The notes below the pieces were generated by a model. That model was not told where the DNA came from. It ran no database searches and saw nothing but the letters and a program-made list of their open reading frames with translations. From an uncultured Eubacteriales bacterium (GTDB lineage: Bacteria > Bacillota > Clostridia > Christensenellales > Aristaeellaceae): 40,694 bases of DNA. The stretch's first letter is position 1. Each line of letters opens with the position of its first letter. Where the stretch lies: assembly GCA_944349855.1 (NCBI GenBank), contig CALVNS010000023.1, positions 1 to 40,694 of the forward strand, read 5' to 3'. A program made the position numbers and the translations under genes. Shown piece after piece: positions 1-40,694 of this stretch.

Positions 1-563
1 TGCGCGTCGCGCGCCGCGGCACGGATCTGGCCCGTCTGAGCGTCGCCAACGACATCTCGCGCCATGTGGCTGCGGGCTGCATGGACGCCGCGCAGGCCGA
101 GCGCGCACTGCTGGCGCTGGCCGAATCCCCCGGGCCGCGCCAGGCGCTGTGCGTTGCAGCGGCGGGCGTCGGCGCGGCCATGTTTGCGCTGATGTTTCGC
201 GGCGGACCCGCTGCGGCGCTGGTGGCGCTGCTCTCGGGCGCGCTGACGCAGGCCGCCGTCCCGCTGATCGCGCGTGTGGAGTTGTCTCAGCCCGTTACGA
301 ATGTGTTGGGCGGCTTTCTTACGGCGCTCGTGGCCTACGGCATCAACTTTGCTTTCCCCTACGACACGCCCAACGCCGCCATTGCGGGCGGCATCATGCC
401 GCTGCTGTCGGGGCTGCTCATGACCAACGCCGTGCGCGACACGCTCTACGGCGACCTGGTCTCCGGCGTCTCCCGCGCGGCGGAGGCCCTGCTCATCGCC
501 GCGACGGTCGCCATTGGCGTGTTTGTCGCGCTGAAATTCTGGGCGTTCTTCGGGGGGCTGTGA
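1..563 (+). CDS. Threonine/serine exporter, N-terminal-half subunit (ThrE/DUF1212 type), 5' partial
   Basis: The reading frame is open from the first base of the window, so the start and most of the cytoplasmic part lie outside; about 186 residues are visible. The visible part begins with a soluble stretch (NDISRHVAAG region) of the kind that precedes the membrane domain in ThrE/DUF1212 proteins. It continues with about five hydrophobic segments rich in Gly and Ala, including a 'GGIMPLLSG' segment typical of the family. These proteins export threonine and serine in Corynebacterium; in Firmicutes the transporter is usually split into this larger subunit and a small partner, which follows here after 2 bases. 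An ATG at 66 could be mistaken for the start, but the codons upstream continue the family-like sequence. Substrate is inferred from the family only. Confidence 0.82.
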   Translation, partial: RVARRGTDLARLSVANDISRHVAAGCMDAAQAERALLALAESPGPRQALCVAAAGVGAAMFALMFRGGPAAALVALLSGALTQAAVPLIARVELSQPVTNVLGGFLTALVAYGINFAFPYDTPNAAIAGGIMPLLSGLLMTNAVRDTLYGDLVSGVSRAAEALLIAATVAIGVFVALKFWAFFGGL

Positions 564-565
564 TC

Positions 566-1012
566 ATGAAGCTCTACTTTGCCGTTTCCGCCGTCAGCGC
601 GTTCTTCGGGGCGGGCGCGTTCGCGCTGCTCTTTCACGCGCCGCTGCGCACGGTGTTTCCCTCCTGCCTGATTGCATCGGTGGGTTATCTGCTCTATGTC
701 GTGCTCGACGCTGCGGGCAACGGCACCGTCGCCTGCTATTTTTTCAGTTCGTTGGTCATGAGCGCGCTGTGCGAGCTGTCCGCGCGCCGCATGAAGACGC
801 CCGCGACCGTCTTTCTGACCTCGTCCCTGGTCACGCTCGTACCGGGCTTTGACCTGTTCCAGATCATGCTCTACCTGGCGCAGGGCGACGGCGCGCTGGC
901 CGCGTCGCACGCCATGACGGCGCTGCAGGGCGTCATGTCCATCGCCGCAGCGACGGCCGCATGCACGGTCGTCTTTCGCGCCGTCAAGCCGCACGCACGC
1001 CACACGGCGTGA
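566..1012 (+). CDS. Threonine/serine exporter, small membrane subunit (ThrE C-terminal-half / DUF3815 type)
   Basis: A 148-residue, almost entirely hydrophobic protein with about four to five membrane segments. It starts 2 bases after the stop of the larger ThrE subunit. The pairing of a DUF1212 protein with a small DUF3815 protein is the usual split form of the ThrE exporter in Firmicutes, so the two probably form one transporter. A 'LVPGFDLFQIMLYLAQGD' stretch near residues 92-109 fits the conserved 'VPG' segment of the family. The close spacing indicates translational coupling with the upstream gene. Confidence 0.8.
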   Translation: MKLYFAVSAVSAFFGAGAFALLFHAPLRTVFPSCLIASVGYLLYVVLDAAGNGTVACYFFSSLVMSALCELSARRMKTPATVFLTSSLVTLVPGFDLFQIMLYLAQGDGALAASHAMTALQGVMSIAAATAACTVVFRAVKPHARHTA

Positions 1013-1042
1013 GCAATGAGTTCATACAGAGGAGGGGCTCTC

Positions 1043-1753
1043 ATGTTTCAGGGCAAGGTGGCCGTCGTCACGGGCGGCGCGCACGGCATCGGTTTGGCCA
1101 TCGCGCAGGCGTTTGCGCGGGAGGGGGCAGCGGTATGCGTGATCGACCGCACGCCCAACCCATACTTCACCGGCGACGTGGGCGAGGAGGAGACGCTGCG
1201 CCGCTTTGCAGAGCGGGTGATTGCCGATCACGGGCGGGTGGACTTTCTCATTCACAACGCGCCGCCGCCCATGAAGGGCATCGACGCGTGCAGCTATGAG
1301 GAGTTCAACCGAGCGCTTCACATCGGCGTGACCGCGCCCTTCTATCTGACGAAGCTGTTCCTCCCGCACTTCGCGCCCGGCGCGGCGATCGTGAACATCT
1401 CCTCCTCGCGCGACCGCATGAGCCAGCCGCAGACGGAGAGCTACACCGCCGCCAAGGGCGGCATCTCGGCACTGACGCACGCGCTGGCCGTCAGCCTCTC
1501 GGGCCGGGTGCGGGTCAACTCGATCTCCCCCGGCTGGATCGACACGGAGTACATCGAATACCATGGCCCGGACGCCGCGCAGCATCCCGCAGGCCGGGTC
1601 GGCAACCCGTCGGATGTGGCCGCGCTGGCGCTGTTCCTGTGCTCGGACAAAGCGGGCTTCATCACGGGCGAAAACATCTGCGTCGACGGCGGCATGACGC
1701 GCCAGATGATCTATCACGGCGACTGCGGTTGGACGCTGGATCCGCACGCCTAA
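1043..1753 (+). CDS. Short-chain dehydrogenase/reductase (SDR) family oxidoreductase
   Basis: A 236-residue classical SDR, NAD(P)-dependent, substrate unknown. The nucleotide-binding motif TGGAHGIG is at residues 10-17. The central strand motif is HNAPP instead of the common NNAG (71-75). The catalytic set is Ser at about 120-121 in 'VNISS', Tyr134 and Lys138 in 'YTAAK'. 'SPGWIDTEY' and the C-terminal 'ENICVDGG' are standard for the family. An ATG at 1016 is in frame, but the strong ribosome binding site AGAGGAGGGG at 1028-1037 lies between it and the ATG at 1043, so 1043 is taken as the start. The gene follows the exporter genes by 30 bases and is closed by a terminator at 1761. Asp35 after the second strand ('VCVID') suggests NAD(H) preference, an inference only. 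Confidence 0.9.
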   Translation: MFQGKVAVVTGGAHGIGLAIAQAFAREGAAVCVIDRTPNPYFTGDVGEEETLRRFAERVIADHGRVDFLIHNAPPPMKGIDACSYEEFNRALHIGVTAPFYLTKLFLPHFAPGAAIVNISSSRDRMSQPQTESYTAAKGGISALTHALAVSLSGRVRVNSISPGWIDTEYIEYHGPDAAQHPAGRVGNPSDVAALALFLCSDKAGFITGENICVDGGMTRQMIYHGDCGWTLDPHA

Positions 1754-1760
1754 GCGCGCA

Positions 1761-1795
1761 AAGCCCTTCCGGGCGGTACCGGGAGGGCTTTTTTT
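1761..1795. terminator. Rho-independent terminator between convergent SDR and rluB genes
   Basis: An imperfect GC-rich hairpin (arms AGCCCTTCCGG and CCGGGAGGGCT) is followed on the + strand by seven T residues. On the - strand it ends in a shorter T run, so it may serve both convergent genes. Confidence 0.8.
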
Positions 1796-1810
1796 CATGC
1801 CGTCATTTCT

Positions 1811-2524
1811 TCACAGCGCGTAGAGCTTTTGCACCTCGTCCTGCGTCAGCTCGCGCCACTGGCCGGGCCTGAGCGCGCCCAGCGCCAGCGGGCCGAAGCG
1901 CACGCGCCGCAGCGCCAGCACGCGGTGGCCCACAGCCTCGAACATGCGGCGCACCTGGCGGTTGCGCCCCTCGTGGATCGTCACCTGCGCCACCGTCGCA
2001 AACGTCTCCTGCCGCACGACGGACACCTGCGCGGGGGCGGTGGGCCGCGCGTCGCCCGTCAGCGCGACGCCCTCGCACAGCCGACGCACGTCCTGCGGCG
2101 ACACGCTGCCCGTCACGCGCGCGATGTAGACCTTGTCCACCTCGCCGCGCGGGTGCAGCAGGCGCTGGACCAGCTCGCCGTCGTTGGTGAGCAGCAGCAG
2201 GCCCTCGCTGTCGTAGTCCAGCCGGCCGACCGGATAGATCCGCTCGGGCACCTCGCCGGCAAAGCGGTCGAGCACGGTCGCGCGGCCCCTGTCGTCGCTG
2301 ACGGTCGTCACCTCGCCCACCGGCTTGTAGTAGAGAATGTAGCGCTTGCGCGCCTCGGGCGCCACGGGCGCGCCGTCCAGCGTGACGCGCTGGCCCTCCT
2401 CGACCTGCGTGCCCAGCTGATCGACCGTCCGTCCGTCGACCGCCACGCGGCCCGCAAGGATGATCTCCTCGCACTTGCGCCGGGAGGCGACGCCGCACAG
2501 CGCCAGATATTTTTGCAGACGCAT
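1811..2524 (-). CDS. rluB: 23S rRNA pseudouridine synthase, RluB/RsuA family
   Basis: A 237-residue RsuA/RluB/RluE/RluF-family pseudouridine synthase. An S4 RNA-binding domain occupies residues 1-50 ('MRLQKYLALCGVASRRKCEE'). The catalytic motif GRLDYDSEGL at 100-109 supplies the nucleophilic Asp103. 'KVYIARVTG' and 'IHEGRNRQVRRMF' are the conserved C-terminal motifs. In Firmicutes the single RluB homologue modifies U2605-type positions of 23S rRNA; a small-subunit target as in RsuA cannot be excluded by sequence alone. The start at 2524 begins exactly with the S4 domain; the open frame extends upstream but overlaps the acetyltransferase gene. It lies 5 bases after the GNAT gene and is probably in one operon with it and the D,D-carboxypeptidase. 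Confidence 0.92.
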   Translation of the reverse strand: MRLQKYLALCGVASRRKCEEIILAGRVAVDGRTVDQLGTQVEEGQRVTLDGAPVAPEARKRYILYYKPVGEVTTVSDDRGRATVLDRFAGEVPERIYPVGRLDYDSEGLLLLTNDGELVQRLLHPRGEVDKVYIARVTGSVSPQDVRRLCEGVALTGDARPTAPAQVSVVRQETFATVAQVTIHEGRNRQVRRMFEAVGHRVLALRRVRFGPLALGALRPGQWRELTQDEVQKLYAL

Positions 2525-2529
2525 CGGCC

Positions 2530-3084
2530 TCACCTCGCACGCAGCTTGTAGTAGAAGAGCGCGCACGCCGGCAGCGCCGCCGGCCGCTCGCCCGTCCGCG
2601 CCAGGCCCGCATAGCGCATGCGGTCCACGCCGCCCAGCGCAAAGCCGCAGTGCTCCAGGAACTGGCAGGCCGCGGGGTTGGCGTCCTGCGTCTCCACGAC
2701 GAGGCCCTCGCACCCGTGCAGCGCCGCCCAGTCCATCGCCACGTCCAGCATCTCTCGCCCCAGCCCCTTGCGGCGCGCGGGGATGTCCACGCGCACGTCC
2801 GTCACGCGCGCCAGGCGGTTTTCGCTCTCCTCGACGGCGATCTGTCCGCACAGCGCGCCCTCCAGATAGCCGAAAAACACATCCCGGTCGCGCCGGCCCA
2901 GAAAGTCCGCCGCCTCCTCGTCCTCGCAGCCGCTCCGGCTCCACACGGCGCTGGCCAGCGGCCTGTATTCCAGCGCAAACCCGCCGCGCGTGAGGCGCAG
3001 CGCCGCCACCTCGCTGACCAAATAGCGGGGCTCGATTGCGTTGAGTTGTTTGGCATTGCTTTCGTCCATTCGAATGATCTTCAT
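2530..3084 (-). CDS. GNAT-family N-acetyltransferase
   Basis: A 184-residue GCN5-related acetyltransferase; substrate unknown. Motif A is visible as 'VTDVRVDIPARRKGLGREML' with the acetyl-CoA pyrophosphate loop R105-K106-G107-L108-G109. Motif B follows as 'GLVVETQDANPAACQFLEHCGF'. The sequence resembles streptothricin-acetyltransferase-like GNATs in its layout (an acidic 'CGQIAVEES' strand before motif A), but that is not enough to assign resistance. The start ATG has a clear AAGGAG about 6 bases upstream. It lies 15 bases after the D,D-carboxypeptidase and 5 bases before rluB. Confidence 0.85.
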   Translation of the reverse strand: MKIIRMDESNAKQLNAIEPRYLVSEVAALRLTRGGFALEYRPLASAVWSRSGCEDEEAADFLGRRDRDVFFGYLEGALCGQIAVEESENRLARVTDVRVDIPARRKGLGREMLDVAMDWAALHGCEGLVVETQDANPAACQFLEHCGFALGGVDRMRYAGLARTGERPAALPACALFYYKLRAR

Positions 3085-3099
3085 CGGTTGCTCCTTATG

Positions 3100-4215
3100 T
3101 CACTGCCAGCCGTTCAGCAGCGGCCAGCGCAGCAAAATGGTTCTAACGTTCACGGCAAAGGAACGGGCCTGCACATCCTGCGCCGCCACGAGCGGCACGG
3201 TGAGCAGCGTCTCACCTGCCAGCACGGCGCTGGCCGTGCCCAGTTCGTCGCCCGCGCGCACCGGGGCCTCGAGCTGTTCGGGCAGGTCGAGCACGAGCCG
3301 CACCTCCTCGCCCTGCTGGACCGGCACGGACAGATCCGACAGCGCCACCGCGCTCACCGCGTGCTCCACACCGCCGGAGACGGGCACGACCCGCGCGTCC
3401 TGACCGGCGCTGTAGAGTGTGAGCATGCCGTAGCGTTCAAAGCAGTCGTCCATCAGGCGCGCCGCCTCATCGAACCACTCGGGACAGTTGAGCAGCGCGC
3501 CCACGAGCTCCAGCCCGTCCCGCTGCGCGCCGAACACGAGGCAGCGCCCCGCCGCGCGCGTGTAGCCGGTCTTGACGCCCGTGGCGCCCGGATAGTCGGA
3601 CAGCAGGCGGTTCTTGTTCTGCAGCTGCCGGTCGTAGTCGCGCCCCTCCCAGGGGATGGACGCGCGCTGCGTGGAGACGATCCGGCGAAAGGCGGGAATC
3701 GTCATCGCATAGCGCGAGATGAGCGCCAGGTCGCGCGCTGTGGTGTAGTGGCCGTCCATGGGCAGGCCGTGCGGCGTGACAAAGTGCGTGTTTTGCGCGC
3801 CCAGCTCCCGCGCGCGCGCATTCATGAGCTGGGCAAACCCCTCCACGCTGCCGCCCAGGTGCTCCGCGATGGCGACGGCCGCATCGTTACCCGAGGCCAG
3901 CATCAGCCCCAAAAGCATCTGCCCCAGAGGCAGCGTCTCGCCCAGGTTCAGGTAGATCGACGTGCCGGGCACGCCATAGGCATTCTCCGAGCAGGTGACG
4001 GGCTCGTCCGGCTCCCCCATCTCCAGGGCCAGCAGCGCCGTCATCACCTTGGTGGTGGAGGCCATGGGCAGCTGCACGTCCGCCTCGTACTCAAAGAGCA
4101 CACGCCCCGTCGTCAGCTCCATGATGCAAACGGCCGCCGCACTCGTCTGTGCCCGCGCCACTCCATTATACAGGACGAGCAGCGCCGTGAAAAGACCCGC
4201 GATCCATCTTTTCAT
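3100..4215 (-). CDS. Serine-type D-Ala-D-Ala carboxypeptidase (PBP5/DacF family)
   Basis: A 371-residue low-molecular-weight penicillin-binding protein of the S11 peptidase family, which trims the terminal D-Ala from peptidoglycan pentapeptides outside the membrane. Residues 1-22 form a Sec signal peptide ending in 'ARA'. The active-site motifs are S53-T-T-K56, S108-G-N110 and K215-T-G217. The C-terminal part from about residue 260 matches the beta-rich PBP5 C-terminal domain, ending in a basic-hydrophobic stretch (LLRWPLLNGW) that may sit on the membrane. Length is usual for DacF/DacB. In endospore formers some paralogues act on cortex, but nothing here distinguishes a vegetative from a sporulation role. 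First gene of a leftward operon with a GNAT and rluB. Confidence 0.93.
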   Translation of the reverse strand: MKRWIAGLFTALLVLYNGVARAQTSAAAVCIMELTTGRVLFEYEADVQLPMASTTKVMTALLALEMGEPDEPVTCSENAYGVPGTSIYLNLGETLPLGQMLLGLMLASGNDAAVAIAEHLGGSVEGFAQLMNARARELGAQNTHFVTPHGLPMDGHYTTARDLALISRYAMTIPAFRRIVSTQRASIPWEGRDYDRQLQNKNRLLSDYPGATGVKTGYTRAAGRCLVFGAQRDGLELVGALLNCPEWFDEAARLMDDCFERYGMLTLYSAGQDARVVPVSGGVEHAVSAVALSDLSVPVQQGEEVRLVLDLPEQLEAPVRAGDELGTASAVLAGETLLTVPLVAAQDVQARSFAVNVRTILLRWPLLNGWQ

Positions 4216-4278
4216 CCGTTTCCCCCCTCCGCGTCCATGTCAACAGCGTATGCGCGGACCCTTTGCCGCATCCCTTTA

Positions 4279-4308
4279 TTGACAAATGCGCCCCGTCTGT
4301 TCTATGAT
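4279..4308 (+). promoter_or_regulatory. Sigma-A-type promoter for hisS
   Basis: TTGACA at 4279-4284 and TATGAT at 4303-4308 are separated by 18 bases. The leader to the start codon at 4340 is only about 25 bases, so there is no space for a T-box, the usual control of aminoacyl-tRNA synthetase genes in Firmicutes. Confidence 0.75.
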
Positions 4309-4339
4309 AAGCTATCTGACACAAAGGAGCCGGTTTGAC

Positions 4340-5587
4340 ATGAAGATCCAGCCTTTAAAGGGCATGCGCGACTATCTGCCGTATGAAATGCGCCTGCGCG
4401 ACTACGTGCAGGGCGAAATCCTCAAGACCTACCGCGCCAGCGGATTTGAGCGCATCGCCACGCCGATGCTCGAGGACATCGAAAACCTGGACAAGAGCGA
4501 CGGCGGCGAAAACCTGAACCTCATCTTCAAAGTGCTCAAGCGCGGCGAGAAGCTCGAGGCTGCGCTGGCCAGTGGGGATGAGCGCGCGCTGTCGGATATG
4601 GGCCTGCGCTATGACCTGACGCTGCCCCTCTCCCGCTATTATGCGGCCAACCGTGCGCATCTGCCCACGCCCTTCAAGGTCATCCAGACGGACCGGGTGT
4701 TTCGTGCGGAGCGTCCACAGAAGGGCCGCATGCGCGAATTCGTGCAGTGCGACATCGACATTTTGGGCGACGAGAGCGTAAACGCCGAGATCGAACTGAT
4801 CGACGTGACGGCCCGCGCGCTGCTGGCCATCGGCTTTGCGGACTTCACGGTCAACGTCAACGATCGCCGGCTCCTGCGCGGCATGCTGCGCGCGATGGGC
4901 TTTGAGGCCGATTCGCTGGAGAGCGTGTGCGTCACATTTGACAAGATGGACAAGGTCGGCGTGGACGGCGTGTGCGCAGAGCTGACCGACAAGGGCATGC
5001 CTGCCGGGGCGATCGACGCGCTGGGCGCGTTCCTGCGCGAAGGGGAATTTGGCCTGGAGCGCGTAGCGGCCCTGTGCGGGGACGACGCGCTCGCGGACGG
5101 TCTGCGCCGCGTGCTGGATGCCGCATCCGCGCTCGCCGGGGGACGCTATCGCGTCGCCTACTGTCCGTCGCTCGTGCGCGGGCAGGGGTACTATACGGGC
5201 ATGGTCTTCGAAATCGTGTGCGAGGGCTTCCCCGGCTCCGTGGCCGGCGGCGGGCGCTACGACGAGATGATCGGCAAGTTCATCGGGCAGAAGGTGCCCG
5301 CGGTCGGCTTCTCCATCGGCTTTGAGCGCATCTGTTCCATCCTGTTGGAGCGTGGATTCGCCCTGCCTGAGGACAAGCGCAAGCTCGCGCTGCTCTACCG
5401 CCCGGAGGCGGACTTTGCCCAGGTGCTGCAAAAGGCCGCACGCCTGCGCGAGACGTACGTGGTGACAGTCCTGCCCCAGCAGAAGAAGCTGGGCAAGCAG
5501 CTGAGCGCGCTGGAGAGCGCAGGTTACTGCGCCGCCGCATTTTCCGACAACGACGACATCAAGCAATTGGGCCAGCAGGCAGAATAA
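4340..5587 (+). CDS. hisS: Histidyl-tRNA synthetase (class II), subtype with eukaryote-like motif 2 and short C-terminus
   Basis: A 415-residue class II synthetase that charges tRNA-His. Motif 2 region is 'DRVFRAERPQKGRMREFVQCDID' (near 118-140, described by key residues R122, R130, E133, Q136). The histidine-binding segment is 'LVRGQGYYTG' (278-287) with the conserved Arg280. Motif 3 is 'GFSIGFERI' (323-331). 'RYDLTLPLSRYYA' (90-102) and 'EFVQCDIDI' resemble the eukaryotic/archaeal subtype more than E. coli HisS. The LDYY signature common in bacteria reads QGYY. The C-terminal anticodon-binding domain is short: after 'PQQKKLGKQL' it ends within about 35 residues. A regulatory HisZ is unlikely because motif 2 and Arg280 are intact. 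The ATG at 4340 has AAAGGAG 10 bases upstream; upstream in-frame ATGs at 4286 and 4307 lie in the promoter. Confidence 0.85.
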   Translation: MKIQPLKGMRDYLPYEMRLRDYVQGEILKTYRASGFERIATPMLEDIENLDKSDGGENLNLIFKVLKRGEKLEAALASGDERALSDMGLRYDLTLPLSRYYAANRAHLPTPFKVIQTDRVFRAERPQKGRMREFVQCDIDILGDESVNAEIELIDVTARALLAIGFADFTVNVNDRRLLRGMLRAMGFEADSLESVCVTFDKMDKVGVDGVCAELTDKGMPAGAIDALGAFLREGEFGLERVAALCGDDALADGLRRVLDAASALAGGRYRVAYCPSLVRGQGYYTGMVFEIVCEGFPGSVAGGGRYDEMIGKFIGQKVPAVGFSIGFERICSILLERGFALPEDKRKLALLYRPEADFAQVLQKAARLRETYVVTVLPQQKKLGKQLSALESAGYCAAAFSDNDDIKQLGQQAE

Positions 5588-5593
5588 ACGTAC

Positions 5594-5616
5594 GGCCGCC
5601 GGAATCTCCGGCGGCC
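5594..5616. terminator. Intergenic hairpin between convergent hisS and gerW-like genes
   Basis: A perfect 10-bp stem (GGCCGCCGGA with TCCGGCGGCC) and a 3-base loop, followed on the + strand by GGTTTTC. The T run is short, so termination is probable rather than certain. Confidence 0.65.
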
Positions 5617-5621
5617 GGTTT

Positions 5622-6110
5622 TCACTCTCCTGCGCCCGTCTCCTTGTCCAGATCCTGCGGCAGGGGCGTCACCGTGAACGCCCGCGAAGCCCCGTCCTCC
5701 GGAGCCTGCTTCTCCTTGGGTTCGTCCTCGTCGCACAGCATGTTCTTCAGATCGCCCACCACCTGTGGAATCAGTTCCACGATGCGGTCCACCGGCGTGG
5801 CATAGTTGGCGCTGAGCAGCTTCACCTGTCCGCCGCCCGAGACCAGAAAGCCCACAGGATTGACCGATACGCCCGCGCCGCTGCCGCCAGCAAAGGGGCG
5901 CGCCTCCTCCTGCGGGGCGCCGGGCGTCCGGCTGTCCATGCCATATTCGCCGCCGCCTGCCACAAAGCCGAACGATACGCGCGAGATGGGGATGATCGTC
6001 ACGCCCTCCGCCGTCTGCACGGGATCGCCAACGACGGTGTTCACGTCCACCATGTCGCGGATGTTTTCCATCGTCGTGCCCATCAAGCTCTCAATGGGAT
6101 GCCTGTCCAT
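5622..6110 (-). CDS. GerW/YtfJ-family spore protein
   Basis: A 162-residue protein matching the GerW (YtfJ) sporulation family: 'HPIESLMGTTMENIRDMVDV', 'IIPISRVSFGFVAGGGEYG' and 'GSGAGVSVNPVGFLV' are the conserved blocks, in the usual order. In Bacillus, GerW is made in the forespore and is needed for full germination response. The C-terminal 35 residues are an acidic, poorly conserved tail. The ATG at 6110 has AAGGGG 8 bases upstream and gives the family's normal N-terminus; the ATG at 6128 in frame overlaps the stop of the upstream gene and lacks a clear binding site. It follows a ytfI-like gene, the same order as in Bacillus. Confidence 0.9.
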   Translation of the reverse strand: MDRHPIESLMGTTMENIRDMVDVNTVVGDPVQTAEGVTIIPISRVSFGFVAGGGEYGMDSRTPGAPQEEARPFAGGSGAGVSVNPVGFLVSGGGQVKLLSANYATPVDRIVELIPQVVGDLKNMLCDEDEPKEKQAPEDGASRAFTVTPLPQDLDKETGAGE

Positions 6111-6124
6111 TTCGTTTCGCCCCT

Positions 6125-6709
6125 TCATCGCAATTTTGCGGGGATCGCGCGGCGCGCCGAGCGGCGCAGGCCGTGCAGCAGCCCCAGCGCCGCCGTGGCC
6201 ATAATGTCCCCCGGCAGCACGACGATTATGCATCGAAGCGAAGCCAGCAGCGCGGGCTGCGCAAAGTCCGGCTCCACCCGCAGGCGCGGCGCCACGCGCA
6301 GCCGGCGCCGCAGCGCGCCGGAGAGCGCCGCCAGCGCGCCCATCAGCGCGCCGCACAGACGTGCCGTGTCCGCGGCCTGCGAGCAGCCCAGCCGCACATC
6401 TGCCTCCAGCCGCCGCACGTGCACATGCCGCGCGATGTAGCGGCGCGCACGCCGGTTTTGCAGCGCAGGCCGCACGACCGAGCGCGCGGGCAGCGACAGG
6501 GGCGCGCCTTGCCGGCCATCCCGACCGCGCGGACGGACGGAGAAGAACAGCCCGCTCTCGCCGCGCTCAACGATGCCGTCAAATTGCAGCGTGAAGAAGA
6601 GCGCATGCAGACGCAGTTGTACGGTCGAGCGTTCGCCGATGTCCACGCGCGCGATGATGCGCAGCGGCAGGACCATCAGCACGTACAGCAACGTCGTCAC
6701 ATATACCAA
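6125..6709 (-). CDS. DUF2953 (YtfI-like) membrane-associated protein
   Basis: A 194-residue protein with an N-terminal membrane segment (residues 2-18, 'VYVTTLLYVLMVLPLRI') followed by a beta-rich, very Arg-rich domain. DUF2953 proteins lie immediately upstream of gerW/ytfJ in Bacillus and Clostridia, and that position is the main support here. Its molecular role is not known; the pairing suggests a role in spore formation or germination. The likely start is TTG at 6709, with GGAGGAGGGA about 6 bases upstream; the nearby ATG at 6714 is out of frame and stops after five codons. The frame ends just ahead of the gerW-like start, so the two are coupled. Confidence 0.75.
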   Translation of the reverse strand: MVYVTTLLYVLMVLPLRIIARVDIGERSTVQLRLHALFFTLQFDGIVERGESGLFFSVRPRGRDGRQGAPLSLPARSVVRPALQNRRARRYIARHVHVRRLEADVRLGCSQAADTARLCGALMGALAALSGALRRRLRVAPRLRVEPDFAQPALLASLRCIIVVLPGDIMATAALGLLHGLRRSARRAIPAKLR

Positions 6710-6771
6710 GCCATTCCCTCCTCCGTCTTCCCGATTTTTCCCATTTTGTCAGCATTTGATGCGTCTTTTCT

Positions 6772-6800
6772 TTGCGCTGCGGGCGGGAATCGTGTATAAT
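6772..6800 (+). promoter_or_regulatory. Candidate promoter for the exoA-yfcE-GT39 transcription unit
   Basis: TTGCGC at 6772-6777 and a perfect TATAAT at 6795-6800 are separated by 17 bases. It lies about 70 bases before the start of the exonuclease gene and diverges from the ytfI-like gene. Confidence 0.6.
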
Positions 6801-6868
6801 AAGGAGATGAAATCTGGTCCGGATCTGCTTTGACCTGCATGCATCCGGCGAAAGGAGGAGGCGACCGC

Positions 6869-7624
6869 ATGAAGCTGATCTCGTGGAACGTCAACGGCCT
6901 GCGCGCGTGCCTCACCAAGGGCTTTCTGGACTATTTCAACGCTCAGCAGGCGGATCTATTCTGTCTGCAGGAGACGAAGATGCAGCCGGATCAGGCGCAG
7001 GTGGATACGCCCGGCTACACCCAGCTTTGGAACAGCGCGGTCAAGAAGGGCTATTCCGGCACGGCGGTCTTTGCCAAGGTGCCGCCGCTCTCGGCGCGCA
7101 TGGGGCTTGGACTGGAGGAGCACGACCAGGAGGGCCGCGTGATCACGCTGGAATATCCCGGCTTTTTCCTTGTAAACGTCTATACGCCCAACGCCCAGCG
7201 CGAGCTGACGCGTCTTGCCTACCGCATGCGCTGGGAGGAGGACTTCCGCGCATACCTCAAGCGCCTGGATGCCGACAGGCCAGTCGTCGTCTGCGGCGAC
7301 ATGAACGTCGCGCATCAGGAGATCGACCTGAAAAACGCCCGGGCCAACGTGGGCAATGCAGGCTTCACCGACGAAGAGCGCGCGCAGATGACCAAGACGC
7401 TGGAAAGCGGCTTTGTCGACACGTTCCGCTACCTCTACCCGGACAGGACAGGCTGCTACTCTTGGTGGTCGTATATGTTCAATGCCCGCAAGAACAACGC
7501 CGGTTGGCGCATTGACTACTTTCTCGTGTCCGAGCGCGTCAAGGACCGCATCCGGGATGCACGCATCGACGCGCAGGTCTACGGCAGCGACCACTGCCCT
7601 GTCGTGCTGGAGATCGATCTGTAA
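6869..7624 (+). CDS. exoA: Exodeoxyribonuclease III / AP endonuclease (ExoA/XthA family)
   Basis: A 251-residue metal-dependent endonuclease/exonuclease that cleaves DNA 5' to abasic sites in base-excision repair. Conserved residues are N7 and N9 ('SWNVNGLRA'), E35 ('LQETK'), D144 and N146 ('CGDMNVAH'), and the catalytic pair D241-H242 ('GSDHCPV'). Length and motif spacing are normal for the ExoA type. The ATG at 6869 follows AAAGGAGGAG by 8 bases, which favours it over the in-frame ATGs at 6830 and 6839. It begins the + strand run that continues with a phosphodiesterase 53 bases downstream. Confidence 0.96.
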   Translation: MKLISWNVNGLRACLTKGFLDYFNAQQADLFCLQETKMQPDQAQVDTPGYTQLWNSAVKKGYSGTAVFAKVPPLSARMGLGLEEHDQEGRVITLEYPGFFLVNVYTPNAQRELTRLAYRMRWEEDFRAYLKRLDADRPVVVCGDMNVAHQEIDLKNARANVGNAGFTDEERAQMTKTLESGFVDTFRYLYPDRTGCYSWWSYMFNARKNNAGWRIDYFLVSERVKDRIRDARIDAQVYGSDHCPVVLEIDL

Positions 7625-7677
7625 CCGCCCGCCTTCGCCCGCAGGGGCGTTCATCATCATTTACAAGGAGGATTGTT

Positions 7678-8229
7678 ATGAAATATCTCTTCGCATCCGA
7701 CATCCACGGTTCCCGCGGCGCAGCCGAGCAGGTGCTCGCGCGCTATGCGGCGGAGGGCGCCGGCCGGCTCGTGCTGCTGGGCGACCTGCTCTACCACGGC
7801 CCGCGCAACGACCTGCCCGCCGACTATGATCCCAAGGCGGTCTTTGCCCTGCTCAACGGCGCCCGAAGCGAAATCGCCTGCGTGCGCGGCAACTGCGACG
7901 CCGAGGTCGACCAGATGGTGCTGTCCTTCCCCATCGGCGCCGATTTTATGCTGATGGAGCTGGGCGCGCGCCTGGCCTTTGTGACGCATGGGCATCTGTT
8001 CAATCTGGATGCGCTGCCGCCACTCAAGCCGGGCGATCTGCTCATCCACGGTCATACGCACCTGCCGGTCATCGAGGCGCATGCGTCGGGCGTCACCTAC
8101 CTCAACCCCGGCTCCTGTGCGTTGCCCAAGGAGGGCAATCCGCCGTCTTACATGACCTTTGAAGACGGCGTCTTTGAAATCAAGGACCTGCAAGGACGCG
8201 TGCTGAAGGCCTGGGACAGCCGCGCATGA
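7678..8229 (+). CDS. yfcE: YfcE-type metallophosphodiesterase
   Basis: A 183-residue calcineurin-like phosphoesterase. Metal ligands are visible in order: D8 and H10 ('SDIHG'), D36 ('LGDLLYHGPRN'), N72 ('RGNCD'), H104 ('VTHGH') and H126/H128 ('HGHTHLP'). The 'GDLLYHGPRNDLP' signature is characteristic of YfcE, which hydrolyses model phosphodiesters in vitro; its natural substrate is unsettled. The start has ACAAGGAGG 6 bases upstream. It lies between exonuclease III and an ATP-grasp gene, but there is no evident functional link to either. Confidence 0.93.
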   Translation: MKYLFASDIHGSRGAAEQVLARYAAEGAGRLVLLGDLLYHGPRNDLPADYDPKAVFALLNGARSEIACVRGNCDAEVDQMVLSFPIGADFMLMELGARLAFVTHGHLFNLDALPPLKPGDLLIHGHTHLPVIEAHASGVTYLNPGSCALPKEGNPPSYMTFEDGVFEIKDLQGRVLKAWDSRA

Positions 8230-8262
8230 TCTCATACCACGTCGATAAGGGAGCCGATGTAC

Positions 8263-9459
8263 ATGAATTTCGTCTTCATCTCGCCGCATTTTCCGTCCAA
8301 CTACGAGCGCTTCTGCACCGCGCTGCGCGAGCATGGCGTCACAGTACTGGGCATTGCCGACGTTCCCTATGAGCAGCTGAGCCCGGCGCTGCGCAGCGCG
8401 CTGACCGACTACTACCGCGTGGACAGCCTGGAGGACTACGAGTCCGTCTTTCGCGCAGTGGCGTACTTCATCCACCACCACGGGCGCATCGACTGGCTCG
8501 AATCGAACAACGAGTACTGGCTGGAGCAGGACGCGCGCCTGCGTGAAGCGTTTCACATCACCTCCGGATTCATGCCCGAGGACATGCCGCGCGTGAAGCA
8601 AAAGAGCCTGATGAAGGCCTGCTATCAGCAGGCGGGCGTACCCACCGCGCGGCTGCACCACGTGACGACGCTCGACGCCGCGCGCGCGTTCATCAGCCAG
8701 GTCGGCTATCCAGTCGTCGTCAAGCCCGATAACGGCGTGGGCGCGTGCGCGACTTACAAGCTGGAGGACGACGGGGCACTTTGCAGATTTTTTGCAGATC
8801 TTCCGTCCGTGCCCTATGTGATGGAGGAATACGTCAACGGCGCCATCTGCTCCTACGACGCGATCCTCGACTCGCACGGCGAACCGCTCTTTGAGAGCGG
8901 CGATTATGTGCCCTATTCCATCATGGACGCCGTCAACACGGGCGACCACCAGCACTTCACCATCCTGCCACGCCTGCCCGACGACCTGCGCGACGCGGGC
9001 CGCCGCTGCGTCAAGGCGTTCGGCGCGCGCTCGCGCTTCGTGCACTTTGAGTTCTTCCGTCTGTGGAACGACCACCCCTATCTGGGCCGCGCGGGCACGA
9101 TCGTCGGCCTGGAGGTCAACATGCGTCCCTGCGGCGGCTTCACGCCGGACATGTACAACTACGCGCTGAGCACGGACGTCTACCGCATCTATGCGGACAT
9201 GATCTGCTACGACGAGAACCGCCAGCCCGACTGGCCGGAGAAGTACTTCTGCGCCTTTGTCGGCCGTCAGGAGGGCAAGCCGTACCTGCTCTCGCAGGAT
9301 GCGCTGCGCCAGCGCTACGCGGGCGACCTGATGCAATGCGAGACGCTGCCGGACGTGCTGGCCGCCGGCATGGGCAAATACGTCTTCATCGCGCGCTTCA
9401 AAGACGAAGAGCGCATGAACGCCTTCTTCCGCGACGCGTTGGAGCTCGCGCACGAATGA
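8263..9459 (+). CDS. ATP-grasp superfamily ligase of unknown substrate
   Basis: A 398-residue ATP-grasp protein of the carboxylate-amine or carboxylate-thiol ligase fold. An N-terminal Rossmann-like preATP-grasp domain (to about residue 115, including 'DWLESNNEYWLEQDA') precedes the ATP-grasp domain. There, 'VGYPVVVKPDNGVGA' carries the ATP-phosphate Lys, 'YVMEEYVNG' forms the adenine-contact strand, and 'VGLEVNMRPCGG' supplies the metal-binding Glu and Asn. The enzyme should activate a carboxylate as an acyl phosphate; the acceptor is not predictable. ATG 8263 is preferred over 8257 because AAGGGAG ends 10 bases before it. It directly precedes four GT39-like membrane enzymes (31-base gap), so it could act on a precursor for an envelope polymer; that is inference. 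Confidence 0.85.
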   Translation: MNFVFISPHFPSNYERFCTALREHGVTVLGIADVPYEQLSPALRSALTDYYRVDSLEDYESVFRAVAYFIHHHGRIDWLESNNEYWLEQDARLREAFHITSGFMPEDMPRVKQKSLMKACYQQAGVPTARLHHVTTLDAARAFISQVGYPVVVKPDNGVGACATYKLEDDGALCRFFADLPSVPYVMEEYVNGAICSYDAILDSHGEPLFESGDYVPYSIMDAVNTGDHQHFTILPRLPDDLRDAGRRCVKAFGARSRFVHFEFFRLWNDHPYLGRAGTIVGLEVNMRPCGGFTPDMYNYALSTDVYRIYADMICYDENRQPDWPEKYFCAFVGRQEGKPYLLSQDALRQRYAGDLMQCETLPDVLAAGMGKYVFIARFKDEERMNAFFRDALELAHE

Positions 9460-9489
9460 AAAAACGCCCTTCCGAAAGGCTGTGATTTC

Positions 9490-11265
9490 ATGCCCGCCCT
9501 CTATCCGGCCCTGCTGTGGGGCGTCCTCGCACTGCTGCTGCTCGCGGCGAGCCGGCGCGCTGCCTCGCTGCTAAACGTTCGGCCCCTGCGCGCAGTAGGC
9601 GACGCGGCGGTCCGGCTGTCGTGCCGCGCCTACTGGCCGCTGCTTGCGGCCGTCTTCGCGCTGGCGCTCTTCCTGCGCCTGTACGGCTTCCCGGACATTC
9701 CGGCCAATTACCACACCGACGGCATCCTCTCCGCAGTGGACGGCTACGCGCTGGCGCGCTTTGGAACCGACCACTACGGCACGTCCTATCCCGCGATGAT
9801 GGAGGCTTGGGGCTATGGCCAGCAGAGCGCCATGCTGGCCTACCTGATGTCGCTGTCCACGCGCCTCTTCGGGCTGACCCGTGTGGGCGTTCGCCTGCCG
9901 ACGATGCTTGTCAGCCTTGCGGGGCTGGCGGTCTTCTACGACTTCGCGCGCCGGCTGTGCGGCCGCTCCTATGCGTTGCTGGCGCTCTTTTTGTTGGCGG
10001 TATCTCCCTGGCACATCCAGCAGAGCCGGCAGGCGCTGGACGCGTACATGCTGTGCCACTTCCTGCTCTTTTCGATGGATTTGCTCGTCCTGGGCCTGCG
10101 CCGCCGCCCCGCGCTGTACCTGTCGATGGTCTTTTTCGCACTGTCGATGTACTGCTACGGCGTCGCGGCCTATGTGGTGCCGCCGCTGCTGATCTGCTGC
10201 TGCGCCTATCTGCTGGCGCGCCGGTTTGTGCGCGTGCGCGACGTGCTCGTGTGCGCGCTGATCTTTTTCGTCGTCTCGCTGCCGGTCGTGCTGACGCTGT
10301 GCATCAACGCCTTCGGATGGGAGACGGTGCAGCTGGGCCCGATCACCTGCCAGCGCTTTGAGGAGAGCACGCGCAGCTCCGACATCCTCTTCTTCACGCA
10401 GGAGCCGTTCATGGACCGGCTGTTTGCCAACCTGCTGTGCGCGCTGCGCGTCACGTTCTGGCAGTCTGCCCAGGCGCTGGGCACGGATGCGCGCTTCGGC
10501 GCGGTCTATCCCTTCAGCGCGCCGCTGCTGGCCGCGGGCCTGCTGCTGCTGTGGCGCCACCGCCGCACCGCGGACCTGACGCGCGCGTCCGGATCGCTCG
10601 AGCCCCGCGCGGGGTTCCTGTTGCTGTGCTGGACGCTGTGTGCGTTTGCCTCCTGCGTCATCACCAACAGCGTCACCGCCTGGCGCGCCAACGCCATCTA
10701 CTATCCGCTCGTGTTGTTGGCGGCCTATGCCGTTTACTGGGCATGCCGACGCGTGCGCGCGTTCATTCCCGCGTTTGCGGCCGTCTATCTGGCCGCGCTG
10801 TGCGTCTTCTTCCCGACCTACATTGCCGAAAATCGAGAGGCCGTCGACTCGCAGGACTCGCCCGCCGGGCAGTACGAAGCCCTTGCCTACGTCCGCAATC
10901 TGCCCTTTGAGCACCTGTACTTCGACGCCGGCGCGTCCGAGGGCGCAGATTACTACATCTACGACGCGCCGACCGTGCGCCTGCTGTACGTGTTCGGCCT
11001 GAGCCCCGCGCAGTTCAATGAAGAGGCGCCGATCCTCTCCTGTGAGGGCGAGGACATCGGGCTGTACGGCGACGTATTTGAACTGTGGCCACCGGAGTAC
11101 GGCACCGACTATCTGCCCGATCCCGAGGAAAACGCCGCCTATGTCATCCCGGCCGCCAATCTGGAGCAGTTCGACCCCGAGGCGTTCCACATCGAAGTCT
11201 TTCACACCTACGCGGCGGTGTATCCGCAGGCGATGATGCCGTCTACACAGGAGGGACAGCCATGA
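9490..11265 (+). CDS. GT39-like polytopic membrane glycosyltransferase, type A copy 1
   Basis: A 591-residue protein with many hydrophobic segments in the first ~450 residues and a soluble C-terminal domain of about 130 residues. The layout matches the GT39/ArnT/PMT superfamily, which takes sugars from lipid-phosphate donors on the outer face of the membrane. The first external loop, where the superfamily has an Asp-Glu catalytic pair, reads 'YHTDGILSAVDGYAL': D77 is present but the next residue is Gly. Shared blocks with the third gene of the cluster are 'WGYGQQSA', 'SPWHI' versus 'CPWHI', 'GPIT' and 'LRLYxxP'. The stop overlaps the next start as ATGA. The ribosome binding site (AAAGGC) is weaker than its neighbours'. 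Donor and acceptor are unknown. Confidence 0.8.
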   Translation: MPALYPALLWGVLALLLLAASRRAASLLNVRPLRAVGDAAVRLSCRAYWPLLAAVFALALFLRLYGFPDIPANYHTDGILSAVDGYALARFGTDHYGTSYPAMMEAWGYGQQSAMLAYLMSLSTRLFGLTRVGVRLPTMLVSLAGLAVFYDFARRLCGRSYALLALFLLAVSPWHIQQSRQALDAYMLCHFLLFSMDLLVLGLRRRPALYLSMVFFALSMYCYGVAAYVVPPLLICCCAYLLARRFVRVRDVLVCALIFFVVSLPVVLTLCINAFGWETVQLGPITCQRFEESTRSSDILFFTQEPFMDRLFANLLCALRVTFWQSAQALGTDARFGAVYPFSAPLLAAGLLLLWRHRRTADLTRASGSLEPRAGFLLLCWTLCAFASCVITNSVTAWRANAIYYPLVLLAAYAVYWACRRVRAFIPAFAAVYLAALCVFFPTYIAENREAVDSQDSPAGQYEALAYVRNLPFEHLYFDAGASEGADYYIYDAPTVRLLYVFGLSPAQFNEEAPILSCEGEDIGLYGDVFELWPPEYGTDYLPDPEENAAYVIPAANLEQFDPEAFHIEVFHTYAAVYPQAMMPSTQEGQP

Positions 11266-12953
11266 TCCTGAGCCTTTCGTTTCTGACGGCGGCGTGTCTA
11301 CTCTGCGCGCTGGGCGCGTCGTCCGCCGTATGTAGCGCGCTGGATCACATCGGCCCCCTGCGCAGGCTGCGCGCAGGGACCGACCGGCTGCTCTCGCGCC
11401 TTGAATGGCCGCTGTTTGCGCTGCTGCTCGCATCCGCGCTCGCGCTGCGCGTGTGTCAGGCGCTGCCCGGCGTCACCGCGGACGAAATGCTGATCGCCGT
11501 GCAGGGGCGGGCGCTGCTGGGCACGGGCGCGGACCTGTCCGGCGTCCCCTTCCCCGCCTTTCTGCCGGGCTATGGCTCCAGCACCGCCATGGGCCCACTG
11601 CTGCCGCTGCTGACCGCGCCGTTCACCGCGCTGCTGGGCATGACGGAGCTGGCCGTGCGCCTGCCCGCACAGCTCATCGCGCTGCTCTCGCTCGCGCTCT
11701 CTTACCTGCTGGCCCGCCGGATCGGCGGCCGGCGCATGGCGCTGTTTGCGCTGCTGGCGCTTGCACTCTCTCCCTGGCATGTGATGGCCTCGCGCTTTCT
11801 GAACGCCGGCATGGCCGCGCTGTGCATGGTCGCGCTGTGCGCGCTGCTGCTCGCCTGCGGCCGCTACACGGCGGCGGGCGTCGCGCTGGGGCTTTCGATG
11901 TACGTGAGCGACGGGCTGTGGCTCGTTGCGCCCGCCATGCAGCTCTTTGCCGTGCTCTACCTTCCGCTCGTGCAGCGCGTGCCGCTTCGCCGCCTGCTGC
12001 CGGGGCTTTTACTGTTCCTGCTCGTCTCGCTGCCCGCGCTGTGCACCATTGCGGTCAACGCGCTGGATCTGCCATCGTTCCGCCTGCTGCTGGTGACCAT
12101 CCCGCGGCTGCCCACCGCGCCGCAGACGCTGACCACGATCTTCTCCCAGGGCTTCTCCTTCGACGCGCTGGAGGGCACGGCCGTCTCGCTGCTGGAGTGG
12201 CTCGTGTGCGCAGTGAAGCTGGACGAGTTCGGCGGCACCAATGCGTACATCCCCTATGAGGGCGGGCTCGTGTTCCTCTTCACGTTGCCGTTGCTCGCAG
12301 GCGGCCTGCTGTGCGCCCTCAGCCGCGCCCGCGCGGGACGCATGCGCTTTGCGCTGCTGACGGCGCTTGCCGTCGCGTGCGCGCTGCCGCGGCTGCTGTG
12401 CCCGACCGTAAGCGTCGAGCACCTGCTGCCGCTGCTGCTGCCCACGGCGCTGCTGGCGGCGCTGTGCGCCTCGGAGATCAGCCGCCGCCTGCGCCTGGTC
12501 GGGACGCCGGCGCTGTGCGCGCTCTATGCCGCCGCGACGCTTGCGCTCGTTCCGGCGGTCTACGGCGAGGACTTCGTCTACAGCGTCGAATCGGAGTTTC
12601 GCGCCGGTTTCATGCCCGCCGCCGAGTACGCGCGGGCGCAGGCGCCGGAGCATATCATTGTGACCAACGCGCTCTACCCGTGCGTCGACTCGCAGCGCCT
12701 GGGCGAGGCGATGGCGCGCTTTGCGCTGGATCTGCCGGCGGATGCGTCCGTCGGCGATGGCGCGCCCGTGCAGGTGGCCGGCCTTTCCGGCCGCGATCTC
12801 TCCCCCGTCGAGGGCACGGTCTATCTCGCGTCGATGAACGATCTGGACTACTTTGACTGGGATGCCTACGACATCCAGGACTTTGGCCTGTATACCGTGT
12901 TTACGCCCCTGGAGGCGGGCGCGGCCGGTGCAGGCGATTCGGAAGGAGCGTGA
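11262..12953 (+). CDS. GT39-like polytopic membrane glycosyltransferase, type B copy 1
   Basis: A 563-residue multi-spanning protein. After the first membrane segment the external loop reads 'PGVTADEMLIAV', giving the superfamily's Asp-Glu pair at D74-E75. 'LTAPFTALLGMTELAVRLPA' and 'LSPWHVMASRF' are shared closely with the fourth gene of the cluster ('LTAPFVQALGMTVLAVRLPA', 'LSPWAFMSARF'). The soluble C-terminal part (from about residue 430) starts with a 'YGEDFVYSVESEFRAGFMPA' segment, again matched in the fourth gene. It starts within the stop of the preceding gene (ATGA) and has AGGAGGG 7 bases upstream, so the genes are translationally coupled. Substrates are unknown; the family transfers polyprenyl-phosphate-linked sugars. 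Confidence 0.8.
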   Translation: MILSLSFLTAACLLCALGASSAVCSALDHIGPLRRLRAGTDRLLSRLEWPLFALLLASALALRVCQALPGVTADEMLIAVQGRALLGTGADLSGVPFPAFLPGYGSSTAMGPLLPLLTAPFTALLGMTELAVRLPAQLIALLSLALSYLLARRIGGRRMALFALLALALSPWHVMASRFLNAGMAALCMVALCALLLACGRYTAAGVALGLSMYVSDGLWLVAPAMQLFAVLYLPLVQRVPLRRLLPGLLLFLLVSLPALCTIAVNALDLPSFRLLLVTIPRLPTAPQTLTTIFSQGFSFDALEGTAVSLLEWLVCAVKLDEFGGTNAYIPYEGGLVFLFTLPLLAGGLLCALSRARAGRMRFALLTALAVACALPRLLCPTVSVEHLLPLLLPTALLAALCASEISRRLRLVGTPALCALYAAATLALVPAVYGEDFVYSVESEFRAGFMPAAEYARAQAPEHIIVTNALYPCVDSQRLGEAMARFALDLPADASVGDGAPVQVAGLSGRDLSPVEGTVYLASMNDLDYFDWDAYDIQDFGLYTVFTPLEAGAAGAGDSEGA

Positions 12954-12957
12954 CCGC

Positions 12958-14736
12958 ATGCCGGGTCTGACCGGGTTTGTCTTTGGCTTTGCGCTGATCG
13001 TGCTCTTTTGCCTGTCCCTGAGCGACCGCTGCTGCGCGCGGCTGAACGCGCTGCGTCCGCTGCGCGCGGCCGGGGATGCGCTGCACCGGCTGGCGCGCCG
13101 GCGCTACTGGCTGCTGTTTGCGCTGGCGATGGCCGCGGCGCTGTTCCTGCGCCTGTACCGCTGGCCGAACCTTCCCGCCGGCGCGCAGTGCGACGAGGTG
13201 ATGTCGGGCGTGGACGCCTACGCCCTCGCGCTTTACGGGACGGACCGGTTCGGCACGTCGCTGCCGGCGATGCTCTGGGGCTGGGGCTACGGCCAGCAGA
13301 GCGCGTTCCTGGCCTACTTTTCCTCGCTGTTTCTGCGCTTCATGGAGCCCTCGCTCGTCGCGCTGCGCCTGCCGATGCTGCTGCTTGCGCTCGCGTCGCT
13401 CGTCGTGCTGTGGGACTTTGCGCGCCGCATTGCAGGGCGCGGCTATGCGCTGATCGCGCTGTGGTTTTGCGCGGTCTGTCCGTGGCACATCATGCTCTCC
13501 CGCTGGTCGATCGACGCCAACACGTTCTCGCTGATGCTGCTCTTCTCCTGCGACGCGCTGGCCGCGGGGCTTGGGCGCCGGCCGATGCTGTATGTGTCCA
13601 TGGCGCTGTTCGGGCTGACGATGTACACGTACGGCATCGCGGTCTACAGCGTGCCGGTGCTGCTCGTGGCGCTGGCGGCCTATCTGCTCCTGCGCGGCAA
13701 GGTCCGTCCATTGCAGCTGATCGCCTGCGTGGGCATCTACCTGGTCGTCGCCGGTCCGTTGCTGATGACCATGGCGATCAACACCTTCGGCTGGGACACG
13801 ATGCGCCTGGGCCCGATCACGATGCAGTTCTTCAGCGAGTCCGAGCGCAAGCAGGACATCATCTTCTTTGCCAAGGAGCCCTTCTTTCAGCGCCTGTTCG
13901 GCGACCTCACGCAGTATCTGGACAATACGCTGCTGCAGCGCGGCTTTGCGGAGAACTTCTCCGTGCGCGGCTACCACACGCTGTTCACATTCACCGGGCC
14001 GATGATGCTGCTGGGCGGGGTGCTTCTGTGGCGGCAGCGGCGCACGGGCATGCTGCGCGGCGAGGCGTGCACGGCGGACGGCCTGCGCGTGACGGAGGCC
14101 TACATCCTGCTCGCGCTGATGGCCAGCATGTTCTTCGCAGGCATTTGCACGGTCGGCGGGCACATATGGCGCATCAACGGCAGCTATTTCCCGCTGCTGC
14201 TGCTCGCCTGCTATGCGCTGCGCTTCATCTGCCGGCGGGTGCGGATCTTCGCGCTGCCGGTCGCGCTGATGTATCTGGTGGCGGCCGTCGGCTGCGGCGT
14301 CACGCTCTTTGGCGAACGGACCCTCGGCGACGGCAACACCGTCACCACCCGCTACGGCGAGACGAACGCGCTGATCGCGGCCCGGGACCTGCCCTTTGAG
14401 CACATGTACATCCGCGTCGGCGACGACGAGGACGAATTTACCGCAGCTGAGCTGCGCGTGCTCTACTTCCACGGCATCACTGCTGCGCAGTGGCGCGGCG
14501 AGGAGCCGCTGCCCTCGGGCAAGATGTATGTGGACACCTACGAGTTCTGGGGCGAATCGGACTGGGCGTTCGAATATGACGTGGAAGAAAACGCCGCGTA
14601 CGTGCTGCGTCCGTCCGATCTGGAGACGTTTGATGCGGAGGGCTTCACGCTGATGCGCTTCTATGACGGCGCGCTGGCCTATCCGACGCAGTTCATGCCG
14701 CAGGACCTGCTCACGGAAGGGGGCGATGCCTCATGA
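12958..14736 (+). CDS. GT39-like polytopic membrane glycosyltransferase, type A copy 2
   Basis: A 592-residue paralogue of the first gene of the cluster, of nearly equal length. The external loop reads 'GAQCDEVMSGVDAYAL' with an intact Asp-Glu pair (D79-E80). Blocks shared with copy 1 include 'WGWGYGQQSAFLAY', 'NTFGWDTMRLGPIT' and 'KEPFFQRLFGDL' (copy 1: 'QEPFMDRLFANL'). Both copies end in a soluble domain with 'EENAAYV' followed by 'DLETFDAEGF' or 'NLEQFDPEAF'. GGAAGGAG lies 9 bases before the ATG at 12958; an earlier in-frame ATG at 12853 lies inside the preceding gene and gives a non-family sequence. It sits 4 bases after the preceding stop and overlaps the next gene by 4 bases. Confidence 0.82.
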   Translation: MPGLTGFVFGFALIVLFCLSLSDRCCARLNALRPLRAAGDALHRLARRRYWLLFALAMAAALFLRLYRWPNLPAGAQCDEVMSGVDAYALALYGTDRFGTSLPAMLWGWGYGQQSAFLAYFSSLFLRFMEPSLVALRLPMLLLALASLVVLWDFARRIAGRGYALIALWFCAVCPWHIMLSRWSIDANTFSLMLLFSCDALAAGLGRRPMLYVSMALFGLTMYTYGIAVYSVPVLLVALAAYLLLRGKVRPLQLIACVGIYLVVAGPLLMTMAINTFGWDTMRLGPITMQFFSESERKQDIIFFAKEPFFQRLFGDLTQYLDNTLLQRGFAENFSVRGYHTLFTFTGPMMLLGGVLLWRQRRTGMLRGEACTADGLRVTEAYILLALMASMFFAGICTVGGHIWRINGSYFPLLLLACYALRFICRRVRIFALPVALMYLVAAVGCGVTLFGERTLGDGNTVTTRYGETNALIAARDLPFEHMYIRVGDDEDEFTAAELRVLYFHGITAAQWRGEEPLPSGKMYVDTYEFWGESDWAFEYDVEENAAYVLRPSDLETFDAEGFTLMRFYDGALAYPTQFMPQDLLTEGGDAS

Positions 14737-16433
14737 CGCTTGACGTTTTCCTGGCGCTGGCGGCCTTTGCGCTCTGTCTGGCGGCTGCATCTCCGCCCGT
14801 CACGGGCGCGCTCGCGCGCCTGCCGCTGCTCTCGCGCCTGCGCGCGGCCTGCGTGCGCCTGCTGCAGCGACACTTTCTCGTGCTATGCATGTTGGCCGCG
14901 CTGCCCGCATTGGCCCTGCGCGCCCTGTGGCTGGCCCAGCTGCCCGGTGGTCTGAGCGCAGATGAGGCGTTCATCGCCGTCAACGCGCGCTTTTTGGTCT
15001 GCACGGGACGCGACCTGTCCGGCAGCTTCCTGCCGCCCTTTCTCAAGGGCGCCGGTTCGCTGCCTTCGATGGGCATCCTCACGCCGCTGCTGACCGCGCC
15101 ATTCGTGCAGGCATTGGGCATGACCGTGCTGGCCGTGCGGCTGCCGGCCCTGCTGCTGTCCATGGGCTCACTCGCGCTGATGGCCGCGCTGATGCGCCGC
15201 GCCTGCGGCCGGTCCTGCGCACTGCTCGTGCTGCTGCTGGGCGGCCTCTCCCCCTGGGCGTTCATGAGCGCGCGCTTCGCCACGCCTGCGCATGCGCTGC
15301 TCTTCTGCCTGCTGCTCGGCGCGTTTCTGCTCGGCGGCGTTCTGCCGTCGCGCAGGCCGCTCGCGCGCCTGTACGGCGGCGCGGCCGCGCTGGCCGCATG
15401 CATGTACACCGTCGACGTCGCCTGGCTGCTCGCGCCCCTGCTGTTGGCCGGCTATGCCGTCTCCCTGGCGCGCCGGGGATTTGCCAAGAGGCATATTGCC
15501 GCAAGCGCCGCGCTCTTCCTGCTCCTGTCCGTGCCCGCGCTGTGCGTCGCGGCGGTCAACCTCTTTGGCCTGCCGCCCTTCCGGCTGATGGGCCTACAGA
15601 TCGAGCGCTTTGATGCCCCGCCCTTTCTGACGCGCTTCGCCTTTGCCGGCGGCTGGAGCGCCGCATGGGAGGCCGTGCGTCAGGGCTTCATTGAGTTCGT
15701 CGGCTACCTGCTGCTCAACATCCACACGGATGAATACACGCCCTCCGGCATCTGGACGCTGTGGAATCAGGAATCCGCCTACGCCTTCCTCATTCCGTTC
15801 CTGGCGGTGGGTGCGTGCACGCTGGCCGCGCGGCTGCGGCAAAGGCGTCGCGGCGTTGGCGCGCCTCTGGCGCTGCTGGTCGCCTCGCTCGGGCTGTTCC
15901 TGCTGTTTTCCGGCTTTGACAGCCAGGAGATGTTCTTCGTACCGGCAGCCGTCACGATGGCCGCGTCGGCGGGCATGTGGGCGGTCGCGCGCAAGCTGCG
16001 CCTGAGCCTGCCGGCCGTCGCCGCCCTGGTTCTGGCTGCGTCGCTGCCCATGGCGAGCGCCTATTTTGACGAGGAGTACATGTACACGACCGAGGGTCAG
16101 TACCGCGAAGGCCTGGTCGAAGCCATCAAGTATGCGCGCTCTCTGGAGCCGGACACGCTCTACGTGACCAAAGAGCTGCACCCGACCGTCCAGCCCGAGC
16201 TGACGGCGCGCGCCTATGCGTGCTTTGCCCTGGATGCGCCGGCCGGGCAGGCGGATGGATTCGAGGTGGTCTACTTCCCCTCCCTCACGCCCGATCCGGC
16301 ATCCAATGCGATCTATGTGGGCGGCTATGCGGAGATCGACGCCTTCGACTATGACGCCTACAACTGCGCGGAGTTTGGCGACTACTGCGTGCTCAGCTCC
16401 GTGGCCGTCTACGGCGTGCTGGAACAGCCCTGA
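14733..16433 (+). CDS. GT39-like polytopic membrane glycosyltransferase, type B copy 2
   Basis: A 566-residue paralogue of the second gene of the cluster. The external loop 'GGLSADEAFIAV' carries the Asp-Glu pair D77-E78. Membrane segments and loops follow copy 1 closely, for example 'GSLPSMGILTPLLTAPF' against 'GSSTAMGPLLPLLTAPF', and both copies have 'DAYxxxxFGxY' near the C-terminus. The soluble C-terminal domain begins at about residue 440 with 'YFDEEYMYTTEGQYREG'. ATGA overlap with the preceding stop; GGAAGGGGG lies about 10 bases upstream. It is the last gene of the run. Possible roles include addition of sugars to teichoic-acid-like polymers or surface proteins; none can be chosen from sequence. 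Confidence 0.82.
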   Translation: MTLDVFLALAAFALCLAAASPPVTGALARLPLLSRLRAACVRLLQRHFLVLCMLAALPALALRALWLAQLPGGLSADEAFIAVNARFLVCTGRDLSGSFLPPFLKGAGSLPSMGILTPLLTAPFVQALGMTVLAVRLPALLLSMGSLALMAALMRRACGRSCALLVLLLGGLSPWAFMSARFATPAHALLFCLLLGAFLLGGVLPSRRPLARLYGGAAALAACMYTVDVAWLLAPLLLAGYAVSLARRGFAKRHIAASAALFLLLSVPALCVAAVNLFGLPPFRLMGLQIERFDAPPFLTRFAFAGGWSAAWEAVRQGFIEFVGYLLLNIHTDEYTPSGIWTLWNQESAYAFLIPFLAVGACTLAARLRQRRRGVGAPLALLVASLGLFLLFSGFDSQEMFFVPAAVTMAASAGMWAVARKLRLSLPAVAALVLAASLPMASAYFDEEYMYTTEGQYREGLVEAIKYARSLEPDTLYVTKELHPTVQPELTARAYACFALDAPAGQADGFEVVYFPSLTPDPASNAIYVGGYAEIDAFDYDAYNCAEFGDYCVLSSVAVYGVLEQP

Positions 16434-16450
16434 CAGGGCGTACCAGAAAA

Positions 16451-16503
16451 CAAAAAAAGCAGCGCTCCGGTATCCCGCCATGAAGCGGGCGCGCCGGAGC
16501 GCT
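16451..16503 (-). terminator. Terminator for yebC
   Basis: Read on the - strand, a 10-bp stem (AGCGCTCCGG with its complement) encloses a smaller CCCGC/GCGGG hairpin and is followed by GC then seven T residues. It also lies just behind the last GT39-like gene, so it may help close that unit from the other side. Confidence 0.85.
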
Positions 16504-16526
16504 GTGTATTTCCCTTGCGAACGGGA

Positions 16527-17276
16527 TCAGTCGTCCTCGTCTTCCTCTTCGGGCAGCTCGCCGTTGTGGTAGACGTTTTGCACGTCGTCCAGATCGTCGA
16601 GCATCTCCAGCAGTTTTTGGATCTTGGCGACCGTCTCCGGATCGTCGATGGGATTGGTGGTCTGCGGGATCATGGTCAGCTCCGCAGACAGGAAGTTGAA
16701 GCCCTGCTTTTCGAGGTTCTCACGCACGGAAGAAAAGTCGGAAACGGCCGTGATGACCTCGAAGCAATCGTCCTGCGCCTGCACGTCGGATGCGCCGGCA
16801 TCCAACGCGGCCATCATCACATCGTCCTCATCCATGCCGGGCTTGCGCTCGATGACGATCAGGCCGACGTTGTCGAACATATAGGAGACGCAGCCGTTCG
16901 TGCCCAGCGAGCCGCCGTTCTTATCGAAGATGTGGCGGATGTCAGAGGCGGTGCGGTTGCGGTTGTCCGTGACGGTGGTGACGATGACCGCCATGCCGCC
17001 GGGCGCATAGCCCTCGTAGGTGATCTCCTCGTAGCTGACGCTGCCCAGCTCGCCCGCCGCCTTGAGGATGGAGCGCTTGATGTTATCGTTGGGCATGTTG
17101 TTGGCCTTCGCCTTGGCGATGACGTCGCGCAGCTTGCTGTTGGAGTCGGGATTGCTGCCGCCGTCGCGCACGGCGATGGCGATCTCGCGACCGATCTTGG
17201 TAAAGATCTTGCCGCGCGCCGCATCGGCCTTGCCCTTTTTATTCTTGATGTTTGCCCACTTGGAATGGCCTGACAT
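16527..17276 (-). CDS. YebC/PmpR/TACO1-family protein
   Basis: A 249-residue YebC-family protein. The N-terminus '[19 protein letters not shown]' is diagnostic; '[13 protein letters not shown]' and '[15 protein letters not shown]' are further conserved blocks. YebC proteins were long annotated as transcriptional regulators (PmpR), and more recent work on YebC/TACO1 proteins supports a role in translation of proline-rich stretches; which applies here cannot be told. The ATG at 17276 is 4 bases after GGGAGGAAA and gives the standard start; the extra seven codons upstream contain that binding site. The acidic C-terminal tail (PEEEDEDD) is common. Confidence 0.95.
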
Positions 17277-17311
17277 GATGTTTCCTCCCGGTATCAAAAA
17301 TCACATCTATT

Positions 17312-17341
17312 ATCATAACACAATCACAGCGCATCAGGCAA
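17312..17341 (-). promoter_or_regulatory. Candidate promoter for yebC
   Basis: On the - strand TTGCCT and TATGAT are separated by 18 bases, about 36 bases ahead of the start codon. Confidence 0.5.
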
Positions 17342-17396
17342 GGCATCCGCTTCGTTTTTTGGCGCGAATACGCGTCTTTTTTGGAAAATTTGCGCT

Positions 17397-18065
17397 TCAG
17401 GGAACGAGGTTGAGCACGTCGCCGTCCGGATTATAGCCCACAAAGCTCTCCGGCACGCTGCCCACGATGATGCTCTCGGCCAGCAGCAGGTTGTTGGAGA
17501 CCTCGATCTCCTGCGCCTGCGTAGGAATGACCACGCGAATCCAGGCCGTCACCGTCATGTAGACCTTGTGCCGCGTCTGGTTGATACCTGAGGTTTCAAA
17601 CTCGGTGTGAAACTCCGTCTGCACGCCGCCGACGGGCACGACCTTCACCGGTACGACCGGACCGCTGCCCGCGAGCACCTGCGAGCCAAACGCCGCGCCC
17701 AGCGGAATGCCGATCTGCTCCTGATTCATGCGCTGCAGGCGCTCCTCCGCGGCGTTCACCACGGCGGTGGCGACTTCGTTCATCCGCACGGTATTGGCCT
17801 GCACCATGCTGACCCGCCCCGCCTCGTCGCAGATGACGTGCATCAAATCCGCATAGTCGACCCGACCGTCGGTCGCTTCGTTCATCGCCTCGTTGATCAG
17901 CCGCGTCGCCAGCGCAGTGGACTTTGCCTCGGCCATGTTCAGGATGACGGGCTTCAGGTTGCGCTCCACGAGCAGGAAGGCCGCTGCCAGCAGCAGAAGC
18001 ATCAGCGCCAAACGCCGCCGCGCACGGCCCCGCCGTCGAAAAACTTTTTCCTCGGCTGCAACCAA
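17397..18065 (-). CDS. yunB: Sporulation protein YunB
   Basis: A 222-residue YunB-family protein with a basic N-terminus, one membrane segment (residues 19-33) and an extracytoplasmic domain. Family blocks visible are 'INEAMNEAT', 'NTVRMNEVATAVVNAAEERL', 'IPLGAAFGSQVLAGSGP' and 'TEFHTEFETSGINQTRHKVYM'. In Bacillus yunB belongs to the sigma-E (mother-cell) regulon and its loss impairs sporulation; the mechanism is unknown. The start is TTG at 18065 with GAAGGAGGG 6 bases upstream; no in-frame ATG lies nearby. It is divergent from the class A PBP gene. Confidence 0.9.
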   Translation of the reverse strand: MVAAEEKVFRRRGRARRRLALMLLLLAAAFLLVERNLKPVILNMAEAKSTALATRLINEAMNEATDGRVDYADLMHVICDEAGRVSMVQANTVRMNEVATAVVNAAEERLQRMNQEQIGIPLGAAFGSQVLAGSGPVVPVKVVPVGGVQTEFHTEFETSGINQTRHKVYMTVTAWIRVVIPTQAQEIEVSNNLLLAESIIVGSVPESFVGYNPDGDVLNLVP

Positions 18066-18126
18066 TTGCGTCCCTCCTTCGTCTTATCATCAAAAGCAGT
18101 CTATGCCGCCTTCCTGCGTTTGATTT

Positions 18127-18155
18127 TTGCGCGCCGGGATAAAATATGCTATAAT
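18127..18155 (+). promoter_or_regulatory. Promoter for the class A PBP gene
   Basis: TTGCGC at 18127-18132, a 17-base spacer and a perfect TATAAT at 18150-18155. The start codon lies about 80 bases downstream, after AGGAGGGAG. Confidence 0.65.
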
Positions 18156-18236
18156 GGAATTTGGCCATGCCCCATCTCGCGTCCGACCGGCCTGTCCGGC
18201 GGCGCTGATCCGACCCCCTCAGGAGGGAGACCTTAG

Positions 18237-21200
18237 ATGAAAAAGAAAAAGAAACAGCGCGGCGCAAACGTCGAAGCGCCTGCAACGCCCGACGTCTTCC
18301 CTCAGGAAACGCCTGCGGAGCCCTTTGCACAGGATCCGCAGGAGGCGTGGGACGTACACGGCGAGGCGCCCGACGAGCCGTATGTGCAGGACGATACGTG
18401 GGACGCGTCCGAGCCCGGCGCCCAAGGCGCGCAAGACGCAGGCTTTGCGCCCGACGAGCCGTATGTGCAGGACGACGTGTGGGACGCGTCCGAGCCCGGC
18501 GCCCAAGGCGCGCAAGACGCAGGCTTTGCGCCCGACGAGCCATATGCGCAGGACGTGGACTTCGCGCCCGATGAGTCTGAGCTGGACGCGCCTTTTTCCG
18601 CTCCGCACGGTTCGTACATGCCCCCGCCCAGCGACCTGGACGACGAACCCGACGCACAGGACACGCGCGATGACCGGCCCGCTCCCATCACGATCTTTCG
18701 GCCGCGTACGCGCCGGCCGAACTTCATTCTGAGTGTCGCCGTCTCCACGCTCAGGCTCATCTGCGTGCTTGTGGTCGTGCTCTCGCTGGCAGGCGCGGGC
18801 GCGCTGGTGGGCATCGGCAAGGCATACGTCGAGACCGCGCCGACGCTGGATCTGGCCAAGATCGACGATCAGGCGCAGACGTCCTTCATCTACGATGCGC
18901 AGGGCAACCTGATCACGGACTACAAGGGGACGGAAGACCGCATCATGGTCTCCATCGACGAGATCCCCACGCAGCTGCAAAATGCATTCGTGGCGGTGGA
19001 GGACGCGCGCTTCTTCACGCACAACGGCGTGGACGTCAAGCGCATCATCGGCGCGTTCATCTCCAACATGTCCTCCGATTCGCAGCAGGGCGGTTCCACG
19101 ATCACACAGCAGCTGATCAAGCAGACGGTGCTCTCCGACGAACAGAGCTACAAGCGCAAGCTGCAGGAGGCCTACCTGGCCATGCAGCTGGAGACGCGCT
19201 ACACGAAGGAGCAGATCCTGGAGGCGTACCTCAACACGATCTTCCTGGGCGGCAGTTACTACGGTGTAAAGGTTGCGGCCAACGGCTACTTCGGCAAGGA
19301 GCTCAGCGAGCTGACGCTGCGAGAGTGCGCGATGCTCGCGGGCCTGACCCGCAGCCCCAACTATTACAACCCGCGCAAGAACTTCTACACCCGCAACACC
19401 GAGGACAACAGCGCGACGGCGAAGATCACCAACGACCGAACGGATTACGTACTGCGCATGATGTACGAAAATCAGTTCATCACCAAGGAGCAGTACGACG
19501 CCGCGCTTGACCCCTCTACGGCCCACGTGCTGGAGACGTCGCCTGTATCCACGGATATGTACGACTACGCGTACTACGTCGAGTATGCGATCACGGACGT
19601 GGTCGATACATTCCTGGAGCTCAACCAGCTGGAGGACACGTCCGCCAACCGCTATGCAATGGAAAACAAGCTGCGCACCGGTGGCTACAGCGTGTACCTG
19701 TGTATCGACACTGAGATCCAGGACATCCTCGAAGATACGCTGGCCAACTGGGACGACTATCCCCGCACGCGCAACCCCTCCGATGCGGTCTACCGCGCGC
19801 GCAACGCCGACGGCACCTACACGGAGATCCCGCAGCCGCAGGTCGGCGCCGCGATCTTGGACTACCGCACGGGCGAACTGAAGGCGATCGCGGGCGGTCG
19901 CTACGCGCCGACGCAGCGCAAGACGCTCAACCGTGCCAGCGACATCAACATGCCGGTCGGCTCGGCCATCAAGCCCATCTCCGTCTACGCACCTGCCGTA
20001 GATCTGGGCGGATCGCCCGCGAGCATCGTCTACAACATGCCCGTGCCGATCAAGGGCTGGACGGTCGATGGGAAGGACTCCTTCCCGCAAAACTACGGCG
20101 GCGGTGGCTACAAGGGGCCCGAGACGTTCCGCGAGGCGCTGCGCCAGTCGCACAACACCGCTGCCGCGCAGGCGTTGATGACCTACGTGGGCGTGGAGCG
20201 CTCCGCGCAGTACCTGCGCCTGATGGGCGTGGACGACAAGAACATCATCGAGGGCGGATTCGGCCTGGCGCTCGGCTCGTCGGGACTGACGCCCATCCAG
20301 ATGGCCGTCGCCTTCGGCACGCTGGCCAACAAGGGCGTATATCTGGAGCCGCTCTCGTTCTCCAAGATCATCGACTCCAACGGCAACGTCATCGTCGACG
20401 CGCATGCCATCCAGGAAAAGCGGCAGGTCTTTAAGGCTTCCACCGCCTATCTGGTGGTCGACATGCTCAAGGGCGTGGTTTCCAGCGGCACGGGCTCCAG
20501 GGCCAAGATCTCCTCGCAGGTGGTCGCCGGCAAGACCGGCACCAACTCCGATGCGCGCGGCGTAACCTTTGCCGGCATGACAGGCTGGTATTCCGCCGCG
20601 CTGTGGATCGGGCACGACAACTATCAGCCCCTTACCTCCAAGGCCACGGGCGGCAACGACGCCGCGCCGTTGTGGCAGTCCTTCATGGAAAAGATCCACA
20701 GAGCAAAGGGGCTCGACTCGCGCGAGATCATTGACGGCGCGCCGGAGGAGTACGGCCTGGTCAAGGCGACGACTTGCGGCGTCAGCGGCCAGCTGGCGAC
20801 CGACGCCTGCCGCCGCGACATCAACGGCTACAGCACGATCACCGATTATTGGGATCAGGCCAGCGTGCCTACGCAGTACTGCTCCATGCATTCGGAGCTG
20901 CCCATCTGCACCGTGTCCGGCCGCCTGGCGACGGAGTACTGCCCGTCGAATGTCGTGGAAAACCGGGCCATCGTCGTCATTCCGCAGGGCCACCCGCTCT
21001 ACGACTACACTGAGAGCTACGGCAGCGTCATCCGGCAGTATTTGGGGCCGTTTGCGACCTCCAAGAGCTCCAGCGCAATCAGCACCACGGTCTGCGACGT
21101 GCATACGGCCGACTGGGTCTATCAGAACAGCGTCAACGCGCAGTCCCTGCGCGACGAGGCGTATAACCTCACCATCGACGCGTATAACCGCGTCGGCGCG

Positions 21201-21353
21201 GCCAGCGCCTGGCTCTCTGCCGAGCAGCTGCAGAGCGTCAACACGGCCATCTACGCGGTCGAGGCGGTCATCTACAGCGATTATATCGACACGGCCACGC
21301 TGCAAAATGCGGTCGACAACCTGCGCTGGGCGCTATCCAACGCGGGCATCTGA
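18237..21353 (+). CDS. Class A (bifunctional) penicillin-binding protein, PBP1A family
   Basis: A 1038-residue peptidoglycan glycosyltransferase-transpeptidase. Residues 1-160 are an acidic, repeat-containing cytoplasmic tail, much longer than usual; a membrane anchor lies at about 163-195. The GT51 domain shows catalytic E255 in 'VAVEDARFF' and 'GGSTITQQL' (285-293). The transpeptidase domain has S576-A-I-K579, S638-H-N640 and K766-T-G768. After about residue 840 there is a region with paired Cys ('CGVSGQLATDAC', 'CTVSGRLATEYC') and a Thr/Ser-rich spacer. The last ~60 residues form a helical segment. Such Cys-bearing extensions occur in clostridial PBP1A proteins. The ATG has AGGAGGGAG 7 bases upstream. 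Confidence 0.95.
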   Translation: MKKKKKQRGANVEAPATPDVFPQETPAEPFAQDPQEAWDVHGEAPDEPYVQDDTWDASEPGAQGAQDAGFAPDEPYVQDDVWDASEPGAQGAQDAGFAPDEPYAQDVDFAPDESELDAPFSAPHGSYMPPPSDLDDEPDAQDTRDDRPAPITIFRPRTRRPNFILSVAVSTLRLICVLVVVLSLAGAGALVGIGKAYVETAPTLDLAKIDDQAQTSFIYDAQGNLITDYKGTEDRIMVSIDEIPTQLQNAFVAVEDARFFTHNGVDVKRIIGAFISNMSSDSQQGGSTITQQLIKQTVLSDEQSYKRKLQEAYLAMQLETRYTKEQILEAYLNTIFLGGSYYGVKVAANGYFGKELSELTLRECAMLAGLTRSPNYYNPRKNFYTRNTEDNSATAKITNDRTDYVLRMMYENQFITKEQYDAALDPSTAHVLETSPVSTDMYDYAYYVEYAITDVVDTFLELNQLEDTSANRYAMENKLRTGGYSVYLCIDTEIQDILEDTLANWDDYPRTRNPSDAVYRARNADGTYTEIPQPQVGAAILDYRTGELKAIAGGRYAPTQRKTLNRASDINMPVGSAIKPISVYAPAVDLGGSPASIVYNMPVPIKGWTVDGKDSFPQNYGGGGYKGPETFREALRQSHNTAAAQALMTYVGVERSAQYLRLMGVDDKNIIEGGFGLALGSSGLTPIQMAVAFGTLANKGVYLEPLSFSKIIDSNGNVIVDAHAIQEKRQVFKASTAYLVVDMLKGVVSSGTGSRAKISSQVVAGKTGTNSDARGVTFAGMTGWYSAALWIGHDNYQPLTSKATGGNDAAPLWQSFMEKIHRAKGLDSREIIDGAPEEYGLVKATTCGVSGQLATDACRRDINGYSTITDYWDQASVPTQYCSMHSELPICTVSGRLATEYCPSNVVENRAIVVIPQGHPLYDYTESYGSVIRQYLGPFATSKSSSAISTTVCDVHTADWVYQNSVNAQSLRDEAYNLTIDAYNRVGAASAWLSAEQLQSVNTAIYAVEAVIYSDYIDTATLQNAVDNLRWALSNAGI
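18369..18554 (+). repeat. 81-bp in-frame tandem repeat in the PBP cytoplasmic tail
   Basis: Two nearly identical 81-base units start at 18369 and 18450, and a third, truncated unit starts at 18531. Each encodes 27 residues beginning PDEPYVQDD and ending AQDAGFA. The copies differ at only a few bases, which points to recent duplication by slippage or unequal crossing over. Confidence 0.95.
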
Positions 21354-21376
21354 CAGATGGCAAAGGCCAAAACACC

Positions 21377-21408
21377 AACCGCCGGCGTCCCTTCGGGCGC
21401 CGGCGGTT
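21377..21408. terminator. Hairpin between convergent PBP and LysM genes
   Basis: An 11-bp perfect stem (AACCGCCGGCG with its complement) and a 10-base loop. T runs are short on both sides, so it probably acts as a weak bidirectional terminator. Confidence 0.65.
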
Positions 21409-21416
21409 TGCCATCC

Positions 21417-22100
21417 TTATTCGGCTTCCTCTCCCGCTTCCTGCGCGTCAATCGTGCGCAGGCGCGTGGGCAGGCAGATCACCTGACCCTGCCGGAAGTC
21501 CGTGGGCAGCAGGTTAGGGTTGAGGCGCATGAGTACGTCGGGCGTCGTGCCGTTCGCCTGCGCGATACCGGCGAGCGTATCCCCCGCCTGTACCTCGTAG
21601 GCCTGCCCGCCATCCTCACACGCACCGCGCATGCCGCTTTGCGGGATGCACAGGCGGTCGCCCGCCGCCAGGGCCGTCAGGCGTACGCCCTCGTTCGTCT
21701 CTCGCAGCGCGCGCACGGAGATGTTGTTCTGTACCAGGACGTCAGCGAGCGTCTGACCGTTCTGTACGATGTAGGGTGTGCTGCCGGCCGGGCAGGCGGG
21801 ACCCGAGGCAGCGCCGCCGGCGGGCACGCACAGCACGTCGCCGATCAGCAGGCTGCCGGGCGCAATGTTCGGGTTGGCATTGAGCAGCGCCCGCACGTCA
21901 ATGCCAAACTTGCGCGCGATGAGGTAAAAGCTGTCCCCGCGCTGGACCGTGTAGGGCGTCGTGCAGGCCGGGCAGCCCGCGTAGGCCTGTGCGCTCTCCC
22001 CTGCCACCTGGTTGAGCGCGTCGTCCGTGTTCGTTCCCGCGCCGATCTCCACCCCGGTCAGGCTGGCGGAGGCCGTGTCGTTTTGCGTCATGTCATTCAT
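21417..22100 (-). CDS. Triple-LysM-domain protein
   Basis: A 227-residue protein consisting of a ~48-residue N-terminal leader and three LysM domains. These are at about residues 50-95 ('PYTVQRGDSFYLIARKFG'), 108-155 ('PYIVQNGQTLADVLVQNN') and 168-214 ('AYEVQAGDTLAGIAQANG'). LysM domains bind N-acetylglucosamine polymers such as peptidoglycan. There is no Sec signal peptide and no catalytic domain, which resembles LysM spore-coat or cortex-associated proteins (SafA-like) made inside the mother cell, but that is an inference. Each domain ends in a Cys-containing 'LCVP/LCIP/ICLP' motif and the linkers carry 'CPACTTP', 'ACPAGSTP' and 'GACEDG', so disulfides could brace the domains. The ATG at 22100 follows GGAAAGGGG. 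Confidence 0.85.
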   Translation of the reverse strand: MNDMTQNDTASASLTGVEIGAGTNTDDALNQVAGESAQAYAGCPACTTPYTVQRGDSFYLIARKFGIDVRALLNANPNIAPGSLLIGDVLCVPAGGAASGPACPAGSTPYIVQNGQTLADVLVQNNISVRALRETNEGVRLTALAAGDRLCIPQSGMRGACEDGGQAYEVQAGDTLAGIAQANGTTPDVLMRLNPNLLPTDFRQGQVICLPTRLRTIDAQEAGEEAE

Positions 22101-22112
22101 GATGAACCAATC

Positions 22113-22158
22113 CCCTTTCCTGTGGTCTACTACATCGTATGCCGCAGACGGGAAAGGG
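22113..22158 (-). promoter_or_regulatory. Inverted repeat that could mask the LysM-gene ribosome binding site
   Basis: In the - strand transcript CCCTTTCC (22158-22151) can pair with GGAAAGGG (22120-22113), the ribosome binding site of the LysM gene, across a 30-base loop. The 8 pairs are perfect. Whether it forms or regulates is not known. Confidence 0.4.
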
Positions 22159-22179
22159 TGCGGCGAACGCGCTGCGGAT

Positions 22180-22806
22180 TTACGCCTCCAGCAAATACGG
22201 CATGAGCACGTCAAGCACAACCCGGTAGGCGCCCGCGTACAGGTGCATGCCCTCGATCGTGTAGTCCGCGCGCAGGTTGCCCTTCTCGTCTTCCAGGCAG
22301 GTGGAGACGTCGACATAGCGGCAGCCCAGTTCGCCTGCAAGCCCTCGAAGCGCTGCGTTGACCGCGCGCAGCTCCTCGTTCGTACGTGCGCCGAACGCAT
22401 CCGGCCGCATGCCGGGCAGCGTGCAGTTGACGGGATAGTAGCTGAGCACGTAGACCCGGCACGCGGGCAGGCGGCGGCGGATCTGCTCGAGGATCCGGCG
22501 GTAGTTGTCCAGCAGCGCCTCGCGCGCATATCCATCCCGGCTGATGTCGTTGGTGCCGATGTTGATAAAGACCTTGCGCGGCTCCAGCGCGAAGACGGAC
22601 TCCTCCATGCGGGCGAGCAGCCCCTCGGTCACATCCCCGGCGATACCGCGGTTGTACACGCGAATGCGGGGCTCCACGTTCTGGAGCAGCTCGCAGATGG
22701 GAAAGAATTCGCACAGCGAGGAGCCGACAAAGACGGCTTCCCCCTTGCGTGCACACGCGTTGAGCTCGCGGAAGTTGCGCACCTTGACGTCGTATTCATT
22801 TGCCAT
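22180..22806 (-). CDS. SGNH/GDSL-family esterase
   Basis: A 208-residue SGNH hydrolase without a signal peptide. Block I is 'VFVGSSLCEFFP', with Ser30 the likely nucleophile. The Gly and Asn of the oxyanion hole lie at about 54-57 ('GIAGDV') and N86 ('INIGTNDIS'). The catalytic His is H188 in 'IEGMHLYAGAY'. The usual DxxH of block V reads E185-G-M-H188, so Glu replaces Asp. The layout is close to intracellular PAF-acetylhydrolase-like and acyl-esterase members of the family; the substrate is unknown. The ATG at 22806 has AAGGGAGAG about 7 bases upstream. It follows a phosphoribosyltransferase gene with a hairpin in between. Confidence 0.85.
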   Translation of the reverse strand: MANEYDVKVRNFRELNACARKGEAVFVGSSLCEFFPICELLQNVEPRIRVYNRGIAGDVTEGLLARMEESVFALEPRKVFINIGTNDISRDGYAREALLDNYRRILEQIRRRLPACRVYVLSYYPVNCTLPGMRPDAFGARTNEELRAVNAALRGLAGELGCRYVDVSTCLEDEKGNLRADYTIEGMHLYAGAYRVVLDVLMPYLLEA

Positions 22807-22833
22807 GGTTCTCTCTCCCTTCGGCATGGCAAA

Positions 22834-22856
22834 GCCCTCCGCGCGAGCGCAGAGGG
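22834..22856 (-). terminator. Hairpin between phosphoribosyltransferase and SGNH genes
   Basis: Read leftward, GCCCTCTGCGC and GCGCGGAGGGC form a GC-rich stem followed by TTTG. The T run is short; it may attenuate rather than end transcription into the SGNH gene. Confidence 0.5.
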
Positions 22857-22868
22857 CCTCAGGTTCGT

Positions 22869-23426
22869 TCATTTCTTGACCGTGCCGTCCGGATTGAACA
22901 CCGGCAGCGGCGCCAGATAGCGGATGTCCTTGCGCTTTGACGCTTCGCCCTCCGCCAGGATTGCCATGCACCCCACGACCTCGCCGCCGGCACGGCGCAC
23001 CAGCTCCTCGACCGCGTGCACCGATTCGCCGGTAGAGATCACATCATCCACGATCAGGATGCGCTTGCCGTGGATGAGCGCCGCATCCTCTCCATCCAGA
23101 TACAGGCGCTGCACGTGATCGGTCGTGATGGAGCGAACCTCCACGGAGAACACGTCGCGCATGTAGAGCTTTGCGCTCTTGCGCGCAAGCAGGTACTTGT
23201 TCTGCCCGCTCTGGCGCGCCATTTCATAGACGAGCGGAATGCCCTTGGATTCGGCCGTGATCATGTAGTCGTATTCCGGCGCGAGCTTGAGCAGCTCGCG
23301 CGCACAGGCGACGGTCAGCTCCACGTCGCCGAAGATGACGAACGCGCCGATGTAGAGCTGGTCGTTTACCCTGCACAGCGGCAGGTCGCGTTCGAGTCCC
23401 GCAATCGTCATGTGATGCTTCATCAT
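22869..23426 (-). CDS. Phosphoribosyltransferase, adenine/xanthine-type fold
   Basis: A 185-residue type I phosphoribosyltransferase. The PRPP-binding loop is 'ILIVDDVISTGESV' (123-136). 'YDYMITAESKGIPLVYEMAR' (52-71) and 'YLLARKSAKLYMRD' (78-91) correspond to the pyrophosphate-binding loop and the flexible region. The layout matches the APRT/XPRT branch, which salvages purine bases, but the set of base-contacting residues does not clearly identify adenine. Clostridial proteins of this type are often annotated simply as phosphoribosyltransferase. AAAGGGG lies 9 bases upstream of the first of two adjacent ATGs. Confidence 0.82.
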   Translation of the reverse strand: MMKHHMTIAGLERDLPLCRVNDQLYIGAFVIFGDVELTVACARELLKLAPEYDYMITAESKGIPLVYEMARQSGQNKYLLARKSAKLYMRDVFSVEVRSITTDHVQRLYLDGEDAALIHGKRILIVDDVISTGESVHAVEELVRRAGGEVVGCMAILAEGEASKRKDIRYLAPLPVFNPDGTVKK

Positions 23427-23486
23427 CTGTCGAAACCCCTTTTCATGCCCGCGCGCGTGGGCCCGCGAGCAAATCTATCCATCTGT

Positions 23487-23514
23487 ATTATACATTCTTT
23501 GTCTGAAATGTCAA
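23487..23514 (-). promoter_or_regulatory. Sigma-A-type promoter for the phosphoribosyltransferase gene
   Basis: On the - strand a perfect TTGACA and a perfect TATAAT are separated by 16 bases. The transcript start would lie about 55 bases ahead of the start codon. Confidence 0.8.
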
Positions 23515-23613
23515 CGCACTTTCCCGTTCCATCCGGAGAAGTTCTCACCGGATTCTCATCTGTTTTTCATCCTTCCACCCTTTTTCCCCGCGCCGTGCAG
23601 GCGTATGATGGAA

Positions 23614-23656
23614 GCATATTCGGAAGCGCATTCGAAAGCGCATTCGAAAGCGTTTC
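23614..23656 (+). repeat. 12-bp short tandem repeat upstream of a small membrane-protein gene
   Basis: Units GCATATTCGGAA, GCGCATTCGAAA and GCGCATTCGAAA are followed by a partial GCGTTTC. The array lies just before the ribosome binding site at 23661. It is in frame with the next gene through an ATG at 23605, so it could be leader or coding. Confidence 0.85.
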
Positions 23657-23673
23657 ATCTCGGAGGGATGCTC

Positions 23674-23889
23674 ATGGGTTGTCTGTTTGCTCCGTTTGCC
23701 TTTGTGCTCTCCGCCGCGGGCGCGTTGATCCTGCTGGTGCTCTCGTTTGTGGGGCGGCTGGTCGGGTTCCTGCTGGGTGCAGTGCTGGTGACCGCCGGCG
23801 TGTGCCTGTCGCTGACGGGCATCGGCCTGCTGCTCGGCGTCCCATTGGCCCTGTTTGGCGGCGCGCTGGCGTTCAGGGCGCTGTTCTGA
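23674..23889 (+). CDS. Small hydrophobic membrane protein of unknown function
   Basis: A 71-residue protein made almost entirely of two long hydrophobic stretches (about residues 5-33 and 35-68) rich in Gly, Leu and Val, with one Arg between them ('GRLVG'). No family is recognised. CGGAGGG at 23661-23667 is 6 bases from the ATG at 23674; in-frame ATGs at 23605 and 23668 are less well placed. Codon use (GC-rich third positions) and the binding site support a real gene. It may have a membrane-stress or sporulation role, but nothing in the sequence shows this. Confidence 0.6.
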   Translation: MGCLFAPFAFVLSAAGALILLVLSFVGRLVGFLLGAVLVTAGVCLSLTGIGLLLGVPLALFGGALAFRALF

Positions 23890-23897
23890 GCGCGCAC

Positions 23898-23927
23898 AAG
23901 CGGCCCGCCGTCTCCGGCGGACCGCTT
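23898..23927. terminator. Hairpin between convergent small membrane-protein gene and phosphoglucomutase
   Basis: AAGCGG and CCGCTT flank an inner CCGCC/GGCGG stem with one mismatch. There is no long T run directly adjacent. Confidence 0.5.
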
Positions 23928-23944
23928 CACTCTATCTTTTTGCC

Positions 23945-25615
23945 TCAGCCAAGGATGCGCTCGTTGATCTCCTCGGCCATCGCGTCCAGCAGCGCCTCGG
24001 CGACCGCCGGGTCGTCCGCGCGAGCGCTGAGATATACCTTGACCTTGGGCTCCGTACCGGAGGGGCGCACGATCGCCTTGAGCCCGCCCGCCTCATAGGA
24101 GAGCACATCGCTCGGCGGCAGTCCGTCCAGGCCGGCGGCATAATCCTTCACAGCCGTCACCTTCGCGCCCGCGAGATGATCAATCGGCTCCTCGCGCAGC
24201 GAGCACATCACGCGGCGCATCTCGTCCATGGGCACTGCGCCGGGGATGTCGAAGTTGAGCAGGCTGTTTTTCATGAAGCCGTAGCGAGCGTACAGGGCTT
24301 CCAGCTGCGCCTTGAGGGTGGTTCCATGCGCCGCGCAGGCCTGCGCCATCTCCGTAACGAGCATGCAGGCCATGACGCCGTCCTTGTCGCGCACGTGCGT
24401 GCCCGCCAGGTAGCCGCAGCTCTCCTCAAATCCAAAGACGAAGCGGTCCGCCTCGCCCGCGCGCTCCAGCCGCCCGATGGTCTCCCCGATGTACTTGAAG
24501 CCCGTGAGCACCTCGGTGACCTGCGCGCCGTAGGCCTTGGCGATCGCAAAGGCCAAGTCGCTGGTGACGATCGTCTTGACGACCACCGGATGCTCGGGCA
24601 GGTTACCCAGCGCCTTGCGCGTGCGCAGCACGTATTCAAGCAACAGCAGGCCCACCTCATTGCCGGTCAGGACGGCATACGTACCGTTTGCGTCCCGCAC
24701 GGCGACGCCCACCCGGTCGCAGTCCGGGTCGGTGGCGATGAGCAGGTCCGCCTTCTCCGCCGCGGCCGTCTCCAGCCCCAGGCGGAGCGCCTCGCGCAGC
24801 TCCGGGTTGGGCTTGGGGCAGGTCGGAAAATCGCCATCGGGCCGGCACTGGCTCGCGACTTCGATCACCTGTACGCCCGACATCTGGGCCAGCACGCGGC
24901 GCACGGGCTCCAGACCCGTCCCGTGCAGCGGCGTATATACCACGCGCAGCGGCGCGCAGACCTGCGGGTCGATGCGGCAGGCGAGCGTGCGTGCCACAAA
25001 GTCGTCGCACACCTGTTGCGGGATCTCCACCAGCAACCCGCGCGCCTGGGCCTCTTCCGGCGAAAGGCCGGCCATGCCCGTATGCGGCACCGCCTCAAGC
25101 TCGTCGATGATCGCTCCCGCAGCCTCCTCGGTGATCTGGCAGCCGTCCGGACCATAGACCTTGTAGCCGTTGTACTGGGCGGGGTTGTGGCTGGCCGTGA
25201 TGACAATGCCCGCATCGCAGCCGAGCTCGCGCACGGCAAAGGAGAGCATGGGGGTCGGCATCAGGCGCGGGTAGATGTGCGCAGTGATGCCATTTTGCGC
25301 CAGGACGCCCGCCGATACGAGCGCAAACTGCTGGGAACAGTGACGGGAATCATACGCAATGGCCACGTTGCGCCCGCCGTTTTTCAGCAAATACCGGCTC
25401 AATGCCTGCGTCGCGCGCGCGACGGTGTACGCATTCATGCGGTTGGTGCCCACGCCCAGCAGTCCGCGCAGGCCGCCTGTGCCGAACGTCAGGTCCGTGC
25501 CGAAGCAGCTGGCGATTTCGCGCGGATTCACCAGGATCTCGCGCGCCTTGGAGCGCGTTTCCTCATCAAAGGAGGGGTGGGTCGCCCACAGCTCCGCCAT
25601 TTCGTGACTTGTCAT
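23945..25615 (-). CDS. pgcA: Phospho-sugar mutase (alpha-phosphoglucomutase, PgcA type)
   Basis: A 556-residue alpha-D-phosphohexomutase that interconverts glucose 1- and 6-phosphate, linking glycolysis to UDP-glucose and envelope polymers. The four active-site loops are present: phosphoserine loop 'TASHNP' with S142, metal loop 'DPDCDRVG' (D296, D298, D300), sugar loop 'GFEES' (395-399) and phosphate loop 'RPSGTEP' (517-523). Length and 'FGTGGLRG' near residue 45 match Firmicutes PgcA rather than the shorter GlmM. The ATG at 25615 lies 7 bases after AAAGGAG; an upstream in-frame start would include the binding site. Phosphomannomutase activity is possible. Confidence 0.93.
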   Translation of the reverse strand: MTSHEMAELWATHPSFDEETRSKAREILVNPREIASCFGTDLTFGTGGLRGLLGVGTNRMNAYTVARATQALSRYLLKNGGRNVAIAYDSRHCSQQFALVSAGVLAQNGITAHIYPRLMPTPMLSFAVRELGCDAGIVITASHNPAQYNGYKVYGPDGCQITEEAAGAIIDELEAVPHTGMAGLSPEEAQARGLLVEIPQQVCDDFVARTLACRIDPQVCAPLRVVYTPLHGTGLEPVRRVLAQMSGVQVIEVASQCRPDGDFPTCPKPNPELREALRLGLETAAAEKADLLIATDPDCDRVGVAVRDANGTYAVLTGNEVGLLLLEYVLRTRKALGNLPEHPVVVKTIVTSDLAFAIAKAYGAQVTEVLTGFKYIGETIGRLERAGEADRFVFGFEESCGYLAGTHVRDKDGVMACMLVTEMAQACAAHGTTLKAQLEALYARYGFMKNSLLNFDIPGAVPMDEMRRVMCSLREEPIDHLAGAKVTAVKDYAAGLDGLPPSDVLSYEAGGLKAIVRPSGTEPKVKVYLSARADDPAVAEALLDAMAEEINERILG

Positions 25616-25701
25616 CGCATCTTCTCCTTTACTCAAGGCCGCCCCGCGGCCATGGCATTCGAGGATATTCTAGCACATTCGACACGCGCCGTCCAGTGGC
25701 G

Positions 25702-25730
25702 TTGACAATTCTCCGCACAACCCGTATACT
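25702..25730 (+). promoter_or_regulatory. Sigma-A-type promoter for the dUTPase-fRMsr gene
   Basis: A perfect TTGACA (25702-25707), a 17-base spacer and TATACT (25725-25730), about 50 bases ahead of the start codon. Confidence 0.85.
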
Positions 25731-25783
25731 GTCAGATAGGCCGAACGCAATCCGCCCGGCCATGTACGGAGAGGATGATCCCC

Positions 25784-26773
25784 ATGCAGCGCATCGCTCG
25801 CTTTGAAAAGGTCTCGTTACCGCAGTTCCAGTCAGACTTTTCCGATCCGCGCAGCGATGCCTGCGCGGCCTATGCAGCCATTGTGATGCCGCGGCGGGCG
25901 ACCCGCGGGTCCGCGGGATATGATTTCTTTCTGCCTGCCCCGCTGACGCTTGCGCCGGGCGAGGGCGCGCTCGTGGCCACGGGCGTGCGCGCGCTGATCG
26001 ATCCCGGCTGGGCGCTCGTGCTCGCGCCGCGCAGCGGACTGGGCTTCAAGTACCGCCTGCAGCTGGACAACACCGTCGGCATCGTCGATTCGGACTACGC
26101 CTTCTCCGACAACGAGGGTCACATCCTCGCGCGCGTGTTCAACGACGGCCGCGCTGGCAAGACGCTCTCGCTGCCTGCCGGCGCCGCGTTCATGCAGGGG
26201 CTGCTGCTGCCCTTCGGCATCACGGAGGACGACGAGACCATGGCCGTGCGCAACGGCGGCTTCGGCTCAACGGACGCATCGTGCGCAGACGGCTCGGACG
26301 ACGCCCTGCGCGCTCTGCCCGACGCCGCGCAGGCGCTCTTCGAGGGCGAGCGCCATCCACTGGTCAACCTTTCCAATGCCGCCGCGCTGCTCTACGACGG
26401 CATGCGGGACGTCAACTGGTGCGGCTTTTACCTGATGGACGGAGGCGAGCTCGTACTCGGTCCCTTTTGCGGCAAGCCCGCCTGCCGGCGCATCGCGCTC
26501 ACGCGCGGTGTGTGCGGTGCGGCGGCGTCCCAGGGGCGTACGCTGGTCGTCGCGGACGTGCACGCCTTTCCGGGCCACATCGCCTGCGACGCCGCATCGC
26601 GGTCGGAGCTGGTGGTGCCCCTCTTTCATGAGGGGCGTGTCATCGGCGTGCTGGACGTGGACAGCCCCCGGCCGGCGCGCTTTGGCGGGCTGGAGCAGGA
26701 CGCCCTGGAGCGCGTGGCGCGCGCATTGGAAGATGCCTGCGACTGGACGCGTGCGGAATACCGACTGCGCTGA
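25784..26773 (+). CDS. Fusion protein: dUTP diphosphatase + free methionine-(R)-sulfoxide reductase (GAF)
   Basis: A 329-residue two-domain protein. Residues 1 to about 165 are a trimeric-type dUTPase with all five motifs: 'GSAGYDFF' (42-49), 'APRSGLGFKY' (81-90), 'LDNTVGIVDSDY' (94-105), 'GAAFMQGLLLPFG' (133-145) and 'RNGGFGSTD' (156-164). Residues ~170-320 are a GAF domain of the fRMsr (YebR/MsrC) type, with 'NWCGFYL', 'LGPFCGKPACRRI', 'GVCGAA', 'FPGHIACDAA', 'SELVVPL' and 'GVLDVDSP'. Its three redox cysteines are C234, C244 and C268. dUTPase removes dUTP and makes dUMP; fRMsr reduces free methionine sulfoxide. There is no stop or start between the halves. The ATG at 25784 follows GGAGAGG by 9 bases; the ATG at 25775 abuts that site. 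Confidence 0.92.
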   Translation: MQRIARFEKVSLPQFQSDFSDPRSDACAAYAAIVMPRRATRGSAGYDFFLPAPLTLAPGEGALVATGVRALIDPGWALVLAPRSGLGFKYRLQLDNTVGIVDSDYAFSDNEGHILARVFNDGRAGKTLSLPAGAAFMQGLLLPFGITEDDETMAVRNGGFGSTDASCADGSDDALRALPDAAQALFEGERHPLVNLSNAAALLYDGMRDVNWCGFYLMDGGELVLGPFCGKPACRRIALTRGVCGAAASQGRTLVVADVHAFPGHIACDAASRSELVVPLFHEGRVIGVLDVDSPRPARFGGLEQDALERVARALEDACDWTRAEYRLR

Positions 26774-26786
26774 GGCGCATGAAAAA

Positions 26787-26823
26787 AACGCCGTGGAGCG
26801 CGACTTCGCGCTCCGCGGCGTTT
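26787..26823. terminator. Bidirectional terminator between dUTPase-fRMsr and mobB-like genes
   Basis: A long stem (AAACGCCG-GGAGCGCGA paired with TCGCGCTCC-CGGCGTTT, one mismatch) with A residues before and TTTGATTTTT after, so it has T runs on both strands. Confidence 0.85.
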
Positions 26824-26833
26824 GATTTTTATC

Positions 26834-27508
26834 TCAGCCCCGTCCGGCCCAGGCCCGAACGGCCTGCTCCTGTTCGGGTGTGAGCGACAGCGTCCGCCCG
26901 CCGACGGTCACGGTCACCTCGTCCTGTTTCCTGGCGTTTTTGTGACAGCCGCACTGACAAAAGTCGTCCCCGGAGGCGACGGGATCGGGCAGCGGATCGT
27001 CCGGGTCGAATGCCCCCACGTCTAGCGCGCGCGCCTCGACCAGGTCGCACAGCGCGCCGATCTGGGTTAGCGGACTGAGGGCGGGCAACCCTTCCAGCTC
27101 ATCGATTCCATCGGCGATGCGCCCGGACACCGCCACTGTCAGCTCGTTGATGCGCTCGAGCGCATCCTTCTGGCCATGTGCGGCGACGATGCGCGGCGCG
27201 CGCACGTGATAGTCTCCCTCCATGAGCACGTAGTCGACGTCCGCGTAATGCGACAGGATCTGCGAGCGCGTGAGCGCGCGCTTGTAGATCACTGCAGTCT
27301 CATGGCGCGCGCGCGCTGTCACTGTGACGGCGCCGGCCCGCGCATGGCGCGCGGTGTTGCTCTTGGGATCGTCGATTCCAAACGACGGACAAAACACCGT
27401 CTTCACCGTGCCGACCCGCTTGCCGCGGCGGATCAGCTCTCTGGTCAGCTCTTCCACAATTGTCGTCTTGCCGGACTTGCGGATGCCGACTACACAGATT
27501 ACCTTCAT
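26834..27508 (-). CDS. MobB-like GTPase with C-terminal Cys-rich extension
   Basis: A 224-residue P-loop protein of the MobB family, which binds GTP and assists MobA in making molybdopterin guanine dinucleotide. The P-loop is 'GIRKSGKTT' (residues 8-16); 'DDPKSNTARHARAGA' is the family's second motif and 'VLMEGDYHVRAPRIV' the third. MobB proteins are usually about 160-175 residues. Here a C-terminal extension of about 50-60 residues contains 'CQCGCHKNARK', a compact CxCxCH cluster fit to bind metal, followed by 'TLTPEQEQAVRAW'-like sequence. No other molybdenum-cofactor gene lies in the window. The start at 27508 has GGAGGATTG upstream; it lies 4 bases after thymidine kinase. Confidence 0.8.
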   Translation of the reverse strand: MKVICVVGIRKSGKTTIVEELTRELIRRGKRVGTVKTVFCPSFGIDDPKSNTARHARAGAVTVTARARHETAVIYKRALTRSQILSHYADVDYVLMEGDYHVRAPRIVAAHGQKDALERINELTVAVSGRIADGIDELEGLPALSPLTQIGALCDLVEARALDVGAFDPDDPLPDPVASGDDFCQCGCHKNARKQDEVTVTVGGRTLSLTPEQEQAVRAWAGRG

Positions 27509-27512
27509 ATCG

Positions 27513-28091
27513 TCAATCCTCCATGTGAAGCGTCTTAAATGGTCCCAAATCGCCCTGCATCCAATGCTTGCGGCACAGGCTGACATACTGGTCGTTGCCG
27601 CCCAGCAGGATCTGGTCGCCCTCTTTGACGACGCGCCCGTCCTGCACGCGTGCGTTGAACGTGGCCTTGCGCCCACACCAGCAGATGGTCTTGACCTCCT
27701 CGATCGTATCCGCCCAAGCCATCAGCCATTGGCTGCCCTCGAAGAGTTTGCCCTGAAAGTCCGCGCGCAGCCCGTAGGCGATGACCGGCACGTTCAGCTC
27801 GTCCACCACACGCACGAGCTGCTCGACCTGCGCCTTGGTCAAAAACTGCGCCTCGTCGACGATCAGACATGCATAGGCGGACGCGTCGATTGCATCCAGC
27901 TCTTCGACGAACGCACAATCCGTCTCCAGGCCGCAGCGCGAGCGCACGGTGCGCGCCCCGTCGCGCGTATCCAGCCGGGGCTTGAGCATCAGCACCCGTT
28001 GGCCGCGCTCTGCGTAGTTATAGCCCACCATGATCGCCTGAGCGGTCTTGCTGGAACCCATCGCGCCATAACGAAAGTACAGTTTTGCCAT
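27513..28091 (-). CDS. tdk: Thymidine kinase, type II
   Basis: A 192-residue type II (bacterial/human TK1-like) thymidine kinase, which phosphorylates thymidine for salvage into dTTP. The P-loop is 'GAMGSSKT' (9-16). The catalytic Glu is E80 in 'IVDEAQF'. The zinc-binding lasso uses C137 and C139 ('CWCG'), C173 and H176 ('CRKH'). 'GGNDQYVSLCRKH' is the thymidine-binding lasso. The length is normal. It lies 9 bases after the AEC transporter and 4 bases before the mobB-like gene. Confidence 0.96.
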   Translation of the reverse strand: MAKLYFRYGAMGSSKTAQAIMVGYNYAERGQRVLMLKPRLDTRDGARTVRSRCGLETDCAFVEELDAIDASAYACLIVDEAQFLTKAQVEQLVRVVDELNVPVIAYGLRADFQGKLFEGSQWLMAWADTIEEVKTICWCGRKATFNARVQDGRVVKEGDQILLGGNDQYVSLCRKHWMQGDLGPFKTLHMED

Positions 28092-28100
28092 TTTTCCTCC

Positions 28101-29015
28101 TTACAGTCCGAACGCAATGAGCAGGCCGGTCATGATCAGCAGGCTGATCGGGATGGACACCGAGTTGGTCATGCCCGCCAGCGCCGCATCCCCGCCCAGC
28201 TTGTCCGTAAACACGGGCGCAAGCGTTGAGATGGAAGAGAACACCGCCAGCACGATCGCGCGGCGAACCTCCACGCCCATCGGCAGCAAGAACCACCCAG
28301 CCAGCGCAAGCACGACCGCTATACCATAGCGCAGCGCGAGCGTATGCAGCGCCCGGGACAGCTGATCGGGCGTCTTGGGAAATTCCATCATCAGACCGAT
28401 CATGCACATCGCCAGAAATGTGTTCGCCGCGCCGGCATTCTGCGCAAACTGCACGATGGGTTCCGGAAGCGGGATCTGAAAGACCATCAGCACAAAGGCG
28501 ATAAAATAGGTGTCAAACAGCGCGGAGGAGAGCAGGCGCTTGGCGACCATGCGCGCCATCGGTTCACTGCGCTTGCCCGTCACCGCGGCGGTCAGCGCAT
28601 AGGCGCCGCCGGAGACCATGACCGCGTTGCCGATGTCGAACATGCACGTGGCCACGACGCCCGTCGGCCCCAGAAAGCCCTGGGCAAACGGGAGCGTCGC
28701 ACAGCCGATGTTGTATCCCGGTACGTTCAGCATGTAAAACACGCGATCCTCGCGCGACATGCGCCGTGAGTAGACCATCGCCAGGAAAAAGGCCGCCAGA
28801 CAGCATCCCAGTCCCAAGGGCACGATGATAAACAGCGCAGGATCGCGCGTCGCTGTCGAAAAGGAGGTGATGACCGCGGCAGGCAGCGTCACATTCAGCA
28901 CGATTCGAGAGACAATGCGGTAATCCGTCTTGCCAAAAAGCCCCGCACACTTGAGCGCATAGCCCAGCGCCACGGTGCACAACAGCACCCCCGCGCGAAG
29001 TAACACGTCCGCCAT
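28101..29015 (-). CDS. AEC-family (auxin efflux carrier-like) transporter
   Basis: A 304-residue integral membrane protein with about ten hydrophobic segments in two similar halves. It fits the AEC/BASS-type permeases: 'VLNVTLPAAVITSFS' near residue 40 and 'FDIGNAVMVSGG' near 128 are characteristic, with Asn and Pro breaking the helices. Bacterial members export or import organic acids such as malate or malonate; the substrate here is unknown. The ATG at 29015 has GGAGGGATT 5 bases upstream. It is first in a leftward operon with thymidine kinase and the mobB-like gene. Confidence 0.88.
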   Translation of the reverse strand: MADVLLRAGVLLCTVALGYALKCAGLFGKTDYRIVSRIVLNVTLPAAVITSFSTATRDPALFIIVPLGLGCCLAAFFLAMVYSRRMSREDRVFYMLNVPGYNIGCATLPFAQGFLGPTGVVATCMFDIGNAVMVSGGAYALTAAVTGKRSEPMARMVAKRLLSSALFDTYFIAFVLMVFQIPLPEPIVQFAQNAGAANTFLAMCMIGLMMEFPKTPDQLSRALHTLALRYGIAVVLALAGWFLLPMGVEVRRAIVLAVFSSISTLAPVFTDKLGGDAALAGMTNSVSIPISLLIMTGLLIAFGL

Positions 29016-29046
29016 CCAAAATCCCTCCTAAAACTGCACGCCTTCC

Positions 29047-29075
29047 ATTATAGCAGCCCGCGCGCGTTCTGTCAC
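29047..29075 (-). promoter_or_regulatory. Promoter for the AEC-tdk-mobB operon
   Basis: On the - strand GTGACA and a perfect TATAAT are separated by 17 bases, about 30 bases before the start codon. Confidence 0.65.
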
Positions 29076-29157
29076 GCAAAAGCGCGGATATTGCGCGCGT
29101 TTTTCGCGCATCCTTAGCCAAAAGAGGCGCGCTGCGCGCCGGAAGGGATGTATCGTC

Positions 29158-29649
29158 TTGAAAACGCTGACCCTGCCGGGCGGCCGCATCATCGGTCTGC
29201 CCACATTTTACGCCGCCCTGGCCGTCTGCCTGGGCACGGGCGCCATCGCCGGGCTGCTTGCACTCGGGCATTTCACCACCTATCAATCGCTGACGTTGCC
29301 GCCGCTTGCGCCACCGTCTGCGGTCTTCCCCATCGTATGGACGGCACTGTATGGGCTGATGGCCCTGTCGCTGGCAATCGTCTACGAGAGCCGCGCCCCC
29401 ATGCGCCGTGCAGCGCTGCTCGTCACCGCGTTGCAGCTGATTGTCAATGCCGCATGGGTTCCTCTGTTTTTCCGCATGCAGGCCTTCGCACTGGCGTTTT
29501 GGGAACTTTGCGTGCTCCTCTTCCTGGTCATCGCCATGCTCGAATGCTTCCTGCACGTCGATCCCTTCGCGGCGCTCCTGCAGGTCCCCTACCTGCTGTG
29601 GACCGCCTTTGCGTGCTATCTCAACCTGGGCGTTGTATTGCTGAACTGA
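29158..29649 (+). CDS. tspO: TspO/MBR (translocator protein) family membrane protein
   Basis: A 163-residue protein with five hydrophobic segments, the TspO/MBR fold. Conserved features are 'PPLAPPSAVFPIVWTALYGLMALSLAIV' (Pro-rich loop then the WTxLY motif, near residues 48-75), 'NAAWVPLFF' (near 98-106) and 'PYLLWTAFACYLN'. TspO proteins bind porphyrins and related tetrapyrroles and are linked to stress response; transport is not firmly shown. The likely start is TTG at 29158, with GGAAGGG 10 bases upstream; an ATG at 29148 opens a different frame with no family match. It ends 8 bases before the BirA operator of bioY. Confidence 0.9.
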   Translation: MKTLTLPGGRIIGLPTFYAALAVCLGTGAIAGLLALGHFTTYQSLTLPPLAPPSAVFPIVWTALYGLMALSLAIVYESRAPMRRAALLVTALQLIVNAAWVPLFFRMQAFALAFWELCVLLFLVIAMLECFLHVDPFAALLQVPYLLWTAFACYLNLGVVLLN

Positions 29650-29679
29650 TGTAAACCTTTCTTTTGATTTTGGTTGACA
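29650..29679 (+). promoter_or_regulatory. BirA (biotin repressor) operator at bioY
   Basis: TGTAAACC (29650-29657) and GGTTGACA (29672-29679) are inverted half-sites 14 bases apart. This is the biotin-repressor box layout known from bacterial biotin genes. The right half covers the -35 element of the bioY promoter, so binding by biotinoyl-AMP-BirA would block transcription. Confidence 0.82.
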
Positions 29680-29702
29680 TTTTTGCGGGCGGCATGTATA
29701 CT
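29674..29702 (+). promoter_or_regulatory. bioY promoter
   Basis: A perfect TTGACA (29674-29679), 17-base spacer and TATACT (29697-29702). It overlaps the BirA operator. Confidence 0.85.
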
Positions 29703-29742
29703 TTACAAAAGAAAAAAGTTTACGAAGGAGGCTCCTTCGCCC

Positions 29743-30270
29743 ATGCAAAACGCCAAAATCCGCTCTCTGACGCTGTGTGCGCTGTTTGCTGCGCTGCTCG
29801 CGGTGTGTTCGCAGATTCAGATTCCCCTGCCGATGGTGCCCATCAACCTGGCGCTGTTTGCCGCCCATCTGGCGGGCACGGTGCTGGGTGCAAAATACGG
29901 CGCGCTGAGCGTGACGGTCTACGCGGCATTGGGCCTGGCCGGTGTGCCGGTCTTTGCAGGGTTTGGCGCAGGGCCGGCCACGCTCTTCGGGCGCACAGGC
30001 GGCTACATCTTGGGCTATATCCTCGCGGCGGCCATTGCCGGGCGCTGGCGGGAGCGCTGGGGATTTGCGCCGCTCAGGCTCGCGCCCGGCCTCGCGCTGG
30101 GCACATTGGGCTGCTATGCGTTGGGGACGGCGTGGTTCATGGTCGCGGCACATCAGGGCCTTGCGACCGCACTGATATATTGCGTGCTTCCCTTTCTGCC
30201 GGGCGACCTTGTCAAGATCGCGCTGGCCTGTGCGCTCTCGAGCCGACTGCACGCAGCCTGCAACCGCTGA
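29743..30270 (+). CDS. bioY: BioY, biotin-binding S component of an ECF transporter
   Basis: A 175-residue protein with about six membrane segments. 'IPLPMVPINLALFAAHLAGTVLG' and 'GLAGVPVFAGFGAGPATLFGRTGGYILGY' are the BioY signature regions that line the biotin pocket. BioY captures biotin and works with a shared energising module (EcfA, EcfA', EcfT) that is not in this window. The ATG at 29743 starts the conserved sequence; GAAGGAGG at 29724-29731 is its ribosome binding site and is part of a small palindrome with CTCCTTC. The preceding BirA operator supports both the function and biotin-dependent control. The gene ends in a strong terminator. Confidence 0.95.
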   Translation: MQNAKIRSLTLCALFAALLAVCSQIQIPLPMVPINLALFAAHLAGTVLGAKYGALSVTVYAALGLAGVPVFAGFGAGPATLFGRTGGYILGYILAAAIAGRWRERWGFAPLRLAPGLALGTLGCYALGTAWFMVAAHQGLATALIYCVLPFLPGDLVKIALACALSSRLHAACNR

Positions 30271-30273
30271 CAT

Positions 30274-30314
30274 AAAGGGGCCGCCTCGCAAAGTCCTCGC
30301 GAGGCGGCCCCTTT
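30274..30314. terminator. Bidirectional terminator between bioY and the aph-like gene
   Basis: A perfect 16-bp stem (AAAGGGGCCGCCTCGC with its complement) with a 9-base loop. It lies 7 bases from the stop of the convergent gene. Confidence 0.85.
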
Positions 30315-30321
30315 GATGCGC

Positions 30322-31101
30322 CTAAAAGAACTCGTCCAACAGGATGAAATAGTCGATCCGCGCCTCATCCCGCGCAAGCCCCAGCGCCTCAAAGAGCGGC
30401 GCAGTACCTGCGTCGGAGCCAAAATTGCGGCGCATGGAGCGCACGCACAGCGCAATGTCCTGCCAGCGATCGCCCACGCCGGCGCGCCCCAAGTCGATGA
30501 AACCGCTCACCGTTTCGCCCAACAGAAAGATATTGGGCAGGCAATAGTCCCCATGCGTGAAGGCCGGATCCTCCGGCGGCCGGTTCCGCTCCAGAAAGCG
30601 CAGCGCCGCCTGCGGCGTGCCGAACCTGCGCAAAGTCTCCGGCTCCATCTCTGCGGCATCCATCAGCCCCGCCTCCAGCCGGGCGCGCGCCCGCAGGAGC
30701 TTGCCCGACAGGCGCTCGTCAAAGGGACATGCGCCTGTGTCCACGCGCCACAGCAGGCGCAACCCCTCTGCCAGCAGGCGCGCCGTACGCTCTGGATGCG
30801 CAAGGCGCTCCGGCGCGCAGGCCATCTCGCCGCTCAGACGCTCCATCAGCAGGTAGTTGCGGCCTTCCTCTTCGAAGGCCTCATACACGCGCGGCACGGG
30901 CAGACGGCCGGTCAGCCAGGCATACGCCGCCCGTTCGCGGTCGGACTCATCCGACCTGCGCTCGACCTTGAGCACCTTGTCCGGCAGCAGGAGCACTTCC
31001 GCGCCGGTGCATCCGATGCTGTCCCGCACGATCGGGACGCCCTGCATATAGGGAAGCAGACGCGCGGGCAGCGCCGCATTCTCTCCGCCTTGCCGGTTCA
31101 T
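30322..31101 (-). CDS. APH(3')-type aminoglycoside O-phosphotransferase homologue
   Basis: A 259-residue kinase-fold protein of the APH(3') group, which phosphorylates the 3'-OH of kanamycin-type aminoglycosides. The catalytic loop is H183-G-D185 through N190 ('HGDYCLPNIF'), and the metal-binding D203 is in 'GFIDLGRAGVGDRWQDIA'. The ATP-contact Lys is about K45 ('KVLKVE'). The last residues 'DYFILLDEFF' match the conserved C-terminus of APH(3') enzymes, which helps bind the aminoglycoside and is absent from most other kinases of the fold. Base composition is like its neighbours and no mobile element adjoins it, so it looks chromosomal. The ATG at 31101 has GGAGGGG 4 bases upstream. Whether it gives resistance is unknown. 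Confidence 0.88.
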   Translation of the reverse strand: MNRQGGENAALPARLLPYMQGVPIVRDSIGCTGAEVLLLPDKVLKVERRSDESDRERAAYAWLTGRLPVPRVYEAFEEEGRNYLLMERLSGEMACAPERLAHPERTARLLAEGLRLLWRVDTGACPFDERLSGKLLRARARLEAGLMDAAEMEPETLRRFGTPQAALRFLERNRPPEDPAFTHGDYCLPNIFLLGETVSGFIDLGRAGVGDRWQDIALCVRSMRRNFGSDAGTAPLFEALGLARDEARIDYFILLDEFF

Positions 31102-31222
31102 GCGACCCCTCCACCTTCTTTTTTTCCATGATACCGCAAACGATTCAAAAAGTAAAGGCGTCCATCCGCCGCCGCATACGACGGCCCTGCGGCGCATAGC
31201 AATCAAACGGGAGGGATGCGGC

Positions 31223-31873
31223 ATGAATTCGCAAAGGCACGTCATACACGTAGGGAGCATGCAGGTGCGTCCGCGCCGCAGGCCGGAGGCGCCTCCAGCG
31301 CGCCGCGAGGCGGGAATGACGCTTCCGGAGCGCCTGCTGCGCGACTGTGCGCTGTGTACGGCGGCAGTGCTTGCGGCGCTGAGCTTTGCCAACGTCGGCG
31401 GCACGGCGGCCGACGGCGTGCTCAGCCGCGTGGCGGCGGCCGTACAGACGGACTATGATCCAGACGAGACACTGGGACGGCTGCAGTTCGTCCAAAACCT
31501 CGTGCCGGAGAGCGTACTCGTCTTTTGGAACGCCGGCGAGGCGGCAGGGCCGTATGCGCTGCCGGAGGGCGACGTGCTGCACGCGTTCAGTGCGCAGGAG
31601 CCTTGGGTCGTATTTTCACTGTCGGGCGACGTGCGCGCGGCCGCGCCGGGCGAGGTGATGAGCGTCACGCAGGGCGACGACGGACGCTATACGCTGCGCC
31701 TTTTGCATGCGGACGGTTCCGAGACGCTCTATGGCGGCCTTTGCGCATGCGGCGCGCGTGAAGGGGACGTCGTCTCCGAAGGCGATACGCTGGGCGAGGC
31801 GGATGGCGAGCTGTCCTTTGAAATCCGCAAGGGCGGCGAGTGCCTGAACCCGGCGGACGTAGCGCAGCGATGA
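31223..31873 (+). CDS. SpoIVFA-like sporulation protein (M23-like domain, non-catalytic)
   Basis: A 216-residue protein with a basic N-terminus, one membrane segment (about 45-58, followed by a Gly-rich stretch) and a C-terminal domain resembling the M23/LytM fold ('GETLYGGLCACGAREGDVVSEGDTLG' region, then 'SFEIRKGGECLNPADV'). In active LytM proteins the last strand is HLHFE; here it is ELSFE, so the metal-binding His residues are absent. SpoIVFA of Bacillus has this same inactive fold. It holds the SpoIVFB protease inactive in the mother-cell membrane until the SpoIVB signal. The gene directly overlaps a SpoIVFB homologue (ATGA). The ATG at 31223 has GGGAGGG 7 bases upstream. Confidence 0.8.
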   Translation: MNSQRHVIHVGSMQVRPRRRPEAPPARREAGMTLPERLLRDCALCTAAVLAALSFANVGGTAADGVLSRVAAAVQTDYDPDETLGRLQFVQNLVPESVLVFWNAGEAAGPYALPEGDVLHAFSAQEPWVVFSLSGDVRAAAPGEVMSVTQGDDGRYTLRLLHADGSETLYGGLCACGAREGDVVSEGDTLGEADGELSFEIRKGGECLNPADVAQR

Positions 31874-32772
31874 AGGTAGGCTCCTTCCGTGGCGTCGTGT
31901 TGGAGACGCACCCCGCCCTGCCCGTCTTCATGGCCGCGATGTGCGCGCAGGGGCTGGGGCGTACGCTCGCCGTGGGCGTAGTCGTGCTCGTGCTGCACGA
32001 GCTGGCTCATGCGCTGGCAGCGCATCTGTTGGGCATGCGGGTGCTCTCCCTGGAGCTGACGCCCTTCGGCGCCTGCGCTCGGCTGGAGGGGTTGCGCGAG
32101 CAGGCCGGCGCACGCTGTGTGGCCGTCGCGCTGGCCGGGCCCGCGGCCAATGCATTGCTTGCCGCTGCCGCGTTGGCGTGCGTGGGCGCCGGCGTCCTTT
32201 CGCGCTGGGAGGCGCTGCGCTTCATCCGGTTGAACCTGCTGCTGATGGGGTTCAACCTGCTGCCTGCGCTTCCGCTGGATGGCGGCCGTGCCCTGACGGC
32301 GCTTCTGACCCCGCGCCTGGGCGCGGAGCGCTGCCTGCGCGTCTTTTCCGTCGCAGGGGAAGTTCTGGGAGCGATGTTGCTCGCGCTGGGCGTGTGGGGC
32401 GCATTGCATGGAGCGCTCAACCTGTCTCTCCTGCTTGCCGCAAGCTATCTCGTCTACGCTGCCGCCAGGGAGCGCAGCGTGCCCACAGCGGATGGCGTGC
32501 GCGCGATGCTGCGCCACACCCAGACGCTGGCGCGGCGCGGCGCGCTGCCCATGCGGGAAATGCTCGTACGCGCCGATCTGCCCATCGCCGCGCTCGCCCG
32601 CCATACGTGCTCCGGCGCCTATTGCGAGCTGCGCGTGGTGGATGAAAATCTATGCCCGGTGGGCGTTCTGACGGAGGCTGCGCTGCTTCGCGCGATGCTG
32701 GAAGATCCCGCCCAGACCGCGCGCCAGGCGCTGACGAAAAAAGCTCCGAAAAAAAGAGAAAAAGAGGATTGA
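31870..32772 (+). CDS. spoIVFB: SpoIVFB-like intramembrane metalloprotease (M50B, site-2 protease)
   Basis: A 300-residue site-2 protease. The zinc motif is H43-E-L-A-H47 and the third ligand D137 is in 'NLLPALPLDGGRAL' (N129 to L142). About four to six membrane segments fill residues 15-200; a C-terminal soluble domain (about 205-290) resembles a single CBS-like unit, as in Bacillus SpoIVFB. The family member processes pro-sigma-K in the mother cell during late sporulation. It starts inside the stop of the SpoIVFA-like gene, the same pair order as in Bacillus. The tail is Lys/Glu-rich. Its stop overlaps the -35 element of the tRNA promoter. Confidence 0.9.
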   Translation: MKVGSFRGVVLETHPALPVFMAAMCAQGLGRTLAVGVVVLVLHELAHALAAHLLGMRVLSLELTPFGACARLEGLREQAGARCVAVALAGPAANALLAAAALACVGAGVLSRWEALRFIRLNLLLMGFNLLPALPLDGGRALTALLTPRLGAERCLRVFSVAGEVLGAMLLALGVWGALHGALNLSLLLAASYLVYAAARERSVPTADGVRAMLRHTQTLARRGALPMREMLVRADLPIAALARHTCSGAYCELRVVDENLCPVGVLTEAALLRAMLEDPAQTARQALTKKAPKKREKED

Positions 32773-32797
32773 CAAACTTGCACTCGTGCGATATAAT
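32769..32797 (+). promoter_or_regulatory. Promoter for the tRNA-Gln/tRNA-Glu unit
   Basis: Perfect TTGACA (32769-32774), 17-base spacer, perfect TATAAT (32792-32797). It is the strongest promoter seen in the window, as expected for tRNA genes. Confidence 0.9.
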
Positions 32798-32848
32798 ACT
32801 ATTCGTCGAACGGAGCGCTGAGGCAAAACGCTCCCGACAGACAAATGA

Positions 32849-32922
32849 TGGGGAATTGTGTAACGGCAGCACCTACGACTCTGACTCGTATTGTCTAGGT
32901 TCGAATCCTAGTTCCCCAGCCA
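32849..32922 (+). tRNA. tRNA-Gln (anticodon CUG)
   Basis: A complete cloverleaf with encoded CCA. The 7-bp acceptor stem is TGGGGAA with TTCCCCA, the anticodon stem TACGA/TCGTA with loop CTCTGAC (anticodon CTG), and the T arm CTAGG-TTCGAAT-CCTAG. It reads the CAG codon, which is favoured in this GC-rich genome. Confidence 0.95.
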
Positions 32923-32925
32923 TAT

Positions 32926-33000
32926 GGCTCCATGGTCAAGCGGTTAAGACGTCGCCCTCTCAAGGCGAAATCAGGGGTTCGATTCCCCTTGGAGCTACCA
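32926..33000 (+). tRNA. tRNA-Glu (anticodon CUC)
   Basis: A complete cloverleaf with encoded CCA, 3 bases after tRNA-Gln. The acceptor is GGCTCCA with TGGAGCT (G-U first pair), the anticodon stem TCGCC/GGCGA with loop CTCTCAA (anticodon CTC), and the T arm AGGGG-TTCGATT-CCCCT. It reads GAG. Confidence 0.94.
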
Positions 33001-33007
33001 CTTGAAG

Positions 33008-33038
33008 CCGGTCTTCTCCGAAGACCGGTTCTTTTTTT
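33008..33038 (+). terminator. Terminator of the tRNA unit
   Basis: A 9-bp perfect stem (CCGGTCTTC with its complement), loop TCC, then TTCTTTTTTT. Confidence 0.92.
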
Positions 33039-33080
33039 GTAAGAAATCAGTGAAATTATTGAAAAAATGACGTCCTTTCC

Positions 33081-33109
33081 TTGAAAAACATCACAAAAAA
33101 CATTATAAT
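33081..33109 (+). promoter_or_regulatory. Promoter for the 5'-nucleotidase gene
   Basis: TTGAAA (33081-33086), 17-base spacer, perfect TATAAT (33104-33109), set in an AT-rich stretch; the start codon follows about 42 bases downstream after GAGGAGGGAG. Confidence 0.85.
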
Positions 33110-33151
33110 GAGACTGTGATTTCCAATCTACATGAGGAGGGAGTCTGAACC

Positions 33152-34804
33152 ATGAAAAAATTGCTCAGCTTGCTGTTGACGTTAGCGCTGCTGCTTTCCG
33201 GCGCCGCGCTGGCCGAGACGGCGCAGCCCGCGCTCACCCGGGATCTCGTCGTGCTCTTCACCAGCGATGTGCACTGCGGCGTGGATGCCGGCTTTGGCTA
33301 TGCGGGCCTGGCCGCCGTGCGCGACGCGATGGCTCAGGACAACTATGTGCTGCTCGTGGATAACGGCGATTCCATCCAGGGCGAGCCCATCGGCACGATG
33401 ACGACCGGCGAGAGCAGCATCCAGCTGATGAATGCCGTCGGCTACGACATCGCCACCATCGGCAACCACGAGTTCGACTATGGCATGGACCGCTTCCTGG
33501 AGCTGACGCAGGAGGCGTCGTTCCCCTACGTCAGCGCCAACTTCACCCATGACGGCGAGCTGGTCTTCGACCCGTACGTCATAAAGGAGTTCGACGGCGT
33601 GAAGGTCGCGTTTGTGGGCATCACCACGCCCAAGACGATCACCTCGTCCACCCCGGCCTACTTCCAGGACGAGGCGGGCAACTTCGTCTACGGCTTCATG
33701 CAGGATGACAGCGGCGAGGCGCTCTACGCCGGCGTGCAGAGCGCGGTGGACGCCGCGCGCGCCGAGGGAGCGGCCTATGTCGTCGCCATGGCGCACCTGG
33801 GCATCGAGGCCGGCTGCGCGCCGTGGATGTCCACGGACGTCATCGCCCATACCACCGGCATCGACGCGATGCTCGACGGCCACAGCCACAGCCTGCTGGA
33901 GCAGGAGATGGTGAAGAACAAGGACGGCGAGGACGTGCTGCTTGCCGCCTGCGGCACGAAGCTGCAGGCCATCGGGTACCTGCGCATCGCCACGGACGGC
34001 ACGCTGTCCACCGGCCTGTACCAGTGGAACAACGACGTCGCCCTGCCCGATCTGCTCGGCCTGGAGGGAGAGGTCAAGGCGGCCGTGGACGAGGCCGGCG
34101 CGGCGCTGGAGAGCCGCCTGGGCGAGGTCGTCGCCTCTACGGCGGTCGATCTGGTCATCAACGACCCGGAGACGGGCGTACGCATCGTGCGCAATGCCGA
34201 GACGAACCTGGGCGACCTGTGCGCCGACGCGTACCGCATCCTCTCCGGCGCGGACATGGCCTTCGTCAACGGCGGCGGCGTGCGCGACGCGATCGCAGCC
34301 GGCGACATCACGCTCAACGACATCCTCAAGGTCCACCCCTTTGGCAACGCGATGTGCGTCGTAGAGGCCACCGGACAGCAGATCCTGGACGCGCTCGAGT
34401 GGGGCGCGCAGGTCGTGCCGGAAGAGAACGGCGGCTTCCTGCAGGTCTCCGGCCTGACGTATGAGATCCACACCTATATTCCCTCCTCCTGCACGCAGGA
34501 TGAGAACGGCATGTTCACCGGCGTGTCCGGCGAATACCGCGTGAAGAACGTGATGGTCGGCGCAGAGCCGCTCGACCTGGAGAAGACCTATACGCTGGCC
34601 AGCCATAACTACATGCTCAAGAACGCGGGCGACGGCTTCACCATGTTCCAGGGCTGCACCCTGCTGCAGGACGAGGTCATGCTCGACAACCAGGTGCTGA
34701 TCAACTACATCACCCAGACGCTGGGCGGCGTCGTGGGCGAGGCCTATGCCAATCCCTATGGCGAGGGACGCATCGTGGCCGTGCCCGAAGCGCCCGAGGC
34801 ATAA
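33152..34804 (+). CDS. Secreted 5'-nucleotidase / UDP-sugar diphosphatase family protein
   Basis: A 550-residue two-domain protein. A Sec signal peptide (1-21, ending 'AALAE') has no lipobox. The N-terminal calcineurin-like domain has the dimetal motifs 'FTSDVHCG', 'LLVDNGDSIQG', 'IGNHEFDYG', 'MAHLG' and 'GHSHS'. The C-terminal 5'-nucleotidase domain (about 325-520) shows 'ETNLGDLCADAYR', 'VNGGGVR' and 'NAGDGFTMF'. These are the substrate-contacting regions, of which the last supplies an aromatic residue for base stacking. The enzyme should dephosphorylate extracellular nucleotides or split UDP-sugars. There is no LPXTG or anchor, so it is probably released or loosely wall-bound. It has its own promoter and terminator. 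Confidence 0.93.
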   Translation: MKKLLSLLLTLALLLSGAALAETAQPALTRDLVVLFTSDVHCGVDAGFGYAGLAAVRDAMAQDNYVLLVDNGDSIQGEPIGTMTTGESSIQLMNAVGYDIATIGNHEFDYGMDRFLELTQEASFPYVSANFTHDGELVFDPYVIKEFDGVKVAFVGITTPKTITSSTPAYFQDEAGNFVYGFMQDDSGEALYAGVQSAVDAARAEGAAYVVAMAHLGIEAGCAPWMSTDVIAHTTGIDAMLDGHSHSLLEQEMVKNKDGEDVLLAACGTKLQAIGYLRIATDGTLSTGLYQWNNDVALPDLLGLEGEVKAAVDEAGAALESRLGEVVASTAVDLVINDPETGVRIVRNAETNLGDLCADAYRILSGADMAFVNGGGVRDAIAAGDITLNDILKVHPFGNAMCVVEATGQQILDALEWGAQVVPEENGGFLQVSGLTYEIHTYIPSSCTQDENGMFTGVSGEYRVKNVMVGAEPLDLEKTYTLASHNYMLKNAGDGFTMFQGCTLLQDEVMLDNQVLINYITQTLGGVVGEAYANPYGEGRIVAVPEAPEA

Positions 34805-34814
34805 TTCATCCCCT

Positions 34815-34842
34815 GCCCCTTCCCACGCGGGAAGGGGCTTTT
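34815..34842 (+). terminator. Terminator of the 5'-nucleotidase gene
   Basis: A 10-bp perfect stem (GCCCCTTCCC with its complement), loop ACGC, then TTTT. Confidence 0.85.
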
Positions 34843-34857
34843 CTGTGCGTTTTGGCA

Positions 34858-34886
34858 TTGCGCCCGGCGCGGTGATGCGGTACAAT
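34858..34886 (+). promoter_or_regulatory. Candidate promoter for the cutC gene
   Basis: TTGCGC (34858-34863), 17-base spacer and TACAAT (34881-34886), about 50 bases before the start codon. Confidence 0.5.
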
Positions 34887-34938
34887 ATCCGCAGCACCAC
34901 ATCACCGCCGGGCAATACAGAAGGAGGTCCGTTCCCCT

Positions 34939-35682
34939 ATGTCCGACATCTTGCTTGAAATCTGCTGCGGCTCTGCCGACGACGTGATCGAGGCCGCGCG
35001 CGGCGGGGCCGACCGCGTCGAGCTCAATTCCAACCTGTTTCAGGGCGGCCTGACGCCCTCGCTGGGGACGCTTCAGGTCGTCAAACGCCACGTCTCCCTC
35101 CCCGTGATGACGATGATCCGTCCCCGCGCAGGCGGCTTTTGCTACACCGACGTCGAGTTCGAGACCATGCGCGCCGACGCGCGTGCGCTGCTCGCCGCGG
35201 GCGCGGACGGCCTGGTCTTCGGCTTTCTGCACCCGGACGGCACGGTCGACGAGGCGCGCACGCGCGAGATGGTCGCGCTGTGCGAGGGACGGCCGTGCGT
35301 GTTCCACCGGGCGCTGGACGTCACGCCCGACTGGAAGCGCGCGCTGGACGCGCTGATCCGCCTGGGCGTCACGCGCGTGCTGACGAGCGGCCAGGCCTCC
35401 GACGTGTTCTTCGCACTGGAGACCATCGCCGAGATGATCCGCTTTGCCGGCGACGCCATCGAGATCCTGCCCGGCGCAGGCATCACGCTGGAAAACGTAC
35501 GCCGCGTCGTGGAGGCGACGGGCTGCCGGCAGGTGCACCTGGCGCGCCACCGCAGCATGCCCGACACGTCCGTGAACAACAACCGCAGCATCTACTACGG
35601 CGGAGCGCTCTATCCGCCGGAGGACCGCTACGACGTGACCGACGGCGACTACGTGGCCGCCGTGCGCGGCCGCCTCGGCTGA
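34939..35682 (+). CDS. cutC: CutC-family TIM-barrel protein
   Basis: A 247-residue CutC-fold protein. 'LEICCGSADDVIEAARGGADRVELNSNLFQGGLTPS' is the N-terminal signature, followed by 'MIRPRAGGFCY', 'GLVFGFLHPDGTVD', 'VFHRALDVTPD', 'RVLTSGQA' and 'ILPGAGIT'. CutC was named for copper tolerance in E. coli, but that role has been questioned, and in many gut bacteria it lies beside glycan or amidase genes, as here. AGAAGGAGG lies upstream of the start. It ends 12 bases before a glycosylasparaginase gene, with which it is probably co-transcribed. Confidence 0.9.
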   Translation: MSDILLEICCGSADDVIEAARGGADRVELNSNLFQGGLTPSLGTLQVVKRHVSLPVMTMIRPRAGGFCYTDVEFETMRADARALLAAGADGLVFGFLHPDGTVDEARTREMVALCEGRPCVFHRALDVTPDWKRALDALIRLGVTRVLTSGQASDVFFALETIAEMIRFAGDAIEILPGAGITLENVRRVVEATGCRQVHLARHRSMPDTSVNNNRSIYYGGALYPPEDRYDVTDGDYVAAVRGRLG

Positions 35683-35694
35683 GGAGGGATGCCC

Positions 35695-36609
35695 ATGAGC
35701 GCGATCATCGGAACGTGGAAGATGTGCTATGACGGCCTGTGTGCCGGCCATGCGCTGCTCGCGGGCGGCGCGAGCGCTGGCGACGCCGTCGTGCGCACCG
35801 TCACGGCCGTGGAGGACGACCCGGCCTATACCTCCGTGGGCTACGGCGGCCTGCCGGCCAGCGACGGCCGCGTGCTGCTTGACGCTGCCTTCATGGACGG
35901 GCACACGCTGCGCCTGGGCGGCGTGATGGGCGTGGAAAACGTGCGCAATCCCATCCAGGCGGCCAGGCTGCTGTGCGGACGGGAGACGAACTGTCTGCTG
36001 TGTGGGCGCGGCGCGGAGCAGTTTGCCGTGGAGGCCGGGCTAAAGATGCGCGACATGCGCACTGAAAATGCCATGCGCCGCTGGCGCGAGGCGGTGCAGC
36101 AGGAGGCCGGACGCCTGACGGCCTACCGCGGGCACGACACGGTCTGCGTGCTCGCGCTTGACGGCGAGGGGCGCATGGCCGCGGGCACCTCCACGTCTGG
36201 CCTGTTCATGAAGGCGCCCGGCCGCGTGGGCGATTCGCCGATCGTCGGCTCGGGATTCTACTGCGACGAGCGCTATGGCGCAGCCGCCGCGACGGGCCTG
36301 GGCGAGGACATCATGCGCGGCTGCCTGTCCTACGAGATCGTCTCGCGCATGCGCGCGGGCGTCTCTCCCGCCGACGCCTGTGCAGGCGCGCTCGCAGCGC
36401 TCGTGGAGCGCAAGCGCTCGCTCGGCGAGGACGCGGGCAGCATCAGCCTGATCGCGCTCTCGCCTAGCGGCGCATATGGCGCGGCGACCACGCTGCCCGT
36501 CTTCCCCTTCGCCGCGGGCGGCGCGGACGGCGTCGCCCTGTACGCGGCGCGGGCGGACGGCTCGCCGATTCGCGCCGTGACGGTTGCAGAACTCGAGGGC
36601 GAGCCCTGA
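35695..36609 (+). CDS. Glycosylasparaginase / isoaspartyl peptidase-family Ntn hydrolase
   Basis: A 304-residue protein of the N4-(beta-N-acetylglucosaminyl)-L-asparaginase family. These enzymes mature by self-cleavage before a Thr, which becomes the N-terminal nucleophile. 'YRGHDTVCVLALD' gives the cleavage site D148/T149. 'AAGTSTSGLFMKAPGRVGDSPIVGSGFY' (from about 162) is the substrate-binding signature with the GDS(P) motif. The family removes the sugar-asparagine link of glycopeptides, or in relatives plain asparagine or isoaspartyl peptides; there is no signal peptide, so it acts inside the cell. The ATG at 35695 has GAGGAGGG 6 bases upstream; the ATG at 35689 abuts that site. Co-directional with cutC and nadE. 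Confidence 0.88.
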   Translation: MSAIIGTWKMCYDGLCAGHALLAGGASAGDAVVRTVTAVEDDPAYTSVGYGGLPASDGRVLLDAAFMDGHTLRLGGVMGVENVRNPIQAARLLCGRETNCLLCGRGAEQFAVEAGLKMRDMRTENAMRRWREAVQQEAGRLTAYRGHDTVCVLALDGEGRMAAGTSTSGLFMKAPGRVGDSPIVGSGFYCDERYGAAAATGLGEDIMRGCLSYEIVSRMRAGVSPADACAGALAALVERKRSLGEDAGSISLIALSPSGAYGAATTLPVFPFAAGGADGVALYAARADGSPIRAVTVAELEGEP

Positions 36610-36644
36610 TCTACCAAAACCGGGCCTGCGCCCGTCGAAAGGAA

Positions 36645-38990
36645 ATGATGACCGTGCTTGACGGAATGATCCGCGTGGGCGCCGCCGTGCCGCGCGTCTA
36701 CCTGGCGGACTGCAAGAAGAACGCGCAGGAGATCTGCGCGCTGCTGGATGAGGCCGCGCGCGAGGGCGTGCGCATCCTCGTCTTTCCCGAGCTGTGCCTG
36801 TGCGGCTACACCTGCGGCGACCTGTTTTTGCAGCCCACGCTGCAGCGCGCCGCGCTGGACGCGCTGCAGGCCGTTGCCGCCCACCACAGCCCCGTCACCG
36901 CCGTAGTGGGCCTGCCGCTGATGGCCGAAGGCCAGCTCTACAACTGCGCCGCCGTCATCTCGGACGGGCGCGTGGCGGGCCTGGTGCCCAAGCAGCACCT
37001 GCCCAACTACGGCGAATTCTACGAGCAGCGCTGGTTCTCCCCCGCCTCATCCGCGCCGGAGGCCGCGACCGTCGGCGAAGCGCGCGTGCCCATGGGGCGA
37101 GACCTGCTCTTTGAGTGCGGCGAGGTGTGCTTTGGCATTGAGGTCTGCGAGGATCTGTGGGTGCCGTCCCCGCCCTCCGGCCCGCTGTGCATGGCGGGCG
37201 CGGAGCTGATCCTGAATCCCTCTGCCAGCGACGAAGTCGTCACCAAGCACCGCTACCGCACGGAGCTGATCGCCCAGCAGTCGGCGCGCTGCATGTGCGG
37301 CTATGTCTATGCCGGGGCCGGCTACGGCGAATCCACGACCGACCTGGTCTTCGCGGGCTATGCGGGCGTCTATGAAAACGGCCGGCTCCTTGCGGAAAAC
37401 GAGCGCTTCCGCCGCGCCTCGTCGCTGACGTGGGCGGATGTGGACGTGGAGCGCCTGCGCTTTCAGCGCGCGCGCAGCCGCTCGTTCTTCCTGGATGCGC
37501 CGCAGGGCCTGCGCCGCGTGCCGGTGACGCTTGCGGGCGTCTGGCGGCCCGGCCTGCGCCGTCCGCTGCCGCCCATGCCCTTCGTGCCCGCGGGCGCGGA
37601 GCGAGATAGCCGCACGCGCGAGATCATCTCCATCCAGGAGACGGGCTTGCTCACGCGCTTTGAGCGCACGGGACTGCAAAAGGCGGTCATCGGCGTCTCC
37701 GGCGGCCTGGACTCGACGCTGACGCTGCTGGTCACGGCGCATGCATTCCGCGAGGCGGGCTATCCGGCCGAAAACGTGTACGCGATCACGATGCCGGGCT
37801 TTGGCACCGGCAGCCGCACGCTGAAGAACGCGCGCGCGCTGATGGCGCTGCTGGGCTGCACGGTGCAGGAGATCCCCATCGGCCCGGCGGTCACGCAGCA
37901 CTTTGCCGACATCGGCCAGGACCCGGCAGTGCACGACGTCGCCTACGAAAACGCCCAGGCGCGCGAGCGCACGCAGATCCTCATGGACTACGCCAACCGC
38001 ATCGGCGCGCTGGCAATGGGCACGGGCGACCTGTCCGAGCTGGCGCTGGGCTGGTGCACCTACAACGGCGACCACATGTCCATGTATAACATCAACGGCA
38101 GCGTGCCCAAGACGCTCATCAAGCATCTGGTGCGCTACATGGGCCACGAGGTCTTCGGCGGCGAGATTGCGGCGATCGTCGACGACATTCTGGATACGCC
38201 GATCTCGCCCGAGCTGATCCCCTCGGAGGGCGGCGAAGAGCTCACCCAGCGCACGGAGGACGTGCTGGGCGCCTACGCGCTGCACGACTTCTTCCTCTAC
38301 CACATGATGGACAGCGGCGCGGGCCCGGACAAGCTGCTCGCGATGGCGGAGGCGGCCTTTGGCGGCGCGTATACCCGTCGCCAGATCGTCGAGGCGCTAG
38401 AAACGTTTGTGCGCCGCTTCTTCAGCCAGCAGTTCAAGCGCAGCTGCCTGCCCGACGGGCCCAAGGTCGGCAACGTCAGCCTCTCCCCACGTGGGGACTG
38501 GCGCATGCCCAGCGACGCGAGCGCCGCGCTGTGGATGGAGCGGGTGAAGGCGCTGCAAAGCGGCCTCTCGTGCTGCACGGTGCATCCCTTCGGCACGCTG
38601 GGCGGCTACAAGTACGTGGTGCTGCTCTCCCGCTGCGAGGGACGGCTGCTGCTCAGCCGCCACCGCCGCCGGACGACCTGGGAGACGCAGGGCGGCCATA
38701 TCGAGCCGGGCGAGACGCCAGAGCAGGCCGCGCGGCGCGAGCTGTTCGAGGAATCCGGCGCCGCGGACTTCACCCTGACGCCGCTGTTCGACTACTATGC
38801 AAGCGACGAGCAGAACAGTGCCGTCGGCGCGGTCTTCCTGGCGGACGTGCGCACGCTCTCCGCCCTGCCGCAAAGCGAGATGGCCGAGGTGCGCGCATTC
38901 GACGCCCTGCCGGACGAGCTGACCTATCCTGCGATCACGCCGGTCCTGTTCCGGGCCGCGCGGGAACACTTCCCCGGGTGCGGGCTGTAA
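36645..38990 (+). CDS. nadE: Fusion protein: glutamine-dependent NAD+ synthetase + Nudix hydrolase
   Basis: A 781-residue protein, about 140 residues longer than clostridial NadE. Residues ~8-290 are the nitrilase-type glutaminase with the catalytic triad E49 ('FPELCLCGY'), K116 ('VPKQHLPNYGEFYE') and C168 ('EVCEDLW'). Residues ~330-635 are the NAD synthetase with the ATP-pyrophosphatase loop 'SGGLDS' (352-357), 'GTGDLSELALGW' and 'SCLPDGPKVG'. From about residue 645 a Nudix domain follows. Its Nudix box, residues 684-706, fits the consensus G-x5-E-x7-RE-L-x-EE-x-G-A exactly, preceded by 'KYVVLLSR' and 'RHRRRTTWE'. NadE amidates nicotinate adenine dinucleotide; the Nudix substrate is unknown. 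The start could be 36645, 36648 or 36666; GAAAGGA at 36637 favours the first two. Confidence 0.94.
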   Translation: MMTVLDGMIRVGAAVPRVYLADCKKNAQEICALLDEAAREGVRILVFPELCLCGYTCGDLFLQPTLQRAALDALQAVAAHHSPVTAVVGLPLMAEGQLYNCAAVISDGRVAGLVPKQHLPNYGEFYEQRWFSPASSAPEAATVGEARVPMGRDLLFECGEVCFGIEVCEDLWVPSPPSGPLCMAGAELILNPSASDEVVTKHRYRTELIAQQSARCMCGYVYAGAGYGESTTDLVFAGYAGVYENGRLLAENERFRRASSLTWADVDVERLRFQRARSRSFFLDAPQGLRRVPVTLAGVWRPGLRRPLPPMPFVPAGAERDSRTREIISIQETGLLTRFERTGLQKAVIGVSGGLDSTLTLLVTAHAFREAGYPAENVYAITMPGFGTGSRTLKNARALMALLGCTVQEIPIGPAVTQHFADIGQDPAVHDVAYENAQARERTQILMDYANRIGALAMGTGDLSELALGWCTYNGDHMSMYNINGSVPKTLIKHLVRYMGHEVFGGEIAAIVDDILDTPISPELIPSEGGEELTQRTEDVLGAYALHDFFLYHMMDSGAGPDKLLAMAEAAFGGAYTRRQIVEALETFVRRFFSQQFKRSCLPDGPKVGNVSLSPRGDWRMPSDASAALWMERVKALQSGLSCCTVHPFGTLGGYKYVVLLSRCEGRLLLSRHRRRTTWETQGGHIEPGETPEQAARRELFEESGAADFTLTPLFDYYASDEQNSAVGAVFLADVRTLSALPQSEMAEVRAFDALPDELTYPAITPVLFRAAREHFPGCGL

Positions 38991-38991
38991 C

Positions 38992-39026
38992 AAAAGGCGC
39001 TGCCGCGATGTGCGGCAGCGCCTTTT
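38992..39026. terminator. Bidirectional terminator between nadE and anti-sigma-like gene
   Basis: A perfect 15-bp stem (AAAAGGCGCTGCCGC with its complement) and a 5-base loop; the A/T ends give T runs in both directions. Confidence 0.92.
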
Positions 39027-39031
39027 CGCTA

Positions 39032-40057
39032 TCACTTGAATGTGAAGGCCAGCGGCTCGCCAATCCCTACGCCCTCGTTTGACGAGGGATCGCCCGCCTG
39101 CAGGTAGAGCACGTCCGGCACCTCTTCCAGAGCGTCGACGCCGCTGCTGAGCAGCGAGGTGGACGTCGCCGGGATGCGCTCGCCCGCCTCGTCGAGCACG
39201 AGCACATCCACGTCCGCCCAGACCAGCTCGTCCTCCTTGGCGTCCGCATAGACGACCTCCACCACCGTCTGCAGCGGGGTGAACGTGAACGTCGCGCGCT
39301 CGATCTCGCGGCCCGCGAGCGCACCCGGATGGTCGAACGTGAACGTCTCGTTCAGGTCCGTATGGTCGGGCAGCTCAAATTCAAGGAACGTGGCCGAGCC
39401 CGCGTCCTGCCCTCCGACCTTGACCGGCTCCTCCGCGCCGTCATAGCGGAAATAGCCCACCTTGTAGCGCAGGTCGCGGCTGGGCAACGCCTTGCCATCG
39501 AAGGAGAGGATCATCGACAGCACGTTCGCCTCCTCCTGCTGGTACTCGAAGCCCATCGATTCGGGGACATACTCGTCCCCCGCCTCCGCGACGCACACCA
39601 GGTCCGGATCGAGCGGGCTGTATACGGTGCCGTACTGCGCCAGCAGCGCGTCCAGATCGACGCGCGGGTCGTCCAGCAGCGCCCAGGTCGTGCCCTCGGG
39701 GCTGCGGTATTCGATGACGACGTGCGTGGCAAAGCCATCCCAGACGGCCTCGCGTACGCTGGCCTCGACCTCCTCCACCTGGATGGACGCCTGCGGCCGG
39801 TCCACGATCTCCTGCGCCTGCTCGGGGATCTCCTCGCCGTACATCTCGCTCAGAAAGTCGCCGATGCCGTACTGGCGTGCGACGGCCAGCGCCGTGCCGC
39901 ACAGGGCCAGCAACAGCGCGCAGACGATGATGGCCGTGCGCAATGCATGCTTTTTCACGATGCGTTCCTCCTCCAATGTCGAAAGGGTTTGAGCAACGCG
40001 CGCAGGCAGGGCCTCCGGCAGCGGTTCATAAGCGCGCCGCCAATCTTCGCGTCTCAT
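39032..40057 (-). CDS. Membrane-anchored putative anti-sigma factor / ECF-operon protein
   Basis: A 341-residue protein with a short cytoplasmic N-terminus (residues 1-38, charged), one membrane segment (about 40-60, 'TAIIVCALLLALCGTALA') and a ~280-residue extracytoplasmic beta-rich domain of acidic character. No catalytic motif is seen. The start overlaps the stop of the sigma factor gene (ATGA), with AAGGAGGAG upstream, and a single-span partner directly behind an ECF sigma gene is normally its anti-sigma factor. The layout resembles clostridial proteins with DUF4179-type N-termini. Binding to the sigma factor is inferred from position. Released by a signal at the cell surface if it acts as such. 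Confidence 0.72.
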   Translation of the reverse strand: MRREDWRRAYEPLPEALPARVAQTLSTLEEERIVKKHALRTAIIVCALLLALCGTALAVARQYGIGDFLSEMYGEEIPEQAQEIVDRPQASIQVEEVEASVREAVWDGFATHVVIEYRSPEGTTWALLDDPRVDLDALLAQYGTVYSPLDPDLVCVAEAGDEYVPESMGFEYQQEEANVLSMILSFDGKALPSRDLRYKVGYFRYDGAEEPVKVGGQDAGSATFLEFELPDHTDLNETFTFDHPGALAGREIERATFTFTPLQTVVEVVYADAKEDELVWADVDVLVLDEAGERIPATSTSLLSSGVDALEEVPDVLYLQAGDPSSNEGVGIGEPLAFTFK

Positions 40058-40521
40058 TCGATCTCCTCCTTCAACGCCGCGCGCAGCGCAATGCGCGCAC
40101 GGGAAAGGCGGGAACAGATCGCGCCCTTCGTCGTCCTGGTGATGCGGGCGATCTCCGCCACGCTGTACCCCTCCATGTAGTGCAGCACGACCGCCGTACG
40201 CAGCTTCTGCGGCAACTGCGAAAGGGCCTCCTGCAGCTCCTCGTTTTGTGTGGCGGGCGGCTGAGGCGGCTCGACTTGCTCTACGGGCGTCGTGCGCTTC
40301 TGCCTGCGCTGGATGCCGATGCATTCCCGAATCAGAATGCGCGTCAGCCAGGTGGAAAAGCGCTGCTCATCCCGCAGGGTGTACAGCTTTTGCCAGGCCT
40401 TCAGGATCGCCTCGCCGACCGCGTCGAGGCGGTCTTGCTCGCACGAGAGGTAGCTGCACGCGACGCGATACATGCTCCCCTGCGCGTCGACGATTCGCCG
40501 CGCGAATTCCTCCCTGTCCAT
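40054..40521 (-). CDS. ECF-type RNA polymerase sigma factor (SigV-like)
   Basis: A 155-residue sigma-70-family factor with only regions 2 and 4. Region 2 spans about residues 8-75 ('VGEAILKAWQKLYTLRDEQRF', 'STWLTRILIRECIG'), and region 4 is at about 100-150 ('LPQKLRTAVVLHYMEGYSVAEIA', then 'TKGAICSRLSRAR'). Between them lies a Pro/Gln-rich linker. Such factors respond to envelope stress; SigV of Firmicutes responds to lysozyme. The ATG at 40521 has AGGAGGAA 5 bases upstream. It is coupled to a membrane-anchored partner by a 4-base overlap. Confidence 0.9.
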   Translation of the reverse strand: MDREEFARRIVDAQGSMYRVACSYLSCEQDRLDAVGEAILKAWQKLYTLRDEQRFSTWLTRILIRECIGIQRRQKRTTPVEQVEPPQPPATQNEELQEALSQLPQKLRTAVVLHYMEGYSVAEIARITRTTKGAICSRLSRARIALRAALKEEIE

Positions 40522-40564
40522 GCTGTTCCTCCTGTTTCCATCGCTTGAGCGCTCTTGCACCTAT

Positions 40565-40570
40565 TAGACG
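40565..40570 (-). promoter_or_regulatory. Possible ECF-type -10 element (CGTCTA) upstream of the sigma gene
   Basis: CGTCTA on the - strand, about 44 bases ahead of the sigma factor start, matches the -10 element of SigV/SigW/SigX-class promoters. The -35 element is not clear at the expected distance; an autoregulated promoter is possible. Confidence 0.35.
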
Positions 40571-40630
40571 GACAAATGCCCGGCCGGATTCGTCACCCAC
40601 ATATTTATTTTGCGGCGGCAATGAACACAT

Positions 40631-40669
40631 CCACCAGCGAAGCTGGTGGTTGTCACTATGCGGGCATAG
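40631..40669. other. Twin hairpins at window edge, possible IS200/IS605-type end
   Basis: Two perfect hairpins sit side by side: CCACCAGC/GCTGGTGG with loop GAA (40631-40649) and CTATGC/GCATAG (40656-40669). Neither is followed by a T run. The first resembles the subterminal hairpins of IS200/IS605-family elements, which single-strand transposases bind, but the element itself, if there, lies beyond the window. The rest of 40522-40694 shows no gene. Confidence 0.35.
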
Positions 40670-40694
40670 CCCTTTGTTCCTCGCGGACGCGTGC

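Follow-up and report, generated by a model that had tools for sequence, protein, structure and literature searches.

A dUTPase joined in one reading frame to a free methionine-(R)-sulfoxide reductase in two genomes of an Aristaeellaceae genus

dUTPases of the type seen in S. mutans (3h6x) and E. coli (1dud/1dup) trimerise, and their motif 5 becomes ordered on a neighbouring subunit. In free methionine-(R)-sulfoxide reductase (fRMsr, or MsrC), for which S. aureus 3ksf, E. coli YebR 1vhm and N. meningitidis 3mmh provide structures, the GAF units pair and the N-terminus is free. This enzyme reduces free Met-R-O only, by way of an active-site Cys (PMC6211008, partial text). Fused methionine sulfoxide repair proteins have a precedent in the MsrA–MsrB fusions (PMC6211008, partial text), in both halves of which methionine sulfoxide is the substrate. 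The gene described here is likewise a fused methionine sulfoxide repair protein, but the partner is a nucleotide hydrolase, and the N-terminus of the fRMsr is joined to a dUTPase. Literature searches, mostly of openly available texts, returned no report of a dUTPase–fRMsr fusion, nor was a dUTP or methionine term found in the portion of PMC4921024 that was covered.

The window, a 40,694-nt contig, belongs to genome G000, one of three genomes of its genus (g1) in the set, the others being G065 and G025. The gene (Table 1) reads dUTPase and then fRMsr. This is how the earlier note had read it, as an uninterrupted 329-codon frame holding the dUTPase motifs and a complete fRMsr GAF domain with C234, C244 and C268, and Pfam, phmmer and the alignments all agree. 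Starting from an upstream in-frame ATG at 25775 would lengthen the protein by three residues; the dUTPases of relatives begin at the equivalent of 25784, and the N-terminal 33 residues of the fusion also align with them. A phosphoglucomutase/phosphomannomutase gene is divergent from the fused gene, and genes for MobB and thymidine kinase lie downstream on the opposite strand; with promoter and terminator matches of its own, the fused gene looks like a unit by itself. The minus-strand stretch 22180–25636 holds genes for a GDSL hydrolase, an xpt-like phosphoribosyltransferase and a phosphoglucomutase, in the same order in G065 and with xpt and pgm kept in G025. Elsewhere in the window, at 29158–30270 (+), a TspO/MBR-family gene is followed by a BioY gene whose frame, listed from 29674, probably begins at a later ATG behind AGGAGG.

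Table 1. Features of the fused gene and its flanks (window coordinates)
Feature	Position	Strand	Basis
Sigma-70-type promoter match, TTGACA-17-TATACT, 11/12	25702..25730	+	same hexamers and spacing 5' of the unfused G025 pair
Shine-Dalgarno-like GGAGAGG 5' of ATG 25784	25768..25774	+	sequence
Fused dUTPase-fRMsr gene, 329 codons plus stop	25784..26773	+	open frame
dUTPase domain, residues 34-162	25883..26269	+	Pfam, alignment A3, Foldseek
GGAGG, then in-frame ATG (Met153) 11 nt on; speculative internal start	26224..26242	+	sequence
dUTPase motif 5, NGGFGST, residues 157-163	26252..26272	+	conserved in A3; residues 145-170 with pLDDT <50
Short linker, residues 164-170 (stretch of putative stop/start loss)	26273..26293	+	G025 comparison, model
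fRMsr (GAF) domain, residues 171-329, Cys234/Cys244/Cys268	26294..26770	+	Pfam, A4, model, Foldseek
Intrinsic terminator-like hairpin, 17 pairs, then T-rich tail	26786..26823	+	terminator scan

For the dUTPase half, the Pfam match to PF00692 (E = 5e-11; 42.9 bits against a cut-off of 22) was accompanied in phmmer searches of solved structures by 3h6x at residues 34–164 (E = 6e-20) and by 4lhr and 1dud at 34–163 (8.9e-15 for 1dud), and a search with this half alone agreed with the whole-protein assignment. The five motifs are common to the fusion half and the trimeric enzymes, and the fold of 3h6x_B is similar (Foldseek TM 0.79, normalised by target). In alignment A3 (29 rows) each motif residue is either invariant or conserved at 90% or above; those scored were AGYD, PRSxLG, D102/Y105, Q138, and R156 with GGxGST, which we take to be motifs 1 to 5, respectively. 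Relative to trimeric dUTPases, the fusion carries an extra domain directly after motif 5 and a five-residue insertion in motif 3, the latter placed against the E. coli enzyme and common to the relatives of the fusion. All NCBIfam dut models scored below cut-off (82.4/223, 69.2/102.55 for TIGR00576, and 65.3/103 bits), which makes this a dUTPase of divergent type; such scores lower the naming rather than the likeness to dUTPase. G000 and G065 each gave one match to PF00692 and one to the whole fusion query at E 0.001. No dUTPase_2 was found in either genome, in a search whose control matched one of 14 control genomes and passed the cut-off in none; PF00692 and dUTPase_2 were covered, as distinct from dUTPases of the dCTP deaminase type. 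G025 has a second PF00692 match (47.9 bits) on a different contig, at C2:46669-46971.

The fRMsr half matched GAF PF01590 over cut-off at residues 209–316 (E = 2e-13), and the solved fRMsr structures aligned from residue 178–183 onward (3ksf, E = 1.7e-43; 1vhm, 1.2e-37; 3mmh, 1.4e-31). Here too, searching with the half alone gave the same assignment. The three cysteines are invariant in A4 (31 rows), as are Trp212, Tyr216, Glu275, Asp291 and Asp293, so that the fusion has the three Cys and the active-site residues in common with known fRMsr enzymes; C268, the Cys of GHIAC, is presumably the nucleophile. By Foldseek alignment, 3ksf is 49% identical to this half. Elsewhere in G000, at C12:24579-25466, matches to PMSR (MsrA) and SelR (MsrB) occur together in a 377-codon open frame, so that peptide methionine sulfoxide repair would be handled there. 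Neither PMSR nor SelR was matched in G065 (87% complete) or in G032, a genome of genus g32. A similar MsrAB-like arrangement is present in G025 (C3:1226811-1227698).

An AlphaFold2 monomer model was built from a 19-row alignment (A2), in which individual rows have a few misplaced residues in their tails. Mean pLDDT was 85 and pTM 0.54. With this model as query, Foldseek returned fRMsr structures first (8dgd, 3ksf, 5hl6, 1vhm, 3rfb and 3mmh), followed by dUTPases (3h6x, 1dup). Only about seven residues separate motif 5 from the GAF helix, which begins at residue 171. Low confidence across the arm at residues 145–170 is expected, given that motif 5 of dUTPases becomes ordered on a neighbouring subunit. 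Were the trimer and dimer contacts of the two families both to hold, the fusion should form a larger assembly, for example a pair of trimers linked through three GAF dimers.

The third genome of the genus, G025, has the same locus, with pgm and xpt adjoining and the same promoter match, order and strand, but carries two genes with a 4-nt overlap, ATGA. From motif 5 (GFGST) to the fRMsr sequence HPLVN there are 98 nt in G025 versus 96 nt in the window, a difference compatible with drift and a small indel that changed the frame. In g32, a second genus of the family, separate neighbouring dut and msr genes were found in nine of ten sampled genomes, in the order and on the strand seen in the fusion but with a gap of 9–261 nt between them (stop-to-start distances taken with the best ATG). 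The tenth, G115, gave a single match, and its dUTPase falls outside the group formed by the other nine. Three g32 spacers were scanned for terminators: hairpins of terminator-like form were called on the gene strand between dut and msr in L008 (1458–1471, minus strand) and L009 (1468–1489, minus strand), where shuffles yielded 0.3–0.4 by chance over both strands, and none was called in L013. In IQ-TREE phylogenies of 38 dUTPase and 29 fRMsr rows, the fused rows grouped together (100/99 and 100/98, respectively) and stood beside G025 (99/98 and 100/98). For the dUTPase half, g1 and g32 both branch from an open fork; for the fRMsr half, g1 falls with G046 (86/84) and g32 elsewhere. G032, like the window, has an xpt gene some 3.6 kb away from the pair, which suggests a single origin of the dut–msr adjacency in the two genera. 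G025, g32 and the remaining genomes listed all carry the genes separately, which would make fusion the derived state; we infer that it arose in one small clade through loss of the stop and start in an overlapping pair.

The reach of the fusion was followed through overlapping samples of 200 family, 396 order, 391 class and 398 phylum genomes (1,317 distinct). Among the matches listed, only those in G000, G065 and G071 ran across residues 1–329. The last of these (L003) was rejected as a third fusion, being two genes that share a frame but are separated by a TGA and a new ATG; long stop-holding matches in G549, G421, G161 and G086 were opened and likewise set aside, as they contain the dUTPase half only. 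The count across genomes that the earlier note had proposed thus stands at two species, with nothing further among the matches listed, although weak or differently built fusions could escape such a search and genomes very near that of the window may be absent from the searched sets. The notion of a wider family of dUTPase–fRMsr fusions was dropped accordingly. Outside g1 and g32, no adjacent dut/msr pair was seen among the matches listed for the 1,317 genomes. Of the matching phage and plasmid records (1105 and 866, respectively), none had a single location that spanned 80% of the query. IMG/VR gave three stretches with the pattern, one of them a confirmed relative matching residues 184–315, and genome_contigs gave at least 594, of which 592 were confirmed; in the best 80 of these 592, only L031 has both halves, as two genes.

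In our judgement the gene most probably encodes two ordinary enzymes in one chain, a trimeric-type (PF00692) dUTPase and, after a join of about seven residues, a free methionine-(R)-sulfoxide reductase. The ancestor would have been an overlapping two-gene unit like that of G025, in which a small frame-changing indel then abolished the stop together with the second start. Each half would then work as its stand-alone kin do, the one converting dUTP to dUMP and the other using its three cysteines to reduce free Met-R-O. The earlier note had described both halves as full-length with their catalytic residues, and this has held up well: the active-site residues are conserved, and both halves are under purifying selection. 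Between G000 and G065, dS was 0.390 and dN 0.046 for the whole gene, 0.418 and 0.055 for the dUTPase half, and 0.375 and 0.027 for the fRMsr half; the linker (residues 163–182), with few sites, gave 0.28 and 0.126. Both activities are probably retained, given the conserved residues in each half and the finding of no further copy in G000. M. smegmatis cannot do without dUTPase (PMC3360063, partial text), so loss of that activity here would surprise. Retention of the fusion may need no catalytic cooperation and could have come about by a ratchet: with the reductase lacking a start of its own, a stop or frameshift arising in the linker would cost the cell that enzyme, and the fusion would be kept.

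Three other accounts of the locus were weighed against this one. Were the frame the product of a sequencing or assembly error that had deleted a stop and start between two separate genes, the two-gene state of G025 and the fragmented assemblies (99 contigs for G000 and about 40 for G065) would fit. We give this almost no credence, since G065 (L002) has the same fusion at 91% identity and equal length, free of indels, with 112 base differences distributed 21/9/82 over codon positions 1, 2 and 3; in addition, codons 155–207 contain no in-frame ATG, GTG or TTG from which a separate reductase could start. Of the grounds on which the earlier note would have given up its reading, then, a relative with two genes does exist, in G025, while a sequencing error is contradicted by G065. 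It is also improbable that the gene makes two products, the full fusion and a separate 177-residue fRMsr from a start at Met153, although some free fRMsr could be made in the cell from this site. Met153 is present in both fused genes and in none of the 38 other dUTPase rows compared (36 distinct), with GGAGG upstream of it; however, the GGAGG–ATG spacing is long, and unfused G025 also has GGAGG, where it codes Thr-Glu-Asp. For comparison, ten frames of the window (mobB set one codon late) contain 70 internal in-frame ATGs, of which eight have a Shine-Dalgarno-like match of at least 4 nt at a spacing of 4–12 and five a match of at least 5 nt, and three of the latter appear to be the real starts of genes over-extended in the frame list.

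A functional coupling favoured by selection, whether through the redox state of fRMsr tuning dUTPase (for example by way of the motif-5 arm running into the GAF helix) or through a joint need under oxidative stress, we regard as unlikely. In its favour, the low-confidence arm of the model leads directly into the N-terminal helix of the GAF domain, dut and msr adjoin in two genera, and the 4-nt overlap in G025 fits the enrichment of short gene overlaps among subunits of heteromeric complexes (PMC10666635, partial text). In neither tree, moreover, are the g1 and g32 halves united. The pairing may thus have two origins, and this would speak for a functional link; against it, the position of xpt in G032 points to one shared locus. 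A single clade is fused, and the ratchet accounts for its retention. The role that the earlier note had put forward, a composite house-cleaning protein for oxidative or stationary-phase stress, fares poorly against the same locus in G025 being two overlapping genes, the lack of an adjacent pair outside g1 and g32 among the matches listed, and a terminator-like hairpin called in two of the three scanned g32 spacers. A shared stress role finds no positive support: among the matches listed, adjacency is confined to two genera, and the lost start suffices to keep the fusion. Still less likely is a redox-gated dUTPase, in which the oxidation state of fRMsr would shift the tied motif-5 arm and tune dUTP hydrolysis within a trimer-of-dimers assembly.

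Taken as two ordinary enzymes in one chain, the gene is a real, young and narrow fusion that brings two known enzymes into a new domain pairing. Present evidence makes a broad physiological meaning unlikely. What it offers is a clean before-and-after case of gene fusion, in which one genus holds an ATGA-overlapping pair and its fused form at one locus behind a like promoter, and a natural test of an enzyme whose C-terminal catalytic arm is tied to a second enzyme.
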